Below, one piece after another: positions 1 through 64,000 of a DNA stretch of 64,000 nt (its first letter is position 1; every line of letters starts with the position of its first letter). The position numbers were made by a program, and so were the translations under genes. The notes beneath the pieces were generated by a model that had not been told where the DNA came from, searched no databases, and worked only from the letters and a program-made list of their open reading frames with translations. The stretch is from Bergeyella zoohelcum ATCC 43767 (GTDB lineage: Bacteria > Bacteroidota > Bacteroidia > Flavobacteriales > Weeksellaceae), in contig NZ_JH932293.1 of assembly GCF_000301075.1 (NCBI RefSeq), positions 668,344-732,343 on the forward strand, given 5' to 3'.

Positions 1-234
1 GGATTTCAGTGGTTTAAACATAAAAATCTACACTTAGCTACTTATCATATTATCAATGCCTTACCCAATATGTTTGCATATCTGAAAGATAGTGAAATCC
101 CTTATACTACCAATCGTTTAGAAGCCTATTTTACGCATTTGAAAGAGAAATTAACCTTGCATAGAGGACTTCGTTTTGAGGCTAAAAAGAACTTTATAAA
201 ATGGTATTTATATTTTAAAAATCAAGGGGGATAA
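1..234 (+). CDS. Transposase, C-terminal fragment (window edge)
   Basis: The last 77 residues of the 324-residue IS transposase are read in frame from base 1 to the TAA at 232-234. They match residue for residue the C-terminus of the three complete copies in this window. The fragment contains the region expected to carry the last catalytic Glu (residues around NRLEAYFTHLKEK). It is truncated only by the window edge, with no sign of decay. Confidence 0.93.
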   Translation, partial: GFQWFKHKNLHLATYHIINALPNMFAYLKDSEIPYTTNRLEAYFTHLKEKLTLHRGLRFEAKKNFIKWYLYFKNQGG

Positions 235-259
235 GGTTTTTTTAGCCATAGGGTTCATC

Positions 260-309
260 CGATAGTTTTAATAAAAAAGGGTGAGAAAAACTCACCCCTA
301 AAACTATCG
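260..309. terminator. IS-internal bidirectional hairpin (copy 1)
   Basis: Nested inverted repeat: an outer 11-bp stem CGATAGTTTTA/TAAAACTATCG encloses GGGTGAG-(5 nt)-CTCACCC with a T-run. It lies between the transposase stop and the IS end and is present in all four copies. Confidence 0.7.
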
Positions 310-479
310 TTTTGAACATTGATTGTATTGCTGACAATGAACTATGTTCGTAACCTTCGTAAAAGCTATTCGCTTTTTCTCGCTTATTCCTCAGCAGAGC
401 TTGTTTCCTCTTCCAATCAATGTGCGAAATATAAGCATTTTTTATCAATTATAAAAGTACCATTTTTTACCACATTGCC

Positions 480-511
480 AAAAATAAACCCCGAGTAAAC
501 ACTGCGGGGTT
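480..511 (-). terminator. uspA terminator, hit by IS copy 1
   Basis: On the minus strand a 7-bp stem (AACCCCG/CGGGGTT, 487-493 with 505-511) is followed by TTTATTTTT. The IS end abuts the U-tract exactly at 479/480. Confidence 0.85.
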
Positions 512-530
512 TTGTTGGTCGTTTGGTTGT

Positions 531-968
531 TTATTCATGTACGGGAACTACGAGTACAGGAATAGGAGCCTTTTGGGTTAGCTCTTTGGTTAAACTTCCC
601 ACAAAAACATCATAAAAACCACTTCTACCATGAGAGCCTACCACTAAAAAATCAGTATGTGCTTTCTTCACAAAATCTAAAATTGCTACACTCGGTATGC
701 CTTGGAGTAATTGTCTTTCGCAGCTCACGCCCATTTGCTCTACCTCTAGTTTCAGTTCATCAAGTTTTTTTGCTTCATCTTCTAAAACAGTATTTTCCAC
801 TTCTGGAATGTATTGGTATCCCAAATCTCCTATGGCATAGCCTATATCCATAGAGGCTACATGTAATAGTGTAATTTTAGCATGAATCATTTTGGCAAAA
901 TCCACGGCATAAGAAATCAACTTTTTATTCTGTGCCGAAAAATCTACAGGAACTACTATTTTTTTCAT
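531..968 (-). CDS. Universal stress protein, UspA family
   Basis: Single-domain universal stress protein of 145 residues, the usual length. The N-terminus MKKIVVPVDFS is the first beta strand of the Usp fold. The ATP-binding signature G-x2-G-x9-G-S is complete at residues 111-125 (GSHGRSG...VGS), so this should be an ATP-binding rather than a UspA-like non-binding member. It is cytosolic and its client is unknown. It stands alone: IS copy 1 follows its terminator and a divergent sulfur-permease pair begins about 250 bp upstream. I saw no exact TAnnTTTG box in front of it. Confidence 0.93.
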   Translation of the reverse strand: MKKIVVPVDFSAQNKKLISYAVDFAKMIHAKITLLHVASMDIGYAIGDLGYQYIPEVENTVLEDEAKKLDELKLEVEQMGVSCERQLLQGIPSVAILDFVKKAHTDFLVVGSHGRSGFYDVFVGSLTKELTQKAPIPVLVVPVHE

Positions 969-1224
969 ATTTCAAAGTATTAATGATGATATAAATGTAC
1001 GAAAAAAACTGCACATCAGCAAAATATTGATAAGAAAGAATTTTCACTCCCCTTATTATTGCTCGCCATGAACAAATACGCTTGATGTACTCATGATTAG
1101 ATTTCTAATTCCGATAAAAGCACATAAATCATCAGGATAAGGAAAAGCAAAAGCACTCTTTTGTAACATAAGTTACCGAATATTTCAGCAAATTATCTCA
1201 TTTTTGTCTAAAAAAAATAAAATA
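969..1224. other. Divergent intergenic region, uspA / YeeE
   Basis: About 250 bp between divergently transcribed genes, so it should hold both promoters. I found no exact TAnnTTTG box in either direction. The closest is CATTTTTG near 1200. No repeat or RNA gene is visible. Confidence 0.4.
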
Positions 1225-1794
1225 ATGGATATTTTAGAACTCATTAGGTCTCCTTGGCCTTGGTATGTGGCAGGACCACTCATTGGGCTTACCGTACCTG
1301 CATTATTAATATTAGGCAATAAATCTTTCGGGATAAGTTCATCGCTCAGACATATCTGTGCAGCGTGTGTGCCTACTAATATTCCCTTCTTCAAATACAA
1401 TTGGCGAAAAGAGGTATGGAATTTATTCTTCGTCTTTGGTATTTTCTTAGGAGGTGTAATTTCTGCTAACTTTTTATCCAATCCAGCACCTATCACCGTA
1501 CATCCTGATTTAGTATCAGAGCTTTCCACTTACGGGATTACTCATTATGACAATTTGGTTCCCGAAGACCTCTTCAGCTGGGAATCGCTATTTACCCTTA
1601 GGGGAATACTTACCATGGTAGTAGGTGGATTTTTAGTAGGGTTCGGGACTCGCTATGCAGGAGGATGTACCAGTGGACACTCCATCATGGGGCTTTCTAA
1701 TTTACAATGGCCATCTCTCGTTGCTACTATATGTTTTATGATAGGAGGCTTAATCATGGCCAATTTCATCTTACCTATTATCCTTTCACTTTAA
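1225..1794 (+). CDS. YeeE/YedE family protein, first half
   Basis: Membrane protein of 189 residues with several hydrophobic segments and the family motif GGCTSGH at residues 146-152; the cysteine belongs to the sulfur-relay motif of YeeE/YedE (TsuA-like) thiosulfate permeases. ATG 1225 (MDILELIRSPWPW) is preferred to a TTG 21 bp upstream because it starts just before the first conserved helix. The gene is followed after 11 bp by a second half-size family member. In single-chain TsuA the two halves are fused, so here they probably assemble as a two-subunit transporter importing thiosulfate or a related sulfur species. No rhodanese or persulfide dioxygenase lies beside it in the window. Confidence 0.85.
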   Translation: MDILELIRSPWPWYVAGPLIGLTVPALLILGNKSFGISSSLRHICAACVPTNIPFFKYNWRKEVWNLFFVFGIFLGGVISANFLSNPAPITVHPDLVSELSTYGITHYDNLVPEDLFSWESLFTLRGILTMVVGGFLVGFGTRYAGGCTSGHSIMGLSNLQWPSLVATICFMIGGLIMANFILPIILSL

Positions 1795-1805
1795 AATCTT
1801 ATACT

Positions 1806-2303
1806 ATGAATCATCTAAACGATAATAACGATTTACAACTGCGTGAACAAGATGCCATCTGCGTGAATGAAAGCCAGCTCCAGCACCATTGGTATCATAA
1901 TCTAAAATACCTCTTCGTAGGGATACTCTTTGGCATTCTTTTCGTGAAAGCCGAAGTTATCAGCTGGTTTAGAATTCAGGAAATGTTTCGTTTTCAGTCT
2001 TTTCACATGTACGGCATCATCGGTAGTGCTGTCATTACAGGAATGCTCTCTGTATTGATCATTAAAAAATGGAATATCAAAACCATCTACGGAGAACCTA
2101 TCCGAATTGCTCCTAAAGAGTTTAACAAAGGACAAATCTATGGGGGGCTCCTATTCGGTTTTGGCTGGGCAATTACCGGTGCCTGTCCTGGGCCTCTTTT
2201 TGCACAGATAGGAACGGGGGCTACTGTCATCATTATTACCCTGCTCAGTGCCATTGCAGGAACTTGGGTCTATGGTAAATTTAGAGAAAAACTACCTCAC
2301 TAG
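1806..2303 (+). CDS. YeeE/YedE family protein, second half (DUF6691-like)
   Basis: Membrane protein of 165 residues carrying the second family motif GACPGPLFAQIG at residues 125-136. The open frame continues 33 codons upstream into the preceding gene, but ATG 1806 starts just after the upstream stop and yields a soluble tail (MNHLNDNNDLQ) before the first membrane helix, so I use it. It is co-transcribed with the first half (11-bp gap). Function as the partner subunit of a thiosulfate-type permease is inferred from family membership. Confidence 0.85.
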   Translation: MNHLNDNNDLQLREQDAICVNESQLQHHWYHNLKYLFVGILFGILFVKAEVISWFRIQEMFRFQSFHMYGIIGSAVITGMLSVLIIKKWNIKTIYGEPIRIAPKEFNKGQIYGGLLFGFGWAITGACPGPLFAQIGTGATVIIITLLSAIAGTWVYGKFREKLPH

Positions 2304-2480
2304 TCATCTGCTTTAGTCATAAGTGTTTAGACTTTCACCAAAGCGATATGTATAACAAAATAAAAATACCTTATTCACTTACGAAACATTGTCACGGTAT
2401 TACTACTGTGACAAAGTGCTTTATATACCAGCCATTGGCTAAATACCAAAAACCAATCGGCTAAAGCCAATATTTTTTAC
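2304..2480. other. Intergenic region with two inverted repeats
   Basis: Between the YeeE/YedE pair and recJ there are two inverted repeats: TTGTCAC...GTGACAA near 2388-2413, and ATTGGCT...AGCCAAT near 2434-2471 followed by ATTTTTTAC. The second is a plausible terminator for the permease pair. No ORF is visible. Confidence 0.4.
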
Positions 2481-2488
2481 TAAATTTG
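2481..2488 (+). promoter_or_regulatory. recJ -7 box TAAATTTG
   Basis: Exact match to the Bacteroidota -7 consensus TAnnTTTG. It ends 4 nt before the recJ ATG, so the mRNA would be leaderless or nearly so. Confidence 0.55.
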
Positions 2489-2492
2489 CTAC

Positions 2493-4205
2493 ATGATGAG
2501 TCAAAAATGGATTTATAATCCCGAACCCGATGAAGAAATTGTAGATGGCCTCAGTATGTCACTGGGATTTGGAACTTTCGAATCCAAACTTTTAGTGATG
2601 AGAGGTATTGATAATTATGAAAAGGCAAGGGAATTTTTCAAACCTAAAATGGAAGATATCCATAATCCTTTTTTGATGACCGATATGCAAAAAGCCGTAG
2701 GAAGAATAGCTACGGCAATAGAGAATGGTGAAAAAATACTGGTCTATGGAGATTATGATGTAGATGGTACTACCGCTGTAGCACTGATGTACCTCTACCT
2801 TTCTAAAATAGTAGAAAAAAAATACTTAGACTTTTATATTCCTGATAGAAATGCCGAAGGTTATGGCATCTCTACCGAAGGGATAGACTTTGCCCATGCT
2901 CATAATTTCAGCCTCATCATTGCCTTAGACTGTGGAATTAAAGCATTGGATAAAATAGACTATGCCAATGAATTGGGCATTGATTTTATCATCTGTGATC
3001 ACCACCTTCCTGGTGAGCAAATCCCCAACGCATACGCCGTACTAGACCCTAAAAGAAAAGACTGCCGATATCCCTATAAAGAACTTTCAGGTTGCGGCGT
3101 GGGCTTTAAACTGTGCCAAGGACTCAATAGCATCTACCGAATTCCTGATAATGAACTGTATGAATTAACAGATTTATTGGCCATTTCCATTGCCGCAGAC
3201 ATTGTGGCAATGACGGGAGAGAATAGACAACTGGCAAAAATAGGACTAAAAACCCTCAGAAAAACCAGAAATTTAGGACTCAGACTCCTCATCCCTGAGG
3301 AGAAATTGGCTACTTTTGATATCTCGAATATCGTTTTTGAGATCGCTCCGAAAATCAATGCTGCTGGTAGAATTTCTCATGGAAAAGCGGCGGTGGAACT
3401 GATGATTTCTGACAACTTGAAACACGCTCACCAAATTGTAGATGACATTAAAAATCTCAATGACGAAAGAAGAGAGCTGGATACAGAATCTACCGTATCT
3501 GCCATAAAACAAGTGAAAGAAACAGGACAGGAAAATAACTACACCACCATAGTATATGACCCAAATTGGAATAAAGGGGTGATAGGAATTGTAGCCTCCA
3601 GACTAACGGAAACTTATTATAAACCCACCTTAGTCTTCACTCAAGGCTCTGATAATGAACTGGTAGCTTCTGCAAGATCTGTATCTGATTTTGATGTCCA
3701 CGCCGCCTTAGATAGCTGTTCAGAATATTTCCTAAAATTCGGTGGACATCAGGCCGCTGCAGGACTTTCTATGAGACCTGAAAAATTTGAAACATTCAAG
3801 AAAAAATTTGAACAAGTAGTAGCTGAACAAATTCAGGAACACCAAAAATCCCCCTCTATCACGATTGATTCCGAAATTCAAATCGAAGAATTAAATAGAG
3901 AGTTCATCAGCTTTCACCGAAAACTCGCTCCATTTGGACCTCAAAACATGAAACCCATTTTCGTACTAAAAAACCAAAAAGTGGCAGGATATGTGAAAAC
4001 GATGGGAAAAGATAATAATCATCTCAAATTTCATATCAAAAGTGCTACTGCTAAAAACTTTGAATGTGTGGGCTTTAAACTTGGAAAATTTGCGGAAGAT
4101 TTCAGAAATAAAAGTTTTGATATCGCTTTTACCTTAGAAGAAAACCACTGGAAAGGAAATGTAACACATTATTTCAGCATCCGAGATGTGAAATTCATTG
4201 ACTAA
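2493..4205 (+). CDS. recJ: Single-stranded-DNA-specific exonuclease RecJ
   Basis: The 570-residue protein fits RecJ, the 5'-3' single-strand exonuclease of recombination and mismatch repair. The DHH phosphoesterase core is clear: YGDYDVDGTT at about 85-94, the ALDCGIKA motif near 146-153, and the DHH triad at about 169-171, all binding catalytic Mn/Mg. The DHHA1 domain follows with GGHQAAAGLSM near 416-426, and a C-terminal OB-like domain completes the protein. The start lies 4 nt after a -7 box; ATGATG gives two possible starts one codon apart. nadD and a DUF3817-like gene follow on the same strand and may be co-transcribed. Confidence 0.96.
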   Translation: MMSQKWIYNPEPDEEIVDGLSMSLGFGTFESKLLVMRGIDNYEKAREFFKPKMEDIHNPFLMTDMQKAVGRIATAIENGEKILVYGDYDVDGTTAVALMYLYLSKIVEKKYLDFYIPDRNAEGYGISTEGIDFAHAHNFSLIIALDCGIKALDKIDYANELGIDFIICDHHLPGEQIPNAYAVLDPKRKDCRYPYKELSGCGVGFKLCQGLNSIYRIPDNELYELTDLLAISIAADIVAMTGENRQLAKIGLKTLRKTRNLGLRLLIPEEKLATFDISNIVFEIAPKINAAGRISHGKAAVELMISDNLKHAHQIVDDIKNLNDERRELDTESTVSAIKQVKETGQENNYTTIVYDPNWNKGVIGIVASRLTETYYKPTLVFTQGSDNELVASARSVSDFDVHAALDSCSEYFLKFGGHQAAAGLSMRPEKFETFKKKFEQVVAEQIQEHQKSPSITIDSEIQIEELNREFISFHRKLAPFGPQNMKPIFVLKNQKVAGYVKTMGKDNNHLKFHIKSATAKNFECVGFKLGKFAEDFRNKSFDIAFTLEENHWKGNVTHYFSIRDVKFID

Positions 4206-4241
4206 ATCATTCTTTCCCAAAGTATTAATACCACATCATAT

Positions 4242-4826
4242 ATGAAACAAATAGGTTTATTTTTCGGTTCGTTTAATCCTATCCATATCGGACACATCAT
4301 CTTAGCCAATCATATTTTAGAATTTTCAAATTTAGACGAAATATGGTTCGTGGTAACGCCTCACAATCCTTTTAAAGAGAAAAAAACATTGCTAAATGAC
4401 CAAAATAGACTCTATATGGTGGAACTGGCACTGAAAAATTACCCCAATATGAAAGCCAGTAATATAGAATTTTCACTGCCACAGCCCAGCTATACCATAG
4501 ATACGCTTGCGTATCTGAAAGAAAGACATCCTTCCTATACATTCAGTCTCATCATGGGCGAAGACAACCTATCTGGACTCCAAAAATGGAAAAATGCAGA
4601 TGTACTCATCGCTCATTATCCTATCTATGTGTATCCTAGGCTCACCGAAACTACCTCAGCAGGAAAAAAGCTGCTAGAGCTTCCTACTATACAAAAAATA
4701 GATGCTCCTATCATAGAGCTCTCTGCTACACAAATTAGGAATATGATTAAAGAAAACAAAAATGTTCGTCCTATGCTTCCCCCAGAAGTATTTGACTATT
4801 TAGATGGCAGTTCATTTTATAAATAA
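4242..4826 (+). CDS. nadD: Nicotinate-nucleotide adenylyltransferase
   Basis: The 194-residue protein makes nicotinate adenine dinucleotide from nicotinate mononucleotide and ATP, the penultimate step to NAD. It shows the nucleotidyltransferase motif GSFNPIHIGH (residues about 9-18) with the T/HxGH ATP-binding histidines, and the second motif ELSATQIRN near 159-167 (ISSTxIR equivalent). Length is normal. It lies 36 bp after recJ and 3 bp before the next gene, so an operon is likely. Confidence 0.95.
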   Translation: MKQIGLFFGSFNPIHIGHIILANHILEFSNLDEIWFVVTPHNPFKEKKTLLNDQNRLYMVELALKNYPNMKASNIEFSLPQPSYTIDTLAYLKERHPSYTFSLIMGEDNLSGLQKWKNADVLIAHYPIYVYPRLTETTSAGKKLLELPTIQKIDAPIIELSATQIRNMIKENKNVRPMLPPEVFDYLDGSSFYK

Positions 4827-4829
4827 TTA

Positions 4830-5180
4830 ATGATGAAAACTTTTGTAGAAAAATTAAGACAAAGATACGGCGATGATAAACTCATGGTTTGGTTTAAAAA
4901 AACCTGTCTCTGGGAAGCCATTTCTTGTTTTTTACTCTACGGTATTGCTATGATTTGGAAACGCTATGATGACAGCTTAGCATCTACCATTTTCATCATT
5001 ATTGTAGGGAATATCCATGGTTTGTTTTTCACTTTGTACCTCCTACTTTGCCTTCCTGCAAGGAAAATTTATGATTGGGATGATGAGGATTTTGTGTTTG
5101 CCTTGCTCTCTGCATTCTTCCCTTTCGCTACCATTTGGGTAGATAAAAAATTAGCCCAATTGGATAGAAATGAGGAATAA
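4830..5180 (+). CDS. DUF3817-like small membrane protein
   Basis: A 116-residue protein with three predicted membrane segments (around residues 28-44, 52-72 and 88-104). The stretch VGNIHGLFFTLYLLLC followed by a conserved-looking FFPFATIWVDKKL matches my memory of the DUF3817 (YdzA-like) family. It is 3 bp downstream of nadD. A start one codon later (ATGATG) is equally possible. No biochemical role is known to me. It ends against a shared terminator with the convergent psd operon. Confidence 0.7.
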   Translation: MMKTFVEKLRQRYGDDKLMVWFKKTCLWEAISCFLLYGIAMIWKRYDDSLASTIFIIIVGNIHGLFFTLYLLLCLPARKIYDWDDEDFVFALLSAFFPFATIWVDKKLAQLDRNEE

Positions 5181-5204
5181 AAAAGACGGCATTTCACCGT
5201 CTAT
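5181..5204 (-). terminator. Terminator of the LUD-cdsA-psd operon
   Basis: Stem AGACGG/CCGTCT (5184-5189 with 5197-5202). On the minus strand it is followed by TTTTTTATT. On the plus strand the tail is poorer in T, so it mainly serves psd. Confidence 0.7.
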
Positions 5205-5212
5205 ATTCTTAT

Positions 5213-5863
5213 CTAAGTCATCTCTGCGATTACATCTACGCCTCCTTTGGTTTTGTCTCCTATTTTACAAAGGATTTTGGTATCTAGTGGTAAAAACACA
5301 TCCATCCTAGAACCAAATTTGATAAATCCAAATTCATGCCCCGCTTTGGCTTCATCATTTTCATTACAGTAGAAAACAATTCTTCTGGCCACATACCCTG
5401 CAATTTGCCTAAACACTACTTTATGGGCATCTTCGGTTTCCACAGCTACCGTTGTTCGTTCATTTTCTGTAGATGATTTTTCATGCCAAGCTACCAGATA
5501 TTTCCCAGGGTGGTATTTCTTGTACACCACTTTTCCAGATACAGGATATCTACAAATGTGTACATTGAGCGGGGACATAAATATAGATACCTGTACGGCC
5601 TTACCACTCAGAAACTCATTCTCTTCCACTTCCTTAATCATCACCACTTTTCCATCTACAGGGGCTATCACTTCCTTTCTATGTTCCAGTATAGCTCGGT
5701 GGGGTACTCGGAAGAACCAAAACACCAATCCGTACACTACCAAAAGCGGAATAATGATAAATAATGACCATTCCTCTAAAAACCTTACCGCTAAGAACGC
5801 TACAACTGCAAATACTATACTGGCTACGAGTATCGTTCCCTTAGATTCTTTATGTAATTTCAT
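5213..5863 (-). CDS. psd: Phosphatidylserine decarboxylase, short type
   Basis: A 216-residue proenzyme that makes phosphatidylethanolamine from phosphatidylserine at the inner membrane. The first 45 residues hold one or two membrane segments. The core includes the APVDGKV motif, and the self-cleavage site is FGSRMDVF, with Gly184-Ser185 the expected point at which the pyruvoyl group forms, leaving a short alpha chain of about 32 residues. The short length and FGSR site place it in the type-II (archaeal/Bacteroidota-like) branch. It is last in an operon after cdsA (31-bp gap). Confidence 0.93.
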   Translation of the reverse strand: MKLHKESKGTILVASIVFAVVAFLAVRFLEEWSLFIIIPLLVVYGLVFWFFRVPHRAILEHRKEVIAPVDGKVVMIKEVEENEFLSGKAVQVSIFMSPLNVHICRYPVSGKVVYKKYHPGKYLVAWHEKSSTENERTTVAVETEDAHKVVFRQIAGYVARRIVFYCNENDEAKAGHEFGFIKFGSRMDVFLPLDTKILCKIGDKTKGGVDVIAEMT

Positions 5864-5894
5864 TTTATTTGATTATTCATTTTTAATTTTTCAC

Positions 5895-6767
5895 TTATAT
5901 CCATCGGTCTAAAACAAAGTACAAATATACAACAGGTACGCAAATAATAAAACTATCTAACCGATCCAGTATTCCGCCATGCCCTGGTATAATATTTCCA
6001 GAATCTTTGACCCCAAAACTTCTTTTCAGCTGGCTCTCCACCAAATCTCCCAGCGGAGCAAATACGGCTACCAATACCCCTACAACCATCCAATTCCCTC
6101 GCATTTCCTCCGAATAAGACTGAATAAAAAATGATAATACAAGTGTAAGCAAAACCCCTCCTGCAAAACCTTCCCAAGTTTTTTTCGGACTGATTTTAGG
6201 GGCCATTTTATGCTTCCCGAAAAGTCTTCCTGCAATGTACGCAAAAGTATCACTGCTCCAAATCAAAATGAAAAGATAAAAAACTTCTTTACTAAAACCA
6301 CCTTCCATAAAAGACACCTGAGGCAATCCCAACGCAAAGCCAAAAGGTAAAACCGCATAAATAACAGCAAAGATGAGCTTTCCATTATCATAATAGAGCT
6401 CTTGTACGAATTTAAATACCGTTACCGCTGCAATGCCAATAAGCGAAAGTGCCAGCATCTCTGAAACTCTGAAATTAAAATAGAAATCATAGCCAAAATA
6501 TCGCTTGGCAAAGAGATAAAAAACAAAAGCCCCTAAGGGAAAGACCAGCCATCTCTCGTAGCTTTTGCCAAATTTCAAAATATTAAAGACTTCCCATAAA
6601 CAGCCCAAGGTAAGAAGCGTAATCAGCCCAAAATATAAATACGCCTGAGCGATATTAATGGAAAAAAAACGATAGAGCAAATCTGCCCCTATAGGATGTA
6701 CACAAAATACGAGCAAGGCTACATAGACTATCCCAGAAAGGCTTCGCTGAGTAAAATTTTTGTCCAA
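5895..6767 (-). CDS. cdsA: Phosphatidate cytidylyltransferase
   Basis: A 290-residue polytopic membrane protein that converts phosphatidic acid and CTP to CDP-diacylglycerol, feeding psd just downstream. The CdsA signature is intact near the C-terminus: SQLKRSFGVKDSGNIIPGHG followed by GILDRLDS, with the Asp residues that hold Mg. About seven or eight hydrophobic segments precede it. It lies 19 bp after the LUD gene and 31 bp before psd. Confidence 0.96.
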   Translation of the reverse strand: MDKNFTQRSLSGIVYVALLVFCVHPIGADLLYRFFSINIAQAYLYFGLITLLTLGCLWEVFNILKFGKSYERWLVFPLGAFVFYLFAKRYFGYDFYFNFRVSEMLALSLIGIAAVTVFKFVQELYYDNGKLIFAVIYAVLPFGFALGLPQVSFMEGGFSKEVFYLFILIWSSDTFAYIAGRLFGKHKMAPKISPKKTWEGFAGGVLLTLVLSFFIQSYSEEMRGNWMVVGVLVAVFAPLGDLVESQLKRSFGVKDSGNIIPGHGGILDRLDSFIICVPVVYLYFVLDRWI

Positions 6768-6786
6768 AATAATAAATATTGAAAAA

Positions 6787-7374
6787 TTAATCTTCTAAGA
6801 GTAGTAAAAATAGTTTTTGATTTACTGGACTAGAAGTGTCTAATTTATTTTGATTTCCACTGATGGAAGTAAGGTTTTTCACACTTCCTGCCCGCTTTAT
6901 TTTGCCCATAGCATCATTCAGATTGGTAACAATCTGAGAAACCGTGGCCATGATAATGATTTTTGAAGGCAATCGGGCTGAATTATAGTGCTTAATATTA
7001 TTATGAGAGAGCACTATTTTACCATCATATGCAATGAGATACTCGCAGGTAATAAACGCTGCATCATTATGCGTTTCTAGTGCTTCTGTATAAGGCACTT
7101 TGATTACATTAAGGAAATTCTTAAGGTCTTCATCCCAAGCAAAAAAAGAACTAATCCCTTCAGCCTTAATGATTTGCTGAAGAATACTTAGTGCTTCAGA
7201 CTCATCAGCACAGTAATTAAAAAAGCCTCCCGAATGTGTAAAGAGCTGTGCAAAACGATAGTCTAAATCTGCATTACGAAGGGAGTCACCCAAATCCTCT
7301 AGGGTCTGAGCTTCTTCCTCTTCATGAGGGTTAATAATTTTTTTTAAAAGTTTCTTGAAAAATTCCAATTGCAC
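6787..7374 (-). CDS. LUD-domain (LutC/YkgG-like) protein
   Basis: A 195-residue soluble protein resembling the LUD domain of LutB/LutC, the lactate-utilisation proteins, from features such as the FITCEYLIAYDGKIVLS strand and the C-terminal IKRAGSVKNLTSI segment. No LutA or LutB lies nearby; instead it is followed by cdsA, so lactate use is not a safe inference. The initiation codon is GTG at 7374 (MQLEFFKKLL), supported by a TATTTTTG box ending 15 bp upstream. An N-terminal acidic linker (NPHEEEEAQ) precedes the domain. Confidence 0.75.
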   Translation of the reverse strand: MQLEFFKKLLKKIINPHEEEEAQTLEDLGDSLRNADLDYRFAQLFTHSGGFFNYCADESEALSILQQIIKAEGISSFFAWDEDLKNFLNVIKVPYTEALETHNDAAFITCEYLIAYDGKIVLSHNNIKHYNSARLPSKIIIMATVSQIVTNLNDAMGKIKRAGSVKNLTSISGNQNKLDTSSPVNQKLFLLLLED

Positions 7375-7389
7375 AAACTGTTGGTTTTA

Positions 7390-7397
7390 CAAAAATA
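7390..7397 (-). promoter_or_regulatory. -7 box TATTTTTG for LUD-cdsA-psd
   Basis: Exact TAnnTTTG on the minus strand, between the ftsH terminator and the LUD start codon. It makes LUD-cdsA-psd a separate transcription unit from rsfS-ftsH. Confidence 0.55.
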
Positions 7398-7432
7398 ATA
7401 ATTTTGTTTTAATGTAAATAGGATTCTATAAA

Positions 7433-7465
7433 AAAAAATCTAACTTGCTAAAAGTTAGATTTTTT
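7433..7465 (-). terminator. ftsH terminator
   Basis: Ten-bp core stem AATCTAACTT/AAGTTAGATT with a 5-nt loop, extended by A/T pairs. On the minus strand it is followed by a T-run. Confidence 0.8.
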
Positions 7466-7474
7466 AATTGGTAT

Positions 7475-9466
7475 TTAAGCATTCTGCTGTTCATCCTGAG
7501 ATTTATCCTCTACCTCATGCGGTTCCAAGGTTGCTTGTACTTGGGGAGCATTACTCACTGGTTTTTCTGTAAGTTCTGGATCCCACGCTCTTTGACCAAA
7601 TATTTCTTCCAAATCTTCGCGGAATATCACCTCTTTTTCCAGAAGCTTATTTGCCAAGGCATCTAATTTTTCTCGGTTATTGGTTAAAATATCTACTGCC
7701 CTTTGGTATTGATTTTCTATGATGGCTGAGATTTCTTGATCAATGATTTTCGCGGTCTCTTCTGAATAAGGTTTTCCGAAGCTAAACTCGCTCTGTCCTG
7801 AACTATCATAGTAGGAGATATTCCCCACTTTCTTATTCAGCCCATAGATGGTTACCATGGCTTGTGCTTGTTTCGTTACTCTTTCCAAGTCAGACAAAGC
7901 CCCTGTAGAGATATTCCCCAGCACTACTTGCTCCGCAGCTCTACCTCCTAGGGTGGCACACATTTCATCTAGCATTTGTTCAGTAGTGGTAAGTGAGCGT
8001 TCCTCAGGCAAATACCAAGCCGCTCCTAGAGACCTTCCTCTCGGCACAATAGTTACTTTTAAAAGCGGTGCTGCGTGTTCCAAAAGCCAAGATACTGTAG
8101 CATGCCCTGCCTCATGAAAAGCCACTCTCTTCTTCTCCGAAGGTTTAATGGCTTTATTTTTCTTTTCTAACCCACCGATGATTCTATCCACGGCGTCTAA
8201 GAAATCTTGTTTCGTTACCGATTCATGACCGTTTCTGGCAGCTACTAGTGCTGCTTCGTTACAAACATTAGCAATATCGGCACCACTAAATCCTGGGGTT
8301 TGTTTCGCTAAAAACTTTCTATCTACTGAGGTATCGATTTTAATTTTTGCCAGATGAACATCAAAGATTTGTTCTCTTTCATGGAGTTCTGGTAAATCCA
8401 CAAAGATAGAACGGTCAAACCTTCCTGCACGCATCAATGCTTTGTCCAAAATATCTGCACGGTTAGTAGCTGCCATCACAATAACATTCGTATCTGTACC
8501 AAAGCCGTCCATTTCTGTAAGCAATTGATTCAATGTATTTTCCCTCTCATCATTTCCGCCAGTAATATTTTTACCTCCTCGGGCTCTACCGATGGCATCA
8601 ATCTCATCAATGAAAATAATCGACGGAGATTTTGCTTTTGCCTGAGCGAACAAATCTCTCACTCTGGAAGCCCCTACCCCTACGAACATTTCCACAAAAT
8701 CAGACCCCGAAAGGGAGAAGAAAGGCACTTCCGCTTCTCCAGCCACTGCCTTTGCCAATAGGGTTTTACCTGTTCCTGGAGGCCCCACCAGAAGTACTCC
8801 TTTCGGTATTTTACCTCCCAATTTGGTATATTTTTCAGAGTTTTTAAGGAAATCTACCACCTCCTGTACTTCCTCCTTCGCACCTTCCATTCCTGCTACA
8901 TCTTGGAAAGTTACTTTCACTTTTGTTTTTTCGTCAAAGACCTTGGCTCGGGATTTTCCGATGGAGAAAATTTGTCCACCCGCTCCACCTCCAGACATCA
9001 TTTTACGGAAGAAAACATAGTAAACAATCATCATAATAGTGATTCCTATAAGAATCTGAATCATCACTTCTTGGAATACTGAACCTGCCGTTCCTACCGT
9101 ATGGGTAGTTTTTATTTCAGGATTGGCCTTTTTTACTTCATCTATTTTAGAAAGAAATAGGGATAAATCTCCGTACTGCACCACTCTGTCCACCTTAGGA
9201 GCGGTGGTAAATCCTGAGAAAGGATTATTTTCTTGTTTTGCATTTTCTACACTTGCTGCCTTTGCTTGCTGGGTAAGAAAAACATCAGCGGTGTAATTAT
9301 CTCTATACACTTTTATACTTTGAACTTTCCCATCTTGCATTAGCGTAATAAATTCATCCTCAGATATTTTATTGGTAGGCTCTGAGAAGAACATATCTTT
9401 TCCGAAAAAAAGGAAAAGTGCCAAAATTGCTATTGGAAAAAACCAATTAAAACCTTTATTATTCAT
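7475..9466 (-). CDS. ftsH: ATP-dependent zinc metalloprotease FtsH
   Basis: A 663-residue membrane-anchored AAA+ protease that degrades membrane and regulatory proteins. Two N-terminal membrane segments (about 7-25 and 130-152) bracket a periplasmic domain. Walker A GPPGTGKT lies near 229, Walker [12 protein letters not shown] follows, then the second region of homology with the arginine finger (ATNRADILD...RAGRFDR). The zinc site HEAGH is near 449. The C-terminal tail is rich in Gln and acidic residues. It sits 28 bp downstream of rsfS. Confidence 0.98.
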
Positions 9467-9494
9467 GAAAAAAATGATTATGATTGAAAATTAT

Positions 9495-9857
9495 TTATGA
9501 TTCTATTTTGGTTACTTTAGCATCTCCCCACAGTTCCTCTATCTCATAATATTCACGGATATGTCTTTGGAAAATATGCACCACCACAGAAACATAATCT
9601 ACTAACACCCAAAGTCCATTTTCAGTACCCTCTACATGCCAAGGTCTTTCTTTGAGTTCGTTTCTTACTTTCTTTTCTACATTTCCAGCGATGGCGGAAA
9701 CCTGAGTATTAGAATTTCCACTACAGATAATGAATGTTTCTGCTACGGCATTTTCTATATTAGAAAGGTCAAAAACCATGATGTCTTCGCCTTTAGTGTC
9801 TTGGATGGCATCAATAATTTGATGAATAAGTGCCTCTTTTTTAGTTTTTTCTGTCAT
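9495..9857 (-). CDS. rsfS: Ribosomal silencing factor RsfS
   Basis: A 120-residue protein of the RsfS/Iojap family, which binds uL14 and blocks joining of the ribosomal subunits when nutrients are short. The conserved core is visible: MVFDLSNIENAVAETFIICS at 27-46, and WHVEGTENGLWVLVDYVSVVVHIF towards the C-terminus. It is first in the rsfS-ftsH operon, with a promoter box just upstream. Confidence 0.95.
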   Translation of the reverse strand: MTEKTKKEALIHQIIDAIQDTKGEDIMVFDLSNIENAVAETFIICSGNSNTQVSAIAGNVEKKVRNELKERPWHVEGTENGLWVLVDYVSVVVHIFQRHIREYYEIEELWGDAKVTKIES

Positions 9858-9876
9858 TCTATTTTGAAATATCGTA

Positions 9877-9884
9877 CAAATTTA
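9877..9884 (-). promoter_or_regulatory. -7 box TAAATTTG for rsfS-ftsH
   Basis: Exact TAnnTTTG on the minus strand, ending 19 bp upstream of the rsfS start. Confidence 0.6.
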
Positions 9885-9927
9885 TTGTTTTTTTCTTACT
9901 TTTAGAGCATATTATGAAGCCAAAAGT

Positions 9928-10644
9928 ATGCCTACCTTATGTTATCTGACAGAATGTTCATCTACGAATGATGAAATTCTCCATTTTTTACCCGAACACG
10001 CTACTGCAATCACCTCCGTTTACACCTTTCATCAAACCCAAGGGAGGGGCACTTACGGTAATCAGTGGCAATCTTCTAAGGCAGAAAATATCGCTTTCTC
10101 TTCAGCCCTACCTACTACACTATTTCATGACGATGATTTTTGGACAATGCTTTGGTGTACACTGATGGCAAGGGATTTTCTTTCGCACATCACCGATGAA
10201 AAGGTAGAAATCAAGTGGCCGAATGATTTGATTTTGAAACAAAAAAAAATCTCGGGAATGCTCATTGAAAAAAAGAAAGTCCGTAATATACACTACTATA
10301 TTTTCGGGATAGGCATCAATGTCTTGCAAAAAAACTTCGATGCTTTTCCGCATGCAGGCTCCCTCTTTACACAGACTAAAAAAAAGCTAGATTTACATAC
10401 TTTAGCGTCAGATTTTCATGCGTTTTTAACGGAGAAAAGCAAAGACATCTTATCTATAGAAAATCTACTTCATCAGTATAATTCACACCTATTCAAAAGA
10501 GGAAAAATCGCTGTATTTGAAACAAACGACATCAGACAAAATGGCATTATTCAAATGATGGATACCAACGGCAATCTTATCGTAGAATTAGAACATGACG
10601 GGCTGAAATCTTTTTACCACAAAGAAATTAAGATGCTTTATTGA
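9928..10644 (+). CDS. birA: Biotin--[acetyl-CoA-carboxylase] ligase, monofunctional
   Basis: A 238-residue biotin protein ligase that activates biotin as biotinyl-AMP and attaches it to the carboxyl-carrier lysine. Motifs seen: SSTND near the start, the nucleotide-binding loop QGRGTYGNQWQS (about 37-48), KWPNDL (about 92-97) and SGMLIEKK. There is no N-terminal winged helix, so it should not be a repressor. It overlaps the convergent lptF/G-type gene by 7 bp at the 3' end. Confidence 0.93.
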   Translation: MPTLCYLTECSSTNDEILHFLPEHATAITSVYTFHQTQGRGTYGNQWQSSKAENIAFSSALPTTLFHDDDFWTMLWCTLMARDFLSHITDEKVEIKWPNDLILKQKKISGMLIEKKKVRNIHYYIFGIGINVLQKNFDAFPHAGSLFTQTKKKLDLHTLASDFHAFLTEKSKDILSIENLLHQYNSHLFKRGKIAVFETNDIRQNGIIQMMDTNGNLIVELEHDGLKSFYHKEIKMLY

Positions 10645-11732
10645 TTAGCTCTTTTCCAGTACAGCACTGCCGCCAGTGGAGCGAAAACCATATTAGGAAG
10701 CCACATGGCAAGCAGTGGAGGAATGACATTTTTCTCGGCAACGACTTTTAATGCTTCAAATGAAAATACAAAAATAAACGCTAATAGAATCCCAATAGCG
10801 AGGTTCATCCCTATTCCGCCCCTTCTTTTTTGAGAGGATAATGAGAGTGCTAATACGGTAAGAATCACAATAGAAACAGGCATAGAAGTACGCTGATGGA
10901 GGTCATTGAGGTAAGTATTCAGATGACTATTTCCTTTTTCCCTCTCTCTTTGGATAAACCTCATCAGCTCGGGCGTTACTTTATTTTGCCCGATAAGCTG
11001 ATCTGGGAAAAGCTCTTCAGGTGGAAAACCAAAAGATTTTTCTATCTGATGACCATTGTTTATTTTCTGCCTATCTTTCGGTAAGAATGTTTTTTCAAAA
11101 TAATTATTAAGGACAAACACCTTTTTCTCAGCATTCCATGAAATCTCTGAAGAAAGCAGTTGGTAAGTTAACTTCCTATCCTTATCGTATTTTTTGTATG
11201 AAAAGCCACTTCCCCTTTTTTCCCCTTTATTATAATAATCTATGAACAGATATTCATCCTTAGAAATTTGCGTAGCAATAGGTGCCGAGCCCATCACCTT
11301 TTCCCTATCCATGGCATTCATGATATAAGGCTCCATAGCATTTTTCTTGGTATTCGCCCAAGGAAGGACGAAATGATTAATCCCCAAAGAAATCACACCA
11401 ATGAATAAAGAAGTGAGAAGATAAGGTTTAGCAAACCGATGAAAACTGACTCCCGAACTAATAATAGCTACAATCTCCGTATTATTGGCAATTCTAGAAG
11501 TAAAATAAATCACCGAAATAAATACGAGTATAGACATAAAAGTCATAATAAGGTAAATAATCCAAAAAGGATAAAACCCAATCAGAAAATCGGATAACTC
11601 ATAATCACTGGCATCTATTCTTGGTTTTTTCGCCTGAACATCAATGACGAAGACCACAATAGAAAGCAAGAGCAACATGAAAGTAAATGTGCCCAAATAT
11701 TTCTTAATGATATAGCGATCTATGATTTTCAT
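10638..11732 (-). CDS. LptF/LptG family permease (YjgP/YjgQ)
   Basis: A 364-residue inner-membrane protein of the lipopolysaccharide export ABC complex. The start IIDRYIIKKYLGTFTFMLLL is typical of the family; three N-terminal membrane segments, a periplasmic beta-jellyroll of about 170 residues and three C-terminal segments follow. Bacteroidota usually encode two such permeases; whether this is LptF or LptG cannot be decided here. It lies 145 bp after tgt, a gap occupied by a dispersed repeat, so co-transcription is uncertain. Confidence 0.9.
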   Translation of the reverse strand: MKIIDRYIIKKYLGTFTFMLLLLSIVVFVIDVQAKKPRIDASDYELSDFLIGFYPFWIIYLIMTFMSILVFISVIYFTSRIANNTEIVAIISSGVSFHRFAKPYLLTSLFIGVISLGINHFVLPWANTKKNAMEPYIMNAMDREKVMGSAPIATQISKDEYLFIDYYNKGEKRGSGFSYKKYDKDRKLTYQLLSSEISWNAEKKVFVLNNYFEKTFLPKDRQKINNGHQIEKSFGFPPEELFPDQLIGQNKVTPELMRFIQREREKGNSHLNTYLNDLHQRTSMPVSIVILTVLALSLSSQKRRGGIGMNLAIGILLAFIFVFSFEALKVVAEKNVIPPLLAMWLPNMVFAPLAAVLYWKRANQ

Positions 11733-11744
11733 ACTAATAAGATG

Positions 11745-11875
11745 AGCATATGACTGCTAGCAATTAACTTACTGACTTCTAAAAATAAATAAACAGCAGA
11801 CCGTAAACTATAGACTTCTAATTTATGTCATTATACTTTGTACATCGTACAATTTCTAATTTCCAACTTCATGTT
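11745..11875. repeat. Dispersed AT-rich intergenic repeat, copy 1 (divergent)
   Basis: Contains the family blocks ATTATACTTTGTACATCGTA and TTTCTAATTTCCAACTTC, found again near 16.95, 26.1-26.5, 50.35 and 52.8 kb. No ORF is present. Confidence 0.6.
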
Positions 11876-11877
11876 AA

Positions 11878-13011
11878 TCATCTTCTCTGTCTCAGTCTCG
11901 GTACTACGGTATTTTTCCACTCATAGAAATCTCCTGCCAAAATATGTTTTCTTGCCTGAGTAACTAAATCAAGATAAAAAGCCAAATTATGAATACTTGC
12001 TATTTGCTTCCCAAGATATTCCTTCGCCACGAAAAGATGTCTGAGATAGGCTTTGGAATATTCAAAATCTACAAAAGCCGTCCCCGATTCATCTAATGGT
12101 GAGAAATCTTTTTTCCATTTTTCATTTCGGATATTAATAACGCCATCCCATGTAAAAAGCATTCCGTTTCGGGCATTTCTAGTAGGCATTACACAATCCA
12201 TCATATCTATCCCTAACCCTATGGATTCCAATATATTCCAAGGCGTACCCACCCCCATCAGATAACGCGGTTTTTCTTTCGGGAGTATATCTGTTACTTC
12301 ATCGGTAATTCTATACATTTCCTCTTCTGGCTCTCCTACAGATAGCCCGCCAATGGCATTTCCTGCGCAATCCGCTTCAGAAATGACTTCGGCAGAAATT
12401 TTTCTCAAATCAGAATAGGTAGAACCTTGAACGATAGGGAAAAGATACTGTTGATGCCCATAAATAGGCGGATTTTCTTCGCACCAATCCATACATCTTT
12501 TGAGCCAACGGTGCGTCATCTCCATAGATTTTTTCGCTTGATGATACTCACATGGATAAGGGGTACATTCATCAAAAGCCATTAAAATATCCGCACCTAT
12601 TTTCCTTTGAATTTCCATAGAAATTTCAGGAGAGATAAAATGATAGCTCCCATCAATATGGGATTTAAACTTCGCTCCTTCTTCGGTGATTTTTCTGGAA
12701 TCTGCCAATGAAAACACCTGAAATCCACCAGAATCTGTAAGAATAGGTTTTTGCCAATTCATAAATTGATGCAGTCCTCCCGCAGCTTCCATCACTTCCA
12801 TACCTGGTCTCAAATAAAGATGATAGGTATTTCCAAGGATAATTTGGGCTTTAATATCTTCTCTCAGTTCTCTTTGGTGTACCGTTTTCACGCTTGCCAC
12901 CGTTCCTACGGGCATAAAAATAGGGGTCTGAATTTCACCATGGTCCGTAGTAATCACTCCTGCTCTTGCCTTTCCTTCAGTGGCTTTATCGATATTAAAA
13001 ATTTTCTTCAT
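11878..13011 (-). CDS. tgt: Queuine tRNA-ribosyltransferase lacking the zinc cysteines
   Basis: A 377-residue tRNA-guanine transglycosylase that exchanges G34 for the queuosine precursor in Asp, Asn, His and Tyr tRNAs. Core motifs are present: ILTDSGGFQVFSL, GGLSVGEP, and DCVMPTRNARNG. The usual zinc-binding CxCxxC just before the SRAYLRHL helix is missing: the sequence reads PLDESGTAFVDFEYSKAYLR, although the later IHN histidine is retained. The start shares a base with the stop of the DUF4296 gene (TAATG). QueD is encoded at 18669, so queuosine synthesis fits. Confidence 0.95.
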   Translation of the reverse strand: MKKIFNIDKATEGKARAGVITTDHGEIQTPIFMPVGTVASVKTVHQRELREDIKAQIILGNTYHLYLRPGMEVMEAAGGLHQFMNWQKPILTDSGGFQVFSLADSRKITEEGAKFKSHIDGSYHFISPEISMEIQRKIGADILMAFDECTPYPCEYHQAKKSMEMTHRWLKRCMDWCEENPPIYGHQQYLFPIVQGSTYSDLRKISAEVISEADCAGNAIGGLSVGEPEEEMYRITDEVTDILPKEKPRYLMGVGTPWNILESIGLGIDMMDCVMPTRNARNGMLFTWDGVINIRNEKWKKDFSPLDESGTAFVDFEYSKAYLRHLFVAKEYLGKQIASIHNLAFYLDLVTQARKHILAGDFYEWKNTVVPRLRQRR

Positions 13012-13373
13012 TATTCAGGTCTTTCTGCGTTTTGTAATTTATCTTCTTGCTGTATATGCTCCTTTGCTTTCGGGTGCATTTCTATAATTTTCTTTTGTGC
13101 TTTATCTAAAATTTTAGGCATCTCTTTTTTTGCCAAATAATAGGTATAGTTGTCTTTGAAGTCTTGGCTACTAATATTGTATTTTTTAAATATGAAATAA
13201 GCTCCCTCTTCTGTAGAGCCTTTAGGCTGAACGAAAAGTGTTTGTTCATTGAGACTCAGCTCTGCAATGATACCCGCCATTTCTTCTTTAGAGAGTTGAT
13301 TCTTAGGCGATGCAATATACTCAGCACAAGCAATAAGCCCCAATAGCACAATGAATGGAAATATTTTCTTCAT
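13011..13373 (-). CDS. DUF4296 lipoprotein
   Basis: A 120-residue protein starting MKKIFPFIVLLGLIACAEYI: a signal peptide with a lipobox (LIAC), so an exported lipoprotein. The mature part (LSKEEMAGIIAELSLNEQTL and FIFKKYNISSQDFKDNYTYY) fits DUF4296, a Bacteroidota-only family. The open frame extends 25 codons upstream into the glycosyltransferase gene, but ATG 13373 gives the signal peptide. It overlaps tgt by one base and starts 2 bp before the end of the upstream glycosyltransferase: a tightly packed operon. Function is unknown; it is charged at the C-terminus. Confidence 0.85.
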   Translation of the reverse strand: MKKIFPFIVLLGLIACAEYIASPKNQLSKEEMAGIIAELSLNEQTLFVQPKGSTEEGAYFIFKKYNISSQDFKDNYTYYLAKKEMPKILDKAQKKIIEMHPKAKEHIQQEDKLQNAERPE

Positions 13374-13374
13374 G

Positions 13375-14091
13375 TTACAACTGATTAAAGATTGCTTTTT
13401 TTCGGAGATTAAGCACGCCCAATACCGCTTCGCCAATGATTCCTCCATTCATTTTACTCTCTCCCAACACCCTATTGGTAAATACAATGGGAACTTCTGT
13501 AATTTTAAACCCTTTCTTATATGCTCTGTACTTCATTTCTATCTGAAAACCATACCCTTTGAGCTTTACTTTCTCTAGACCTATACCTTCCAGCACCTTT
13601 CTGCTAAAACAAACGAAACCTGCTGTAGTATCATGAATGGGAATTCCAAGAACGAATCGTACATATTGAGATGCAAAATAAGAGAGTAACACCCTCCCCA
13701 TGGGCCAATTCACTACATTCACACCATTTTTATACCTAGACCCGATGCTCATATCGCTTTCTAAACATGCTGCATAGAGTTTAGGTAAATCCGCAGGATT
13801 GTGGGAAAAGTCTGCATCCATTTCAAAGATATAATCATAACCATTCTGTAGTGCCCACTGAAAACCATGCAGATACGCCTTCCCCAGTCCATCTTTGTTT
13901 TTTCTGACAGATAAATGTAGATATTCAGGAAAATCTTTCTGGAGTGCTCTCACTATCTCCGCTGTTCCATCTGGGGAGGAATCATCCACTACCAAAACAT
14001 GAAACTGTTGTTCTAATGCCATTACCGCACGGATAATAGCATCAATATTTTCTTTTTCATTATAAGTAGGAATGATAACGAGCTTCTTCAT
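13375..14091 (-). CDS. Polyprenol-phosphate mannosyltransferase-like GT2
   Basis: A 238-residue family-2 glycosyltransferase resembling dolichol/polyprenol monophosphomannose synthase. It opens MKKLVIIPTYNEKENI, has the VVDDSSPDGT nucleotide-sugar motif and the metal-binding DAD in FEMDADFSHNP, followed by IGSRY and DTTAGF motifs typical of Dpm1-type enzymes. No C-terminal membrane domain is present. I place the start at ATG 14091, not at the longer frame from 14157, because a TATCTTTG promoter box lies between the two. First gene of an operon with the DUF4296 gene and tgt. Confidence 0.9.
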   Translation of the reverse strand: MKKLVIIPTYNEKENIDAIIRAVMALEQQFHVLVVDDSSPDGTAEIVRALQKDFPEYLHLSVRKNKDGLGKAYLHGFQWALQNGYDYIFEMDADFSHNPADLPKLYAACLESDMSIGSRYKNGVNVVNWPMGRVLLSYFASQYVRFVLGIPIHDTTAGFVCFSRKVLEGIGLEKVKLKGYGFQIEMKYRAYKKGFKITEVPIVFTNRVLGESKMNGGIIGEAVLGVLNLRKKAIFNQL

Positions 14092-14106
14092 GATATTTTG
14101 ATGGGA

Positions 14107-14114
14107 CAAAGATA
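14107..14114 (-). promoter_or_regulatory. -7 box TATCTTTG for the GT2-DUF4296-tgt operon
   Basis: Exact TAnnTTTG on the minus strand, 16 bp upstream of the glycosyltransferase ATG. It decides the start. Confidence 0.6.
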
Positions 14115-14306
14115 GAGTTTTGTTTTGAAATAAGACATTATTTGAAATATACTCCACTTCCTAAATCTACAAGTACACAATGTTCTCATTTAGTGTATCT
14201 CTTTTCACTCATGTTCTAAATCATTTGAAAAAACTACGGCACGGTTTTTGTTCGTAATGCCGAGCTGTAAAAAAAATAGAATTTAAAAAAGAATAAAAAT
14301 TACACA

Positions 14307-16163
14307 ATGATGAAAAGTACAATAGCTGCATTTAGCCTATTATTAGGTGCCATGGCGTACGCACAAACTGGAAGGGTAGGGGTAAATACCCATGAGCCGA
14401 AAGCTGCAATGGATATTAACGCCATTACTGCAGACAATGCAAAAGGAATTTTGATTCCAAGACTTAACGCTACTCTAGTAAAAAACATTACGCCAAGTTT
14501 AACAGCAAACCAACACTCTATGTTGGCTTTTATTACAGAAGAGATTTCTACTTCTGAAAGAGTGGGCAACTATGAACTAATATCAGGTGCGGGATACTAC
14601 TATTGGGAGTGGAATAGCAACCTCAACGATAGCCGATGGGTACGCGTATCTGGAAAATTTGAAACCGACCTTAGAAGAGTAGGTAATAGTAACCATATTA
14701 CCATGGACGCTGGGGTAGGCGGCACTGGAACCAGTGCAGGGACGGGTGAAAGCAATGTAGCAATTGGTAAAGGTTCTTTGAACGCTATAACTACGGGGAG
14801 TAATAATGTAGCTATGGGAGCTAATGCTCTGGGCTCATTGAGTACCGCTTTTAGTAATGTGGCAATAGGAAACAATGCACTTTCTAAAAACAATGGAAAC
14901 CATAATATAGCGATAGGAGGAGATGCTATGGCAGCAACTACTAGTGGATCTAGTAACACAGCCCTAGGGACTAATGCTTTAAAAGCAAATACTGAAGGAA
15001 AATTTAACACTGCGATAGGCACCAATGCCTTACCTAAAAATACCACAGGAAGTAACAATGTGGCAATTGGCGTAGACGCTCTCTCAGAGAACACTACTGC
15101 ACAAGGTAACACTGCTATTGGTCAATCTGCACTTAAACTCAACACTACTGGTGTATATAACACCGCTATTGGATACAAGGTTTTAGAAAAAAATACTACT
15201 GGTAGTTATAATATCTCCATGGGAGCTCCTTCAATGTCTTCTAATACGACAGGTGGAAACAATTTGGCATTAGGAAATCAAACTCTAAATAAAAACATTT
15301 CTGGGGAGTCCAATATTGCACTTAATGCTAAAGCTTTAGAAAACAATACCACAGGAAGATACAATATTGCTATGGGATTTGAGAGTATGCGTACTAACGA
15401 AGTGGGTATTGGAAACTTATCACTAGGTTATCGTGGTTTGTATCATTCTAAAGGAGATTACAATACAGGTGTAGGTTATATGCCTGGAACTTTCATTCTC
15501 GGAGGAAATGGAAATATGCATATAGGAAATATTGACAATCAATGGATTGATAATAATGCTGGATTTAATAACACCATTTTTATTGGACACAGAATGGCAC
15601 CTCCAGTACAAACTAACGATACAGATCTTGCTGTTCCTAATACTCCTAATGCAGATAGCAATACCATCCTATTAGGAAACGACACAGCACAAGGACCTAA
15701 AGTAGGGATAGGAACTTATAAACCAGAAGAAAAATTAGAAGTAGCTGGTGCTATCCGCTCTAGCATAAATGCAAATATTGGAGGTCATGTAGTATTATCG
15801 AATGATAGCAAAATTAATGCTGATGGTAAATTAGCTACAAAATGGAAAATCTACAACTTAGGAAAGCAAACTACAGGAAATCAATATACCAACTCTCTTC
15901 AGTTTTGGTCTTATGGACAAAAGACAGATGGAACTCCTACGGATAATAGATCTCAAATGATGCTTACAGATGAAGGAAAGCTTGCAATTGGAGTGCCTAG
16001 TGATTATGAACCCAAAGAAAGATTAGAGGTAATAGGAGGAATCAAAATAGGTACTACTGCTACCACATGTACTAATGAAACTCAAGGAACACTTCGCTTT
16101 CATACTGCTTCTAAAAAATTCCAAGGTTGTAATGGTACTTATTGGGTAGATCTTCATCCATAA
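14307..16163 (+). CDS. Secreted fibre protein with YadA-head-like 17-residue repeats
   Basis: A 618-residue exported protein. Residues 1-21 form a signal peptide ending AMAYAQ, followed by VGVNTHEPKAAMDI, a motif common at the start of flavobacterial fibre proteins. From about 150 to 390 there are some 14 tandem repeats of about 17 residues with the pattern N-x-A-I-G-x-x-A-L-x-x-N-T-T-G, like the YadA head of trimeric adhesins. A spacer with KVGIGTYKPEEKLEVAGAI and a C-terminal module with two Cys (TCTNETQGTLRF, FQGCNGTYWVDL) follow. No YadA membrane anchor and no obvious type-IX sorting domain is visible, so how it is attached is unclear. A second protein of this class is at 51040. Confidence 0.85.
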   Translation: MMKSTIAAFSLLLGAMAYAQTGRVGVNTHEPKAAMDINAITADNAKGILIPRLNATLVKNITPSLTANQHSMLAFITEEISTSERVGNYELISGAGYYYWEWNSNLNDSRWVRVSGKFETDLRRVGNSNHITMDAGVGGTGTSAGTGESNVAIGKGSLNAITTGSNNVAMGANALGSLSTAFSNVAIGNNALSKNNGNHNIAIGGDAMAATTSGSSNTALGTNALKANTEGKFNTAIGTNALPKNTTGSNNVAIGVDALSENTTAQGNTAIGQSALKLNTTGVYNTAIGYKVLEKNTTGSYNISMGAPSMSSNTTGGNNLALGNQTLNKNISGESNIALNAKALENNTTGRYNIAMGFESMRTNEVGIGNLSLGYRGLYHSKGDYNTGVGYMPGTFILGGNGNMHIGNIDNQWIDNNAGFNNTIFIGHRMAPPVQTNDTDLAVPNTPNADSNTILLGNDTAQGPKVGIGTYKPEEKLEVAGAIRSSINANIGGHVVLSNDSKINADGKLATKWKIYNLGKQTTGNQYTNSLQFWSYGQKTDGTPTDNRSQMMLTDEGKLAIGVPSDYEPKERLEVIGGIKIGTTATTCTNETQGTLRFHTASKKFQGCNGTYWVDLHP

Positions 16164-16188
16164 AAAACACACCCTTAATAACAAAAAT

Positions 16189-16220
16189 AGGCTATCCAAA
16201 AAGGATGGCCTTATTTTTTA
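16189..16220 (+). terminator. Terminator of the fibre-protein gene
   Basis: Stem AGGCTATCC/GGATGGCCT (one T-G pair), 5-nt loop, then TTATTTTTTAT. Confidence 0.85.
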
Positions 16221-16227
16221 TAGTACG

Positions 16228-16844
16228 AGACCTTTGCACAGTAAAAAAATGAGAAAAATCATTTAAAAAATTGATTGTTAGGTGATTATTTCGTATATTA
16301 TGTCTTGTAAAACGCACCAAAACCCTATCTGCTATGTCCTTTGCTGCTTACGATGTGGAAAGACGCACCTGAAAAGGCTCTTTCTCACAGGTCGATACCA
16401 TTATTGATTGGAAATCCATTTCTGCTATCATCGACAAACACCATCAAAAAGGACTCTCCGCCTCGGATGAAAAGTCGCTAAGTAAATGGGAGAAAGTGTT
16501 TAACAAGTTGATTTCTAAGACGCATTGGGTAGTAGAGCGTACTTTTGGGAGTCAAAAGCGATGGTTTGGTGTGGGGCAGACGCGTTTAAAAGACCTAGAC
16601 AAGGTACACACGCAACATATTTTGGAAGCCATTGCCTACAATCTGAAGCGAAGTCCGAAAATGGAGATACTTCCTGCTTTTTAATGAAAAAAGGCAAAAA
16701 AAAGAGTGTTTTTAAGGGAAAACACTCGAAAAATTGACAAAAAACACCAAAAAATCATCTGTTTTCTGTTTTTAAATATGTGATTTTCTAAAAAAATCAT
16801 CCGAATATGAGAAAATAGAGGGTAAACGGTTCTTGCAAAGGTCT
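16228..16844 (+). mobile_element. Internally deleted IS5-type element
   Basis: About 617 bp bounded by inverted ends AGACCTTTGCA (16228-16238) and its complement TGCAAAGGTCT (16834-16844). It keeps only the start and the end of a transposase gene, so it cannot move itself. I could not settle a target duplication. Confidence 0.75.
16334..16684 (+). pseudogene. IS5-type transposase remnant
   Basis: From ATG 16334 the frame reads MSFAAYDVERRT, then TGA, then continues in the same frame KGSFSQVDTIIDWKSISAII, the normal N-terminus of this transposase type. After about 40 codons it jumps to the C-terminal part KTHWVVERTFGSQKRWFGVG and AIAYNLKRSP, which includes the DDE-domain Glu (VVERTFG). Some 200 or more central codons, with the two catalytic Asp residues, are missing. 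It is therefore a nonsense-mutated, internally deleted gene. It is not the same IS5-type element as the one at 40091. Confidence 0.8.
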
Positions 16845-16857
16845 TTGGATGTTTGTT

Positions 16858-17040
16858 ATTGCTATATACATTTGACCCCGCTGGGTCCAGTTCATGAAGT
16901 GGGATTTGAGCGATTGGCTTTTAGTGAATTGCGAATAGCTTCTGGTTTTTAACTTTTTAGCTTTCTAACCTCTGCTTTCCAACTTCTCATTTCTAAAATC
17001 ATTGTACATTATACTTTGCACATTATACAATATCTAATTT
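16858..17040. repeat. REP-like palindrome plus dispersed AT-rich repeat, copy 2
   Basis: Begins with the palindrome GACCC-CGCT-GGGTC (16874-16887), followed by the repeat family: GCTTTCTAACCTCTGCTTTC, CAACTTCTCATTTCTAAAAT and CATTGTACATTATACTTTGC. It lies directly behind the IS5 relic. No ORF. Confidence 0.65.
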
Positions 17041-17079
17041 CTTTTTAAAAATTTAAAATTCCTATCCATTAAAATACCT

Positions 17080-17087
17080 TATTTTTG
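17080..17087 (+). promoter_or_regulatory. folC -7 box TATTTTTG
   Basis: Exact TAnnTTTG ending 16 bp before the folC ATG. Confidence 0.55.
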
Positions 17088-17103
17088 CTTTTTACTTTTC
17101 ACA

Positions 17104-18342
17104 ATGACGAAAGAACAATACCAAAACGCCATTGAGTGGCTATTCGTACAAATGCCCAACTATCAAATTGATGGACAAAAAGCATACAAACCAGGCTTAG
17201 GTAATATCATTAAACTGTGTAACTTTTTTGGTAATCCACAAGCAACACTGAAAACCATTCATATTGGAGGCACCAACGGTAAAGGCTCCACCAGCAATAT
17301 GCTTGCTTCTATTCTACAGGAACAAGGCTATAAAGTAGGTCTCTACAATTCTCCTCATCTTATAGATTTTACTGAAAGAATCAAAGTAAATGGTAAAAAC
17401 GCAGAAAAAACATTCGTGTACGATTTTATTCAACGGCTAAAAAACCTCCCCGAAACTATTTTACCGTCTTTCTTTGAATTCACTACCATTATGGCATTTG
17501 AATATTTTCGTCAGCAAAATGTAGATTTTGCCATCATTGAAGTAGGACTTGGAGGCAGATTAGACTCCACTAATATTATCCAACCGATGATTTCCGCCAT
17601 CACCAATGTAGCCCTCGACCATCAAAATATTTTGGGCGAGACCATAGAAGAAATAGCGGCTGAAAAAGCGGGAATCATAAAGCCTCACACGCCCATTATT
17701 TCTGGAGACGAAAATCCTTTGGTAAAAAATATCATCCGAAAAAAAGCAGAAGAAAATACAGCCCAATGGATAGATGCTACCACGATTTCCCACCAATACG
17801 AAACCGATTTACAAGGAAAATACCAACAAAAAAATATCCGCGTAGCCATCGCACTGATAGAGGAATTAAAACGAATGGGCATTACTATTTCTGAATCTGC
17901 CATCATCCATGGACTCAAAAATGTGCAAAAAAACACAAATTTCATCGGAAGATGGTACGAATTCTCTCAACAACCACTTACCATATGTGATACGGGACAT
18001 AATCAGGCAGGATTAGAAGAAGTTTTCGCCCAACTCGAAACCATGCCTCAATACAAAAGAATGGTTTTAGGCTTTGTGAATGACAAAAAAATAGACGAAG
18101 TACTCCAAATACTTCCCAAAAATGCGGAATATTATTTCGTAAAACCCTCCATTTTTAGAGGCAGACCCCCCAAAGAATATGAAGAGCAACTGAAAAAATC
18201 AGGAATTAAGTACAAAATTTTTAATGAAGTAAACGAAGGATATCTCACTGCAAAACAAGAATGTATGGAAAATGAAATGATTTTCATCGGTGGAAGTAAC
18301 TTTGTAGTAGGAGATTTTTTAGAAAAAAATTTGGTGGTATAA
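17104..18342 (+). CDS. folC: Folylpolyglutamate / dihydrofolate synthase
   Basis: A 412-residue Mur-ligase-fold enzyme that adds glutamate to dihydropteroate and to folates. The P-loop GGTNGKGSTSN lies near 55-65; NSPHLIDFTERIKVNG, the Mg-binding VGLGGRLDSTN and the DHQNILG motif follow in the expected order. The C-terminal domain has the CDTGHNQAG motif. Length is normal. It is a single gene with its own promoter box; the tRNA-Val promoter lies 11 bp after its stop. Confidence 0.95.
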   Translation: MTKEQYQNAIEWLFVQMPNYQIDGQKAYKPGLGNIIKLCNFFGNPQATLKTIHIGGTNGKGSTSNMLASILQEQGYKVGLYNSPHLIDFTERIKVNGKNAEKTFVYDFIQRLKNLPETILPSFFEFTTIMAFEYFRQQNVDFAIIEVGLGGRLDSTNIIQPMISAITNVALDHQNILGETIEEIAAEKAGIIKPHTPIISGDENPLVKNIIRKKAEENTAQWIDATTISHQYETDLQGKYQQKNIRVAIALIEELKRMGITISESAIIHGLKNVQKNTNFIGRWYEFSQQPLTICDTGHNQAGLEEVFAQLETMPQYKRMVLGFVNDKKIDEVLQILPKNAEYYFVKPSIFRGRPPKEYEEQLKKSGIKYKIFNEVNEGYLTAKQECMENEMIFIGGSNFVVGDFLEKNLVV

Positions 18343-18352
18343 AAAATAGTCG

Positions 18353-18360
18353 TATATTTG
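18353..18360 (+). promoter_or_regulatory. -7 box TATATTTG for tRNA-Val genes
   Basis: Exact TAnnTTTG 32 bp upstream of the first tRNA-Val. Confidence 0.6.
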
Positions 18361-18392
18361 CACCACTCAAAACGAGTAATAAGACGAAAGTC

Positions 18393-18467
18393 GGGTTCTT
18401 AGCTCAGTTGGTTCAGAGCATCTGGTTTACACCCAGAGGGTCGGGGGTTCGAATCCCTCAGAACCCA
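18393..18467 (+). tRNA. tRNA-Val (anticodon TAC), copy 1
   Basis: 75 nt with acceptor GGGTTCT/AGAACCC, discriminator A, anticodon loop TTTACAC (anticodon TAC) and T-loop GGTTCGAATCC. The CCA end is not encoded (CAA follows). Identical to the copy 106 bp downstream. Confidence 0.96.
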
Positions 18468-18498
18468 CAAAAAGGAACGATACCTTTCAAAAAAAATC

Positions 18499-18573
18499 GG
18501 GTTCTTAGCTCAGTTGGTTCAGAGCATCTGGTTTACACCCAGAGGGTCGGGGGTTCGAATCCCTCAGAACCCA
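18499..18573 (+). tRNA. tRNA-Val (anticodon TAC), copy 2
   Basis: Sequence identical to copy 1, separated from it by 31 bp. A terminator follows 2 bp after its end, so the pair is probably one transcript. Confidence 0.96.
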
Positions 18574-18575
18574 CA

Positions 18576-18605
18576 AAACCTTAGCATAGTGCTAAGGTTT
18601 TTTTG
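18576..18605 (+). terminator. tRNA-Val terminator
   Basis: Perfect 10-bp stem AAACCTTAGC/GCTAAGGTTT with a 5-nt loop and a T-run. Confidence 0.9.
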
Positions 18606-18656
18606 TTTTTATAACAATTGACTTGCCAATTCATTTCGTCAGATTTACCATTTTCG

Positions 18657-18664
18657 TACCTTTG
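18657..18664 (+). promoter_or_regulatory. queD -7 box TACCTTTG
   Basis: Exact TAnnTTTG ending 4 nt before the queD ATG at 18669; it implies a leaderless mRNA and rules out the longer frame from 18618. Confidence 0.6.
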
Positions 18665-18668
18665 CACC

Positions 18669-19115
18669 ATGATTCGTATTACTAAGATATTCACTTTTGA
18701 AACTGCACATGTACTTTACAATTACGATGGCAAGTGTAAGAACATGCATGGACATTCTTATAAACTCTTTGTTACAGTAAAAGGGACTCCCATCAATGAT
18801 ATTAACCATTGTAAAAACGGAATGGTGATAGACTTTGGGGACATTAAAAGCATTGTAAAAGAAGAAATTGTAGATGCTTGGGATCATGCTGTTTTGGTAA
18901 ATGCTGCATCTCCACATGTAGATTTAGGTAAAGATTTGGAAACCAGGGGACACAAAGTAATATTTTGCCCCTATCAGCCTACCTGTGAAAATATGCTTTT
19001 AGATATTGCACAAAAAATTCAACGCAGGTTACCAGAGACCGTCTCTTTAGCCTATCTAAAACTCCACGAAACTGAAAATTCTTACGGTGAATGGTTTGCC
19101 GAAGACAATGAATAA
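18669..19115 (+). CDS. queD: 6-carboxytetrahydropterin synthase QueD (PTPS family)
   Basis: A 148-residue member of the 6-pyruvoyltetrahydropterin synthase family. The catalytic Cys and zinc His pair appear in CKNMHGHSY, with the first zinc His in FETAHVL. A further conserved segment is YQPTCENMLLDIAQKI, and the C-terminal LHETENSYGEW carries the substrate-binding Glu. The Cys-x3-HGH spacing fits QueD, which turns dihydroneopterin triphosphate into 6-carboxytetrahydropterin for queuosine; tgt in this window uses the pathway product. ATG 18669 is chosen from the promoter position and from the conserved start MIRITKIFTFETAH. Confidence 0.9.
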   Translation: MIRITKIFTFETAHVLYNYDGKCKNMHGHSYKLFVTVKGTPINDINHCKNGMVIDFGDIKSIVKEEIVDAWDHAVLVNAASPHVDLGKDLETRGHKVIFCPYQPTCENMLLDIAQKIQRRLPETVSLAYLKLHETENSYGEWFAEDNE

Positions 19116-19202
19116 AACTCATCTTTCATAAGATGTAGTTCTTATCAGAATCAAAAAAATGATTTATTAAAACCTACTTTCTAATCCATAATCACTTTTT
19201 CA

Positions 19203-19970
19203 ATGCATACCATTGAACTTCAATCAGGTAAAAAGGTATATTTCTGCTCTGATCATCACCTTGGTGCTCCTACTCCTGCACTGAGCAAGCCGAGAGAGCT
19301 GAAGTTTCTTTCATGGTTAAAAATGATAGAAAAAGACGCACAAGCCCTTTTCATCATGGGAGATTTGTTTGATTTCTGGCACGATTGGAAGTTTGTAGTT
19401 CCCAGAGGTTTCGTGAGAATATTAGGAAAACTTGCAGAGATGCAAGACCAAGGTATTCAGATTTATTTCTTCACGGGCAATCATGACCTTTGGGTGAGAG
19501 ATTATTTTGAAACAGAAATTGGATGCACTGTTTTCCAAAACAAACAAATATTTCATATTCAAGGTAAAAAAATGCTCTTAGCTCATGGTGACGGATTAGG
19601 CCCTGGAGACAAAGGCTATAAGAGGATGAAAAAACTTTTTACCCACCCATTGGCACAATGGGCTTTCCGATGGATACACCCTGATATTTCCATGAAGATA
19701 GCCACTTATCTTTCCACCCAAAATAAAATGATTTCGGGCAAAGAAGATGAAAAATTTTTAGGCGAAGACAAAGAGTTTCTGATTCAATATTGCAAAAAGA
19801 AATTAGAAACAGCCCATTATGATTATTTCATCTTCGGACACCGCCATCTTCCCATGGTATTAGATTTAAAAGAGAATACTTCTCAATACATTAACCTTGG
19901 CGATTGGATTTCCTATTTTACTTATGGGGAATTTTCAGAAAAATTTGAATTAAAGAAATTCGAAGGTTAA
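19203..19970 (+). CDS. UDP-2,3-diacylglucosamine diphosphatase (LpxH-like)
   Basis: A 255-residue calcineurin-type metallophosphoesterase. All metal-binding blocks are present: CSDHHLGAP, MGDLFDFWHDW, TGNHDLWV, LLAHGDGLG and FGHRHLP. The order and the FDFWHDW motif match LpxH and its Bacteroidota relatives, which cleave UDP-2,3-diacylglucosamine to lipid X in lipid A synthesis. The protein is slightly longer than E. coli LpxH, so I leave the symbol blank. IS copy 2 is inserted 9 bp after its stop. Confidence 0.85.
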   Translation: MHTIELQSGKKVYFCSDHHLGAPTPALSKPRELKFLSWLKMIEKDAQALFIMGDLFDFWHDWKFVVPRGFVRILGKLAEMQDQGIQIYFFTGNHDLWVRDYFETEIGCTVFQNKQIFHIQGKKMLLAHGDGLGPGDKGYKRMKKLFTHPLAQWAFRWIHPDISMKIATYLSTQNKMISGKEDEKFLGEDKEFLIQYCKKKLETAHYDYFIFGHRHLPMVLDLKENTSQYINLGDWISYFTYGEFSEKFELKKFEG

Positions 19971-20157
19971 CAATAAGTTTAAAAAAAGGCAATGTGGTAA
20001 AAAATGGTACTTTTATAATTGATAAAAAATGCTTATATTTCGCACATTGATTGGAAGAGGAAACAAGCTCTGCTGAGGAATAAGCGAGAAAAAGCGAATA
20101 GCTTTTACGAAGGTTACGAACATAGTTCATTGTCAGCAATACAATCAATGTTCAAAA

Positions 20158-20207
20158 CGATAGTTTTAGGGGTGAGTTTTTCTCACCCTTTTTTATTAAA
20201 ACTATCG
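20158..20207. terminator. IS-internal bidirectional hairpin (copy 2)
   Basis: Outer 11-bp stem CGATAGTTTTA/TAAAACTATCG; inner stem GGGTGAG/CTCACCC with TTTTT loop, then a T-run. It lies 25 bp after the transposase stop in the transposase's direction. Confidence 0.7.
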
Positions 20208-20232
20208 GATGAACCCTATGGCTAAAAAAACC

Positions 20233-21207
20233 TTATCCCCCTTGATTTTTAAAATATAAATACCATTTTATAAAGTTCTTTTTAGCCTCAAAACGAAGTC
20301 CTCTATGCAAGGTTAATTTCTCTTTCAAATGCGTAAAATAGGCTTCTAAACGATTGGTAGTATAAGGGATTTCACTATCTTTCAGATATGCAAACATATT
20401 GGGTAAGGCATTGATAATATGATAAGTAGCTAAGTGTAGATTTTTATGTTTAAACCACTGAAATCCAGATTCTTCATTCATTGATTTTTCTTCTATAAAA
20501 TATTGATTTTCAACATACCACTGGTAAAATCTATTTACCCAATCGTTAGCCTGTTCATTGGTTTTTAGATGCGTAATTTCTTTGGATAAACACAAAAGCT
20601 GTTGGCTAATAAAATGTTTTGGGCTACCACTTAAATAGTTCTTAATCTGTCGTTTAATATGCACTAAACATCTTTGGATAATCACCTCTGGAAACACCTT
20701 TTTTACCGCTCCTAAAATAGATTTATGCCCATCGCAGGTTACACTGTAAACTGCCACATTCAGCTTCTTTAAGTTTTCCAAATCTTGCTTTATATCACGA
20801 AGTTTTTCCTTGTTGGTTTGGCGGTAAAGTTGCACATATCGAATGTCATAATCGTAGTAGAGTATCAGGCATAATCCATTGGAAAAGTAGGTGCCATCAA
20901 TCAAGAGATGAACCTTTGTCTTGCTTTTGATGCTGAGGGTAGGAACTTGTGAAAGGTAATGTTTAAAGAGGTTTTGAAGGGTAGATTGGCTCATTGAGCT
21001 ATCCCTCGAAAGGGTTTTATAGACTTGCCTTTCCATTATCCATTTTCTGAACCAAATGAATTGATTTTTTCTTTTTACACCAATGTTTTTAATCGTAAAA
21101 TTTGCCTGACAATCTCCACATTGAAAGCGTTGTTTTCCATTTCTTTTTCCTTTTTTGATGATGTGATTAGAATCACAAACTGGACATTTTTTATTCGTTT
21201 TGGACAT
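20233..21207 (-). CDS. Transposase, zinc-ribbon/MULE type
   Basis: A 324-residue transposase. Residues 9-36 form a zinc ribbon (CPVCDS...CGDCQA) followed by a short DNA-binding region. The DDE core of the MULE/IS256 type follows: LLIDGTYF (first Asp), VTCDGHKSI (second Asp), the CLVHIKRQIK block with the C..H motif seen in IS256-type enzymes, and a Glu in NRLEAYF. The 8-bp target duplication also fits the IS256 group; the zinc ribbon suggests the IS1249 branch. Identical in copies 3 and 4. The start codon lies 3 nt from an 18-bp hairpin. Confidence 0.93.
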   Translation of the reverse strand: MSKTNKKCPVCDSNHIIKKGKRNGKQRFQCGDCQANFTIKNIGVKRKNQFIWFRKWIMERQVYKTLSRDSSMSQSTLQNLFKHYLSQVPTLSIKSKTKVHLLIDGTYFSNGLCLILYYDYDIRYVQLYRQTNKEKLRDIKQDLENLKKLNVAVYSVTCDGHKSILGAVKKVFPEVIIQRCLVHIKRQIKNYLSGSPKHFISQQLLCLSKEITHLKTNEQANDWVNRFYQWYVENQYFIEEKSMNEESGFQWFKHKNLHLATYHIINALPNMFAYLKDSEIPYTTNRLEAYFTHLKEKLTLHRGLRFEAKKNFIKWYLYFKNQGG

Positions 21208-21210
21208 AAA

Positions 21211-21250
21211 ATAAGAGTTATAATGAAACCACTTTCATTATAACTCTTAT
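21211..21250. promoter_or_regulatory. 18-bp hairpin at the transposase start (copy 2)
   Basis: Perfect inverted repeat ATAAGAGTTATAATGAAA-CCAC-TTTCATTATAACTCTTAT ending 3 nt before the transposase ATG. It is repeated in copies 3 (37702-37741) and 4 (43599-43638). It could hide the start from transcripts that enter from outside. Confidence 0.6.
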
Positions 21251-21309
21251 AAGTCTATAAAAGACAATGCTTTACAAGGTTTTTAAGCACCATTTTTTGT
21301 TATATTGTC

Positions 21310-21349
21310 TAAAAAAAAGAAAGCTACCTTGATAGGCAGCTTTCTTTTT
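21310..21349 (-). terminator. rpmB-rpmG operon terminator, hit by IS copy 2
   Basis: Stem AAAAAGAAAGCT/AGCTTTCTTTTT (21314-21325 with 21338-21349). The minus-strand U-tract coincides with the IS target duplication. Confidence 0.85.
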
Positions 21350-21372
21350 AGTATGAGAATCTTTTCAAAAGA

Positions 21373-21525
21373 TTATTTCTTTAAGAATGCATCTACATCA
21401 TCAGCATTCATTACTTTTTCTTCGAAAACATAAGCTCCAGTTTTAGGAGACTTTACCATTTTCACTACTTTCGTCATCTTTTTAGATGATCCATCTTTAA
21501 GCGTTGCTACTACTTTCTTTGCCAT
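21373..21525 (-). CDS. DUF4295 small protein
   Basis: A 50-residue basic protein reading MAKKVVATLKDGSSKKMTKV, then VKMVKSPKTGAYVFEEKVMN and ending DVDAFLKK. It matches my memory of DUF4295, a Bacteroidota family nearly always found directly after rpmG, as here (21 bp). It probably acts with the ribosome, by association only. It is the last gene of rpmB-rpmG-DUF4295. Confidence 0.9.
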   Translation of the reverse strand: MAKKVVATLKDGSSKKMTKVVKMVKSPKTGAYVFEEKVMNADDVDAFLKK

Positions 21526-21546
21526 TGTATGGTTCTTTAATAGTGA

Positions 21547-21729
21547 TTATTTAATTTCTTTGTGTACGGTTACTTTCTTCAAGAAAGGATTGTATTTTTT
21601 AAGTTCCAATCTTTCCGTAGTATTTTTCTTATTTTTAGTGGTAATATAACGGCTCATTCCTGGAACGCCGGCTTCTTTTTGCTCTGTACATTCCAATATT
21701 ACCTGTACTCTATTTCCTTTTTTTGCCAT
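21547..21729 (-). CDS. rpmG: 50S ribosomal protein bL33
   Basis: A 60-residue bL33. Conserved strands [10 protein letters not shown] and the ending [17 protein letters not shown] are clear. The first zinc-binding Cys pair is not kept (only one Cys, in ECTE), so this is the Cys-poor form that does not need zinc. It sits 8 bp after rpmB and 21 bp before the DUF4295 gene. Confidence 0.95.
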
Positions 21730-21737
21730 GATTCCTA

Positions 21738-21977
21738 TTATTTTTTAATAAAACCGTTTCTCTTTGCTCTTTCTATCGCTTCCTCGATACCTATCTTATT
21801 GATTACTCTTAATCCATGAGCTGATACTTTTAGCGTTACGCTTTCTTCAGTCTCTGGAAGATAAAACTTTTTCTCCAACAAATTAATCTCAAAACGACGC
21901 TTCGTTTTGTTGTTGGCATGAGATACATGGTTCCCCACCATAGCTCTCTTTCCTGTTATTTGGCAAATTCTTGACAT
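21738..21977 (-). CDS. rpmB: 50S ribosomal protein bL28
   Basis: A 79-residue bL28 starting [20 protein letters not shown], followed by [11 protein letters not shown] and the C-terminal [19 protein letters not shown] 21977 is chosen over a frame 14 codons longer because it begins the conserved start, and a TAGTTTTG box lies 40 bp upstream. First gene of its operon. Confidence 0.96.
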
Positions 21978-22016
21978 ATCTCGATGTTCTTTATTCGACT
22001 TAATTATTTGAGTGTG

Positions 22017-22024
22017 CAAAACTA
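22017..22024 (-). promoter_or_regulatory. -7 box TAGTTTTG for rpmB operon
   Basis: Exact TAnnTTTG on the minus strand, with a leader of about 33 nt to the rpmB ATG. Confidence 0.55.
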
Positions 22025-22100
22025 AGTAATATTTCTTACATATACAAATACTTATAAAAATATTTCTTGAAATTTATATTTTCAGTCTTCGTGAAAGGGG

Positions 22101-23726
22101 TTACCATTTAATTTTTTTTCTCACCCATTGAATCCATGTGTAGAAAATAATGAATCCCAGCACGAAAATAGCCACTCTCGAAATCCAGTCTCCTGTCTTT
22201 GTATAGAATGTATGCTCCTCATAAAGCTGTGCTTTAGAAAAAAGCGTGGTACGGTCTCCATATAGCGTATGCTCCTCTACTTCTCCTAAAGCATTAATCT
22301 TGGCAGACATACCACTATTGGCAGAACGAACAATTTCTCTACGCGTTTCTATGGCTCTCAGTCTGGCATAAGAAAGCAACTGCCTATGCCCCTCACTCAC
22401 CCCCCACCAACTGTCATTGGTAACAATGGCAAGGAGATTGGCTCCTTTTTTTACATATTCGGTAGTAAATTCACCATAAATACTTTCATAGCATATAATA
22501 GGGGCTGCCTTCATTTTATTGTAAGGATTGGCAAACACCATTCTTTCTTTATCTCTACCTAATGAAGCTATAGTACCTCCAAAATTCAGCATAGCATCCC
22601 CTAATATAGGTTTTAGCAAATGCATATATGGAAAAATCTCTACCCCAGGCACCAGCTTTCCTTTGTGATAAATCTCGGATAATCCGCTCTGAGTAATCTG
22701 TATGGCAGAGTTATAACTTTCAGCGGCATACTGATCATATTGATAGGCATTAGCGGGGGCTTCATCTATAGGAAAAACCCGATGGGTAGATAACCCCGCA
22801 ATAAACACCGACTTAGGATGCTGCCGAACAAACTCTTGAATACTTTTCAGTGTAACACTATTCCCTATTCCCTTTTCTGAATATGAGCCATACCCTGGAA
22901 GTGCCGTCTCAGGAGCAAGAAACACATCTATCTGACCTTTGGCATTCTCCGCAGCCAATGCCAAAAGTTCCTCGGTAATTTGTAATGAATCTTTGGTGTA
23001 TTTCTCAGTATAAGGATCTAATTCTGGCTGTAGCATGAGTACGCTAACCTCTCCTTTAGATTGAAAATCAAAGTGGTAATATTTATACCAAGAAATGAGC
23101 ATCGGTATTACCATAATACCTATATAGATACTTGCATTTTTGATGAGTTCTTTTCTGCTTCTTTCCGCTTGCCATATTCTAATCGTATAAAAAAGAAAAA
23201 CATTGGCTATCAATATCCATAATGAACCTCCCGTAGCCCCTAGCGTATCATACCACTGAATGAGCTTAGGATATTCAGCAAAAGCATTCCCCAGATTAAG
23301 CCACGGCCAAGTGAACTCCCACTCGAGATGAAACTTCTCAAATGCCATCCAGATACTTATCAAAAAAGCTAATCCCCAATAGGTTCCTTTCATTTTTTTG
23401 AAAAAAGAGTAAAAGGAAAATACCGAGGCATACAAAAGGCTATTCACCAATACAGGGAACAAAACCGCCATCAAGGAAGGGGTTCCGTCTGGACTCTGGG
23501 CATGATACAGCCAGCCTGTGGTTACCGCATTCCATATTAAAAATGTGAGATAGGAAAGCCCAAAAATTTTCCAGCCTTTATATTGAGTAGAAGAAAAAAG
23601 CCTAAGCTGATGTTCTGCTAATAATAAAGGGACAAGTGCAAAAAATATGAAAAATGGTATTCCGTAAGTAGGCCAAGAAAGGGATAAAAGAACCCCCGAA
23701 ATGAGAGACAAAATAAGATACTGCAT
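22101..23726 (-). CDS. lnt: Apolipoprotein N-acyltransferase
   Basis: A 541-residue inner-membrane enzyme that adds the third acyl chain to lipoproteins. Six or so N-terminal membrane segments precede a periplasmic nitrilase domain from about residue 230. The catalytic triad is present: Glu in APETALPGYG (near 270), Lys in HKGKLVPGVEIFPY (near 354) and Cys in PIICYESIYGE (near 412). A last membrane helix and a basic tail (RKKIKW) end the protein. Several lipoproteins in this window are likely substrates. It has its own promoter box. Confidence 0.95.
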   Translation of the reverse strand: MQYLILSLISGVLLSLSWPTYGIPFFIFFALVPLLLAEHQLRLFSSTQYKGWKIFGLSYLTFLIWNAVTTGWLYHAQSPDGTPSLMAVLFPVLVNSLLYASVFSFYSFFKKMKGTYWGLAFLISIWMAFEKFHLEWEFTWPWLNLGNAFAEYPKLIQWYDTLGATGGSLWILIANVFLFYTIRIWQAERSRKELIKNASIYIGIMVIPMLISWYKYYHFDFQSKGEVSVLMLQPELDPYTEKYTKDSLQITEELLALAAENAKGQIDVFLAPETALPGYGSYSEKGIGNSVTLKSIQEFVRQHPKSVFIAGLSTHRVFPIDEAPANAYQYDQYAAESYNSAIQITQSGLSEIYHKGKLVPGVEIFPYMHLLKPILGDAMLNFGGTIASLGRDKERMVFANPYNKMKAAPIICYESIYGEFTTEYVKKGANLLAIVTNDSWWGVSEGHRQLLSYARLRAIETRREIVRSANSGMSAKINALGEVEEHTLYGDRTTLFSKAQLYEEHTFYTKTGDWISRVAIFVLGFIIFYTWIQWVRKKIKW

Positions 23727-23746
23727 AAAACATTGTAATTAAGAAG

Positions 23747-23754
23747 CAAAATTA
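23747..23754 (-). promoter_or_regulatory. lnt -7 box TAATTTTG
   Basis: Exact TAnnTTTG on the minus strand ending 20 bp upstream of the lnt ATG. Confidence 0.55.
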
Positions 23755-23807
23755 CAATAAAGACATGAGAAAGTCAAAAAGCGAACAGCTGTAACAAGAT
23801 GATGAAA

Positions 23808-24653
23808 TTAATTAGCTTTGTGTAGCTTCCTTTCTGCCATCCATCGTTTTATTTTGAGTCCCAGAAGCACCAATAGATATTTCAGTTTACTTTGAGGATA
23901 ATGGTATTTTTTAGAAAAAATTTGCATGGCACCATAAAATCTTTCTAGATATACCTCATCTTTTACGGTGCTTTCTCCTTTGTAGTGAAGTACCGTGGAA
24001 GCCCCATAGTACCAGTTAGTATAACCATGCTGTAAAAAAGTATAGCATAAATCTATATCTTCTCCATACATAAAATACGCTTCATCTAATCCTCCTATTC
24101 TTTGGTATTTTTCTTTTTCGCATAGTAAATACGCACCTGTCACCACTTCCACAGGAGCAATGGCACTCTGAGGAATATCATTTCTATAATAGCCTCTAGC
24201 ATTTTGCTTTTTTGGAAAAAAAAGTTTGGTAAAAGAATCTGACAAGTTCGGAACTGAGCGTTTACTCTCAGGATGAAATTGATGATCTACATCTACCAAT
24301 CTTACACCGATACAGCCTAATTTTTCCTGTTTTTCAGCAAAATGAATTACCTTCTCTATAGAGTCATCTAAAAACTCTGTATCAGGATTGAGGAGAAGAA
24401 TATATTTACCATGTGCATGTTTTACCCCTAGATTATTCGCTTTAGAAAAACCTAAATTCTCATCAGAAACTAAAAAATTAGTTGAAGAAAATTGCGGAAT
24501 AAGTCTTTTCCAATCCTTGTTAGGAGAAGCGTTATCCACCACAATCACTTCATGAGTAATCCCCTTAGCAAATCTCTGTATAGAAAGCAAACACTGCTCT
24601 AGGTGCTGTGCTACATTATAGTGAACAATGATGATACTCAGGGTAACAGGCAT
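23808..24653 (-). CDS. Glycosyltransferase family 2, rhamnosyltransferase-like
   Basis: A 281-residue GT-A enzyme. It opens LSIIIVHYNVAQHLEQCLLS, has VVDNASPNKDW, the metal-binding LLNPDTEFLDD (NPD in place of DxD, as in WbbL/RfbN-type rhamnosyltransferases) and a conserved GGLDEAYFMYGEDIDLCYTF. The C-terminus is basic. It probably builds a surface polysaccharide or O-antigen; the acceptor cannot be told. Its start is 1 bp after the stop of the upstream glycosyltransferase. Confidence 0.88.
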   Translation of the reverse strand: MPVTLSIIIVHYNVAQHLEQCLLSIQRFAKGITHEVIVVDNASPNKDWKRLIPQFSSTNFLVSDENLGFSKANNLGVKHAHGKYILLLNPDTEFLDDSIEKVIHFAEKQEKLGCIGVRLVDVDHQFHPESKRSVPNLSDSFTKLFFPKKQNARGYYRNDIPQSAIAPVEVVTGAYLLCEKEKYQRIGGLDEAYFMYGEDIDLCYTFLQHGYTNWYYGASTVLHYKGESTVKDEVYLERFYGAMQIFSKKYHYPQSKLKYLLVLLGLKIKRWMAERKLHKAN

Positions 24654-24654
24654 T

Positions 24655-25446
24655 TCAGATATTCGTTTTATTTCTAAAGCGTAAAAATAAATATTTCATT
24701 TGATACAATAATGAATAAAAAAAACTTTCTACCTTAGAAATGATTTTTTGTTCTTCTAAGCGTTGAAGATTTTGCTGAAAGCCTTTTGCCATAGCAGATA
24801 AGTCAGCTGAAAGCCCTGATGCTCCGAAACTTTTTTTTCCACCTCCTGCTGTAATAAGATTTTCATCCCAAATTCCCATGGTAAAAAATCGGGAAATCAT
24901 CAGCCACAGATAATGATCTTCGGCATGTCTTTGCCCTTCTACAAAATCACCTGTTTTTTCTAAGATTTTCTTTTTAAAAATCACAGTAGAGGGCTGAATT
25001 TCATTCCGAAAAAGCATTTGACGAAAAGAAACAGGAGCATATCCCTTTGCATTTACCTTATAAGGAAAAAGTAATTTCTGCGGATGCCTTCTACACGCTA
25101 AGAAGTCTAAATGAAATTCTCTCATTTTCTGAAGCTGAATTTTTGTTTTTTCAGAATGCCAAACATCATCGGCATCTAAAAAAGCAATATACTCCCCTTT
25201 TGCCATTTTCATACCCACATTCCTTGCCGATGCCACACCTTGATTGGTTTGATGGATTAAATAAATAGGAAAATGCGGATACTGTGCCTGGATCTTTTCT
25301 ATAACGGCATGTCCTTGATCGGTACTGCCATCGTTCACGCAGATAACTTCCATACGGTCTATCCCCTGCTGATGGATAGCAGAAAGAATGGCCTTTTGTA
25401 TCGTGTTTTCGGCATTGTAAAAAGGAATAATGATAGATACTTGCAT
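24655..25446 (-). CDS. Glycosyltransferase family 2
   Basis: A 263-residue GT-A family-2 enzyme. MQVSIIIPFYNAENTIQKAI begins the nucleotide-binding fold; VNDGSTDQG and the metal-binding DADD in IAFLDADDVW are intact, with the acceptor-side ED in RHAEDHYLW. Sugar and acceptor are unknown. It is in an operon: recR 5 bp upstream, another GT2 1 bp downstream. No other polysaccharide genes are nearby. Confidence 0.88.
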   Translation of the reverse strand: MQVSIIIPFYNAENTIQKAILSAIHQQGIDRMEVICVNDGSTDQGHAVIEKIQAQYPHFPIYLIHQTNQGVASARNVGMKMAKGEYIAFLDADDVWHSEKTKIQLQKMREFHLDFLACRRHPQKLLFPYKVNAKGYAPVSFRQMLFRNEIQPSTVIFKKKILEKTGDFVEGQRHAEDHYLWLMISRFFTMGIWDENLITAGGGKKSFGASGLSADLSAMAKGFQQNLQRLEEQKIISKVESFFYSLLYQMKYLFLRFRNKTNI

Positions 25447-25451
25447 GCGTA

Positions 25452-26063
25452 TTATAAAGATTCATGGTAAGGCGTTCTTTGCTGGATAGATCTTGCCAAA
25501 GAGCGTTCATCTGCATATTCCAGTTCGTCTCCTATGGATATTCCTCGGGCAATAGAAGTAAAAATAATAGGTTGATTTTTTATTTTCTTATAGATATAAT
25601 ACGCTGTGGTATCTCCCTCCATGGTAGCACTGAGTGCAAAGATGATTTCTTTAATATACCCTTGAGCTACTTTTTTTTCCACGGAATGAATATTCAGCTG
25701 ATGCGGAGCGATGCCTTCCATAGGAGATATTTTCCCTCCTAGCACCAAATATTTCCCTTGGTATTTTCCCGTATTCTCTATTGCCATTACATCTCTCACA
25801 TCTTCCACGATGCAAAGCTGGGTTTCATCTCTTGCAGCATTTGAACAGATATCACAAATTTCAGAATCTGAAAAATTATGACATTCTTTACAATAATGAA
25901 TATCAGAAACGAGTGCTTCTATTGCCTGTGCTAAAGATACGCCCACGCGTGATGGCTGCTTCACCAGATGAAGTGCCAACCGGAGTGCTGATTTTTTACC
26001 TATGCCTGGTAATCCTGATATTTCTTCTACCGCCTTACCTAAAACTTTGCTTGGATATTCCAT
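25452..26063 (-). CDS. recR: Recombination protein RecR
   Basis: A 203-residue RecR of usual length. It has the helix-hairpin-helix GIGKKSALRLALHLVK, a four-Cys zinc finger (CKECHNFSDSEICDIC, about 57-72) and a Toprim domain with CIVEDVRDVMAIE and the LGGKISPMEGI motif. It works with RecF and RecO in loading RecA at gaps. The -7 box ends 5 nt before the ATG, so the mRNA is likely leaderless. Two GT2 genes follow in the operon. Confidence 0.97.
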   Translation of the reverse strand: MEYPSKVLGKAVEEISGLPGIGKKSALRLALHLVKQPSRVGVSLAQAIEALVSDIHYCKECHNFSDSEICDICSNAARDETQLCIVEDVRDVMAIENTGKYQGKYLVLGGKISPMEGIAPHQLNIHSVEKKVAQGYIKEIIFALSATMEGDTTAYYIYKKIKNQPIIFTSIARGISIGDELEYADERSLARSIQQRTPYHESL

Positions 26064-26068
26064 AGGTG

Positions 26069-26076
26069 CAAAGATA
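26069..26076 (-). promoter_or_regulatory. recR -7 box TATCTTTG
   Basis: Exact TAnnTTTG on the minus strand, ending 5 nt before the recR ATG. Confidence 0.6.
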
Positions 26077-26099
26077 ATACCTTTTTATTGAGGAGGAGC

Positions 26100-26225
26100 T
26101 GAAGATGAATTTTAGAAGTTAGAAGTTGGAAAGTAGAGGTTAGAGATTAGAAATTGTACAATGTATAAAGTATAATGTACAAAGATTTTGAAGGTTAAAA
26201 AATGAAAAGCTAATCGCTATCCACC
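26100..26225. repeat. Dispersed AT-rich repeat, copy 3 (inverted)
   Basis: Reverse-orientation copy with AGAAGTTGGAAAGTAGAGGT, TAGAAATTGTACAATGTATA and AAGTATAATGTACAAAG blocks. It contains the internal palindrome TTGTACA...TGTACAA. Confidence 0.7.
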
Positions 26226-26239
26226 CAAATTGAACTGCA

Positions 26240-26368
26240 TGTATTGACTCCATCGGAGTCAAATATGTGTAATCATAATATTTGTTTTGTTATTCGACTC
26301 CATCGGGGTCGAATGTTATATGCTACCGTATTCCATGCTATAAAGATATGACCTCTACGAGGTCAGAC
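26240..26368. repeat. Three REP-like palindromes
   Basis: TTGACTCC-ATC-GGAGTCAA (26244-26262), ATTCGACTCC-ATC-GGGGTCGAAT (26292-26314, one T-G mismatch) and TGACCTC-TAC-GAGGTCA (26349-26365). They share the form GAC(T/C)(C/T)C-3 nt-complement. The palindrome at 16874 is related. Confidence 0.75.
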
Positions 26369-26379
26369 CAAAAGCCTAC

Positions 26380-26490
26380 TGCTTACTGCCTATTGCTTAC
26401 TGCTTTTAGAAATGAGAAGTTGGAAAGTAGAGGTTAGAAAGCTAAAAAGTGAAAAGCCAACAGACAGTAGCCAACCGCTAAAAGCCTCCT
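26380..26490. repeat. Dispersed AT-rich repeat, copy 4 (inverted)
   Basis: AGAAATGAGAAGTTGGAAAG, TAGAGGTTAGAAAGCTAAAA and flanking short TACTGC / GCTTACTGC iterations. It is a second inverted copy, 280 bp from copy 3. No ORF is present from 26064 to 26722. Confidence 0.65.
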
Positions 26491-26616
26491 GCTTATAGTG
26501 TCTGTATAAGGCTCTATATTTATCATCAGAAAAATTTAAATAAGCTCTTTTAATTTAGAAATTACATCTCGAAAAAAATAAGTGATTGATTTATTGGTGG
26601 AATCAAAAAAAAGTTC

Positions 26617-26624
26617 TAATTTTG
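26617..26624 (+). promoter_or_regulatory. rplK -7 box TAATTTTG
   Basis: Exact TAnnTTTG with a TTG about 20 bp upstream (26594-26596), the full Bacteroidota -33/-7 layout. It starts the L11 operon. Confidence 0.65.
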
Positions 26625-26634
26625 CAGTCCGAAA

Positions 26635-26668
26635 TATAGTGTTTCGAGGTGAGATAAGGGACACTATA
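26635..26668 (+). promoter_or_regulatory. Stem-loop in the rplK leader
   Basis: Perfect 8-bp stem TATAGTGT/ACACTATA around an 18-nt purine-rich loop, beginning about 5 nt after the expected transcript start. It is a candidate target for feedback control by L1, which regulates L11 operons in other bacteria. Function is inferred. Confidence 0.4.
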
Positions 26669-26722
26669 TAAATAATAAATGCTTCCACATTGATTATTTA
26701 TTAATTCATTTAAACAACAACA

Positions 26723-27166
26723 ATGGCTAAGAAAGTCTTTAAAATGGTTAAACTTCAGGTGAAGGGTGGTGCAGCTAACCCATCTCCGCCAGTAGGTCCA
26801 GCTTTGGGTTCTGCAGGGGTGAACATCATGGAGTTTTGTAAACAATTTAACGGAAGAACGCAAGATAAGCCAGGGCAAGTTTTACCAGTAGTGATTACTG
26901 TGTACGAAGACAAATCTTTTGACTTCGTGATTAAAACTCCACCAGCAGCAGTTCAATTATTAGAAGCGGCTAAGCTAAAAGGAGGCTCTGGAGAACCGAA
27001 TCGTAATAAAGTAGGTTCAGTATCTTGGGAACAGATTCAGAAAATTGCAGAAGATAAGATGGCAGACCTTAACTGCTTTACCCTTGATGCTGCAATGAGC
27101 ATGGTAGCGGGAACTGCTCGCTCTATGGGTGTGAAAGTAACAGGAACTAAACCAACTAACGCTTAA
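26723..27166 (+). CDS. rplK: 50S ribosomal protein uL11
   Basis: A 147-residue uL11 of the GTPase-associated centre. The Pro-rich segment [20 protein letters not shown] and FCKQFN identify it, and the C-terminal RNA-binding part ends [15 protein letters not shown]. It is first of rplK-rplA-rplJ-rplL. The expected upstream neighbours secE and nusG are absent; the gene is preceded by 650 bp of repeats and a fresh promoter. Confidence 0.98.
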
Positions 27167-27177
27167 GATTCAAGGAT

Positions 27178-27870
27178 ATGGCAAAATTGACTAAAAAACA
27201 AAAAGAAGCTTTAAGCAAAGTTGAAAAAGGTAGAATCTATAATTTAGATGAAGCTACCGCTTTGGTAAAAGAAGTAAATACTGCGAAATTTGATGCTTCT
27301 GTGGATATTGCTGTAAGATTGGGTGTAGATCCAAGAAAAGCAAATCAAATGGTAAGAGGAGTAGTTTCTCTTCCGCATGGAACAGGTAAGGATGTAAAAG
27401 TACTTGCCCTTGTAACACCAGACAAAGAGGCAGAAGCTAAAGAAGCAGGTGCAGATTTCGTAGGACTAGATGAGTACCTAGAAAAAATTAAGAACGGATG
27501 GACAGATGTAGATGTTATCGTAACTATGCCAGCCGTGATGGGTAAACTCGGTCCTTTGGGTAGAGTGCTTGGTCCAAGAGGATTGATGCCTAACCCTAAA
27601 TCAGGAACAGTTACTATGGAAATCGGGAAAGCGGTTTCTGAAGTGAAGTCTGGAAAGATTGATTTTAAAGTAGATAAATACGGTATTGTACACGCTGCAA
27701 TCGGAAAAGTTTCTTTCGATGCTCAAAAATTGAAAGAAAATGCAGTAGAATTACTTCAAACACTTCAAAAATTGAAGCCTACTGCAGCTAAAGGTACTTA
27801 TGTGAAATCAGTGTACCTTTCTTCTACGATGAGTCCAGGTATTGCTGTTGATACTAAATCTGTAAACTAA
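27178..27870 (+). CDS. rplA: 50S ribosomal protein uL1
   Basis: A 230-residue uL1 of the mobile L1 stalk. It has [18 protein letters not shown] at the start, [16 protein letters not shown] and the highly conserved [19 protein letters not shown]. In other bacteria uL1 also binds its own operon's leader to repress translation; the leader stem-loop here is a candidate site. It is 11 bp after rplK. Confidence 0.98.
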
Positions 27871-27883
27871 AATTTGAAAGACA

Positions 27884-28411
27884 ATGACTAAAGAAGATAA
27901 AGTATTAGTAATACAAGAGATAAAAGATTTGCTACAAGATGCAAAAGTAGTCTATGTAGCAGATTTGGAAGGACTTAATGCAGCAAAGTCTTCAGAGTTT
28001 AGAAGACAGGCATTCAAGAGCAATGTGAAAGTAAAGGTGGTAAAAAATACCCTTTTACAAAAAGCAATGGAACAGGTAGAAGGTGTAGATTACTCTGAAA
28101 TGTTCCCTACTTTTAAAGGAAATTCAGCTTTGATGATTGCTGAAACGGCAAATGCTCCAGCAAAATTAATCAAAGATTTCCGTAAGAAAGAGGAAAAACC
28201 AGCACTTAAGTCTGCGTATGTTCAGGAAACTTTCTACATCGGAGATAAAGAATTAGAAACACTTTCTAATATCAAATCTAAGGAAGAGATGCTTGGAGAA
28301 ATCATCGGATTACTTCAGTCTCCTATCCAAAGATTGGTTTCTGCTTTACAAAATAAGGCAGATAACGAAGGGGGAAATGAAGAAACCCCAACTGCGGAGG
28401 CAGCAGAATAA
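27884..28411 (+). CDS. rplJ: 50S ribosomal protein uL10
   Basis: A 175-residue uL10, the base of the L7/L12 stalk. An N-terminal RNA-binding domain (VYVADLEGLNAAKSSEFRRQ, KVKVVKNTLLQKAME) is followed by a C-terminal helix that binds bL12 dimers (GLLQSPIQRLVSALQNKAD). The tail is acidic and Ala/Glu-rich. It lies 13 bp after rplA. Confidence 0.98.
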   Translation: MTKEDKVLVIQEIKDLLQDAKVVYVADLEGLNAAKSSEFRRQAFKSNVKVKVVKNTLLQKAMEQVEGVDYSEMFPTFKGNSALMIAETANAPAKLIKDFRKKEEKPALKSAYVQETFYIGDKELETLSNIKSKEEMLGEIIGLLQSPIQRLVSALQNKADNEGGNEETPTAEAAE

Positions 28412-28461
28412 GACACTCAAAAAAAATAATATAATCGTTCAACAATTAAAACATTATTACA

Positions 28462-28833
28462 ATGTCAGATTTAAAAAATTTAGCGGAAACGCTTGTTAAC
28501 CTTACTGTTAAAGATGTAAACGAATTGGCAACTATCCTTAAAGAGGAGTACGGAATTGAACCAGCTGCTGCAGCCGTGGTAGTATCTGGTGCTGCTGGTG
28601 GTGGAGAAGCTGCTGAAGAAAAATCAGAATTCGATGTAATCTTGAAATCTGCAGGTGCTTCTAAACTTGCAGTAGTTAAATTAGTAAAAGACTTGACAGG
28701 TGCTGGTCTTAAAGAAGCAAAAGACATCGTAGATGGTGCTCCTGCTCCAATCAAGCAAGGTGTTCCAAAAGATGAGGCTGAAGCTCTTAAGAAGCAACTT
28801 GAAGAGGCTGGTGCTGAAATCGAATTGAAATAA
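28462..28833 (+). CDS. rplL: 50S ribosomal protein bL12
   Basis: A 123-residue bL12. The N-terminal dimerisation domain, an Ala/Gly-rich hinge ([18 protein letters not shown]) and the factor-binding C-terminal domain with [20 protein letters not shown] are all standard. A strong terminator follows 22 bp later, and the next gene is on the other strand, so rpoB and rpoC are not downstream here. Confidence 0.98.
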
Positions 28834-28854
28834 TTTGTTTCATACTATACCTAT

Positions 28855-28887
28855 AAAAACCGTTTCCTTTTGGGAACGGTTTTTTAT
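28855..28887 (+). terminator. rplKAJL terminator
   Basis: Stem AAAACCGTTTCC/GGGAACGGTTTT (one T-G pair), 4-nt loop, followed by TTTTTTATTT. Confidence 0.9.
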
Positions 28888-29540
28888 TTGTCTTCAGCCA
28901 TTACTAAGACGCTTATTTTGTTTCCTTCTCCGCTTTTTAGGAGTTGCCATGCTGCTGAAGCAATGGTATTGCCCGTGGTATAGACATCATCAATGAGTAA
29001 AAAATGCGTGTCATGATAGGGCTGTGTACATTCAAAAATATTTTGAGTAATATATCTTTCTTCTTTTGATTTTTGAGCTTGTGCTTTTCGGTGGATTTTT
29101 CTTCTTAAAGCGTTGTGTTCTACGGGAATTTTAAAGTGATTTCCTATTATGGTGCAGAACTGGGTCAGCTGGTTATAGCCACGGTCTCTCCTTTTCTTTT
29201 CATGAATAGGAATATAAGTAATAAGGTCAATTTCTGAAGGTAATTCGCTCAGTTTTGAGATGAATAGCTCAGCAAAAAATCTTCCTATGATTTCTCTATG
29301 TTTGTATTTCAGCTGATGTATTGCCATCTGAACGGGAGAAGATTTTACAAATTCAAACAAAGCATAAGCGTTTTCTATAGGGAAATGTACCCTACATCTT
29401 TTGGCAAAATCATTCGTTCCATTGAAATTATAATGAGCCAAAGCTACTTGATCCCAACAGGCATTGCATATCCATTCATAAGCTTCAATCATTCGAGTGC
29501 AATGCAAACAGCGATTTGGAAAAAGTAAATCTAAAAGCAT
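28884..29540 (-). CDS. ComF family phosphoribosyltransferase-like protein
   Basis: A 218-residue ComF-type protein. An N-terminal zinc-ribbon (CLHC...CNAC, residues about 8-32) precedes a phosphoribosyltransferase fold with the PRPP loop LLIDDVYTTGNTIASA near the C-terminus. In competent bacteria ComF helps import single-stranded DNA; a DNA-uptake role here is inferred from the family only, since no other competence gene is in view except generic recombination genes. Single gene with its own -7 box. Confidence 0.88.
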   Translation of the reverse strand: MLLDLLFPNRCLHCTRMIEAYEWICNACWDQVALAHYNFNGTNDFAKRCRVHFPIENAYALFEFVKSSPVQMAIHQLKYKHREIIGRFFAELFISKLSELPSEIDLITYIPIHEKKRRDRGYNQLTQFCTIIGNHFKIPVEHNALRRKIHRKAQAQKSKEERYITQNIFECTQPYHDTHFLLIDDVYTTGNTIASAAWQLLKSGEGNKISVLVMAEDK

Positions 29541-29556
29541 AGCCTCTTTTTTTTAC

Positions 29557-29564
29557 CAAAATTA
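29557..29564 (-). promoter_or_regulatory. comF -7 box TAATTTTG
   Basis: Exact TAnnTTTG on the minus strand, 16 bp upstream of the comF ATG. Confidence 0.5.
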
Positions 29565-29735
29565 ATAAAAAATAGTGTTCCATATCATGAACTTGTCTTC
29601 ATCTTTTTTTCTTAAATTTTCTAAATTTTGAGATGATTTTAACAATGAATCTTTAAACATGAGTTGTATTTATAACAACTTCAATGATGTGGAAAATTAA
29701 ATGCGTTTTTTTTTCGATTTTTTTTTGTTTCTCTT

Positions 29736-29743
29736 TATATTTG
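29736..29743 (+). promoter_or_regulatory. -7 box TATATTTG for the HhH gene
   Basis: Exact TAnnTTTG, giving a leader of about 80 nt to ATG 29828. The rest of the 29541-29827 gap is T-rich, with no ORF. Confidence 0.5.
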
Positions 29744-29827
29744 GAGAAACTATATTATAGGGTATCATTTGTTTTTAAATACAGGTGAAAGATATTTTGA
29801 TAATTTAGACATTTAATAAAATTAGCC

Positions 29828-30070
29828 ATGCCATTTACAAAAGAGGAAAGAAAAGAATTGACTGCCATTAAGGGGATAGGAGACACATTCGTTACCCGTT
29901 TGGAACAAATGGGTTTGGATACGATGGAAAAATTGGCCAATGCTTCTGTAGAATACATTTTGTCTTCAGGAGCAGAACTTACGGGAAGTACTTGCTATAA
30001 AAATAGTCCTCAAGCTCGTAAAGCTGCAGAAGAAGCTATTTATTATGCAGAAGAAAAATTGAGAAAATAG
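29828..30070 (+). CDS. Small helix-hairpin-helix protein
   Basis: An 80-residue protein with a helix-hairpin-helix motif (LTAIKGIGDTFVTRLEQMGL, residues 11-30) as in TfoX-C/Cdd1-like small proteins, and a second helical part ending ARKAAEEAIYYAEEKLRK. It may bind DNA without sequence specificity; the role is not known to me. It stands 78 bp before the HepT/MntA pair and is probably a separate gene. Confidence 0.7.
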   Translation: MPFTKEERKELTAIKGIGDTFVTRLEQMGLDTMEKLANASVEYILSSGAELTGSTCYKNSPQARKAAEEAIYYAEEKLRK

Positions 30071-30147
30071 ATATTAATTGTAAAATCAATCGTATAAATG
30101 TTCTGACAGACTGGTATGTAGTAAGAGCATGATGCGAAAAGGTAATT

Positions 30148-30573
30148 ATGGATATCCGATATCGACAAAGATTTGCAAATTACTCCAAGGCATTAGAGCA
30201 GTTGGAAAAAGGACTTCGTTATTTTGAGCAAGAACAAGAGCATGAAGAATTAGCGGAGGTCATCCGAACTTCAGTGATTAAATCTTTTGAATTTTCTTTT
30301 GAACTTGCTTGGAATTTGATGAAAGATTACGCTATTTACCAGGGTATTCCTAATGTAGCAGGCTCAAGGGATGCCATTCGTGAGGCATTTTCTATGGGAC
30401 TCATCTCAGAGGAAATGCAATTTACATGGAAAGAAATGATTCTTAGCCGAAATCAGAGTAGTCATATTTATAATGAAAGTACGGCGGAGGATATTTTTAG
30501 GAAGATAAAAGAGGAATACATGGATGCTTTTTATGAATTTTGGCAAACGATGAAAACGCGTCAGGATGAGTAA
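30148..30573 (+). CDS. HepT-like HEPN toxin (HI0074 family)
   Basis: A 141-residue all-helical HEPN protein. Near the C-terminus it has RNQSSHIY, the full R-x4-H-x-Y motif: Arg and His form the RNase site and Tyr is the residue that MntA AMPylates in characterised type VII pairs. The N-terminal part (ALEQLEKGLRYF, FEFSFELAWNLMKDY, SRDAIREAFSMGLI) is typical of the HI0074 nucleotidyltransferase-partner family. It overlaps the MntA gene by 8 bp, toxin gene first. Confidence 0.88.
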   Translation: MDIRYRQRFANYSKALEQLEKGLRYFEQEQEHEELAEVIRTSVIKSFEFSFELAWNLMKDYAIYQGIPNVAGSRDAIREAFSMGLISEEMQFTWKEMILSRNQSSHIYNESTAEDIFRKIKEEYMDAFYEFWQTMKTRQDE

Positions 30574-30865
30574 ATTTGGACTTAAAGCAGAAGTAATAGA
30601 GCAGATGAATAATGTTTTTTCAAGATTTAAAAATATAGAAAAAGTATTGATTTATGGCTCAAGAGCAAAGGGGAATTTCCGATACAATTCGGATATAGAC
30701 TTGTCTCTTTTGGGAGCAATCTCCTATAATGATTTGCTCAAAATAGAAATGCAGTTGGATGATTTATTGTTGCCATATAAGATTGACTTATCGGTGTTTG
30801 AAAAAATTGAAAATGAAGATTTAAAGGAGCATATCAGAAGAGTGGGGAAAGTATTTGCTTGTTGA
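30566..30865 (+). CDS. MntA-like nucleotidyltransferase antitoxin
   Basis: A 99-residue minimal nucleotidyltransferase. The signature GSx10DxD is exact (GSRAKGNFRYNSDIDL, about 33-48), which in characterised systems transfers AMP to the HEPN partner's Tyr and silences it. A third acidic residue is probably the Asp of KIDLSVFE. The 8-bp overlap with the upstream HEPN gene suggests coupled translation. It lies directly before murC, where murG would normally stand. Confidence 0.88.
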   Translation: MSKFGLKAEVIEQMNNVFSRFKNIEKVLIYGSRAKGNFRYNSDIDLSLLGAISYNDLLKIEMQLDDLLLPYKIDLSVFEKIENEDLKEHIRRVGKVFAC

Positions 30866-31049
30866 AAATAAAAAAACACATGAAGTTTTAAAGTACAGAT
30901 AAAGAATCTTAAGATGATTTAACTATCCTGTTTTCAATTGAATATCAATCCCCAAATATCTCGTGTTCATTTTTTATGAGCGATAAAAAAATATAATATT
31001 TAGTAATAGAAAAATTTAGAAAAACTCTTTTGGAAAGAAGAAAAGAAAT
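30866..31049. other. Gap between toxin-antitoxin pair and murC
   Basis: 184 bp of AT-rich sequence with no exact TAnnTTTG box, no ORF and no clear hairpin. The murC promoter must lie here or upstream. Confidence 0.4.
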
Positions 31050-32402
31050 ATGAAACAGTATAGTAATTTTTATTTCATTGGAATTGGAGGGATTGGGATG
31101 AGTGCCTTGGCGAGGTATTTTCATTCTATCGGGAAAAAAGTTTTGGGCTATGATAAAACCGAAACCCAACTGACCAAAACGCTCCAAGCGGAGGGCATTT
31201 CAATTTCTTTTGAAGATACAATAGATGCCGAAATAGTGAATTTGAAAAAAGAAGATACACTGGTCATCTTTACTCCGGCCATTAAGCAGTTGGGAATCAT
31301 GGATTACTTCCAGCACCAGGGTTTTGAAGTGCTAAAGCGGGCTAAGGTTTTAGGTATGATTACGGAAGATACCCGTTGTATTGCAGTAGCAGGAACGCAT
31401 GGTAAGACTACCACCTCTAGTCTTGTGGCTCATCTCTGTAAAGAAGCGGGGTTGCCATTTTCAGCATTTCTAGGGGGGATTTCTGAAAATTTCAAATCTA
31501 ATTTTTTATTTCATGGAAGTGAATACTCCGTGGTAGAAGCAGACGAATACGATAGAAGCTTTTTGAATTTGTTTCCTGATTGGGCAATTATTACCTCTAC
31601 GGATGCCGATCATTTAGATATCTACGGAGATACGGCAACTATTCAAAAAGGGTTTCATGATTTTGCGAGTTTGGTGGCTGAAGAAAAACAAATTTTCGTG
31701 AGAAAAGGTATTGATATTGGTAGAAATGCGATAACTTATGCCGTAAATGATAAGGCAGATTATTACTCGGATAATTTGAAGATGAAAGAGGATAAAATTA
31801 CCTTTGATTTTCATTTGCCTAATGGAGAAGTTTATCCTTTTGAATGGGAAATTCCAGGCGTTCATAATGTGGAAAATGCTACGGCGGCATTGGCAGTTTT
31901 GTATAATTTAGGAGTGGGAATAGAAACTTTAAAAAATGCTTTGGCGAGTTTTAGAGGCATCAAAAGACGATATACGAAGCACTCTTTTGCCAATGGGAAA
32001 GTGTATGTAGATGATTATGCTCATCATCCTACAGAACTAGATGCAGTGATGGGCTCCATCCGTACTTTTTATCCTAATAAGAAATTATTGGTAGCATTTC
32101 AGCCCCATTTATTCAGTAGAACGAAAGATTTCGCAGAGGGCTTTGCTCAAAGCCTAAGCCAAGCGGATGAGCTGATTTTGCTAGACATTTACCCAGCAAG
32201 AGAATTGCAAGAAAATTTTTTAGGAATTACTTCCAATTGGTTATTAGAAAAAGTAACTTTGCAAAAAAAAGAAGTTTCTACACTTTCAGAAGCATTGGAT
32301 AAGATAAAAAATAAAGATTTTGATGTGCTTCTTACCGTGGGAGCAGGGAGTATAGATAGGCTCTATGATGGCATCGTGGAGTGGCTGGATAAAAAACAAT
32401 AG
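31050..32402 (+). CDS. murC: UDP-N-acetylmuramate--L-alanine ligase
   Basis: A 450-residue Mur ligase adding the first amino acid of the peptidoglycan stem peptide. The N-terminal FIGIGGIGMSALARYF binds UDP; the ATP P-loop AVAGTHGKTTTSSL is near residues 112-125; VVEADEYDRSF and HPTELDAV follow. Length and order exclude MurD-F. murC begins the last part of the dcw division/cell-wall cluster, followed by ftsQ, ftsA and ftsZ with short gaps. Confidence 0.95.
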   Translation: MKQYSNFYFIGIGGIGMSALARYFHSIGKKVLGYDKTETQLTKTLQAEGISISFEDTIDAEIVNLKKEDTLVIFTPAIKQLGIMDYFQHQGFEVLKRAKVLGMITEDTRCIAVAGTHGKTTTSSLVAHLCKEAGLPFSAFLGGISENFKSNFLFHGSEYSVVEADEYDRSFLNLFPDWAIITSTDADHLDIYGDTATIQKGFHDFASLVAEEKQIFVRKGIDIGRNAITYAVNDKADYYSDNLKMKEDKITFDFHLPNGEVYPFEWEIPGVHNVENATAALAVLYNLGVGIETLKNALASFRGIKRRYTKHSFANGKVYVDDYAHHPTELDAVMGSIRTFYPNKKLLVAFQPHLFSRTKDFAEGFAQSLSQADELILLDIYPARELQENFLGITSNWLLEKVTLQKKEVSTLSEALDKIKNKDFDVLLTVGAGSIDRLYDGIVEWLDKKQ

Positions 32403-32407
32403 GTCGC

Positions 32408-33166
32408 ATGAAAAACAAATGGCGTTTATTAAAAATATTTTCTACAATAATCATTTTCGGGTTATTGATGTATTTTTCATTGACTCGGTTTAATGAAAAA
32501 AAAATGGAAGATATTTTGGTCCATTTTGTGAGCAGTGACGATGAAAAAGTATATTTCCTAGATGAAAAAAGAGTCATTGATTTTGTCAAGAGTAAAAATC
32601 CTTCTGGCAAAGTAGGAGATATTGATATTCCTTATTTAGAGAAAGAAATAAATCATTTTCCTTCTGTAGATAGTGCCAATGTGTACCTCAATCTGAATGG
32701 AAAACTGCATATAGATATTCAGCAGAGAGTACCCAAATTTAGACTTTCCAAGGGAGATATGAACTACTATGTAGATGGTGATGCTCAGGAATTTCCTACC
32801 TCTCCTCATTATGCCCATGATGTGATGCTGGTTTCTGGAAATGTGAAAAGAACAGAATATCAGAAGTTAATAGAATTGGTGGATAAGATAAAGAACGATA
32901 CTTTTTCTAAAAAATACTATATAGGGATAGTCAAAGAAAAAGAGAATAATTATTACTTAATCACCCAAGATGGACATTTTAAGGTGGAACTGGGAGACCT
33001 TCACCAGCTGGATTATAAGTTATCAGGTTTTAAAAAATTTATGGAGAAATATTTGATGTATCAAGACCCAAGGAAATATACCAAGATTTCACTTCGTTTT
33101 GATAATCAAATTGTAACAACACTAAGAAAAGGTTATCAGCCAGAAGAAAATAAAAAAGCGGAATAG
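32408..33166 (+). CDS. ftsQ: Cell division protein FtsQ
   Basis: A 252-residue bitopic membrane protein: short cytoplasmic basic start (MKNKWRLLK), one membrane helix (about 9-25), then a periplasmic POTRA-like and beta domain. Sequence similarity to classical FtsQ is weak, as usual in Bacteroidota, but VYFLDEKRVIDFV, LNLNGKLHIDIQQRVPKFRL and the position between murC and ftsA support the call. It starts 5 bp after murC. Confidence 0.88.
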   Translation: MKNKWRLLKIFSTIIIFGLLMYFSLTRFNEKKMEDILVHFVSSDDEKVYFLDEKRVIDFVKSKNPSGKVGDIDIPYLEKEINHFPSVDSANVYLNLNGKLHIDIQQRVPKFRLSKGDMNYYVDGDAQEFPTSPHYAHDVMLVSGNVKRTEYQKLIELVDKIKNDTFSKKYYIGIVKEKENNYYLITQDGHFKVELGDLHQLDYKLSGFKKFMEKYLMYQDPRKYTKISLRFDNQIVTTLRKGYQPEENKKAE

Positions 33167-33199
33167 AGCATAGAAAAAAATTATTGAACAAACAAGATT

Positions 33200-34585
33200 A
33201 TGAGCATGCAACAGGATTTTTCAGTGGGATTAGACATTGGTACTACCAAGATCGTTGCCATAGTAGGGCGAAAAAACAGCTTTGGCAAAATAGAAGTGAT
33301 GGGCGTAGGGAAAGCAAAGAGTATGGGAGTGAATAAAGGTATTGTTACCAATATCGCACAGACCATTGCTTCCATTAAAGAAGCCGTTCAGGCGGCAGAG
33401 CGTGCAGCAGGAGTAACCATAAAAAAAGTAACGGTAGGTATTGCAGGAAAGCACATACGCTCTTTACAGCACTCAGATTATATCATGAGAGAGCAGCCAG
33501 ATTCTTTTATTACTGCAAAAGATATTGAAGCACTTAAAGAACAGGTGCATAAGCTGGTAATGCTCCCTGGTGAAAAAATTATTCATGTTCTTCCGCAAGA
33601 TTACAAAGTAGATTCTGAAGGTGGAATACAGGAACCTATCGGCATGCACGGAACGCGTTTGGAGGCTAATTTTCATGTGGTAGTGGGACAGATGACCAGT
33701 ATCCTGAACATTGAAAAATGCGTAAGAGAAGCGGGCTTGGAATCTGAATCTTTAACTTTAGAGCCGTTGGCTTCTTCCGAAGCAGTTCTCACCAAAGAGG
33801 AGAAAGAGGCGGGCGTAGCCATTGTAGATATTGGAGGTGGAACTACAGATATTGCTATTTTTAAGGATAATATCATTCGTCATACCTGTGTGATTCCTTT
33901 TGGCGGTGGCATCATAACCGAAGATATTAAGGAGGGATGTTCTATTATAGAAAAACAGGCAGAACAGCTTAAAGTACAGTTCGGTTCAGCTGTTCCAGAG
34001 CTGGAAAAAGATAATACCTATGTTACCATTTCTGGGGTGCATGGCAGACCGAATAGAGAAATTTCTCTTCGTTCTCTTTCGCAAATCATTAATGCCAGAG
34101 TGGAAGATATTCTAGATATGGTAAACAATGAACTCAAAGCCTATGGTGCCCACGAACAAAAGAAAAAACTCATTATGGGAATAGTGCTTACAGGTGGTGG
34201 CTCTAATTTGAAAAATATTAGACAACTGGCGAGGTATAAAACAGGTTTTGAAACCAGATTAGGTTATGCAAATGAATATATTAGCAATGATAAAAACCAA
34301 TCATTAAAGGGACCGGAGTATGCCACAGCCATTGGTTTATTGATGGAAAGCCTCGAAATTAGAGATAGAGAGCAGCTCAATAAAAATTTACAGAAAGACA
34401 ATGAGCAAGAAAATGAAGAAAAAATTCATGAAAATTCCGCAAAAAATAATACTTTTGTAGAATCAGGAGAAGAAGCCACTATTCCTACCGAAGTTCTTGC
34501 TCCAGCGGATAAGGAGAAACCAACGAGTTTAGGACAGAGGATATTGGACAAAGTGAAAAAGTTCTTTGAAGAGTCTGAAGATTAG
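33200..34585 (+). CDS. ftsA: Cell division protein FtsA
   Basis: A 461-residue actin-like protein that anchors FtsZ to the membrane. ATP-binding phosphate loops are GLDIGTTKIVAIVG near the start and VDIGGGTTDIAIF in the middle; LTGGGSNL is the adenosine motif. A linker rich in Glu/Asn leads to a C-terminal amphipathic helix (LGQRILDKVKKFFEE) that should bind the membrane. It is 33 bp after ftsQ. Confidence 0.96.
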   Translation: MSMQQDFSVGLDIGTTKIVAIVGRKNSFGKIEVMGVGKAKSMGVNKGIVTNIAQTIASIKEAVQAAERAAGVTIKKVTVGIAGKHIRSLQHSDYIMREQPDSFITAKDIEALKEQVHKLVMLPGEKIIHVLPQDYKVDSEGGIQEPIGMHGTRLEANFHVVVGQMTSILNIEKCVREAGLESESLTLEPLASSEAVLTKEEKEAGVAIVDIGGGTTDIAIFKDNIIRHTCVIPFGGGIITEDIKEGCSIIEKQAEQLKVQFGSAVPELEKDNTYVTISGVHGRPNREISLRSLSQIINARVEDILDMVNNELKAYGAHEQKKKLIMGIVLTGGGSNLKNIRQLARYKTGFETRLGYANEYISNDKNQSLKGPEYATAIGLLMESLEIRDREQLNKNLQKDNEQENEEKIHENSAKNNTFVESGEEATIPTEVLAPADKEKPTSLGQRILDKVKKFFEESED

Positions 34586-34633
34586 TAAGAGTCTCATTTT
34601 CAGATAATAAAAAGTTAAGCGTTTTTGAACAAA

Positions 34634-36436
34634 ATGAATATGGAAAATAATAATTCGGGTTTTACCTTTGACTTGCCAAAAGGCAACTCTTCTATTATAA
34701 AAGTAATCGGTGTAGGAGGAGGTGGAAATAATGCCTTGAAACACATGTATGAAAGAGGCATCCATGGAGTGGATTTTGTAATTTGTAATACCGATGCACA
34801 AACCCTCAATAGTAATCCTGTTTCTAATAAAGTGCAGCTTGGTGTTTCCATTACCGAAGGTCTTGGTGCAGGTGCTGACCCTGAAGTGGGAGAAAAAGCA
34901 GCAATAGAAAGTATAGATGATATTAAGTCTGCTTTAGGACAAAATACTAAAATGGTATTCATCACCGCGGGAATGGGCGGTGGTACAGGTACAGGAGCCG
35001 CTCCCGTAGTGGCAAAAATAGCCAAAGAAATGGGCATTCTTACTGTGGCCATTGTTACCGTACCTTTCGCTTTTGAGGGAAAAAGAAGAGTGAGTCAGGC
35101 AGAAGCTGGATTAGAAAAATTAAGAGAAAATGTAGATTCTCTCATTGTTATCAATAATGATAAATTGAGACAGCAGTTTGGAAATCTTGGATTCAAACAA
35201 GGCTTTTCCAAAGCAGACGAAGTACTTACCAATGCCGCAAAAGGAATGGCAGAGGTAATTACTGCTCCTTTCCAAATTAATATTGACTTCCGAGATGCAA
35301 AATCGGTACTCCAGAATTCAGGTACAGCATTGATGTCCACAGGAATTGCTACAGGGGAAAAGAGAGCAGAAGAGGCGGTAAGAAAAGCATTAGATTCTCC
35401 GCTCTTGAATGATAGTAAAATTACAGGAGCGAAGGATGTACTATTGCTCATTCTTAGTGGTTCTGATGAAGCCCATGAGGCTACTATGGATGAAATAGGA
35501 CTTATTAATGACTATGTTCAAAATGAAGCAGGAGGAGATAATGAGGCCAACATCATATTCGGAGTAGGAACAGATGATGAGCTAGGGGATGCCATAAAGG
35601 TATTGGTCATTGCTACAGGCTTTTCTAATAAAGCACCTGCTAAAAATGAAAAAATAGTATTAGGGCTTGGAGAACAAAATGCCCAGAGAAAACCATCACC
35701 ATTTGATAGAACATCAGTAGCATCTGAAACATCATCTTCCGTGAATGAATCGGGGAAAAATGTATTCAAATTAGATGACCATGATGAGCCATCAAGTACT
35801 GGGATAACCATGAGTACTACGCCCTCTTCATCTGCGGGAATGACACAGTCCTTGGCTTATGAAAATGAGGTAGTAGAGGTGTATGGAGATTATCAAGATG
35901 AAAATATCATTCATTCAGATGAGACATTATCTTTTGGTTTTGATTATGAAGAGAAAGAAGAAAATAAACCTTTTGTAATTACGGAGGAAGAAAAACCAAT
36001 TTCTTTCACCTTTACGGTAGCAGATTCTGAACCTATGGTTTTTGAAACCGAGGAAAAAGAAGCTCAGAATACCACAGAAGCTCAGCCCAACCTTTTTTCT
36101 ACTATAGAGAAAGAAACGCCTAAGGTGGAAACAGAAGTACCTCCTCAGGTAGAGCAAATTATAGAAGAAAAGCACGAGGGATTTACTTTTATTTCTAAGT
36201 CTAATGAATCCAAAATCATGGAAAGGAGGAGGAAGTTGGAAGAATTTAATTCTCGTTATCAGGTAGATAAGACCAAAGATGATTTCGAAAGTACGCCTTC
36301 TTTTAGAAGAAAAAATATTCAGATTGAAGGACTGGAAGAGCCTTCTTCTCAACAGGTGAATACTTATCTCCGTGAGGATCATCAGGGCAATACCGAAATT
36401 CGCCAAAACAGATTTCTCAATAGAGATGTAGATTAA
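34634..36436 (+). CDS. ftsZ: Cell division protein FtsZ with long acidic tail
   Basis: A 600-residue tubulin-like GTPase forming the division ring. The GTP signature GGGTGTGAAPV lies near residue 115, with NTDAQ and the T7-loop region typical. The globular part ends near 320; the remaining about 280 residues are a Ser/Glu-rich, low-complexity tail, followed by a basic end (SFRRKNIQIEGLEEP) that may bind FtsA. Bacteroidota FtsZ commonly have such tails. ATG 34634 is preferred to TTG 34625. A terminator follows directly. Confidence 0.96.
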   Translation: MNMENNNSGFTFDLPKGNSSIIKVIGVGGGGNNALKHMYERGIHGVDFVICNTDAQTLNSNPVSNKVQLGVSITEGLGAGADPEVGEKAAIESIDDIKSALGQNTKMVFITAGMGGGTGTGAAPVVAKIAKEMGILTVAIVTVPFAFEGKRRVSQAEAGLEKLRENVDSLIVINNDKLRQQFGNLGFKQGFSKADEVLTNAAKGMAEVITAPFQINIDFRDAKSVLQNSGTALMSTGIATGEKRAEEAVRKALDSPLLNDSKITGAKDVLLLILSGSDEAHEATMDEIGLINDYVQNEAGGDNEANIIFGVGTDDELGDAIKVLVIATGFSNKAPAKNEKIVLGLGEQNAQRKPSPFDRTSVASETSSSVNESGKNVFKLDDHDEPSSTGITMSTTPSSSAGMTQSLAYENEVVEVYGDYQDENIIHSDETLSFGFDYEEKEENKPFVITEEEKPISFTFTVADSEPMVFETEEKEAQNTTEAQPNLFSTIEKETPKVETEVPPQVEQIIEEKHEGFTFISKSNESKIMERRRKLEEFNSRYQVDKTKDDFESTPSFRRKNIQIEGLEEPSSQQVNTYLREDHQGNTEIRQNRFLNRDVD

Positions 36437-36438
36437 TA

Positions 36439-36477
36439 AAAACACCCCAAACGATGGTTTGGGGTGTTTTATTTTTA
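36439..36477 (+). terminator. ftsZ terminator, hit by IS copy 3
   Basis: Perfect 14-bp stem AAAACACCCCAAAC/GTTTGGGGTGTTTT with GATG loop. Its U-tract TATTTTTA (36470-36477) is the IS target and is duplicated at 37801-37808. Confidence 0.95.
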
Positions 36478-36647
36478 GGCAATGTGGTAAAAAATGGTAC
36501 TTTTATAATTGATAAAAAATGCTTATATCTCGCACATTGATTGGAAGAGGAAACAAGCTCTGCTGAGGAATAAGCGAGAAAAAGCGAATAGCTTTTACGA
36601 AGGTTACGAACATAGTTCATTGTCAGCAATACAATCAATGTTCAAAA

Positions 36648-36697
36648 CGATAGTTTTAGGGGTGAGTTTTTCTCACCCTTTTTTATTAAAACTATCG
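36648..36697. terminator. IS-internal bidirectional hairpin (copy 3)
   Basis: Same nested hairpin as in copy 2: outer CGATAGTTTTA/TAAAACTATCG, inner GGGTGAG/CTCACCC. Confidence 0.7.
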
Positions 36698-36723
36698 GAT
36701 GAACCCTATGGCTAAAAAAAACC

Positions 36724-37698
36724 TTATCCCCCTTGATTTTTAAAATATAAATACCATTTTATAAAGTTCTTTTTAGCCTCAAAACGAAGTCCTCTATGCA
36801 AGGTTAATTTCTCTTTCAAATGCGTAAAATAGGCTTCTAAACGATTGGTAGTATAAGGGATTTCACTATCTTTCAGATATGCAAACATATTGGGTAAGGC
36901 ATTGATAATATGATAAGTAGCTAAGTGTAGATTTTTATGTTTAAACCACTGAAATCCAGATTCTTCATTCATTGATTTTTCTTCTATAAAATATTGATTT
37001 TCAACATACCACTGGTAAAATCTATTTACCCAATCGTTAGCCTGTTCATTGGTTTTTAGATGCGTAATTTCTTTGGATAAACACAAAAGCTGTTGGCTAA
37101 TAAAATGTTTTGGGCTACCACTTAAATAGTTCTTAATCTGTCGTTTAATATGCACTAAACATCTTTGGATAATCACCTCTGGAAACACCTTTTTTACCGC
37201 TCCTAAAATAGATTTATGCCCATCGCAGGTTACACTGTAAACTGCCACATTCAGCTTCTTTAAGTTTTCCAAATCTTGCTTTATATCACGAAGTTTTTCC
37301 TTGTTGGTTTGGCGGTAAAGTTGCACATATCGAATGTCATAATCGTAGTAGAGTATCAGGCATAATCCATTGGAAAAGTAGGTGCCATCAATCAAGAGAT
37401 GAACCTTTGTCTTGCTTTTGATGCTGAGGGTAGGAACTTGTGAAAGGTAATGTTTAAAGAGGTTTTGAAGGGTAGATTGGCTCATTGAGCTATCCCTCGA
37501 AAGGGTTTTATAGACTTGCCTTTCCATTATCCATTTTCTGAACCAAATGAATTGATTTTTTCTTTTTACACCAATGTTTTTAATCGTAAAATTTGCCTGA
37601 CAATCTCCACATTGAAAGCGTTGTTTTCCATTTCTTTTTCCTTTTTTGATGATGTGATTAGAATCACAAACTGGACATTTTTTATTCGTTTTGGACAT
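36724..37698 (-). CDS. Transposase, zinc-ribbon/MULE type (copy 3)
   Basis: A 324-residue protein identical in sequence to the transposase at 20233: zinc ribbon, DGTYF, CDGHKS, CLVHIKR and NRLEAYF motifs all intact. The 18-bp hairpin again ends 3 nt before its ATG. Exact identity with the other copies indicates recent spread. Confidence 0.94.
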   Translation of the reverse strand: MSKTNKKCPVCDSNHIIKKGKRNGKQRFQCGDCQANFTIKNIGVKRKNQFIWFRKWIMERQVYKTLSRDSSMSQSTLQNLFKHYLSQVPTLSIKSKTKVHLLIDGTYFSNGLCLILYYDYDIRYVQLYRQTNKEKLRDIKQDLENLKKLNVAVYSVTCDGHKSILGAVKKVFPEVIIQRCLVHIKRQIKNYLSGSPKHFISQQLLCLSKEITHLKTNEQANDWVNRFYQWYVENQYFIEEKSMNEESGFQWFKHKNLHLATYHIINALPNMFAYLKDSEIPYTTNRLEAYFTHLKEKLTLHRGLRFEAKKNFIKWYLYFKNQGG

Positions 37699-37826
37699 AA
37701 AATAAGAGTTATAATGAAACCACTTTCATTATAACTCTTATAAGTCTATAAAAGACAATGCTTTACAAGGTTTTTAAGCACCATTTTTTGTTATATTGTC
37801 TATTTTTATGGATGAATCATATTTTA

Positions 37827-38330
37827 TTATGCTTCTTGTACCAATACTCTCTGTCCTAATTCTTTATCAAAGAGGTAGAGTGCAGAAGGATTATCTATTA
37901 CCATATTGATTTTGCTTACCAGCTGTGAGGCATTTGCTTCCTCTTCTACCTGTTCATTTACAAACCATTGTAGAAAATTGGTAGTAGGGAAATCATTTAC
38001 TTCGTTCGCTACTTTTAAGATATTAAAAATACTCTGAGATACTTTTTTTTCATGTTCCAGAGCAAGTGCAAAGATGGTTTTCTCATCTGCAAAATCATGT
38101 GGAGGAGCATCTACAGCACCTAATTTTATCGTTCCTCCCAAATCATTAAGATAGTCAAAGAATTTTTCTGCATGCATGAGCTCTTCCTTAGACTGTACAC
38201 GGAAATAATGTCCAATGCCATCTAGGTCTCTACCATAAAACCATGCAGACATAGAGAGGTAAAGCTGAGCTGCGTATTGTTCGTGAGTAATTTGTTCGTT
38301 AATTAATCTTTCGATTTCTGGATGTATCAT
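37827..38330 (-). CDS. Ferritin, non-haem iron storage
   Basis: A 167-residue ferritin of FtnA type. The di-iron centre residues are visible: Glu in NEQITHEQYAAQLYLSMSAW, the E-x-x-H pair in SKEELMHAEKFFDYL, and E/Q residues in FVNEQVEEEANAS. It stores iron as a 24-mer in the cytoplasm. A Cys-rich small gene ends 12 bp upstream in the same direction, so the two are probably co-transcribed. IS copy 3 lies downstream of the stop. Confidence 0.95.
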   Translation of the reverse strand: MIHPEIERLINEQITHEQYAAQLYLSMSAWFYGRDLDGIGHYFRVQSKEELMHAEKFFDYLNDLGGTIKLGAVDAPPHDFADEKTIFALALEHEKKVSQSIFNILKVANEVNDFPTTNFLQWFVNEQVEEEANASQLVSKINMVIDNPSALYLFDKELGQRVLVQEA

Positions 38331-38342
38331 TACTTTATAATT

Positions 38343-38501
38343 TTAGGCTAATTTAAGGTTTCCTGGGCATTTTTTACACCGTTTTCCTTTCTTAAATTTT
38401 TTACAGCACTTTTTCTTAGAACAAAAAAACTCAATATTTGTACTTAAGTTGTTGCAAATCAGTGATTGGTTGGTGTTTGTAGTACTCGTTTGGGTAAGCA
38501 T
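38343..38501 (-). CDS. Cys/Lys-rich microprotein upstream of ferritin
   Basis: A 52-residue ORF, MLTQTSTTNTNQSLICNNLS... ending in the cluster CSKKKCCKKFKKGKRCKKCP. Six Cys lie in the whole protein, five of them in the last 26 residues, interleaved with about 14 Lys/Arg. The pattern suggests a metal-binding (Fe/Zn/Cu) or nucleic-acid-binding peptide. Support for it being real: a TATTTTTG box 18 bp upstream, a 12-bp gap to ferritin, and Cys codons that would be improbable by chance at this density. I do not recognise a named family; a role in iron handling is inferred only from the neighbour. Confidence 0.7.
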   Translation of the reverse strand: MLTQTSTTNTNQSLICNNLSTNIEFFCSKKKCCKKFKKGKRCKKCPGNLKLA

Positions 38502-38519
38502 ATTTAGAATTTTTCTATA

Positions 38520-38527
38520 CAAAAATA
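38520..38527 (-). promoter_or_regulatory. -7 box TATTTTTG for microprotein-ferritin
   Basis: Exact TAnnTTTG on the minus strand. The palindrome GAATTAATTC (38536-38545) lies just upstream, near the -33 position, and could be an operator. Confidence 0.5.
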
Positions 38528-38617
38528 AGTATTTTGAATTAATTCTAAATAAAATTATTAAAAAAAATCATCGGTATTTTTTTGAAATTAATTAATGGTA
38601 TATTTTCAGAAAAAAAC

Positions 38618-38625
38618 TATATTTG
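38618..38625 (+). promoter_or_regulatory. -7 box TATATTTG for the POT transporter
   Basis: Exact TAnnTTTG, with a leader of about 23 nt to ATG 38654. Confidence 0.55.
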
Positions 38626-38653
38626 TCGTCTTAACAAAAATTTAACATAGAAA

Positions 38654-40048
38654 ATGAATTCAGTTCAAGCTAAAAAAGGACATCCTAAAGGTCTTTACCT
38701 TTTGTTCTTTACAGAAATGTGGGAGCGTTTCTCGTACTATGGAATGCGTGCTATACTTATTTATTATCTTACAAAAACTTATCTACAAGGAGGGCTGGGT
38801 ATGGATAAAGCAGAAGCTACCTTATTGTATGGTAATTTTGCAGGGATGGTATATTTTACGCCACTTATCGGAGGGTGGTTGGCAGATAAATATTTAGGAA
38901 AAAGACTTGCCATCACTATTGGAGGGATTACTATGATGTTCGGTCAGTTTGTGCTTTTCGGTATGAATAGTATGACGGGACTGTATATCGGGTTAATATT
39001 ACTCATCATCGGTAACGGATTCTTTAAACCCAATATTTCTACGCTGGTAGGAGGGCTTTATGCAGAAGGAGATGATAGGAGAGATTCTGCATTTTCTATT
39101 TTCTATATGGGAATTAATTTAGGAGCATTTTTAGCACCTCTAGTAATCGGATATCTTACAGATGATTTATTTGCGGTAAAAGAAGGTGGAGAAATCATGA
39201 GCCATGGCTATAAATATGGTTTCTTAGCTGCTGGAATAGGTATGTTATTAGGACAATTGGTTTTTAATCTATTTGCACAGAAATACTTGGGAGATTTAGG
39301 AAGAAAACCAGTAGGTGCTTCTAAAAATGCTGAATTGGTAGAGAACTTAGACTCTATTAATCCTCAAACAGGAGAAAAATTGGATAAAACTCAAGAGAAG
39401 CAAAGAATCTCAGTAATTTTTATCTTGTTTTTATTCGCGGTATTCTTTTGGGCAGGCTTTGAGCAGGCAGGTTCTTCACTATCCTTGTACACAGATTCTT
39501 ATATTGATAGAAAGATAGGGAATTTTGAAGTTCCAGCCTCTTGGTTCCAATCGGTAAACCCAGTATTTATTGTGCTTTTGGCACCGTTATTCGCCATGTT
39601 TTGGAATTCTAAATTAGGAAAAAAATTAAGCACGCCGCTGAAAATGGGTGTGGGAATGATTATTTTAGGCATAGGATTCTTATTTATGCTGGGAGCGGTA
39701 GCAGAAAGAGAAGCCAATGGAGATATTAATGATGTAGCGAATAAGGCAGCTATGATGTGGCTCATTATGACTTACTTGCTTCATACCATTGGAGAGCTAT
39801 GTCTTTCACCAGTAGGGCTTTCAGTAGTAACTAAGCTTTCTCCACCTAAACTGGCTTCGGTCCTTATGGCGGTATGGATGCTTTCTTCTTCTGCGGCCAA
39901 CTTTATTGGAGGGCTTGTAGCATCTAGTGTAGAAACTTTAGGAGCAGGACAAGTATTTACCTACATTGCTGTTTTTGTGATGATTTGTGGTTTACTTCTT
40001 ATTCTTCTAAATAAATTTATCCTGAAGCTAATGCATGGTGTGAGATAA
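38654..40048 (+). CDS. POT-family proton/oligopeptide transporter
   Basis: A 464-residue major-facilitator protein of the POT/PTR2 family that imports di- and tripeptides with protons. Signature pieces: the proton-coupling ExxER region in FFTEMWERFSYYGMRAIL, GGWLADKYLGKR, and the PTR2 signature FSIFYMGINLGAFLAPLV. About 12-14 membrane helices. Single gene between its own promoter box and a strong terminator. The exact peptide range cannot be told. Confidence 0.94.
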   Translation: MNSVQAKKGHPKGLYLLFFTEMWERFSYYGMRAILIYYLTKTYLQGGLGMDKAEATLLYGNFAGMVYFTPLIGGWLADKYLGKRLAITIGGITMMFGQFVLFGMNSMTGLYIGLILLIIGNGFFKPNISTLVGGLYAEGDDRRDSAFSIFYMGINLGAFLAPLVIGYLTDDLFAVKEGGEIMSHGYKYGFLAAGIGMLLGQLVFNLFAQKYLGDLGRKPVGASKNAELVENLDSINPQTGEKLDKTQEKQRISVIFILFLFAVFFWAGFEQAGSSLSLYTDSYIDRKIGNFEVPASWFQSVNPVFIVLLAPLFAMFWNSKLGKKLSTPLKMGVGMIILGIGFLFMLGAVAEREANGDINDVANKAAMMWLIMTYLLHTIGELCLSPVGLSVVTKLSPPKLASVLMAVWMLSSSAANFIGGLVASSVETLGAGQVFTYIAVFVMICGLLLILLNKFILKLMHGVR

Positions 40049-40055
40049 AATTACT

Positions 40056-40085
40056 AAACCTCTGATTCTTTCAGAGGTTTTTTTT
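40056..40085 (+). terminator. POT transporter terminator
   Basis: Perfect 10-bp stem AAACCTCTGA/TCAGAGGTTT with a 5-nt loop and eight T. The IS5-type element begins 6 bp later. Confidence 0.9.
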
Positions 40086-40090
40086 ATGGT

Positions 40091-41005
40091 GAACTCATCT
40101 CGACTTTCTCTTTTGTTTAAATTTTCTGAGTCCTAATACGATAAAGGCAAGGTAATTAAAACCTATCCAACTACTTACGGTAGTATCAAAACGATTTAAA
40201 ACCGAACGAAAACTATCCATCCAAGCGTTGCTTCTTTCAATGGCGTAACGCTCTTTGTAGAGTTTTTTATCGAAATAATGTTCCGCTTCAGAGGGTGATT
40301 TTTGGTTTCTTTTGTTTTCACAAATATTGGCTATGATACCTTCTGAGGCGGTTATTTTCCGAAGATTTTCACTGTCAAAACCTGCATCAAAATTCACAAA
40401 TAAACCCTCTGTGGAAATTTCAGCTTTTTTCAAAACGGATGTAATTTCTTGAAAATGAACCTCTATGTTATACAAGTCGTGATGCTGGCCAGATATAGGC
40501 TGAGACATTGCTAACATCAAACCTTGCCTGTCGGACAAGAACAAACTATTCGTTGTTTTTGCTTTTTTACGAGCTTGATATCCTACTTGTTCCCCTCCTT
40601 TTTTTGCGGGTGTTTGGCTACCGTCAAAATCGCAACTTGAACAATCTATTTTCGATTTGTTTTTCTTCAAAATTTCTACCCAACAAGTCTGCCAAGCACC
40701 TTCTTTGCACCATTTCCGGTAATGCCCAAACACGGTTTTATAGCTCGGAACTACCTCTGAAAACAATTGTTCCATTGGTAAAAGTGCCCATTGAATACCT
40801 GTTTTCAATTTGTATAAAATACAGTTAATTATCTCACTAATAGGCGATTTTGGTTTAAATCCTCTTTTTCTTTTAGGTAAATGTGGGATAATTTCTTCTA
40901 CTATCGTATCTTTGTCCAGTACTACAAACAAGGTCTTAGGTTTTTATGTTTCACACCACAAAAATCATAATTCCTTGTTTGTTTTCAAAAAGTCAAGATA
41001 GACTC
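40091..41005 (-). mobile_element. IS5-type element, about 915 bp
   Basis: Ends are imperfect inverted repeats: GAACTCATCTCGACTTT on the left and GAGTCTATCTTGACTTT read inward on the right. A 3-bp duplication GGT (40088-40090 and 41006-41008) fits. One transposase gene on the minus strand. Exact ends are uncertain by a few bases. Confidence 0.75.
40095..40931 (-). CDS. IS5-family transposase (DUF4096 type)
   Basis: A 278-residue DDE transposase. The N-terminal DUF4096-like domain (WALLPMEQLFSEVVPSYKTV, FGHYRKWCKEGAWQ) is followed by DGSQTPAKKGGE with the first Asp, VNFDAGFDSENL with the second and YAIERSNAWMDSFR with the Glu. There is no ATG: the only possible start is TTG at 40931, and it lies inside a 10-bp inverted repeat (40924-40933 with 40973-40982). 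The protein is otherwise full length, so the element may be active. Confidence 0.88.
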   Translation of the reverse strand: MFVVLDKDTIVEEIIPHLPKRKRGFKPKSPISEIINCILYKLKTGIQWALLPMEQLFSEVVPSYKTVFGHYRKWCKEGAWQTCWVEILKKNKSKIDCSSCDFDGSQTPAKKGGEQVGYQARKKAKTTNSLFLSDRQGLMLAMSQPISGQHHDLYNIEVHFQEITSVLKKAEISTEGLFVNFDAGFDSENLRKITASEGIIANICENKRNQKSPSEAEHYFDKKLYKERYAIERSNAWMDSFRSVLNRFDTTVSSWIGFNYLAFIVLGLRKFKQKRKSR

Positions 41006-41046
41006 GGTATTATTTTTGAATCCATGGTGATTTTAAAAGATTATAT

Positions 41047-41571
41047 ATGAATAAAGCAGTATTATTTCTCAGTATTTTATTTTTTAGTATTTGGAATGCC
41101 CAGCAGATACAGTGGATGACGATGAGCGACGCATTAAAAGCTCAGAAAAATCAGCCTAAAAAGATTTTTATGAATGTCTATGCCTCTTGGTGTGGCGTTT
41201 GTAAGCAAATGGATAAAACGGTTTTTACCCATCCTGAGGTAGTTCAATATATTAATACACATTATTATCCCGTTAAGTTTAATGGAGAAGGAAAAGAAAA
41301 TATTCATTATAAGGGGAGAGATTTTCATGCTTCAAATCAGAAAAATACTAAATTTCATGAGTTTTTTCTTTATTTAGGCCTAAATGGTTTTCCTTCCACC
41401 GTTTTTTTTGATGCACAGGGGAATGTGCTTACGGCTTTTACGGGAGCGATGGAAACCAAAGAGCTAATGCCATATTTGCAGTTCTTTAGTACGGATGAGT
41501 ACAAAAAAATAAAAACGGCCGAAGACTGGGAGAAATATCAAAAAAAACTTCAGCTTAAAACATTGAAATAA
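41047..41571 (+). CDS. Secreted thioredoxin-like protein
   Basis: A 174-residue protein with a signal peptide (NKAVLFLSILFFSIWNAQQ, cleavage about 18-20) and a thioredoxin fold. The active site is YASWCGVCKQMDK (Cys-Gly-Val-Cys), like the DUF255/thioredoxin_7 group, which also fits the KTVFTHPEVVQYIN segment after it. The cis-Pro strand is GFPSTVFFD. It is likely a periplasmic disulfide reductant; the partner is unknown. The insertion of the IS5-type element about 40 bp upstream may have removed its original promoter. Confidence 0.88.
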   Translation: MNKAVLFLSILFFSIWNAQQIQWMTMSDALKAQKNQPKKIFMNVYASWCGVCKQMDKTVFTHPEVVQYINTHYYPVKFNGEGKENIHYKGRDFHASNQKNTKFHEFFLYLGLNGFPSTVFFDAQGNVLTAFTGAMETKELMPYLQFFSTDEYKKIKTAEDWEKYQKKLQLKTLK

Positions 41572-41611
41572 TACAAAATTCAGTAACTTAGTAAAACAAA
41601 AAGCAATTGTC

Positions 41612-42349
41612 ATGGATAATAAAGCCACCACCATCGTAGCGGGAATTGCCGCTTTAGGACTGGTAATTTCTTCATTTGTCCTCGGAGATGCGGTGAAAAA
41701 TAGAAATAAAGCAGACCAAACCATCTCTGTAACGGGGCTAGGGACCAAACAGTTTACTTCTGACCTCATTGCGTGGTCTGGAAGTTTTTCTAGAAATGAT
41801 TATGAGCTGAAGAGTGCTTATGATGCACTGGCATTGGATAGGCGAGAAATTCAAAAATATTTAGAATCTAAAGGCATTCCAAGGAACCAAATCGTTTTTT
41901 CCTCTGTGGATATTTCTAAACAATATAATTACTCTACGGATGCGAATGGGAACTCTATCCGAACTTTTGGAGGGTATGAGCTTACGCAGAGCGTTTCTAT
42001 AGAAGGGAAAGATGTAGCTAAAATAGAGAATGTATCTAGAAATATTACTGAAATTATTAATTTGGGAATAGAGTTTACCTCTTCATCTCCTAGGTATTTC
42101 TATACCAAACTGGCTGATGTGAAGCAAGAAATGATAGCCGATGCTACTAAAGATGCTAAAGAAAGAGCTGAAAAAATAGCACACAACGCAGGGGCTTCTT
42201 TAGGAGAATTAAAAAAAGCTACTATGGGGGTGATTCAAATCACAGCTCCTAATTCTGATGAAGAGTTTTCTTATGGTGGAACTTTTAATACCTCGTCTAA
42301 AGAAAAAGAAGCGAGTATTACCATTAAACTAGAGTATAAAGTAAAATAA
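41612..42349 (+). CDS. SIMPL domain-containing protein
   Basis: A 245-residue protein with an N-terminal membrane anchor (TTIVAGIAALGLVISSFVLG, about 5-24) and a SIMPL (DUF541) domain: ISVTGLGTKQFTSDLIAW near the start, then VSIEGKDVAKIENVSR, and ATKDAKERAEKIAHNAGASLG at the C-terminal repeat. Members are periplasmic or outer-membrane associated proteins of unclear role (E. coli YggE affects oxidative stress). It follows the thioredoxin-like gene by 40 bp. IS copy 4 lies 25 bp after the stop. Confidence 0.88.
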   Translation: MDNKATTIVAGIAALGLVISSFVLGDAVKNRNKADQTISVTGLGTKQFTSDLIAWSGSFSRNDYELKSAYDALALDRREIQKYLESKGIPRNQIVFSSVDISKQYNYSTDANGNSIRTFGGYELTQSVSIEGKDVAKIENVSRNITEIINLGIEFTSSSPRYFYTKLADVKQEMIADATKDAKERAEKIAHNAGASLGELKKATMGVIQITAPNSDEEFSYGGTFNTSSKEKEASITIKLEYKVK

Positions 42350-42544
42350 AAACTCGTTATCTTATTTTTCTAGCGGCAATGTGGTAAAAAATGGTACTTT
42401 TATAATTGATAAAAAATGCTTATATTTCGCACATTGATTGGAAGAGGAAACAAGCTCTGCTGAGGAATAAGCGAGAAAAAGCGAATAGCTTTTACGAAGG
42501 TTACGAACATAGTTCATTGTCAGCAATACAATCAATGTTCAAAA

Positions 42545-42594
42545 CGATAGTTTTAGGGGTGAGTTTTTCTCACCCTTTTTTATTAAAACTATCG
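42545..42594. terminator. IS-internal bidirectional hairpin (copy 4)
   Basis: Same nested hairpin as in the other copies. Here it is the only visible terminator between the convergent SIMPL and histidine-kinase genes. Confidence 0.7.
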
Positions 42595-42620
42595 GATGAA
42601 CCCTATGGCTAAAAAAAACC

Positions 42621-43595
42621 TTATCCCCCTTGATTTTTAAAATATAAATACCATTTTATAAAGTTCTTTTTAGCCTCAAAACGAAGTCCTCTATGCAAGG
42701 TTAATTTCTCTTTCAAATGCGTAAAATAGGCTTCTAAACGATTGGTAGTATAAGGGATTTCACTATCTTTCAGATATGCAAACATATTGGGTAAGGCATT
42801 GATAATATGATAAGTAGCTAAGTGTAGATTTTTATGTTTAAACCACTGAAATCCAGATTCTTCATTCATTGATTTTTCTTCTATAAAATATTGATTTTCA
42901 ACATACCACTGGTAAAATCTATTTACCCAATCGTTAGCCTGTTCATTGGTTTTTAGATGCGTAATTTCTTTGGATAAACACAAAAGCTGTTGGCTAATAA
43001 AATGTTTTGGGCTACCACTTAAATAGTTCTTAATCTGTCGTTTAATATGCACTAAACATCTTTGGATAATCACCTCTGGAAACACCTTTTTTACCGCTCC
43101 TAAAATAGATTTATGCCCATCGCAGGTTACACTGTAAACTGCCACATTCAGCTTCTTTAAGTTTTCCAAATCTTGCTTTATATCACGAAGTTTTTCCTTG
43201 TTGGTTTGGCGGTAAAGTTGCACATATCGAATGTCATAATCGTAGTAGAGTATCAGGCATAATCCATTGGAAAAGTAGGTGCCATCAATCAAGAGATGAA
43301 CCTTTGTCTTGCTTTTGATGCTGAGGGTAGGAACTTGTGAAAGGTAATGTTTAAAGAGGTTTTGAAGGGTAGATTGGCTCATTGAGCTATCCCTCGAAAG
43401 GGTTTTATAGACTTGCCTTTCCATTATCCATTTTCTGAACCAAATGAATTGATTTTTTCTTTTTACACCAATGTTTTTAATCGTAAAATTTGCCTGACAA
43501 TCTCCACATTGAAAGCGTTGTTTTCCATTTCTTTTTCCTTTTTTGATGATGTGATTAGAATCACAAACTGGACATTTTTTATTCGTTTTGGACAT
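42621..43595 (-). CDS. Transposase, zinc-ribbon/MULE type (copy 4)
   Basis: A 324-residue protein identical to those at 20233 and 36724, with all motifs intact (zinc ribbon CPVC/CGDC, DGTYF, CDGHKS, CLVHIKR, NRLEAYF). The 18-bp hairpin at 43599-43638 precedes the ATG. See copy 2 for the description of the family. Confidence 0.94.
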   Translation of the reverse strand: MSKTNKKCPVCDSNHIIKKGKRNGKQRFQCGDCQANFTIKNIGVKRKNQFIWFRKWIMERQVYKTLSRDSSMSQSTLQNLFKHYLSQVPTLSIKSKTKVHLLIDGTYFSNGLCLILYYDYDIRYVQLYRQTNKEKLRDIKQDLENLKKLNVAVYSVTCDGHKSILGAVKKVFPEVIIQRCLVHIKRQIKNYLSGSPKHFISQQLLCLSKEITHLKTNEQANDWVNRFYQWYVENQYFIEEKSMNEESGFQWFKHKNLHLATYHIINALPNMFAYLKDSEIPYTTNRLEAYFTHLKEKLTLHRGLRFEAKKNFIKWYLYFKNQGG

Positions 43596-43713
43596 AAAAT
43601 AAGAGTTATAATGAAACCACTTTCATTATAACTCTTATAAGTCTATAAAAGACAATGCTTTACAAGGTTTTTAAGCACCATTTTTTGTTATATTGTCTTT
43701 CTAGCAGAATGGT

Positions 43714-45906
43714 TTAAATAGGAAGAATTACGGTAAATTTAGCACCTTGGTTGATGGTGCTTTCAGCGAAGATTTTTCCTTTGTGATTTTCCACAATTTT
43801 TTTACAGATGGCTAAGCCTATGCCTGTGCCTTCGTATTCTAGTTTACCGTGAAGCCTATTAAAGAGTTTGAATATTCTATCAGCGTACTGTTGGTCAAAG
43901 CCTATTCCATTGTCTTCAAAGGAAATTTGCTGATATTTCCCAGGTGCCAAGTTTTTATAAGGGTGTTCTAAACTCACCTCTACGCATTTTGTGGTAATGG
44001 TAATTTCAGGATTTCTTTCGGGGTGTGCATATTTGATAGAATTTCCAATGATATTCATGAAAAGCTGCTGTATCTGAAACTCTATACCATGAATTTTTGG
44101 GAGAACTCCGGCATGGATGGTGGCATTTTTATTTTTGATGGTAGCGGTAAGCTCTTCTTTAGTGTTTTCTAGAACCGTATTGAGATCTATGAGGCTGAAA
44201 CTCTGCTCTACACGGGTGTTTCTAGAAAACTGTAAAAGGTCATCAATGAGTTTTCTCATTCGTTTTGCAGAAAAAGAAATTCTGGAAAGGTATTTTTGTC
44301 CAAATTCTGAGAAATTATTTTTCTCTTTGTCCTCTAAACGGGAGATGAAAGTCTCTATTTTTCTCAGAGGTTCTTGTAGGTCATGGCTGGCTACATAGTT
44401 AAAAGCCTCTAGTTCTTTATTGTTTTCTTCTAAAGTTCGGTTTTGTTCTTCTAGTTTTCTTTGTCTTTGTTCATCTAGGGTAACATCTCTTACGATGACC
44501 ATCAGGTAGTTACCTATCAGAGGGTCATCATCTATAAATTTACTATTCACAGAGAGGTAACGCACCACGCCATCAGTTTTTCTCACTATTCTGTACACAA
44601 AAGGGAGAATGAAGGTATGGCTCATCATTTTTTTCATTTTTCTGTGAATCAGCGGTAGGTCTTCTGGGCAGGTTCTACTTATGAGATCTTCTGTGGTAAT
44701 GTTTTCATCTTTAATATCGTACCCATAGATTCTTTTTAGATTGTCTGAAAAATGATAAGTATTTCCATCTGCAAACCATTGCCAAGTTCCGAATTTACCG
44801 ATTTTTTCTGCTTCTTCAAATATTTCATTGATAATGCTAAGATTTTTATTTTTTTCCATAAGTGTAGCATTGGTGGACTCCAGATGGAGCTGATGTTCTA
44901 TATCTTTGGTAATATCCGTGGAGATACCGATGATGAATTGTTTATTCTGTAAGTTGGTATGTGTTTTAGCCACGGTTTGAAAATGAATAATTTCATTTTT
45001 TGCGTTGAAGGCTCGGTAGTTAAAGGCTTCCGTAGTGCCACTTTCGGCTAAGTTTTTCATTTTGTTTTTAAAGAATGCCAAATCATCGGGATGAATATTA
45101 CTAAAAATAGAGCTGAGGGAAATGTGAATGCCATTCGGCTCATATCCCATGATGGCGTATATTTGTTCTGAAAAGTAAATCTCATCATTTTCCATATCCC
45201 ACCTCCATACACCGTATTGTCCTGTTTCTTGAGCCATTTTCATGGTTTCTAAGGATAGATTCAGCTGATTATTGAGTTTTTTTTGCTGATGAAATTTTTT
45301 CAGGAAATAGATAAAAGTAAATATGAGAAGAGGAAATGAGATAAGTGCGAAGATGGAGATATAAAAAGGGATTTCGTCTTGTTTTTTAAGGTGTCTTTGG
45401 TGTTGTAATAATTGGAAATCTTTTTCTTTTTTATGAATTGCATTGATTTCCTTCTTTATGCTTTTAAAAGTTTTGGATATTTCTTTATTTTTTTTTAGAA
45501 TATCTGTATCAGAGGACACCTCGTAGGTGTTTTCATAGTTGGTAAATAGGGTAATGTAGTGCAGGGTATGGTGATGAAGAGCTTCTGAGCTGCATTCTTC
45601 TTTCCGATATTCGTTAAGCATCTTCTCCGCCTTGTTCAGCGAAGACAGGAGAGCGTTTTTTTGTTTTTGGAGGCTATATTTTTTATGAATGTTTTTGGTT
45701 CTTTCTAACTCTGAGAGGTGTAGCTGGTTAGAAAGTTGATTAAGGGAAGTCTGAATGAGGATGCTTTGCTGGGCGATCTCATTAGATTTTCGGGTTTCGT
45801 TAAGGTTATTAAAAGTGAGTGCGAGAACAAAAAAAATCAACGCTGATGCTACCACAAAGAGCGTAGTGAGCAGGAGCGTTGATTGGTCTGTTTTTCTATT
45901 TTTCAT
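43714..45906 (-). CDS. PAS-domain sensor histidine kinase
   Basis: A 730-residue membrane histidine kinase. Two membrane helices (about 11-33 and 180-203) flank a helical periplasmic region. Two PAS domains follow: ETGQYGVWRWDMENDEIYFS with YAIMGYEP, then GKFGTWQWFADGNTYHFSD with IYGYD. A coiled coil leads to HisKA with the phosphorylated His in ASHDLQEPLRKIETF and an ATPase domain (DNGIGFDQQYADRIF, GTGIGLAICKKIVE). The arrangement resembles phytochrome-like light or redox kinases but no GAF/PHY domain is present. The response-regulator gene lies 5 bp upstream in the same operon. The signal is unknown. Confidence 0.93.
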   Translation of the reverse strand: MKNRKTDQSTLLLTTLFVVASALIFFVLALTFNNLNETRKSNEIAQQSILIQTSLNQLSNQLHLSELERTKNIHKKYSLQKQKNALLSSLNKAEKMLNEYRKEECSSEALHHHTLHYITLFTNYENTYEVSSDTDILKKNKEISKTFKSIKKEINAIHKKEKDFQLLQHQRHLKKQDEIPFYISIFALISFPLLIFTFIYFLKKFHQQKKLNNQLNLSLETMKMAQETGQYGVWRWDMENDEIYFSEQIYAIMGYEPNGIHISLSSIFSNIHPDDLAFFKNKMKNLAESGTTEAFNYRAFNAKNEIIHFQTVAKTHTNLQNKQFIIGISTDITKDIEHQLHLESTNATLMEKNKNLSIINEIFEEAEKIGKFGTWQWFADGNTYHFSDNLKRIYGYDIKDENITTEDLISRTCPEDLPLIHRKMKKMMSHTFILPFVYRIVRKTDGVVRYLSVNSKFIDDDPLIGNYLMVIVRDVTLDEQRQRKLEEQNRTLEENNKELEAFNYVASHDLQEPLRKIETFISRLEDKEKNNFSEFGQKYLSRISFSAKRMRKLIDDLLQFSRNTRVEQSFSLIDLNTVLENTKEELTATIKNKNATIHAGVLPKIHGIEFQIQQLFMNIIGNSIKYAHPERNPEITITTKCVEVSLEHPYKNLAPGKYQQISFEDNGIGFDQQYADRIFKLFNRLHGKLEYEGTGIGLAICKKIVENHKGKIFAESTINQGAKFTVILPI

Positions 45907-45911
45907 GAATA

Positions 45912-46358
45912 TTATAATCTCATCAGAAAATTATCTTTATTGAGTCCTGAAGTTTGGTATTGCCAGTTGGTAGTTACTACGGAGGAGAGGATTTTTTTCA
46001 GGTCATTAAAGCTACTGGGTTTTTTGATATAGATATTGGCACCATTCACGAAAGTTTGTTCTATATGCTCTTCACTAGAAGAAGTGGAATAAATAGCTAC
46101 TACAATGTCCTTAAATTTAGGGTTAGAACGAATTTCTGTAAGGCATTCAAAGCCATTTTTTTTGGGCATATTGAGGTCTAGGAAGAGTATTTCTGGCAAT
46201 TTTTCTTCCTCTTCATTAAGGAAATTCATCAGTTCGGCACCATCATTAAAGGTATGCACTTTCGTATTGATTTTTAGTTCATCAAAAGCATCGGTGAAGA
46301 AGAGTCTATCGTCTTCATCATCATCTGCCAATGCAATGTAAGTATATTCCTTGTTCAT
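45912..46358 (-). CDS. Single-domain response regulator
   Basis: A 148-residue receiver domain without an output domain. Acidic pocket ADDDEDDRLFF, phospho-acceptor Asp in LFLDLNMPKKNG, Ser/Thr in YSTSSSEE and Lys in IKKPSSF are all present (Rcp1-like). Lacking an output, it probably works by protein contact or phosphorelay. It is first in an operon with the histidine kinase. Confidence 0.93.
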   Translation of the reverse strand: MNKEYTYIALADDDEDDRLFFTDAFDELKINTKVHTFNDGAELMNFLNEEEEKLPEILFLDLNMPKKNGFECLTEIRSNPKFKDIVVAIYSTSSSEEHIEQTFVNGANIYIKKPSSFNDLKKILSSVVTTNWQYQTSGLNKDNFLMRL

Positions 46359-46418
46359 CGTTTTTTGTTTGTTGTAGTTTTATCAATTTTGTTTTCTATA
46401 GAAAATACTGATAGTGTG

Positions 46419-46426
46419 CAAATGTA
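46419..46426 (-). promoter_or_regulatory. -7 box TACATTTG for the two-component operon
   Basis: Exact TAnnTTTG on the minus strand, with a leader of about 55 nt. Confidence 0.5.
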
Positions 46427-46585
46427 AGAATTATTTTTTTGTGAACTTGTTTTCTTTTTATTGGGTATATTGATGAAATATTCATGTGTGGATTTGGTGA
46501 TTAGGATTGCTTTTATGTTCATCATTTTGTTAAGAATGATGGTGTTTTTATTTATTTTAATGGTGTGTGATAGTGAATTTGAGAA

Positions 46586-46593
46586 TATATTTG
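46586..46593 (+). promoter_or_regulatory. -7 box TATATTTG for the DUF6624-like gene
   Basis: Exact TAnnTTTG, with a leader of about 40 nt to ATG 46640. Confidence 0.5.
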
Positions 46594-46639
46594 TATAAAT
46601 GATTCGTTTTTCGTAATTTTATCGGGTGAATATTGTGCT

Positions 46640-47497
46640 ATGTACAGGTTTTTTTGTTGTATCCTTCTTTTTTCTATTATCATTTTAGGGTTTTCTTCGT
46701 GTGCTAAAAAGATGAACTATATCCATTACTATCAGGAAGTAAACAGAATAGATAGTATTTATAGATTAGCGAATCAGCCGCAATTGGCTGTTAAAGAGTA
46801 TAAAAAGCTCTTTAAAAAATATGAGCCTAAGAATCAGGAAAGAATTCAGGAGTTTGAAACTTATATTTTACTTTCGCATCAGTACAATGAAGATTTTGGA
46901 GGGAAGGAAACTTTGAAAAAACTAGTTACTATGAAGTATTATTTAGGTGATAGATTGAAACAATATGAAGGTTTATTTCAGAAATATGGGTTGCAAGATG
47001 AAGAAGTAAAACAGCTGATAAAAGAGACTAAACAGAAACAAAACCAAAAATTAGTAGATTCTTTTAGAATTGTATTGGAAAGAGATCAAGAGGGAAGAGC
47101 TGAAAAGGATTTTCTGACTATAAATAAGAATGTTGACAGGAATGCAAAATTTTTACTTTGGTATTTTGATAGGTATGGCTATCCTACAAGGGAAAAAATA
47201 GGTGAATTTCCAATGCCTACATTATTAAGTCATCTTTCCGAATCTGTGGATAATTCCATATTAAGAGAAAAAGTTCTAGACCATGTGAAATATGGAGATT
47301 GCGAACCTTTTGTATATGCTTTAATGATAGATGGATTAAATTTGAATTTAAAAAGAAGCACCATTTACCGATATACAGAATGGGGAGCCTTGGATTCTAC
47401 TACCATTGATAAAAACAGAAAAAGTATAGGATTGCCGAGTTTAAAACATCAGGCAATGATTGATAAGGATTTTTTTAAGAGATTAAACAGAGATTAA
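46640..47497 (+). CDS. DUF6624-like lipoprotein, paralogue A
   Basis: A 285-residue lipoprotein: signal peptide with lipobox (IILGFSSCAKK, Cys near 21). The N-terminal part YIHYYQEVNRIDSIYR and the segment PKNQERIQEFETYILLS with YNEDFGG are shared almost word for word with the protein at 48452. The C-terminal part (VLERDQEGRAEK, KNVDRNAKFLLWYFDRYGYP, YALMIDG, IDKNRKSIGLPSL) resembles DUF6624. No catalytic motif is recognised. The two paralogues flank a GLPGLI gene. Confidence 0.75.
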   Translation: MYRFFCCILLFSIIILGFSSCAKKMNYIHYYQEVNRIDSIYRLANQPQLAVKEYKKLFKKYEPKNQERIQEFETYILLSHQYNEDFGGKETLKKLVTMKYYLGDRLKQYEGLFQKYGLQDEEVKQLIKETKQKQNQKLVDSFRIVLERDQEGRAEKDFLTINKNVDRNAKFLLWYFDRYGYPTREKIGEFPMPTLLSHLSESVDNSILREKVLDHVKYGDCEPFVYALMIDGLNLNLKRSTIYRYTEWGALDSTTIDKNRKSIGLPSLKHQAMIDKDFFKRLNRD

Positions 47498-47652
47498 ATG
47501 ATTTATTTTGCAGAGATGAAGAGACTATTTATTGTTTTTGGGTACTTTGCCAAAGTGCTTTGAAAGCGTATGAAGCTTAGGAAAGTTAATCAAAATTAAA
47601 AAGTTAAGGTAAGCGTTTTCTTTAAACATGTACTTCAAATATTTAAAAAAAC
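47498..47652. other. Gap upstream of the GLPGLI gene
   Basis: 155 bp without an ORF, hairpin or exact promoter box. Confidence 0.4.
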
Positions 47653-48465
47653 ATGAAAAAATTAGGTTTAGTTTTTATCTTGTGGGCATCATTTTGCTGG
47701 GGGCAAAAGATGAGTTTTGTATATGAGCAAAAGTGTAGGTTAAATAAACAGTTTCCAGATAAAATAAGTAAATACACTACTATATTAGATTTCTCAGATG
47801 GATATTCTATTTATAGAGAAAATTATTATAAAAAGTCTGATTCACTTAAGTTAAAGGGGAGAGTAGCAATGGTGCCAGATGGATTTGAAAATAAATTTTA
47901 TATCAAAAAAGATTTGGTAAATAATACTATAACTAAAGTAATAAATCATAAGGAATTTGATTATGCTCTTCCAATAGTAGATGCTCTAAACTGGAAAATA
48001 TTACCAGAAAAGAAAAAAAAAGGTATTTATAATACGCAGAAAGCTACTGTGAACTATGGAGGTAGAGAATGGATTGCATGGTTTACGAATGATATTCCTG
48101 TGAATGATGGACCTTATGTTTTTCATGGACTTCCAGGGTTAATTGTTGCTATACATGATAGTGAAGAAGATTATACTTTTCATTTAGTTCAAGTGAAGAA
48201 GATGGAGAATTTATTTGATACTAGAACTAATTTAATCAATATAGATTGGGATAAGTATAAAGAACTTGCGGTTACCTATTATCTGCATCCCAACTTAGAT
48301 TTAGAACAAAAAATAAAAGCAGGAGCTACGATTCGTATGACAGATGCTGACGGAATGCCTATGAAGTTTGATATGCGAGCATTTAATAAAGAACAGCAAG
48401 ACCCTATCAGAGAAAATAATAATCCTATAGAACTAAATCACAGAATAGATTATGACGCCTTATAA
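47653..48465 (+). CDS. GLPGLI family protein
   Basis: A 270-residue exported protein with signal peptide ending SFCWGQ. The family-defining stretch is GPYVFHGLPGLIVAIHDSEE, followed by YTFHLVQVKK; the Lys/Tyr-rich beta strands around it are usual. GLPGLI proteins are known only from Bacteroidota and their role is unknown. The 3' end overlaps the next gene by 14 bp, so the two are translationally coupled. Confidence 0.92.
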   Translation: MKKLGLVFILWASFCWGQKMSFVYEQKCRLNKQFPDKISKYTTILDFSDGYSIYRENYYKKSDSLKLKGRVAMVPDGFENKFYIKKDLVNNTITKVINHKEFDYALPIVDALNWKILPEKKKKGIYNTQKATVNYGGREWIAWFTNDIPVNDGPYVFHGLPGLIVAIHDSEEDYTFHLVQVKKMENLFDTRTNLINIDWDKYKELAVTYYLHPNLDLEQKIKAGATIRMTDADGMPMKFDMRAFNKEQQDPIRENNNPIELNHRIDYDAL

Positions 48466-49336
48466 GTTTTTTTATCGACTAAAGGTAGTTACTATCTTCT
48501 TATTCATCCTATTTTCTTCTTGTAGAAATAAAAACTATATCCACTATTATCAAGAAGTGAATAGAATAGATAGTATCTATAGATTTGAAAAAGATACCCT
48601 AAAAACGATTACTGAATATAGAAAATTATTCCGACAATATATGCCTAAAAATCAAGAAAGAATAATGGAGTTTGAAACTTATATTACTCTTTCAGATCAA
48701 TATAACAAAGATTTTGGCGGAAAGAGAATGTTGCGTAGGTTGGTGTACACTCTTTCACCCTATGGCAGTTTGTATGAGAAGTATTTCCCTATATACACTA
48801 AGTATGGAATGGACAGTGTAGCGGTAAGAAGAGAGGTGGTGAAATGGAAAAAGAAAATGAATAGGAGGCTTGTAGATTCTTTTAGTGTAGCTTTTGCGAG
48901 AAGCCAACAAGGAGGTAGGTTAGCAGTAGATATTAGGGAACTTAACGATAAAAAAAATGCAGAATTATTGAAATGGACTTTTAAGAAATATGGTTTTCCC
49001 TCCGTTCATAAAATAGGTATTATGACGAATGATAATACTTTTATGCCTATGGATAATTTTTTTGGCAATATGATAGAAACGGAAGATTTCCCTTTTTTGT
49101 TAGAAAAAACATTGGAAGCGGTGAAGTCGGGAGATTGTCCTCCAAGAATTTACGCCCTCATGGTAGACAAGCACAATTATTGGATTGCTAAAAAAAAGCA
49201 ATTGTATTGGGGATTTATGACTTTTGATGAAGATGCGGATACTTTACAAATAAATCGGAACCGAAAAAATATAGGGCTTCCAAGTATAGGGCATAGTATG
49301 AAAATAACGAGAGATTTTTTCGAGAAAAATAAATGA
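48452..49336 (+). CDS. DUF6624-like lipoprotein, paralogue B
   Basis: A 294-residue lipoprotein (lipobox LFSSC, Cys near 24), paralogue of the protein at 46640. Shared blocks are YIHYYQEVNRIDSIYR, MPKNQERIMEFETYITLSDQ, RRLVDSFSVAF and INRNRKNIGLPSIGH, all in the same order. The DUF6624-like part has KKYGFP and YALMVDKHNYW. The start overlaps the GLPGLI gene by 14 bp. Divergence between the paralogues is large outside these blocks, so the duplication is not recent. Confidence 0.75.
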   Translation: MTPYKFFYRLKVVTIFLFILFSSCRNKNYIHYYQEVNRIDSIYRFEKDTLKTITEYRKLFRQYMPKNQERIMEFETYITLSDQYNKDFGGKRMLRRLVYTLSPYGSLYEKYFPIYTKYGMDSVAVRREVVKWKKKMNRRLVDSFSVAFARSQQGGRLAVDIRELNDKKNAELLKWTFKKYGFPSVHKIGIMTNDNTFMPMDNFFGNMIETEDFPFLLEKTLEAVKSGDCPPRIYALMVDKHNYWIAKKKQLYWGFMTFDEDADTLQINRNRKNIGLPSIGHSMKITRDFFEKNK

Positions 49337-49352
49337 AAACAAGGCAGCCAAC

Positions 49353-50333
49353 ATGAAAAAAATATTCGTTTTTCTCCTATTTTTTGTTTTTGTATCAATT
49401 ATGGCACAGGAAGTTCGGAGAGATTCTGTCGTATGGAATGGGGCAGTATCTCATTACCTTATTTTGTCAAAGGAAGGAGAGCAGTTTAAGCAGAAACCTT
49501 TGTTTTTTTTCTGTCAGGGCAGCTTGGCAAGACCATTACAGATATTGGTCTCAAAAGAAATGGGCTATCCTATTTTGCCCTTTGAATTAGCAACTATTAC
49601 GAGGGATTATCATTTGGTGATTGTGAATAAACCTGCTTTGCCCCTATCCGAATATGTTCAAAATCTAAAAGAAGATTTAACTTATCCTAAAGTGGGACTC
49701 CCTCCCAAGCAATATATTGTCAATAATCATTTGGATTTTTATTATAAAAGAAATAATCATATCATCAAAAAATTGGTAAAACAAAATTGGGTAGATGCTA
49801 AGAAAATTGTGGTAGCAGGGCATTCAGAAGGCTCTTATATTGCATTACAAATGGCAAAGCATAACTCAAAGATTTCCCATCTCATCTATTCCGGAGGGAA
49901 TCCTTTGGGAAGGATGATGAGTATTATTCACATGAGCCGTCAAGCTCCCGATGAGGAGGAAGATTGGGTGCAAGATGATTTGAAAGATTGGAAAAAGATT
50001 GTTGAAAACAGAAAAGCATTAGAAACGCATCAAGAGAATACCAGTTTTTATAGCTATTCGCTTTCACAAAATTTTATTCCTGATTTACTTCAGCTAAAAA
50101 TCCCGATACTGGTAACCTATGGAACCAAAGATCAAAATGGTATTTTTAATGATTATTTACAAGTAGTTGCTATTCAGGAAAATAAAAAGAACTTTACTTT
50201 TAAAAGTTATTTTAATTGTGAGCATAATTTCTTTCCAATAGAAAATGGTAAACCTAATCACTCTAAAAGCAATTGGGACCAGGTTGCTCAATATTGGGTG
50301 CAATGGATTGCTTCTAAAAGCAGTATGCAGTAA
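49353..50333 (+). CDS. Secreted alpha/beta hydrolase
   Basis: A 326-residue protein with signal peptide (KIFVFLLFFVFVSIMAQE) and an alpha/beta-hydrolase fold. Nucleophile elbow GHSEGSYIALQMAKH (GxSxG), oxyanion region FFCQGS, and likely acid/His in TYGTKDQNG and NCEHNFFP. The substrate is unknown; peptidase- or esterase-like. It is 16 bp after paralogue B, so probably the end of the operon with the GLPGLI gene and the lipoproteins. Confidence 0.85.
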   Translation: MKKIFVFLLFFVFVSIMAQEVRRDSVVWNGAVSHYLILSKEGEQFKQKPLFFFCQGSLARPLQILVSKEMGYPILPFELATITRDYHLVIVNKPALPLSEYVQNLKEDLTYPKVGLPPKQYIVNNHLDFYYKRNNHIIKKLVKQNWVDAKKIVVAGHSEGSYIALQMAKHNSKISHLIYSGGNPLGRMMSIIHMSRQAPDEEEDWVQDDLKDWKKIVENRKALETHQENTSFYSYSLSQNFIPDLLQLKIPILVTYGTKDQNGIFNDYLQVVAIQENKKNFTFKSYFNCEHNFFPIENGKPNHSKSNWDQVAQYWVQWIASKSSMQ

Positions 50334-50336
50334 GCT

Positions 50337-50400
50337 TTTAGCGAATAGCTTCTGGCTTTTGACAGTTAGCTTTTTCTAACCTCTAAATTCTAATTTCCAA
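50337..50400. repeat. Dispersed AT-rich repeat, copy 5
   Basis: AGCGAATAGCTTCTGGCTTT, TTCTAACCTCTAAATTCTAA and TTTCCAAC blocks of the same family as at 16.95 kb. Confidence 0.65.
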
Positions 50401-50451
50401 CATTTAAAATTAACTTATAAAAAAACTTTTTGCATATTAGAAAACTTTATC

Positions 50452-50459
50452 TATCTTTG
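50452..50459 (+). promoter_or_regulatory. -7 box TATCTTTG before the CA-repeat ORF
   Basis: Exact TAnnTTTG, ending 7 nt before ATG 50467. The CA repeat lies about 90 nt downstream of the expected transcript start. Confidence 0.55.
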
Positions 50460-50466
50460 CCTCGTT

Positions 50467-50622
<156 letters not shown>

Positions 50623-51039
50623 ATATGCGTGTGTACGCGGAATCTATAAAAAAAATCTAGAGCGAGCAAATATCGGATATTTTAATTTATATCCTCCTTC
50701 ATTGAGAAGGGGGCAATTTTGTTTGTGTCTATGTCATCATCATAGTTATTCATTACCCCATAGAGGAGAGACCTGCACCAGTACCTTCCCTATCCTTCAC
50801 CAGAACTTTTTACAAAAATCAATACGATATCAGTGTCTCCCTTCTAATTTGTACAGTTCACTAATTGTTTTTTGGGAGGATAGGGATTTAATAAGGAATT
50901 ATCTAGAAAAAGGAAAGAAATTAAAGAGTCTAAAGAATCTAAAAAATCGAAATCATCAAAACGAACGGAATCTTTTAATCTTTGAATTTTTTAATCATTT
51001 AATAAAAAAAAATAAATCAACATTTTAAATTTAAAAACG
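50623..51039. other. Non-coding stretch between CA repeat and fibre gene
   Basis: Contains a small hairpin CCTTC-ATTGA-GAAGG near 50695-50710 and an AT-rich end. The frame open from 50600 to 51028 has low-complexity, Cys/His-rich then Lys/Asn-rich content unlike a real protein. No exact promoter box for 51040 is visible. Confidence 0.4.
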
Positions 51040-52710
51040 ATGAACAAAACAACAATCAAGATCAGTGTGTTAGCGTTCTTAGGTTTTATGACCTATGGCT
51101 ATGCACAGCAACAGCAGCAAGACCCTTACAAGGGTAAAGTAGGGGTAAACACCGTAACACCAAGTGCTACGATGGATGTACAGCCGAATAGTGATAACGC
51201 TAGAGTAGAGGCAAAAACGAATGAAGGGATTATTGCTCCTAAGCTGAGCAAAACGAGAATTGCTAATATTGAAACTCCCGTAGAAGGTACTTTAGTGTAT
51301 GCTACGGATGCTACTTACACCGCAGGAAGTGATGCTACAGTAAATAATAGAGTAGCGAAGATTACGGAAAAAGGATATTATTTCTATAATGGTACCGAGT
51401 GGGTGAAAGCGGGGAATAATTCACTGGCTGTAGATGGTTCTAAGTGGACCAATGATACAGCAAATAATGTGGTAAAATTAACCAATTTATCTGATGGAAC
51501 TACACCAAGAACAGATGATAAGAATATTTTTATTCATGATTCTGGAAAAGTTGGTATTGGAACAAGCACGCCCGATAGATTATTCAGTATTTTAGGAGAT
51601 CAACCAGCTACGGATCAATTAGGTCAGTTTATAATTAAAACTGAGGAAAACTCCAATAGTGATGCAGGAATAACTTTATTAAGTAAAAAAGCTCATGCTA
51701 GCTTAAAGTTAGGATCAGGGGTAGATAGTGATAGTCAAATTCTATTTGATATGTCGAGTAATTTTGAAAACAACAATTATAGTAAGACATTCAATATATG
51801 GTATGATTACAGTTCTGTAGATGAGAATTTAAGATATTTGGGTTTTAGAAGTAATCTTCATCCTACAGAAAGTAGTGGAATATTTTTTAATGTATTAGGA
51901 AGATTAGGACTTGGAGTAAAAGAACCAAAAGAAAAAATAGATGTTTACAATCCTACTGGTTTTACGATAATGAAAGCAAGTAACGATCTAGGTTTTTCAA
52001 AATTCGGTACAAGAGATACTGGTAATACTTATGTTGGTTTTAAGAATAAGTTTCAATTATGGAATGCTGATGAAACCATTCCAATGCTTGAAGTAACCCA
52101 AGATGGTAATGTAGGTATAGGTATGGGAAATCCATCTGAAAAACTAGAAGTAAATGGTAGTATTAAAGCTAATTCATTAGCAGGATCAGGTAATCGTCCA
52201 GTATATGCAGATGCACAAGGTAAATTAGTAATCGGTAGTTCTACTACTATCAGATCTGCATGGGTTCCAGATACAGCGAGTAATTCTGTACAGCTTGCCA
52301 TTACATCTGCCAATGGAGACAGAACTACTCATCCAATAAGCATTACAGATGAAGGAATGGTAAGAGCTACTTCTTTCCAAGGAGTTAATGGAGCCACTAT
52401 CTTCCCAGATTATGTATTCCAAAAGTACTATACAGGAACTTCGTCTATCAAGGCAGATTACAATTTCAAATCACTGAGTCAAGTAGAAGATTTTGTAAAA
52501 ACCAATGGACATTTACCAGGATATAAATCTGCTGAGACTATTAAAGCACAAGGTTATGTAGATCTAATGGAAACGCAGCTGACCAATGTGGAGAAAATAG
52601 AAGAACTTTACTTGCATAGTATAGAGCAAGATAAAGCATTAAAAGCTAAAGATGCAGAGATTGCAGATTTAAAGCAGAGGCTTGAGAGATTAGAAAAATT
52701 AATCCAATAA
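51040..52710 (+). CDS. Secreted fibre protein with C-terminal coiled coil
   Basis: A 556-residue exported protein. The signal peptide ends GYAQQQ; KVGVNTVTPSATMDVQPNSD parallels the start of the protein at 14307. The middle has repeated KVGIGTSTPDRLFSI, NVGIGMGNPSEKLEVNGSIK modules, as in flavobacterial fibre/tail-like proteins. The C-terminus (PDYVFQKYYTG, KTNGHLPGYKSAETI, then IEELYLHSIEQDKALKAKDA and a heptad coiled coil) resembles the end domain of peptidase-S74-type fibres, but I do not see the autocleavage residues with certainty. Probably a surface trimer. Expression may depend on the CA repeat upstream. Confidence 0.82.
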   Translation: MNKTTIKISVLAFLGFMTYGYAQQQQQDPYKGKVGVNTVTPSATMDVQPNSDNARVEAKTNEGIIAPKLSKTRIANIETPVEGTLVYATDATYTAGSDATVNNRVAKITEKGYYFYNGTEWVKAGNNSLAVDGSKWTNDTANNVVKLTNLSDGTTPRTDDKNIFIHDSGKVGIGTSTPDRLFSILGDQPATDQLGQFIIKTEENSNSDAGITLLSKKAHASLKLGSGVDSDSQILFDMSSNFENNNYSKTFNIWYDYSSVDENLRYLGFRSNLHPTESSGIFFNVLGRLGLGVKEPKEKIDVYNPTGFTIMKASNDLGFSKFGTRDTGNTYVGFKNKFQLWNADETIPMLEVTQDGNVGIGMGNPSEKLEVNGSIKANSLAGSGNRPVYADAQGKLVIGSSTTIRSAWVPDTASNSVQLAITSANGDRTTHPISITDEGMVRATSFQGVNGATIFPDYVFQKYYTGTSSIKADYNFKSLSQVEDFVKTNGHLPGYKSAETIKAQGYVDLMETQLTNVEKIEELYLHSIEQDKALKAKDAEIADLKQRLERLEKLIQ

Positions 52711-52720
52711 ATTTTACTTT

Positions 52721-52757
52721 GCCCTATCGGAATTGTAATTCTGATAGGGCTTTTTTT
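52721..52757 (+). terminator. Terminator of the fibre-protein gene
   Basis: Stem GCCCTATCGGAATT/AATTCTGATAGGGC (one mismatch/G-T), 2-nt loop, then TTTTTTT. Confidence 0.9.
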
Positions 52758-52764
52758 ATGATAG

Positions 52765-52895
52765 TGAGTTTTTAGCTTCTAGCGGTTGGCAGTTAGCTTT
52801 CTAACTTCCAACTTCCAACTTCTAATTTCTAAAATCATTGTACTTTATACAATCTCTGACTTCCTATTTCTCAAGTTTACATCGTACAATTCTTA
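52765..52895. repeat. Dispersed AT-rich repeat, copy 6
   Basis: TTTAGCTTCTAGCGGTTGGC, TTCCAACTTCTAATTTCTAA and AATCATTGTACTTTATACAA blocks; the best-preserved plus-oriented copy together with the one at 16.95 kb. Confidence 0.7.
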
Positions 52896-52905
52896 GTTGG
52901 TTTTG

Positions 52906-52913
52906 TATTTTTG
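52906..52913 (+). promoter_or_regulatory. -7 box TATTTTTG for the TonB receptor
   Basis: Exact TAnnTTTG ending 16 bp before ATG 52930; it excludes the longer frame from 52897. Confidence 0.55.
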
Positions 52914-52929
52914 CAAAAATTTTATCGAG

Positions 52930-55089
52930 ATGAAATTAAAAAAACACAGTTTAGTCATTAGCCTCCTTGCTTCAGCGTATGCTTTTGCTCAGGAGCATGA
53001 AAGGACACTAGATAGCTTAGTCATTTATCATAAAAAAGAGATTTACAAAACCCAAAAGAAATTTTCTGAAAATGCTTTGCCTACCCAAGTGCTTCAGACT
53101 AAAGATTTGGAACGGACTAATCCTATTTTTATCGAGCAGACTTTGGGAGCTTTAGCAGGAGTGCAAGTGGAAAAAAGAACCTCTTTCGGAGGGCAAAGGG
53201 TAGTAGTGAGAGGCTATGGAAATGACCAGAAATTTAACAATTGGGGAGTGAAATTTTACCTCAATGAGGTGCCTCTTACTAATGCAGATGGGGTAACCAT
53301 TTTGGAGGATATTGATTTTTCACAGATTAATGGCATAGAAGTCATTAAAGGTCCTGCTTCTACTCGTTATGGAGGAGGTTCGGGAGGGACGGTGAAATTT
53401 TCTATCCTTCCTGATGAGAAAAAAGGAATGAGCATTTCTAATAGTTTACTTGCTGGCTCTTTTGGTTTATTTCAAAATAATACCAAAATCCAAACGAGCA
53501 ATGAAAACTCTACATTGCTGTTTAATTATGGTCACTTAGAAAGCAAAGGATATAGACCGAGAGGAAATACCAATAAAAATAATTATAGTTTTTTAGGGAG
53601 CTTTACACTCAATCCACATCAAACGCTTACGGCGTATGCGTCTCATTCTAACTCATTCGAAGGGGTGCCAGGACAAATCTCGCTCCAAGATTATTATCAA
53701 GGTAAAGACCCTGGAAATGCGGCATATGCAAGGAGAAATGCAGCCAATCATTTTATTTCTAATAGAGTAACGGTGGGACATCAGTGGCAAATTCTTTCAG
53801 AGCTTAGCAATGCTACCTCTATTTATTATCATCATTTGGATACGCAAAGAACGGCGGCAGGTGCTCATGAAAATTCTATGCAACCAAGCTATGGATTTCG
53901 TTCTGTTTTTCAGTGGAATAAGAAGGTGAATAATGATTTCTCTAACCATTTAGAATGGGGTGCTGAATATTCGGTTTCTCGTTCTTTAATTTCTAATTAT
54001 CGTTTTGATGGTAAGGTGATAGATCCTGCTTTGCAAATGAGACCCATCTCTAGAGCTTCTTATTTTAAATATAATAATTATGCTTTTTCGGCGTTTATAA
54101 TGAACCGATTAAGCTATGAACCATGGGCCTTAGATTTACTTGTAGGAACCAGCGGGAACACTATGGGGTACCATCGTTTGGATTTATTGAGATTTCCAGG
54201 GCTGGTACAGGGATATAATAAAGATTTGTCCTTTCAGAAATCTTTTTCCATGGAGCTTACCCCTCATATTGCTTTGCAGAAAAAGTGGAAAAATCAAGTT
54301 TTTAATCTCAGCTATAGTCAAGGCTTTAATCCACCCACGGCGGCAACTTCTTTTATTAGAGGAATTTCAGAAACGAATGATCACCTGAAAGCGGAAAAAG
54401 CAAAAATGTGGGATTTTACTGCACAAGGATTATTGGATAATACTAATTTTAACTATCAGATTTCTCTTTTTCATATAGATGTGTCTAATAAACTTACTCA
54501 GCTTTGGAATCCAAATTCTGGAGGTTATAGCTATTGGGCGAATACAGGGCAACAAGTGAACAAGGGAATAGAAGCGAGTATAGGATATCTGTATTCTTCA
54601 GAGGGGTTTGTGAAGAGTATTGCTCCTCATGTAAATATGGCATTGTATGATTTTAAATACAAAAACTTCTCTGAAGAAAGTGAAAACACTATTGATGATT
54701 ATTCTGGTAAACGCGTAGTAGGAGTGCCTACTTCTAAATATGCTTTGGGACTGGATATTACCACTCAAATAGGGCTTTATCTCAATAACAGTTTCAATTA
54801 TCTGAGCGATGTTTTTACTGATTTTGATAACGAAATTAATGTAAAAGGATTTCACCAGCTGAATATGAAATTCGGGTATCGAAAGAGTTTTGGAAAATGG
54901 GATTTAAACGCTTATATCGCCGGAAATAATCTGACCAATCAAGTGAATTATAGTTTTCTCTTTGTAGGTAATGCGGTGGGAGATTCTGATTTTGCCAATG
55001 GTTACCCCGAAAATATAACTACAGATATTACACCAGGTCCCTCTAAAGCCTATTTCTTTGGTGGGCTAGATGTGAAGTATTCTTTTTAG
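52930..55089 (+). CDS. TonB-dependent outer-membrane receptor (FecA-like)
   Basis: A 719-residue receptor with signal peptide (KKHSLVISLLASAYAFAQ). The plug domain includes LPTQVLQTKDLERTNPIFIE, GVQVEKRTSFGGQRVVVRGYG and VIKGPASTRYGGGSGGTV; the 22-strand barrel ends in ...VKYSF with the terminal aromatic residue. The plug and the RTSFGGQRVVVRG motif are closest to FecA/ferric-siderophore receptors, but no carboxypeptidase-like N-terminal domain or SusD partner is present, so glycan uptake is less likely. The ligand is unknown. No Fur box was found by eye. Confidence 0.9.
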   Translation: MKLKKHSLVISLLASAYAFAQEHERTLDSLVIYHKKEIYKTQKKFSENALPTQVLQTKDLERTNPIFIEQTLGALAGVQVEKRTSFGGQRVVVRGYGNDQKFNNWGVKFYLNEVPLTNADGVTILEDIDFSQINGIEVIKGPASTRYGGGSGGTVKFSILPDEKKGMSISNSLLAGSFGLFQNNTKIQTSNENSTLLFNYGHLESKGYRPRGNTNKNNYSFLGSFTLNPHQTLTAYASHSNSFEGVPGQISLQDYYQGKDPGNAAYARRNAANHFISNRVTVGHQWQILSELSNATSIYYHHLDTQRTAAGAHENSMQPSYGFRSVFQWNKKVNNDFSNHLEWGAEYSVSRSLISNYRFDGKVIDPALQMRPISRASYFKYNNYAFSAFIMNRLSYEPWALDLLVGTSGNTMGYHRLDLLRFPGLVQGYNKDLSFQKSFSMELTPHIALQKKWKNQVFNLSYSQGFNPPTAATSFIRGISETNDHLKAEKAKMWDFTAQGLLDNTNFNYQISLFHIDVSNKLTQLWNPNSGGYSYWANTGQQVNKGIEASIGYLYSSEGFVKSIAPHVNMALYDFKYKNFSEESENTIDDYSGKRVVGVPTSKYALGLDITTQIGLYLNNSFNYLSDVFTDFDNEINVKGFHQLNMKFGYRKSFGKWDLNAYIAGNNLTNQVNYSFLFVGNAVGDSDFANGYPENITTDITPGPSKAYFFGGLDVKYSF

Positions 55090-55108
55090 AGATTTGGAAT
55101 AATTTGTC

Positions 55109-55150
55109 TCATCCCCTTTCAATAGTCCACTACTGAAAGGGGATGATTCA
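55109..55150 (+). terminator. TonB receptor terminator
   Basis: Perfect 13-bp stem TCATCCCCTTTCA/TGAAAGGGGATGA with a 12-nt loop. The T-run after it is weak. Confidence 0.7.
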
Positions 55151-55200
55151 TTGTATTATTTTAGGTTGAAATAAAGTGTTTTGTACCCAAAGCTTACTTA

Positions 55201-55998
55201 CTAAAAGCCATCACCGTCTAATAGATTTCCTAATTTTCCTAAAACGCTACCTTCTTCTTTCTTGTTGTAGGTAGCATAACTCAGAATTCTAGAGGCTAAT
55301 CTACTCACGGGGAGCGTCTGAATCCATACTTTCCCTGGTCCAGTAAGTGTAGCGAAGAATACCCCTTCTCCTCCGAAGAGGGTGTTTTTAATGCCTCCTA
55401 CAAATTCTATATCATAATGAACGGTTTGGGTAAACCCCACGATGCACCCCGTGTCTATTTTTATTTTTTCGCCTGCTTGGAGTTCTTTTTCTGTAACATG
55501 TCCACCTGCATGAACGAAAGCCATCCCATCTCCTTCTAGTTTTTGCATGATAAAACCTTCCCCTCCGAAAAGCCCTGTGCCTAATTTTTTCTGAAACTCA
55601 ATGCCTACACTTACCCCTTTGGCAGCACATAGGAAAGCATCTTTTTGGCAAATTACCTTACCATTCAGTTGCTCTAAATCTAGTGGGATAATTTTCCCTG
55701 GATAGGGAGAAGCAAAGGCTACTTTCTTTTTACCTTGTCCCATATTGGTGTAGGCGGTCATAAAGAGACTTTCACCAGTGAGCATTCTCTTTCCGGCACT
55801 TAATATTTTTCCGAAAAGTCCAGTAGATTGATTTTTTTCACTGCCATCACCAAAGATAGTTTGCATCTGTATGCCATCCTCCATCATCATAAAACTTCCA
55901 GCTTCTGCTATGGCGGTTTCTTGTGGATCTAGCTCAATGTCCACATATTGCATTTCTTCACCGTGAATTTCGTAATCGATTTCGTGATTTTTTTTCAT
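55201..55998 (-). CDS. TIGR00266 / AIM24 family protein
   Basis: A 265-residue beta-rich protein of the AIM24/TIGR00266 family. Seen: EAGSFMMMEDGIQMQTIFGD at the start, GLFGKILSAGKRMLTGESLFMT, FGGEGFIMQKLEGDGMAFVHAGG, and the C-terminal FGGEGVFFATLTGPGKVWIQ with TLPVSRLASRI. The double-psi-like repeat FGGEG is characteristic. Cytosolic, function unknown. Convergent with the TonB receptor, with no neighbour in a shared operon. Confidence 0.93.
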   Translation of the reverse strand: MKKNHEIDYEIHGEEMQYVDIELDPQETAIAEAGSFMMMEDGIQMQTIFGDGSEKNQSTGLFGKILSAGKRMLTGESLFMTAYTNMGQGKKKVAFASPYPGKIIPLDLEQLNGKVICQKDAFLCAAKGVSVGIEFQKKLGTGLFGGEGFIMQKLEGDGMAFVHAGGHVTEKELQAGEKIKIDTGCIVGFTQTVHYDIEFVGGIKNTLFGGEGVFFATLTGPGKVWIQTLPVSRLASRILSYATYNKKEEGSVLGKLGNLLDGDGF

Positions 55999-56111
55999 TG
56001 TATTATTAAAATATTAGGATTAAATGTTAAAGAAGATTTGATTGTTTTTTAGCACAGATGTTTTCTAAAACACTTTGCGATACGCTAAATTAATAATTTT
56101 ATTGGATTTTA

Positions 56112-56150
56112 CAAAGAAAAAAACGAAGTCTAAGAAAAAAGACTTCGTTT
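56112..56150 (-). terminator. Terminator of the Tyr-rich protein gene
   Basis: Stem AAACGAAGTC/GACTTCGTTT with a 10-nt loop; on the minus strand followed by TTTTTTTCTTTG. Confidence 0.85.
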
Positions 56151-56157
56151 TGAATGG

Positions 56158-57189
56158 TTATTTGAATCCACTTACTCTGCCACTGCCAGAGGATGAATTT
56201 CGAATACCCGTGTCATTACTCATTGTGCGTGTATTGCTATTGGAAAATCCGCTATTTCTCGGTGTGCTGAAACTGCTTCCGCTATTGTTTCTAAATCCTC
56301 CGCTAGTACTTCTTGGTGGAGTAGTGGTGTGATTTCTCGGTGTACTAAAGGAAGACGCTGAACCATTAGAACTATCATTTCTGAAACCACCGTTGGGAGT
56401 TCTTGGTGTGTTTGCTGAGTTATTTCTTGCATGACCAAATGACGAATTTTCATGATGTTCTTTTTTAAACCCGCTTACTCCATTGCTTCTTGGAGTGCTC
56501 CATGAGGAGTTTCCTGTATAGTCATTCTTAAATCTGCTTATAGAGCCACTTCTCGGATTGTGATTGGCATCAGAGAAATTGGTATAAGTTCTGGTGCTTC
56601 GTGGTTGGTTCCAACCGAATTTTGTACCTATACTTCTGTGATAATCGTACCGATTGATTCTATAGTAATCCACATGCACCGTTCTGTATCTTGGCATTAC
56701 GGTGTATCTTGGATAGTAGTGTGTAGTCCAGTAATTATTATAATAATAAACAGGATGGCTTCCGTGATAGTAATTGTTTTGGAAGACGATGAAAACTTGA
56801 GGACCTAAGATTCTTTCCAAGGCATAAAATCTATCATACCACCATCTTCTCGGGTTCATTCTGTAATAGCTATTCCATGCATGAAAGGAGGGAAACTGTC
56901 TGTTGAGCTCTATAATCATATTGATTTGCATGGGAGATAGGTGATGGGTCCTGAAAAAGGAATTCCAGTTAATCATGGTAATAGATCTCCGATAATCATT
57001 GTAGATGTTTCTGTAGTAGGAATCAGCGTAATAATCCGAAGGGTATTCATAGTAATAATCATCGGGGAAGTAATCGAAATCATCGTAATAGTCTCCATAG
57101 TAGTTATTATCATATCCTTGATGAGGTGTGTATTGAGCATGGAGCATTCCCGCAACCAAGAGTCCAAAAGTGAGTGCTAATTTTTTCAT
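56158..57189 (-). CDS. Secreted Tyr-rich / Ser-Asn-rich low-complexity protein
   Basis: A 343-residue exported protein (signal peptide KKLALTFGLLVAGMLHAQ). Residues 25-70 are extremely rich in Tyr and Asp (NNYYGDYYDDFDYFPDDYYY); a folded-looking middle (INWNSFFRTHHLSPMQINMI, RWWYDRFYALERILGPQVFI) follows; the last 140 residues are Ser/Asn/Gly/Arg-rich with repeated SSFSTPRN-like and GGFRN units. The start is ATG 57189, because the 23 codons upstream precede the signal peptide. No family name is known to me; the composition suggests an envelope or extracellular-matrix protein. Confidence 0.75.
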   Translation of the reverse strand: MKKLALTFGLLVAGMLHAQYTPHQGYDNNYYGDYYDDFDYFPDDYYYEYPSDYYADSYYRNIYNDYRRSITMINWNSFFRTHHLSPMQINMIIELNRQFPSFHAWNSYYRMNPRRWWYDRFYALERILGPQVFIVFQNNYYHGSHPVYYYNNYWTTHYYPRYTVMPRYRTVHVDYYRINRYDYHRSIGTKFGWNQPRSTRTYTNFSDANHNPRSGSISRFKNDYTGNSSWSTPRSNGVSGFKKEHHENSSFGHARNNSANTPRTPNGGFRNDSSNGSASSFSTPRNHTTTPPRSTSGGFRNNSGSSFSTPRNSGFSNSNTRTMSNDTGIRNSSSGSGRVSGFK

Positions 57190-57264
57190 TGTTTTATGAT
57201 TTTTTAATGAGAGATGATTATTGTGCTTTATTAGATAATTAATGCGAGAATAAAGCATCTTTGG

Positions 57265-60200
57265 TTAATTGTCTAATGATATATTCAGATATACCAAATC
57301 TGTTCCAATTACTTTTTTGCCCATATTTTCTAAAGCATTTTGGTACTGACGCATTTGGTTTTTGTATTTTTCATGTTCTGTACCCGTTTTAAAATCAATG
57401 ATATATATGCCTTCTTCGGTGGAGATGATTCTATCAGGTCTAAGAATGTATTTTTGTCCATTTTCGAAATAAATCAGTTCTCTTTCATTGAGTATGGTAT
57501 GTTTAGGAGAGAAATATTCAGGGTATTTTCGGATGGTTTCTTCGATGTTTTTCTGAATGATTTGGGCTTCCTTATGATGGATAATACCTTTTAAGATATA
57601 CTTTTGGAGGGTAGGTAGCAGGTCTTTCTCTGTGGAGATTTTGGAAAGGAGTTCATGGATGAAAATACCCATTCTTACTTTTTCATCTTTTTGCTGATAG
57701 CTTTTAGATGGTGTAGCAATGGTAATCTGTGTAGGTGTTTCGGTAGAAGAAAAACCAGAGATATTCAGAGTGTCTTGTGTAGGGGCTACATGATTTTTTA
57801 GAGATGTTTTCTCAGCATCAAAATCTTCAAAAAATTCTAGCTCTTCAGGAGCATTAGGAAATTTTTCTAAGATAAAATCTACCAATTCGTTTTGGGTAGG
57901 CTGATTCGGTTTTTCTAAATACAGGAAAAGCTGGTCTATAGGGCGGGTAGTTGCTACATACTGAAGAGATAGCCTATCTATTTTATTTTGGTATATGTTT
58001 TTTTCATTAAATGCTCTGATGTTTTCATCATAGGCGTTTAGATTTCCCTTAAAACCATCAATGCTTACCGAAGAAATACCGTCTATGCTATCTATGGAGA
58101 ACCAATCGATAAATTTACTGTCTTTATTATCTTTTCGGATGGGAAGAAATACGATAGGAAACTCTAGCCCCTTGGATTTATGGATGGTCATGAGCTGTAT
58201 AGCATCTAGGTTTTCAGACGCTTGAAGTGTTTTTTTGTGGAGTTCTTCATCCCAAAGCTGGGTTAATCTTTTCGGTGTAGCAGAGGTGTTTTGAGAAAAG
58301 CTGTACACTTCCTCTAGAAAAGAAAGGATGAAATCTCCTTCTGTACCTTCCATTTTCATTTGGTGGATGAGACTTTCTACGCTATTGTAAAGGTTAAAGT
58401 GCTGTCCGTTTACTTCGCTAAGATGAAGGTTCCAATCGGTTTTTAATTTTTCTAAACGAACCTGAGTGTCCAGTTGTAATAAAGCCAATGATTCTTCTGT
58501 GAAATCTTGAAAATTAATTCTTTTTATTTGATTAAGGTGATGGAGCATCAGAATGAAATCTTGTTCTCTCTTGGTATTGGTATTCCATTTTAGGAAATGA
58601 ATAAGTGCATTGAGGGTGTGAGAGATATCCAGAGTGAGTCCTCTTTCGGAGAGTGTTTTAATGAAAATTTCTTGGTTTTCATATTGAATTTTTCTTTGTG
58701 AAAGCAAGGTGATGAGGTGGAAAATGTCATCGGTATTTCTACAGAGAATGGTAATATCTTTCAGGGCATATCCATTATTTACACATTCCTGAATATCATG
58801 GTGCATTTTTTCAGCAATAGCTTCATAAAATTCAGTTTTTATGCTTTGCTCCATGAGGTGAACTTTCACTCTCCCTTTTTTGGAGGATTGAGGTTTTTGG
58901 AAAGCATTTTTTCCGAAAATTTCTTGGTGCTCGGGTGCTAAGGTATGAGAATGCCATTCATATAGGGTGTTATTAAACGCTACAATATTCGCAGCACTTC
59001 GCCAGTTGCTATCCAAAATTTCTATGGTGGCGGGCTGTGGCGTGATTTCATTATGATTGAGGATGTCTATCATGATATGGCTATCTCCGCCACGAAATCT
59101 ATAGATGCTTTGTTTAGGGTCACCCACGATGGTAAAAGAAGTCTTATCCTGTGCTATGCTTTCATCACGAAGTGGAATGATGTTTTTCCACTGCATAAGA
59201 GAGGTATCTTGGAATTCGTCCAAGAAAAAATGCTGAAAACGGGTGCCTACTTTTTCATAGATGAATGGGGCGGGTTCTTTTTGGAGATTTTCATGAATGA
59301 GGATATTGAATTTAGAGAGGAGTACCAAATCATTCTCATTTTCTATCAGAGCGAGTTCTTTTTGAAGATTTTGCTGTACTTTGAGTGGAAGAAGTGCATC
59401 CATAATTTTGCTGATTTTTTGTTTTTCCACTTCTTTTTGGATGATGTCCATTCTGGCATTCATCAGAGGTTCCAAGATAGATAGTACTTCATTTTCTTTC
59501 TTTTTTCCTGATGACGAAGCCCCTTTTAAATAATTAGCAACGGTTTTTTCTTCGTCTTCAGTGGAGGCTCTTAGCTTAATATCATTTTTTTGGATGATGT
59601 TCTCAAAGAATAAGACGATGGAGTTTTTTCTTCCGCCAGAAAAATCACTTACGCTGAGACCTTGTTTTTCTATCAGCTGTAAACTATGCTCTGCGATGGT
59701 AACGATTTCTTTGTTAATTTGCTGTATTCTTTTTTGTAGTGTTTCCGTGGCCTTTTGATAATAGAGACTATCGAATTTTTCATTTTTCTTCAGTGCTTCA
59801 TAATTGGTGTCAGAGATATAGTTTTTAGCACTTCTGAAAAGCTCGTTATGGAGATTTACTCTTTTTTCATTGTCATAGTTATATTCCACGAAATCAATAA
59901 ATTCGGTGGATAGTTTTTCATCTTCTCCCACTTTTTCCAGCATTTGGTCAATGGCTTCGATGAGGTAGGGGTCGGCATTGATTTCGATGTTAAAATTTTT
60001 TGCTAAACCTAATTCATAGGCAAAACTTCTTACCAATTTGGCATTAAACTTATCGATGGTAGAAATATTGAGTACGGAGTAGTTATGAAGAATATAGTCT
60101 CTCAGTTTTTTGGCACGAAGATGTAATTCTTCTATGTCCACCGTTTTGCCCTGTTTTTTGAGTGCTTGAAGCAGTCCTTTAAGGTCATTATTTTCTAGAT

Positions 60201-60408
60201 AGTCATCTGCCGCAAAGCCATCTAACCAGCCAAGGATTCGGCTTTTCATTTCATTGGCTGCTTTGTTAGTAAAAGTAAGTGCCAGGATGTTTTGGATAAC
60301 GGTATGCTGCTGAGGCTCTGCTAAGCATATCATGAGGAGTTTCTGTACGAGGGTATAGGTTTTTCCAGAGCCTGCCGAAGCGGTAATGGCTTTGTAAGCA
60401 TTTTTCAT
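57265..60408 (-). CDS. UvrD/AddA-type helicase-nuclease
   Basis: A 1047-residue superfamily-1A helicase with a C-terminal nuclease, as in AddA/RecB-type double-strand-break repair. Walker A is ITASAGSGKTYTL (8-20); motif II is FLDEFQDTS; GDPKQSIYRFRGGDS, LDSNWRSA and IHKSKGLEFPIVFLP are motifs III-V. The PD-(D/E)xK nuclease is near the end (LRPDRIISTEEGIYIIDFKT). The partner AddB is not in the window. The open frame continues 90 codons upstream through tRNA-Cys, but ATG 60408 (MKNAYKAITASAGSG) is the true start. Confidence 0.94.
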   Translation of the reverse strand: MKNAYKAITASAGSGKTYTLVQKLLMICLAEPQQHTVIQNILALTFTNKAANEMKSRILGWLDGFAADDYLENNDLKGLLQALKKQGKTVDIEELHLRAKKLRDYILHNYSVLNISTIDKFNAKLVRSFAYELGLAKNFNIEINADPYLIEAIDQMLEKVGEDEKLSTEFIDFVEYNYDNEKRVNLHNELFRSAKNYISDTNYEALKKNEKFDSLYYQKATETLQKRIQQINKEIVTIAEHSLQLIEKQGLSVSDFSGGRKNSIVLFFENIIQKNDIKLRASTEDEEKTVANYLKGASSSGKKKENEVLSILEPLMNARMDIIQKEVEKQKISKIMDALLPLKVQQNLQKELALIENENDLVLLSKFNILIHENLQKEPAPFIYEKVGTRFQHFFLDEFQDTSLMQWKNIIPLRDESIAQDKTSFTIVGDPKQSIYRFRGGDSHIMIDILNHNEITPQPATIEILDSNWRSAANIVAFNNTLYEWHSHTLAPEHQEIFGKNAFQKPQSSKKGRVKVHLMEQSIKTEFYEAIAEKMHHDIQECVNNGYALKDITILCRNTDDIFHLITLLSQRKIQYENQEIFIKTLSERGLTLDISHTLNALIHFLKWNTNTKREQDFILMLHHLNQIKRINFQDFTEESLALLQLDTQVRLEKLKTDWNLHLSEVNGQHFNLYNSVESLIHQMKMEGTEGDFILSFLEEVYSFSQNTSATPKRLTQLWDEELHKKTLQASENLDAIQLMTIHKSKGLEFPIVFLPIRKDNKDSKFIDWFSIDSIDGISSVSIDGFKGNLNAYDENIRAFNEKNIYQNKIDRLSLQYVATTRPIDQLFLYLEKPNQPTQNELVDFILEKFPNAPEELEFFEDFDAEKTSLKNHVAPTQDTLNISGFSSTETPTQITIATPSKSYQQKDEKVRMGIFIHELLSKISTEKDLLPTLQKYILKGIIHHKEAQIIQKNIEETIRKYPEYFSPKHTILNERELIYFENGQKYILRPDRIISTEEGIYIIDFKTGTEHEKYKNQMRQYQNALENMGKKVIGTDLVYLNISLDN

Positions 60409-60458
60409 GTAAAAAAGATTTGGACTAAAATAATGAAATTTTATGAGAATGATTTTGA

Positions 60459-60494
60459 AAATAAAAAACCACAACTCATGAGTTGTGGTTTTTT
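60459..60494 (-). terminator. tRNA-Cys terminator
   Basis: Perfectly palindromic stem AAAACCACAACT-CATG-AGTTGTGGTTTT; on the minus strand followed by TTTTTTATTTTC. Confidence 0.85.
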
Positions 60495-60567
60495 GGAGGT
60501 ACCTAGCGGATTCGAACCGCTGTAGATGGTGTTGCAGACCACTGCCTAGCCACTCGGCCAAAGTACC
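60494..60567 (-). tRNA. tRNA-Cys (anticodon GCA), CCA encoded
   Basis: Acceptor GGTACTT/AGGTACC, anticodon loop CTGCAAC (GCA), T-loop GGTTCGAATCC and discriminator T followed by encoded CCA. The U discriminator is typical of tRNA-Cys. Confidence 0.96.
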
Positions 60568-60654
60568 CTTTTGTGAACGCAAAGGTATGAAAAAATATTC
60601 AATAAACAAAAAGGAAAGATGAAATTTTATTTCATTCCCTTTTTTAAAATTAAG

Positions 60655-60662
60655 TATATTTG
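60655..60662 (+). promoter_or_regulatory. -7 box TATATTTG for PASTA gene
   Basis: Exact TAnnTTTG, 26 bp before ATG 60688. Confidence 0.55.
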
Positions 60663-60687
60663 CTCTCAATAAAATCATTGAATTATA

Positions 60688-61803
60688 ATGAAATCATTAT
60701 TCAACTGGCGAGTGCTACTGAATTTGGTCATCGCAATAGGTGTTTTTGTGGGAGGTGTTTATCTTGTTTTTAATTGGTTAAAGGTATATACCAATCATGG
60801 AAAAGAAGTGGCTGTACCCAATGTAGTGAATCACTCTATGCATCAAGCGATTCAGTCTCTGGACGAAATAGGGCTAGAATACGAAGTGGATAGTGCACAG
60901 TATGACCCTAAATATAAGCCTTTTCAGGTGCTAGGAGTCTTCCCAAGACCTGGCTCTAAAGTAAAAGAAGGGAGAACCATTACACTGAAAGTAAACCCGA
61001 GAACTTGGGCGAAAGTTACCGTACCTGAAATTCTAGATAAATACAAAGGTTTGGCATTTAGGAGATTGGCTCAAGTGGGACTGAAAGTGGGAGATACGCT
61101 CTATGAACCGAATATCCAAAGGGATGCAGTAATTAGGCTCCTTCATAATGGTAATGAAATAAAACCAGGTGTTCAGTTGCCAAGATTTTCTGTTATTGAT
61201 TTGGTTATAGGGATGGGACCGAAAAGGGATATTCCTGTGCCTAATTTAGTGGGATTGTCCATTGGTGAAGCGAAACTCATTGTTCAGCAAAACTTGTTTG
61301 AAATAGGGCTGTTAGATTATGAAGGAGGACAGGCAGATGATAATGCCATCATTTATTTCCAAGACCCTGCTCCAGGCTCCTTCAGAGATCAAGGAATGCA
61401 AATTGACCTTTGGGCGTCTAAAAAACCGATTTCTGCTTTGCAAGGTAAAATAGAAGAACTGAACTCTATCTATAGAGTTAAGATTTTTGATACTGCACCT
61501 GTAAATTCCTATGATGAACTTCCTGCGTATCCATCGCCTAATTTTGATGACGAAGGAGAGGGAGTATTGCCACCTGTTCCGTCAGGAGAAACCAGAACCA
61601 CAGAAACTAAGTCAGAGACTAAGCCGAAAGTAGAAACAAAGCCTAAAACCGATACGAAATCTTCCACTGAAAGATCTCAGGCTAAGTCAGAATCGAATAA
61701 ACCTACCCCTGCGAAGCCTTCTTCAGGAAATGCAACATCTAAACTGAAAGGAGAACCTCAAAAACCTGCGGAAAAGCCCAAAGCTAAGGTGGTGATAGAG
61801 TAG
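60688..61803 (+). CDS. PASTA-domain membrane protein
   Basis: A 371-residue protein: N-terminal membrane helix (LLNLVIAIGVFVGGVYLVF), then three PASTA domains starting at VAVPNVVNHSMHQAIQSLDE, VTVPEILDKYKGLAFRRL and IPVPNLVGLSIGEAKLIVQ, each ending in a GxxV/I strand. PASTA domains bind uncrosslinked peptidoglycan or muropeptides. The last about 100 residues are a Lys/Thr/Ser/Pro tail. It has no kinase domain, unlike PrkC/PknB. It precedes a Crp-like regulator by 2 bp. Confidence 0.9.
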   Translation: MKSLFNWRVLLNLVIAIGVFVGGVYLVFNWLKVYTNHGKEVAVPNVVNHSMHQAIQSLDEIGLEYEVDSAQYDPKYKPFQVLGVFPRPGSKVKEGRTITLKVNPRTWAKVTVPEILDKYKGLAFRRLAQVGLKVGDTLYEPNIQRDAVIRLLHNGNEIKPGVQLPRFSVIDLVIGMGPKRDIPVPNLVGLSIGEAKLIVQQNLFEIGLLDYEGGQADDNAIIYFQDPAPGSFRDQGMQIDLWASKKPISALQGKIEELNSIYRVKIFDTAPVNSYDELPAYPSPNFDDEGEGVLPPVPSGETRTTETKSETKPKVETKPKTDTKSSTERSQAKSESNKPTPAKPSSGNATSKLKGEPQKPAEKPKAKVVIE

Positions 61804-61805
61804 TT

Positions 61806-62393
61806 ATGTATCATGGTTTACTTATAGACTTTGTTCGGTCACTTGTACAGATGACTGCTGAGGAAGAAGAGGAAATCATCCGTAGATTTCATCTCCAAGC
61901 CAGCCGAACTGATGAAAACCTTGTATCGGCGGGGGAGACTTGTGATAAAATTTTCTTCATTTGCGAAGGAATGCTCAGAAACTTTTACCTTAACGAACAG
62001 GGTGCAGAAATCACGAGATTATTATCTTCCGAGGGAGAGTTTTGTAGTAATCTCCATTCTTTTACTACGCTTTCTGAAAATGATGAGTATATACAGTGTC
62101 TGGAAGATAGTGTAGTATTATGGATCAGTCATGAAGATTTTTATTATTTGGTAGAAAATTTAGACGGCGTTAGGCGTATATACATTAAGATTTTAGAAAA
62201 ATTTCAAGCCTTTCATATTAAGCGATTTCAGTTTCTTACAACCATGTCTCCCTTGGAAAAATTAATTTTCTTTAAGGAACGCTATCCTCAATATTATGAG
62301 CGAATAAGCAATAAAGTACTGGCATCATTTCTTAATATGACCCCTGAAACTTGTTCTCGAACCAAGAAAAAATTAAAAACACAGAAGCATTGA
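61806..62393 (+). CDS. Crp/Fnr-family regulator
   Basis: A 195-residue protein with a cyclic-nucleotide-binding-like domain (LVSAGETCDKIFFICEGMLR, ITRLLSSEGEFCSNLHSF) and a C-terminal segment SNKVLASFLNMTPETCSRTK that fits the DNA-recognition helix of Crp/Fnr proteins. No Fe-S Cys cluster like FNR is seen. The effector is unknown. It is probably co-transcribed with the PASTA gene (2 bp gap). The terminator stem overlaps its stop codon. Confidence 0.85.
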   Translation: MYHGLLIDFVRSLVQMTAEEEEEIIRRFHLQASRTDENLVSAGETCDKIFFICEGMLRNFYLNEQGAEITRLLSSEGEFCSNLHSFTTLSENDEYIQCLEDSVVLWISHEDFYYLVENLDGVRRIYIKILEKFQAFHIKRFQFLTTMSPLEKLIFFKERYPQYYERISNKVLASFLNMTPETCSRTKKKLKTQKH

Positions 62394-62415
62394 TAGTATT
62401 CAATGCTTTTTTTTA
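62386..62415 (+). terminator. Terminator after the Crp-like gene
   Basis: Stem AGCATTGA/TCAATGCT with a 6-nt loop and T8; the stop codon TGA lies in the left arm. Confidence 0.85.
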
Positions 62416-62467
62416 TATCTATTTGTTCGGATTGATTGAAATCAATGTTTTTCTTTCAAAAGTATGA

Positions 62468-62475
62468 TAACTTTG
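62468..62475 (+). promoter_or_regulatory. -7 box TAACTTTG for the barrel protein
   Basis: Exact TAnnTTTG, with a leader of about 32 nt to ATG 62513. Confidence 0.55.
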
Positions 62476-62512
62476 TTACCGGTAAATGTTAGTTTCTATA
62501 AAAAATATAATT

Positions 62513-63166
62513 ATGAAAAACCTATTTTTAATACTTATTATTGGCTTGGCTTCTGTCTCTGTCAGTGGACAATCAGAAAGATTAAATAACAAAGGTAATT
62601 TTTTTATAGGTGCAGAGTTGGGTGGTAATATTATCCATCACCCAAATGTTATTCACTCTCAGTTTGGAATATCTGGGGAATATTATTTTGCCAGAAAATG
62701 GAGTATCTCTGCTAAAATAAAATATCATAAAGCCAATTTATATTATTATTGGCCAGAGTACAAACCTTCTTGTGGTTTTGGTGGTTTTCTTTGTGGCGGT
62801 TGGGATGAAAAGTTAGCCCATTTTGAATCTTATAATATCGTTATTCCTTTCAATATGAAATGGGATTATAAGATTGTTGAAAATCTTTACGGATACATTA
62901 GCGGAGGAGCCTTCCTTAACATTGAAACAAAATCATATTATAATGTAACGGATAATTTGGAATTTACCCATCATCCCATCTATCTTTCTATGAATTTAGG
63001 CATTGGGTTGGGGTATCAGTTCAAAAATAATGATGCCATTTATATAGATTATAATTTCTATCGTGGAGGAGATCTGATTAAGGTGAATACTTTTTTGGGA
63101 GATAAATATCATTATCCTAATAACACGCACATTAGTATCGGGTATCGTATGAATTTGAGTAAATAA
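62513..63166 (+). CDS. Outer-membrane beta-barrel protein
   Basis: A 217-residue protein with a signal peptide (KNLFLILIIGLASVSVSGQ) and alternating hydrophobic strands typical of an eight-stranded barrel: NFFIGAELGGNI, GISGEYYFARKWSISAKIKY, YIDYNFYRGG, with the last strand HISIGYRMNLSK. A four-Cys insert (CGFGGFLCGGW) lies in a loop. No specific family is recognised. ATG 62513 is chosen because the nine codons upstream precede the signal peptide. Confidence 0.8.
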   Translation: MKNLFLILIIGLASVSVSGQSERLNNKGNFFIGAELGGNIIHHPNVIHSQFGISGEYYFARKWSISAKIKYHKANLYYYWPEYKPSCGFGGFLCGGWDEKLAHFESYNIVIPFNMKWDYKIVENLYGYISGGAFLNIETKSYYNVTDNLEFTHHPIYLSMNLGIGLGYQFKNNDAIYIDYNFYRGGDLIKVNTFLGDKYHYPNNTHISIGYRMNLSK

Positions 63167-63252
63167 TTATTTATCCTTGTTTTATTAAAGGGTACAATGG
63201 TCGTGAAACAGATTCAACCAAATATAATGTCTAATAAAAAATAGTAAATAAA

Positions 63253-63852
63253 ATGAAAAAAATCCTTTTAGCACTTACCATTGGCTTAGCCGCGATGGGG
63301 TGCAGAGACAGAGAAAAAGAAGCACAAGACCAATTACCGCCTATTACCCAAACAGGGGCAAATACGGCGGGATGTTTGGTAAATGGAAAAGTATTGATTC
63401 CTAAAAATGGTTCTCAAAATTTTGGAGGTCCTCCTGCTTATGGGTTAAAAATGGGTGTAGGAAATGGTTTTCATCCGCCAAATATAGGTGATGATTATAT
63501 TTATTTCATGATCACAAATTATATTAGTACAGAGGTTGGTCAGTTATATATTTACATGCCTAATTTAAGTAATGGTGTAGGTAAGTATATGGTGGAACAA
63601 TCTGATGGAAAATATTTTCCAGAAGGTCCCAATAATCCACATATGATATATAGTCTGAAAAATAATAATAAGTATAAAGTATATTATTCGTCTTCTAATA
63701 GTGGAGAAATTGATATTACTAGATTTGACTATCATAAAGGTGTGTATTCTGCTATTTTTTCTGCCGAATTATATAATAGAGATAATGTGGATGATAAAAT
63801 ATTTATAACCGAAGGAAGATTAGATATTAAAGTAGCAACATTAAATAAATAA
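63253..63852 (+). CDS. Lipoprotein of unknown function
   Basis: A 199-residue lipoprotein: signal peptide KKILLALTIGLAAMGC with the lipid-bearing Cys at 17, then an acidic/polar linker (REKEAQDQLPP). The mature part is beta-rich and Asn/Tyr-rich, with GCLVNGKVLIPKNGSQNFGG, a common opening in flavobacterial lipoproteins resembling DUF6252. Surface location is probable. It precedes another secreted protein by 4 bp, so an operon is likely. Confidence 0.75.
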   Translation: MKKILLALTIGLAAMGCRDREKEAQDQLPPITQTGANTAGCLVNGKVLIPKNGSQNFGGPPAYGLKMGVGNGFHPPNIGDDYIYFMITNYISTEVGQLYIYMPNLSNGVGKYMVEQSDGKYFPEGPNNPHMIYSLKNNNKYKVYYSSSNSGEIDITRFDYHKGVYSAIFSAELYNRDNVDDKIFITEGRLDIKVATLNK

Positions 63853-63856
63853 AACA

Positions 63857-64000
63857 ATGAACAAAATTACAACACTGCTAATTCTAGCACTTATATGTAT
63901 TGGAGGTATATTAAACGCCCAAGAGCGTACCTATACCGAAAAGATGGATAACCTAATGCAATATGTGGATAAAAGTAAAATGACTACGCCTATTTTGTAT
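63857..64000 (+). CDS. Secreted protein, truncated by window end
   Basis: 48 codons are seen: a signal peptide (NKITTLLILALICIGGILNAQ) and the start of a mature protein (ERTYTEKMDNLMQYVDKSKM). Too little remains to assign a family. It begins 4 bp after the preceding lipoprotein gene. Confidence 0.75.
   Translation, partial: MNKITTLLILALICIGGILNAQERTYTEKMDNLMQYVDKSKMTTPILY

Follow-up and report, generated by a model that had tools for sequence, protein, structure and literature searches.

Iron release from ferritins is described as generally poorly understood in PMC12363616, which names bacterioferritin (Bfr) together with Bfd as a notable exception: there Bfd, which shows a high co-occurrence with Bfr, supports the reductive release of iron. 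A set of ligands of relevance here is that of FhuF, whose [2Fe-2S] cluster is held by the motif C-C-x10-C-x2-C, called unprecedented in PMC8068687, where the protein is also given as Fur-derepressed. The present analysis concerns a window of 64,000 nucleotides from Bergeyella zoohelcum ATCC 43767 (the whole stretch of DNA that was analysed, to whose numbering the coordinates below refer), in which a gene for a very small cysteine-rich protein stands directly before a ferritin gene. We know of no bacterium in which non-heme ferritins have a release partner dedicated to them.

The microprotein gene occupies 38343–38501 on the reverse strand (ATG at 38501, stop codon ending at 38343) and encodes 52 residues with a pI of 9.9, a composition of 12 Lys/Arg versus 1 Asp/Glu, and cysteines at positions 16, 27, 32, 33, 42, and 45. 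The original prediction had proposed a real ORF of 52 residues with six Cys, five of them in the tail, placed 18 bp after a TAnnTTTG box (TATTTTTG) and ending 12 bp before the ferritin ATG (38330), all of which features agree with the sequence. The conserved tail, residues 27–46 (38364–38423, reverse strand), reads C-x4-CC-x8-C-x2-C-P. When 22 sequences of the family are aligned, its last four Cys do not vary, and the full set of invariant residues, in the numbering of the 52-residue protein, is C32, C33, C42, K43, C45, and P46; the invariant core of the family is CC-x8..10-C-x2-C-P. Among the window ORFs of 30–150 codons the microprotein was the sole carrier of CC-x8..10-C-x2-C, which pattern, outside the microprotein family, occurred in 10 ORFs within the 2.1 Mb of DNA examined, the Escherichia coli FhuF being among them.

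Since AT-rich DNA commonly contains short ORFs rich in lysine, we considered that the ORF might have arisen by chance and not be a gene, a reading that is refuted by the codon pattern and that we hold to be hardly conceivable: the motif is unique in the window and rare elsewhere, the tail is conserved throughout the class, the promoter layout is likewise conserved, and the pN/pS of the core CC..CP is 0.026 (pN 0.028, pS 1.10; 81 sequences, namely the one in the window and those of 80 loci). Purifying selection on the Cys/Lys tail is thus extreme, and that the microprotein is a member of a real gene family can be regarded as virtually certain. The N-terminal half is also constrained in 16 Chryseobacterium-type sequences, which were picked by a pattern (pN 0.064, pS 0.40); in the window microprotein this half is atypical, in lacking the xxPFKxxPLxPAF seen in most relatives. 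More generally, the N-terminal segments are lineage-specific and differ between members, the invariant part being the Cys core.

As to the spread of the family, the tail was matched in 145 of the 197 genomes of the window organism's own family at E ≤ 10, and the carriers were counted as 139 of those 197 on the basis of E ≤ 1e-4, plus the divergent member in G030 (L048), which was read by eye. A profile built on the own family, applied at E ≤ 0.1, reached 98 of the order's 395 genomes, mostly within the own family, and of 17 distant places that were inspected 13 had a motif-bearing ORF and four had none. A second profile found 101 of the 395 Bacteroidia genomes at E ≤ 0.01; we examined 89 of those places (L101–L189), leaving out 12 low-scoring rows, and nearly all of the 89 carry a short ORF with an ending like KKKCCKKYKKGKRCKKCP. 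Over 87 class loci, the CC pair and the Cys that follows it were separated by 8 residues in 56, by 9 in 19, by 10 in nine, and by 7 in one, the motif being absent in the remaining two. The Cys pattern, whose loss from relatives the original prediction had named as evidence against itself, is thus kept in those relatives, and the prediction withstands its own test because of that conservation. A second match in the window organism's own genome (G000:C1:1337633, E 0.0019; L189) was without a motif ORF and was taken as chance.

The hosts that could be named among the matches listed (the best 80 loci of at least 118 stretches) were Chryseobacterium, Epilithonimonas, Kaistella, Elizabethkingia, Cloacibacterium, and Pedobacter, and further Sphingobacterium, Mucilaginibacter, Spirosoma, Fibrisoma, and Saprospiraceae; and at the level of the phylum none was seen outside the class among the matches listed (the best 40 of 296 genomes, all from the same class). 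Two single cases may be recorded at this point: a family member at L282:6791-6916 lies in a contig labelled as a Spirochaetales MAG, reflecting either transfer or misbinning, and in L090 a run of 13 A at about position 3885, directly behind what could well be the ATG start codon, interrupts the microprotein frame, by either sequencing error or slippage.

The ferritin gene (37827–38330, reverse strand; PF00210, E 1.5e-42) begins 12 bp downstream of the microprotein gene, with which it is probably co-transcribed, and encodes a protein with a pI of 4.7 whose nearest NCBIfam model is that of the non-heme ferritins, at a score below the cut-off of that model. Within the own family such an adjacency is exceptional: among 83 loci, which number includes some places twice, the sole ones with a ferritin nearby were the window, present as two copies, and four loci of genus g11, which result rules out adjacency as a general rule. 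In most genomes of the own family, the microprotein gene lies between gcvP-type and J-domain-type genes (12 of 19 maps), names that were read from the translations and not obtained by a profile search. The order microprotein–ferritin is that of the window and of genus g11, in whose seven genomes the two genes are, by their coordinates, all side by side; Cloacibacterium normanense (L269) is a named carrier of this arrangement. Two IS256-variant transposases of identical translation (36724–37698 and 42621–43595), each with a near-identical neighbouring ORF, bracket the microprotein–ferritin locus of the window, and a third transposase-like ORF, so named by eye, is located between both copies at 40095–40931.

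In the distant families the order is reversed, with a ferritin directly upstream and on the same strand in seven of 13 loci (L082, L086, L087, L088, L089, L091, and L093). Of the 89 class loci, nine had a ferritin in reach—upstream in eight and downstream in one (L104), L102 being the same place as L091—versus a chance expectation of about 0.1–0.3 of the 89, which figure assumes one to three ferritins per 3.5 Mb and, since the loci are related, serves as a guide only. The adjacency spans six families (f1, f3, f4, f17, f48, and f55) in both gene orders, and across 120 loci no other neighbour recurs between lineages in the way that ferritin does, the remaining neighbour clusters being lineage-specific as judged from their members.

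The distribution of the two genes over whole genomes points in the same direction. The window ferritin was sought in the 197 own-family genomes, whose best E-values fall either at or below about 6e-64 or at or above about 1e-34, and the line for the ferritin type was set at 1e-60 after that gap was seen. Both genes were present in 138 genomes, the microprotein only in one (G159), the ferritin type only in three (G002, G003, and G175), and neither in 55, giving a Fisher p of 6e-44, in which shared descent is ignored. Within genera, the two genes were missing together from the same two of 23 genomes in g9 and from the same one of six in g24, and in g26 (36 genomes) each was lost from five, four of which were shared; these losses were counted by genome from the match lists, not as independent events on a tree, and G092 is 93% complete. 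The genes are not neighbours in g9, g24, or g26, so that physical linkage does not explain their joint loss. Over the 395 genomes of the class, a ferritin match (E ≤ 1e-8) was found in 95 of the 101 genomes with the microprotein versus 168 of the 294 without (p 2e-13). The original prediction had linked the microprotein to ferritin by position, which link stands as regards the adjacency in six families and the co-retention, and has to be narrowed as regards the own family; but shared retention and shared loss make for a closer tie than position would, and we consider that the microprotein is very probably a functional partner of ferritin.

That partnership, along with the complementary charges of the two proteins, would also suit an iron- or redox-sensing peptide that gates the ferritin pores or steers the assembly or turnover of the shell, with no electron transfer involved, and the lineage-specific N-terminal segments could then serve as docking peptides. 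It is, however, the Cys core and not the N-terminus that is invariant, and we deem this possibility quite improbable.

The promoter provides information on when the peptide would be made. A −7 element (TATTTTTG) conforming to the TAnnTTTG consensus is present at 38520–38527 on the reverse strand, and between it and the ATG lies a Fur-type box, GTATAGAAAAATTCTAAAT (38502–38520, reverse strand), with 3 mismatches of 18 to ATTTAGAATNATTCTAAAT. A partial second box, TTATTTAGAATTAATTCAAAATA (38530–38552, reverse strand), was recognised by eye and holds the palindrome GAATTAATTC (38536–38545), which sequence the original prediction had suggested as a possible operator; it constitutes at best a partial box, and the Fur-type box at 38502–38520 is the better match and the operator that is conserved. 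Upstream of many of the genes of the family, ATTTAGAATNATTCTAAAT is found, typically just ahead of the −7 element, and the microprotein ATG often follows TAnnTTTG by 3–7 nt (the promoters of L033–L047 and many others); with a start codon only a few bases past that element, the transcripts may be leaderless.

The motif ATTTAGAATNATTCTAAAT was drawn by eye from the microprotein promoters themselves, in 57 of 111 of which it occurs with up to 4 mismatches, versus 1.7 expected from dinucleotide shuffles. It is identical to the published Fur box of Riemerella anatipestifer, ATTTAGAATTATTCTAAAT, for which PMC5609570 gives gel shifts with Fur on four promoters, those being R. anatipestifer promoters other than that of the microprotein; a different, E. 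coli-like Fur box is cited for the same organism in PMC7976709. The window organism's own genome contains 25 sites with up to 3 mismatches, the microprotein site among them, versus seven for the reversed pattern. Of the other 24 sites, 11 stand before iron, heme, or Fe–S genes, and the remaining 13 are inside genes or have no obvious iron link. The 11 sites comprise those of TonB plug proteins (L190, L193), of HmuY with a TonB receptor (L195), of HemA (L191), SdhC (L192), a cytochrome c (L197), aconitase (L198), fumarase (L199), a FixG-type protein (L205), and NuoA (L207), as well as that of a COX1-type oxidase (L204), which site is 304 bp off, with a small ORF between.

The Fur-type box often gives way, in other lineages, to a second operator, AATACC-N8-GGTATTG. 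With up to 2 mismatches this operator is present in 29 of the 111 promoters versus 0.2 expected, the motif having been discovered in the same promoters on which it was counted; either operator at up to 3 mismatches is carried by 77 of the 111, and neither by 34. In four whole genomes, the sites of the second operator and those of the control, in the forward orientation, numbered 12 and 1, 6 and 2, 17 and 1, and 10 and 3; and among 13 sites inspected, five named proteins were preceded by it—a SufA-type protein, two HmuY-like ones, a DUF4856 protein, and an imelysin—the others being without an iron link. The second operator looks like that of a further iron-responsive system, one present in some of the Bacteroidia. 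We also observed that this operator covers the −33 region in the promoters of L108, L127, L137, L142, L155, L166, L175, and others, that it occurs in the genomes G681, G703, G524, and G606, and that both operators are present at L146, L147, and L175. Two unrelated operators over iron-type genes argue for selection of the iron control of the microprotein gene, and, judging from these promoters, the gene is in all likelihood iron-regulated. A point against the explanation developed below is that the rise of ferritin at low iron in R. anatipestifer is seen even when Fur is missing (PMC5609570, Table 3); a second study of that organism lists a ferritin-like gene with those that go up under iron limitation (PMC5429918). 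The accessible parts of these two studies make no mention of the microprotein ORF.

As the Fur-type box overlaps the promoter or the start site, Fur would repress the microprotein gene when iron is ample, and the peptide would be made in iron starvation. The four invariant Cys (CC-x8..10-C-x2-C) might then hold a metal centre, most likely an FhuF-like [2Fe-2S] cluster, although this proposal of metal binding derives from the invariant four-Cys pattern, which would also suit zinc. The basic surface of the microprotein could dock on the acidic ferritin shell, a contact favoured by the pI values of 9.9 and 4.7, and the electrons that the peptide passes on would reduce the ferric core and free Fe2+. 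The whole explanation that we prefer, though at somewhat less than even confidence, is therefore one of an iron-regulated microprotein family working with a heme-free ferritin and releasing its iron; the release itself through a Cys-bound redox centre, a step proposed by analogy, is held at a similar, slightly lower level of confidence. Its extension to the entire family, which would make a stand-alone vicinal-Cys [2Fe-2S] microprotein of some 50 residues, induced by starvation, docking on the shell, and reducing the core, the general factor by which the heme-free ferritins of the Bacteroidia release their iron, would be a doubtful step.

The original prediction had instead suggested for the peptide a role in delivering or sensing iron for ferritin, and a metallothionein-like chaperone or buffer for iron (or zinc or copper), which either loads ferritin or shields Fe2+, would indeed be in keeping with a soft, basic, Cys-rich peptide that is linked to ferritin and co-directional with it in the window. 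The link with ferritin implied there is borne out; delivery, in contrast, is less likely than release, since, with a Fur-type box lying across the promoter, expression is to be expected at a time of iron scarcity and not of storage, and thiolates, moreover, prefer softer metals. We therefore consider this alternative unlikely. An equally unlikely one is a zinc- or iron-holding nucleic-acid-binding protein, made in starvation and acting on mRNAs, including that of ferritin, by analogy with the iron sparing of FbpA, FbpB, and FbpC: the small size, the very basic composition (12 Lys/Arg and 1 Asp/Glu), and the Fur-type box agree with such a function, which nevertheless does not readily explain either the co-occurrence with one type of ferritin or four strictly invariant Cys. 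A co-retained, operator-bearing small gene makes the question of how ferritins yield their iron directly testable in tractable laboratory strains, and, were the guess about the ligands true, the family would provide a natural protein of minimal size whose vicinal cysteines hold a metal or a [2Fe-2S] cluster.

Searches of Pfam, NCBIfam, PHROGs, and the PDB sequences returned nothing solid for the family, and 22 of its members compared with Pfam up to E 10 matched neither PF04324 nor any FbpA/B/C family. A weak match to TIGR03950 over the C-terminal end of that model (E 0.65 for the window microprotein and 0.0086 for one relative) is a lead and not a membership; in 15 genomes PF11575 matched none of the microprotein sites at E ≤ 10 and gave no match above its cut-off, and hhalign, in aligning the motifs of FhuF and the microprotein, gave a probability of 1.4%, which is not significant. 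An AlphaFold model on 32 sequences was uninformative, with a mean pLDDT of 57, a pTM of 0.23, and neither helices nor strands long enough to report. Among the papers listed by searches of the open-access literature, none was recognised as describing the family, which, being outside the curated families of these databases and without a name that we could find, would appear to be undescribed; thus a class-wide gene can escape the curated libraries, probably because of its small size and low-complexity composition.

When set beside the known systems, the microprotein shares with the bacterial metallothioneins the small size and the richness in Cys, and differs from them in having just four invariant Cys, a very basic composition, no Pfam match, and iron-type operators versus a control by zinc and cadmium. 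The FbpA, FbpB, and FbpC of Bacillus are small, basic, Fur-controlled proteins, to which extent they resemble it, the difference being the absence of a Pfam sequence match; to our knowledge, neither a conserved Cys core nor a ferritin link has been reported for them. The likeness to FhuF (PF11575; TIGR03950) consists in the CC-x10-C-x2-C with an aromatic residue at CCxx[YF], which is shared exactly by the x10 members, nine of the 87 class loci: the E. coli FhuF ends RRTCCQRYRLPDVQQCGDCTLK, and the x10 member L086 reads SSCCKKFKKGENKRCKKCP. FhuF, however, has 262 residues, whereas the microprotein stands alone at about 50, has a spacing of mostly 8, is linked to ferritin, and lacks a PF11575 match; consequently, in view of that lack and of the non-significant hhalign result, we would say that it may work like FhuF, not that it is one. 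Finally, with respect to Bfd, PF04324 (Fer2_BFD) was absent from 30 of 31 genomes, with none at the own-genome locus, and in the single positive genome matched only inside two long frames of 844 and 1177 codons, so that no stand-alone Bfd was seen. The microprotein differs from Bfd in its Cys spacing, in the absence of a Pfam match, and in a partner nearest to the NCBIfam non-heme ferritins, and resembles it in being a small Cys4 protein tied to a cage of the ferritin family and in co-occurring with its ferritin partner over the 197 genomes; it would be, for a heme-free ferritin, what the ferredoxin Bfd is functionally to bacterioferritin.
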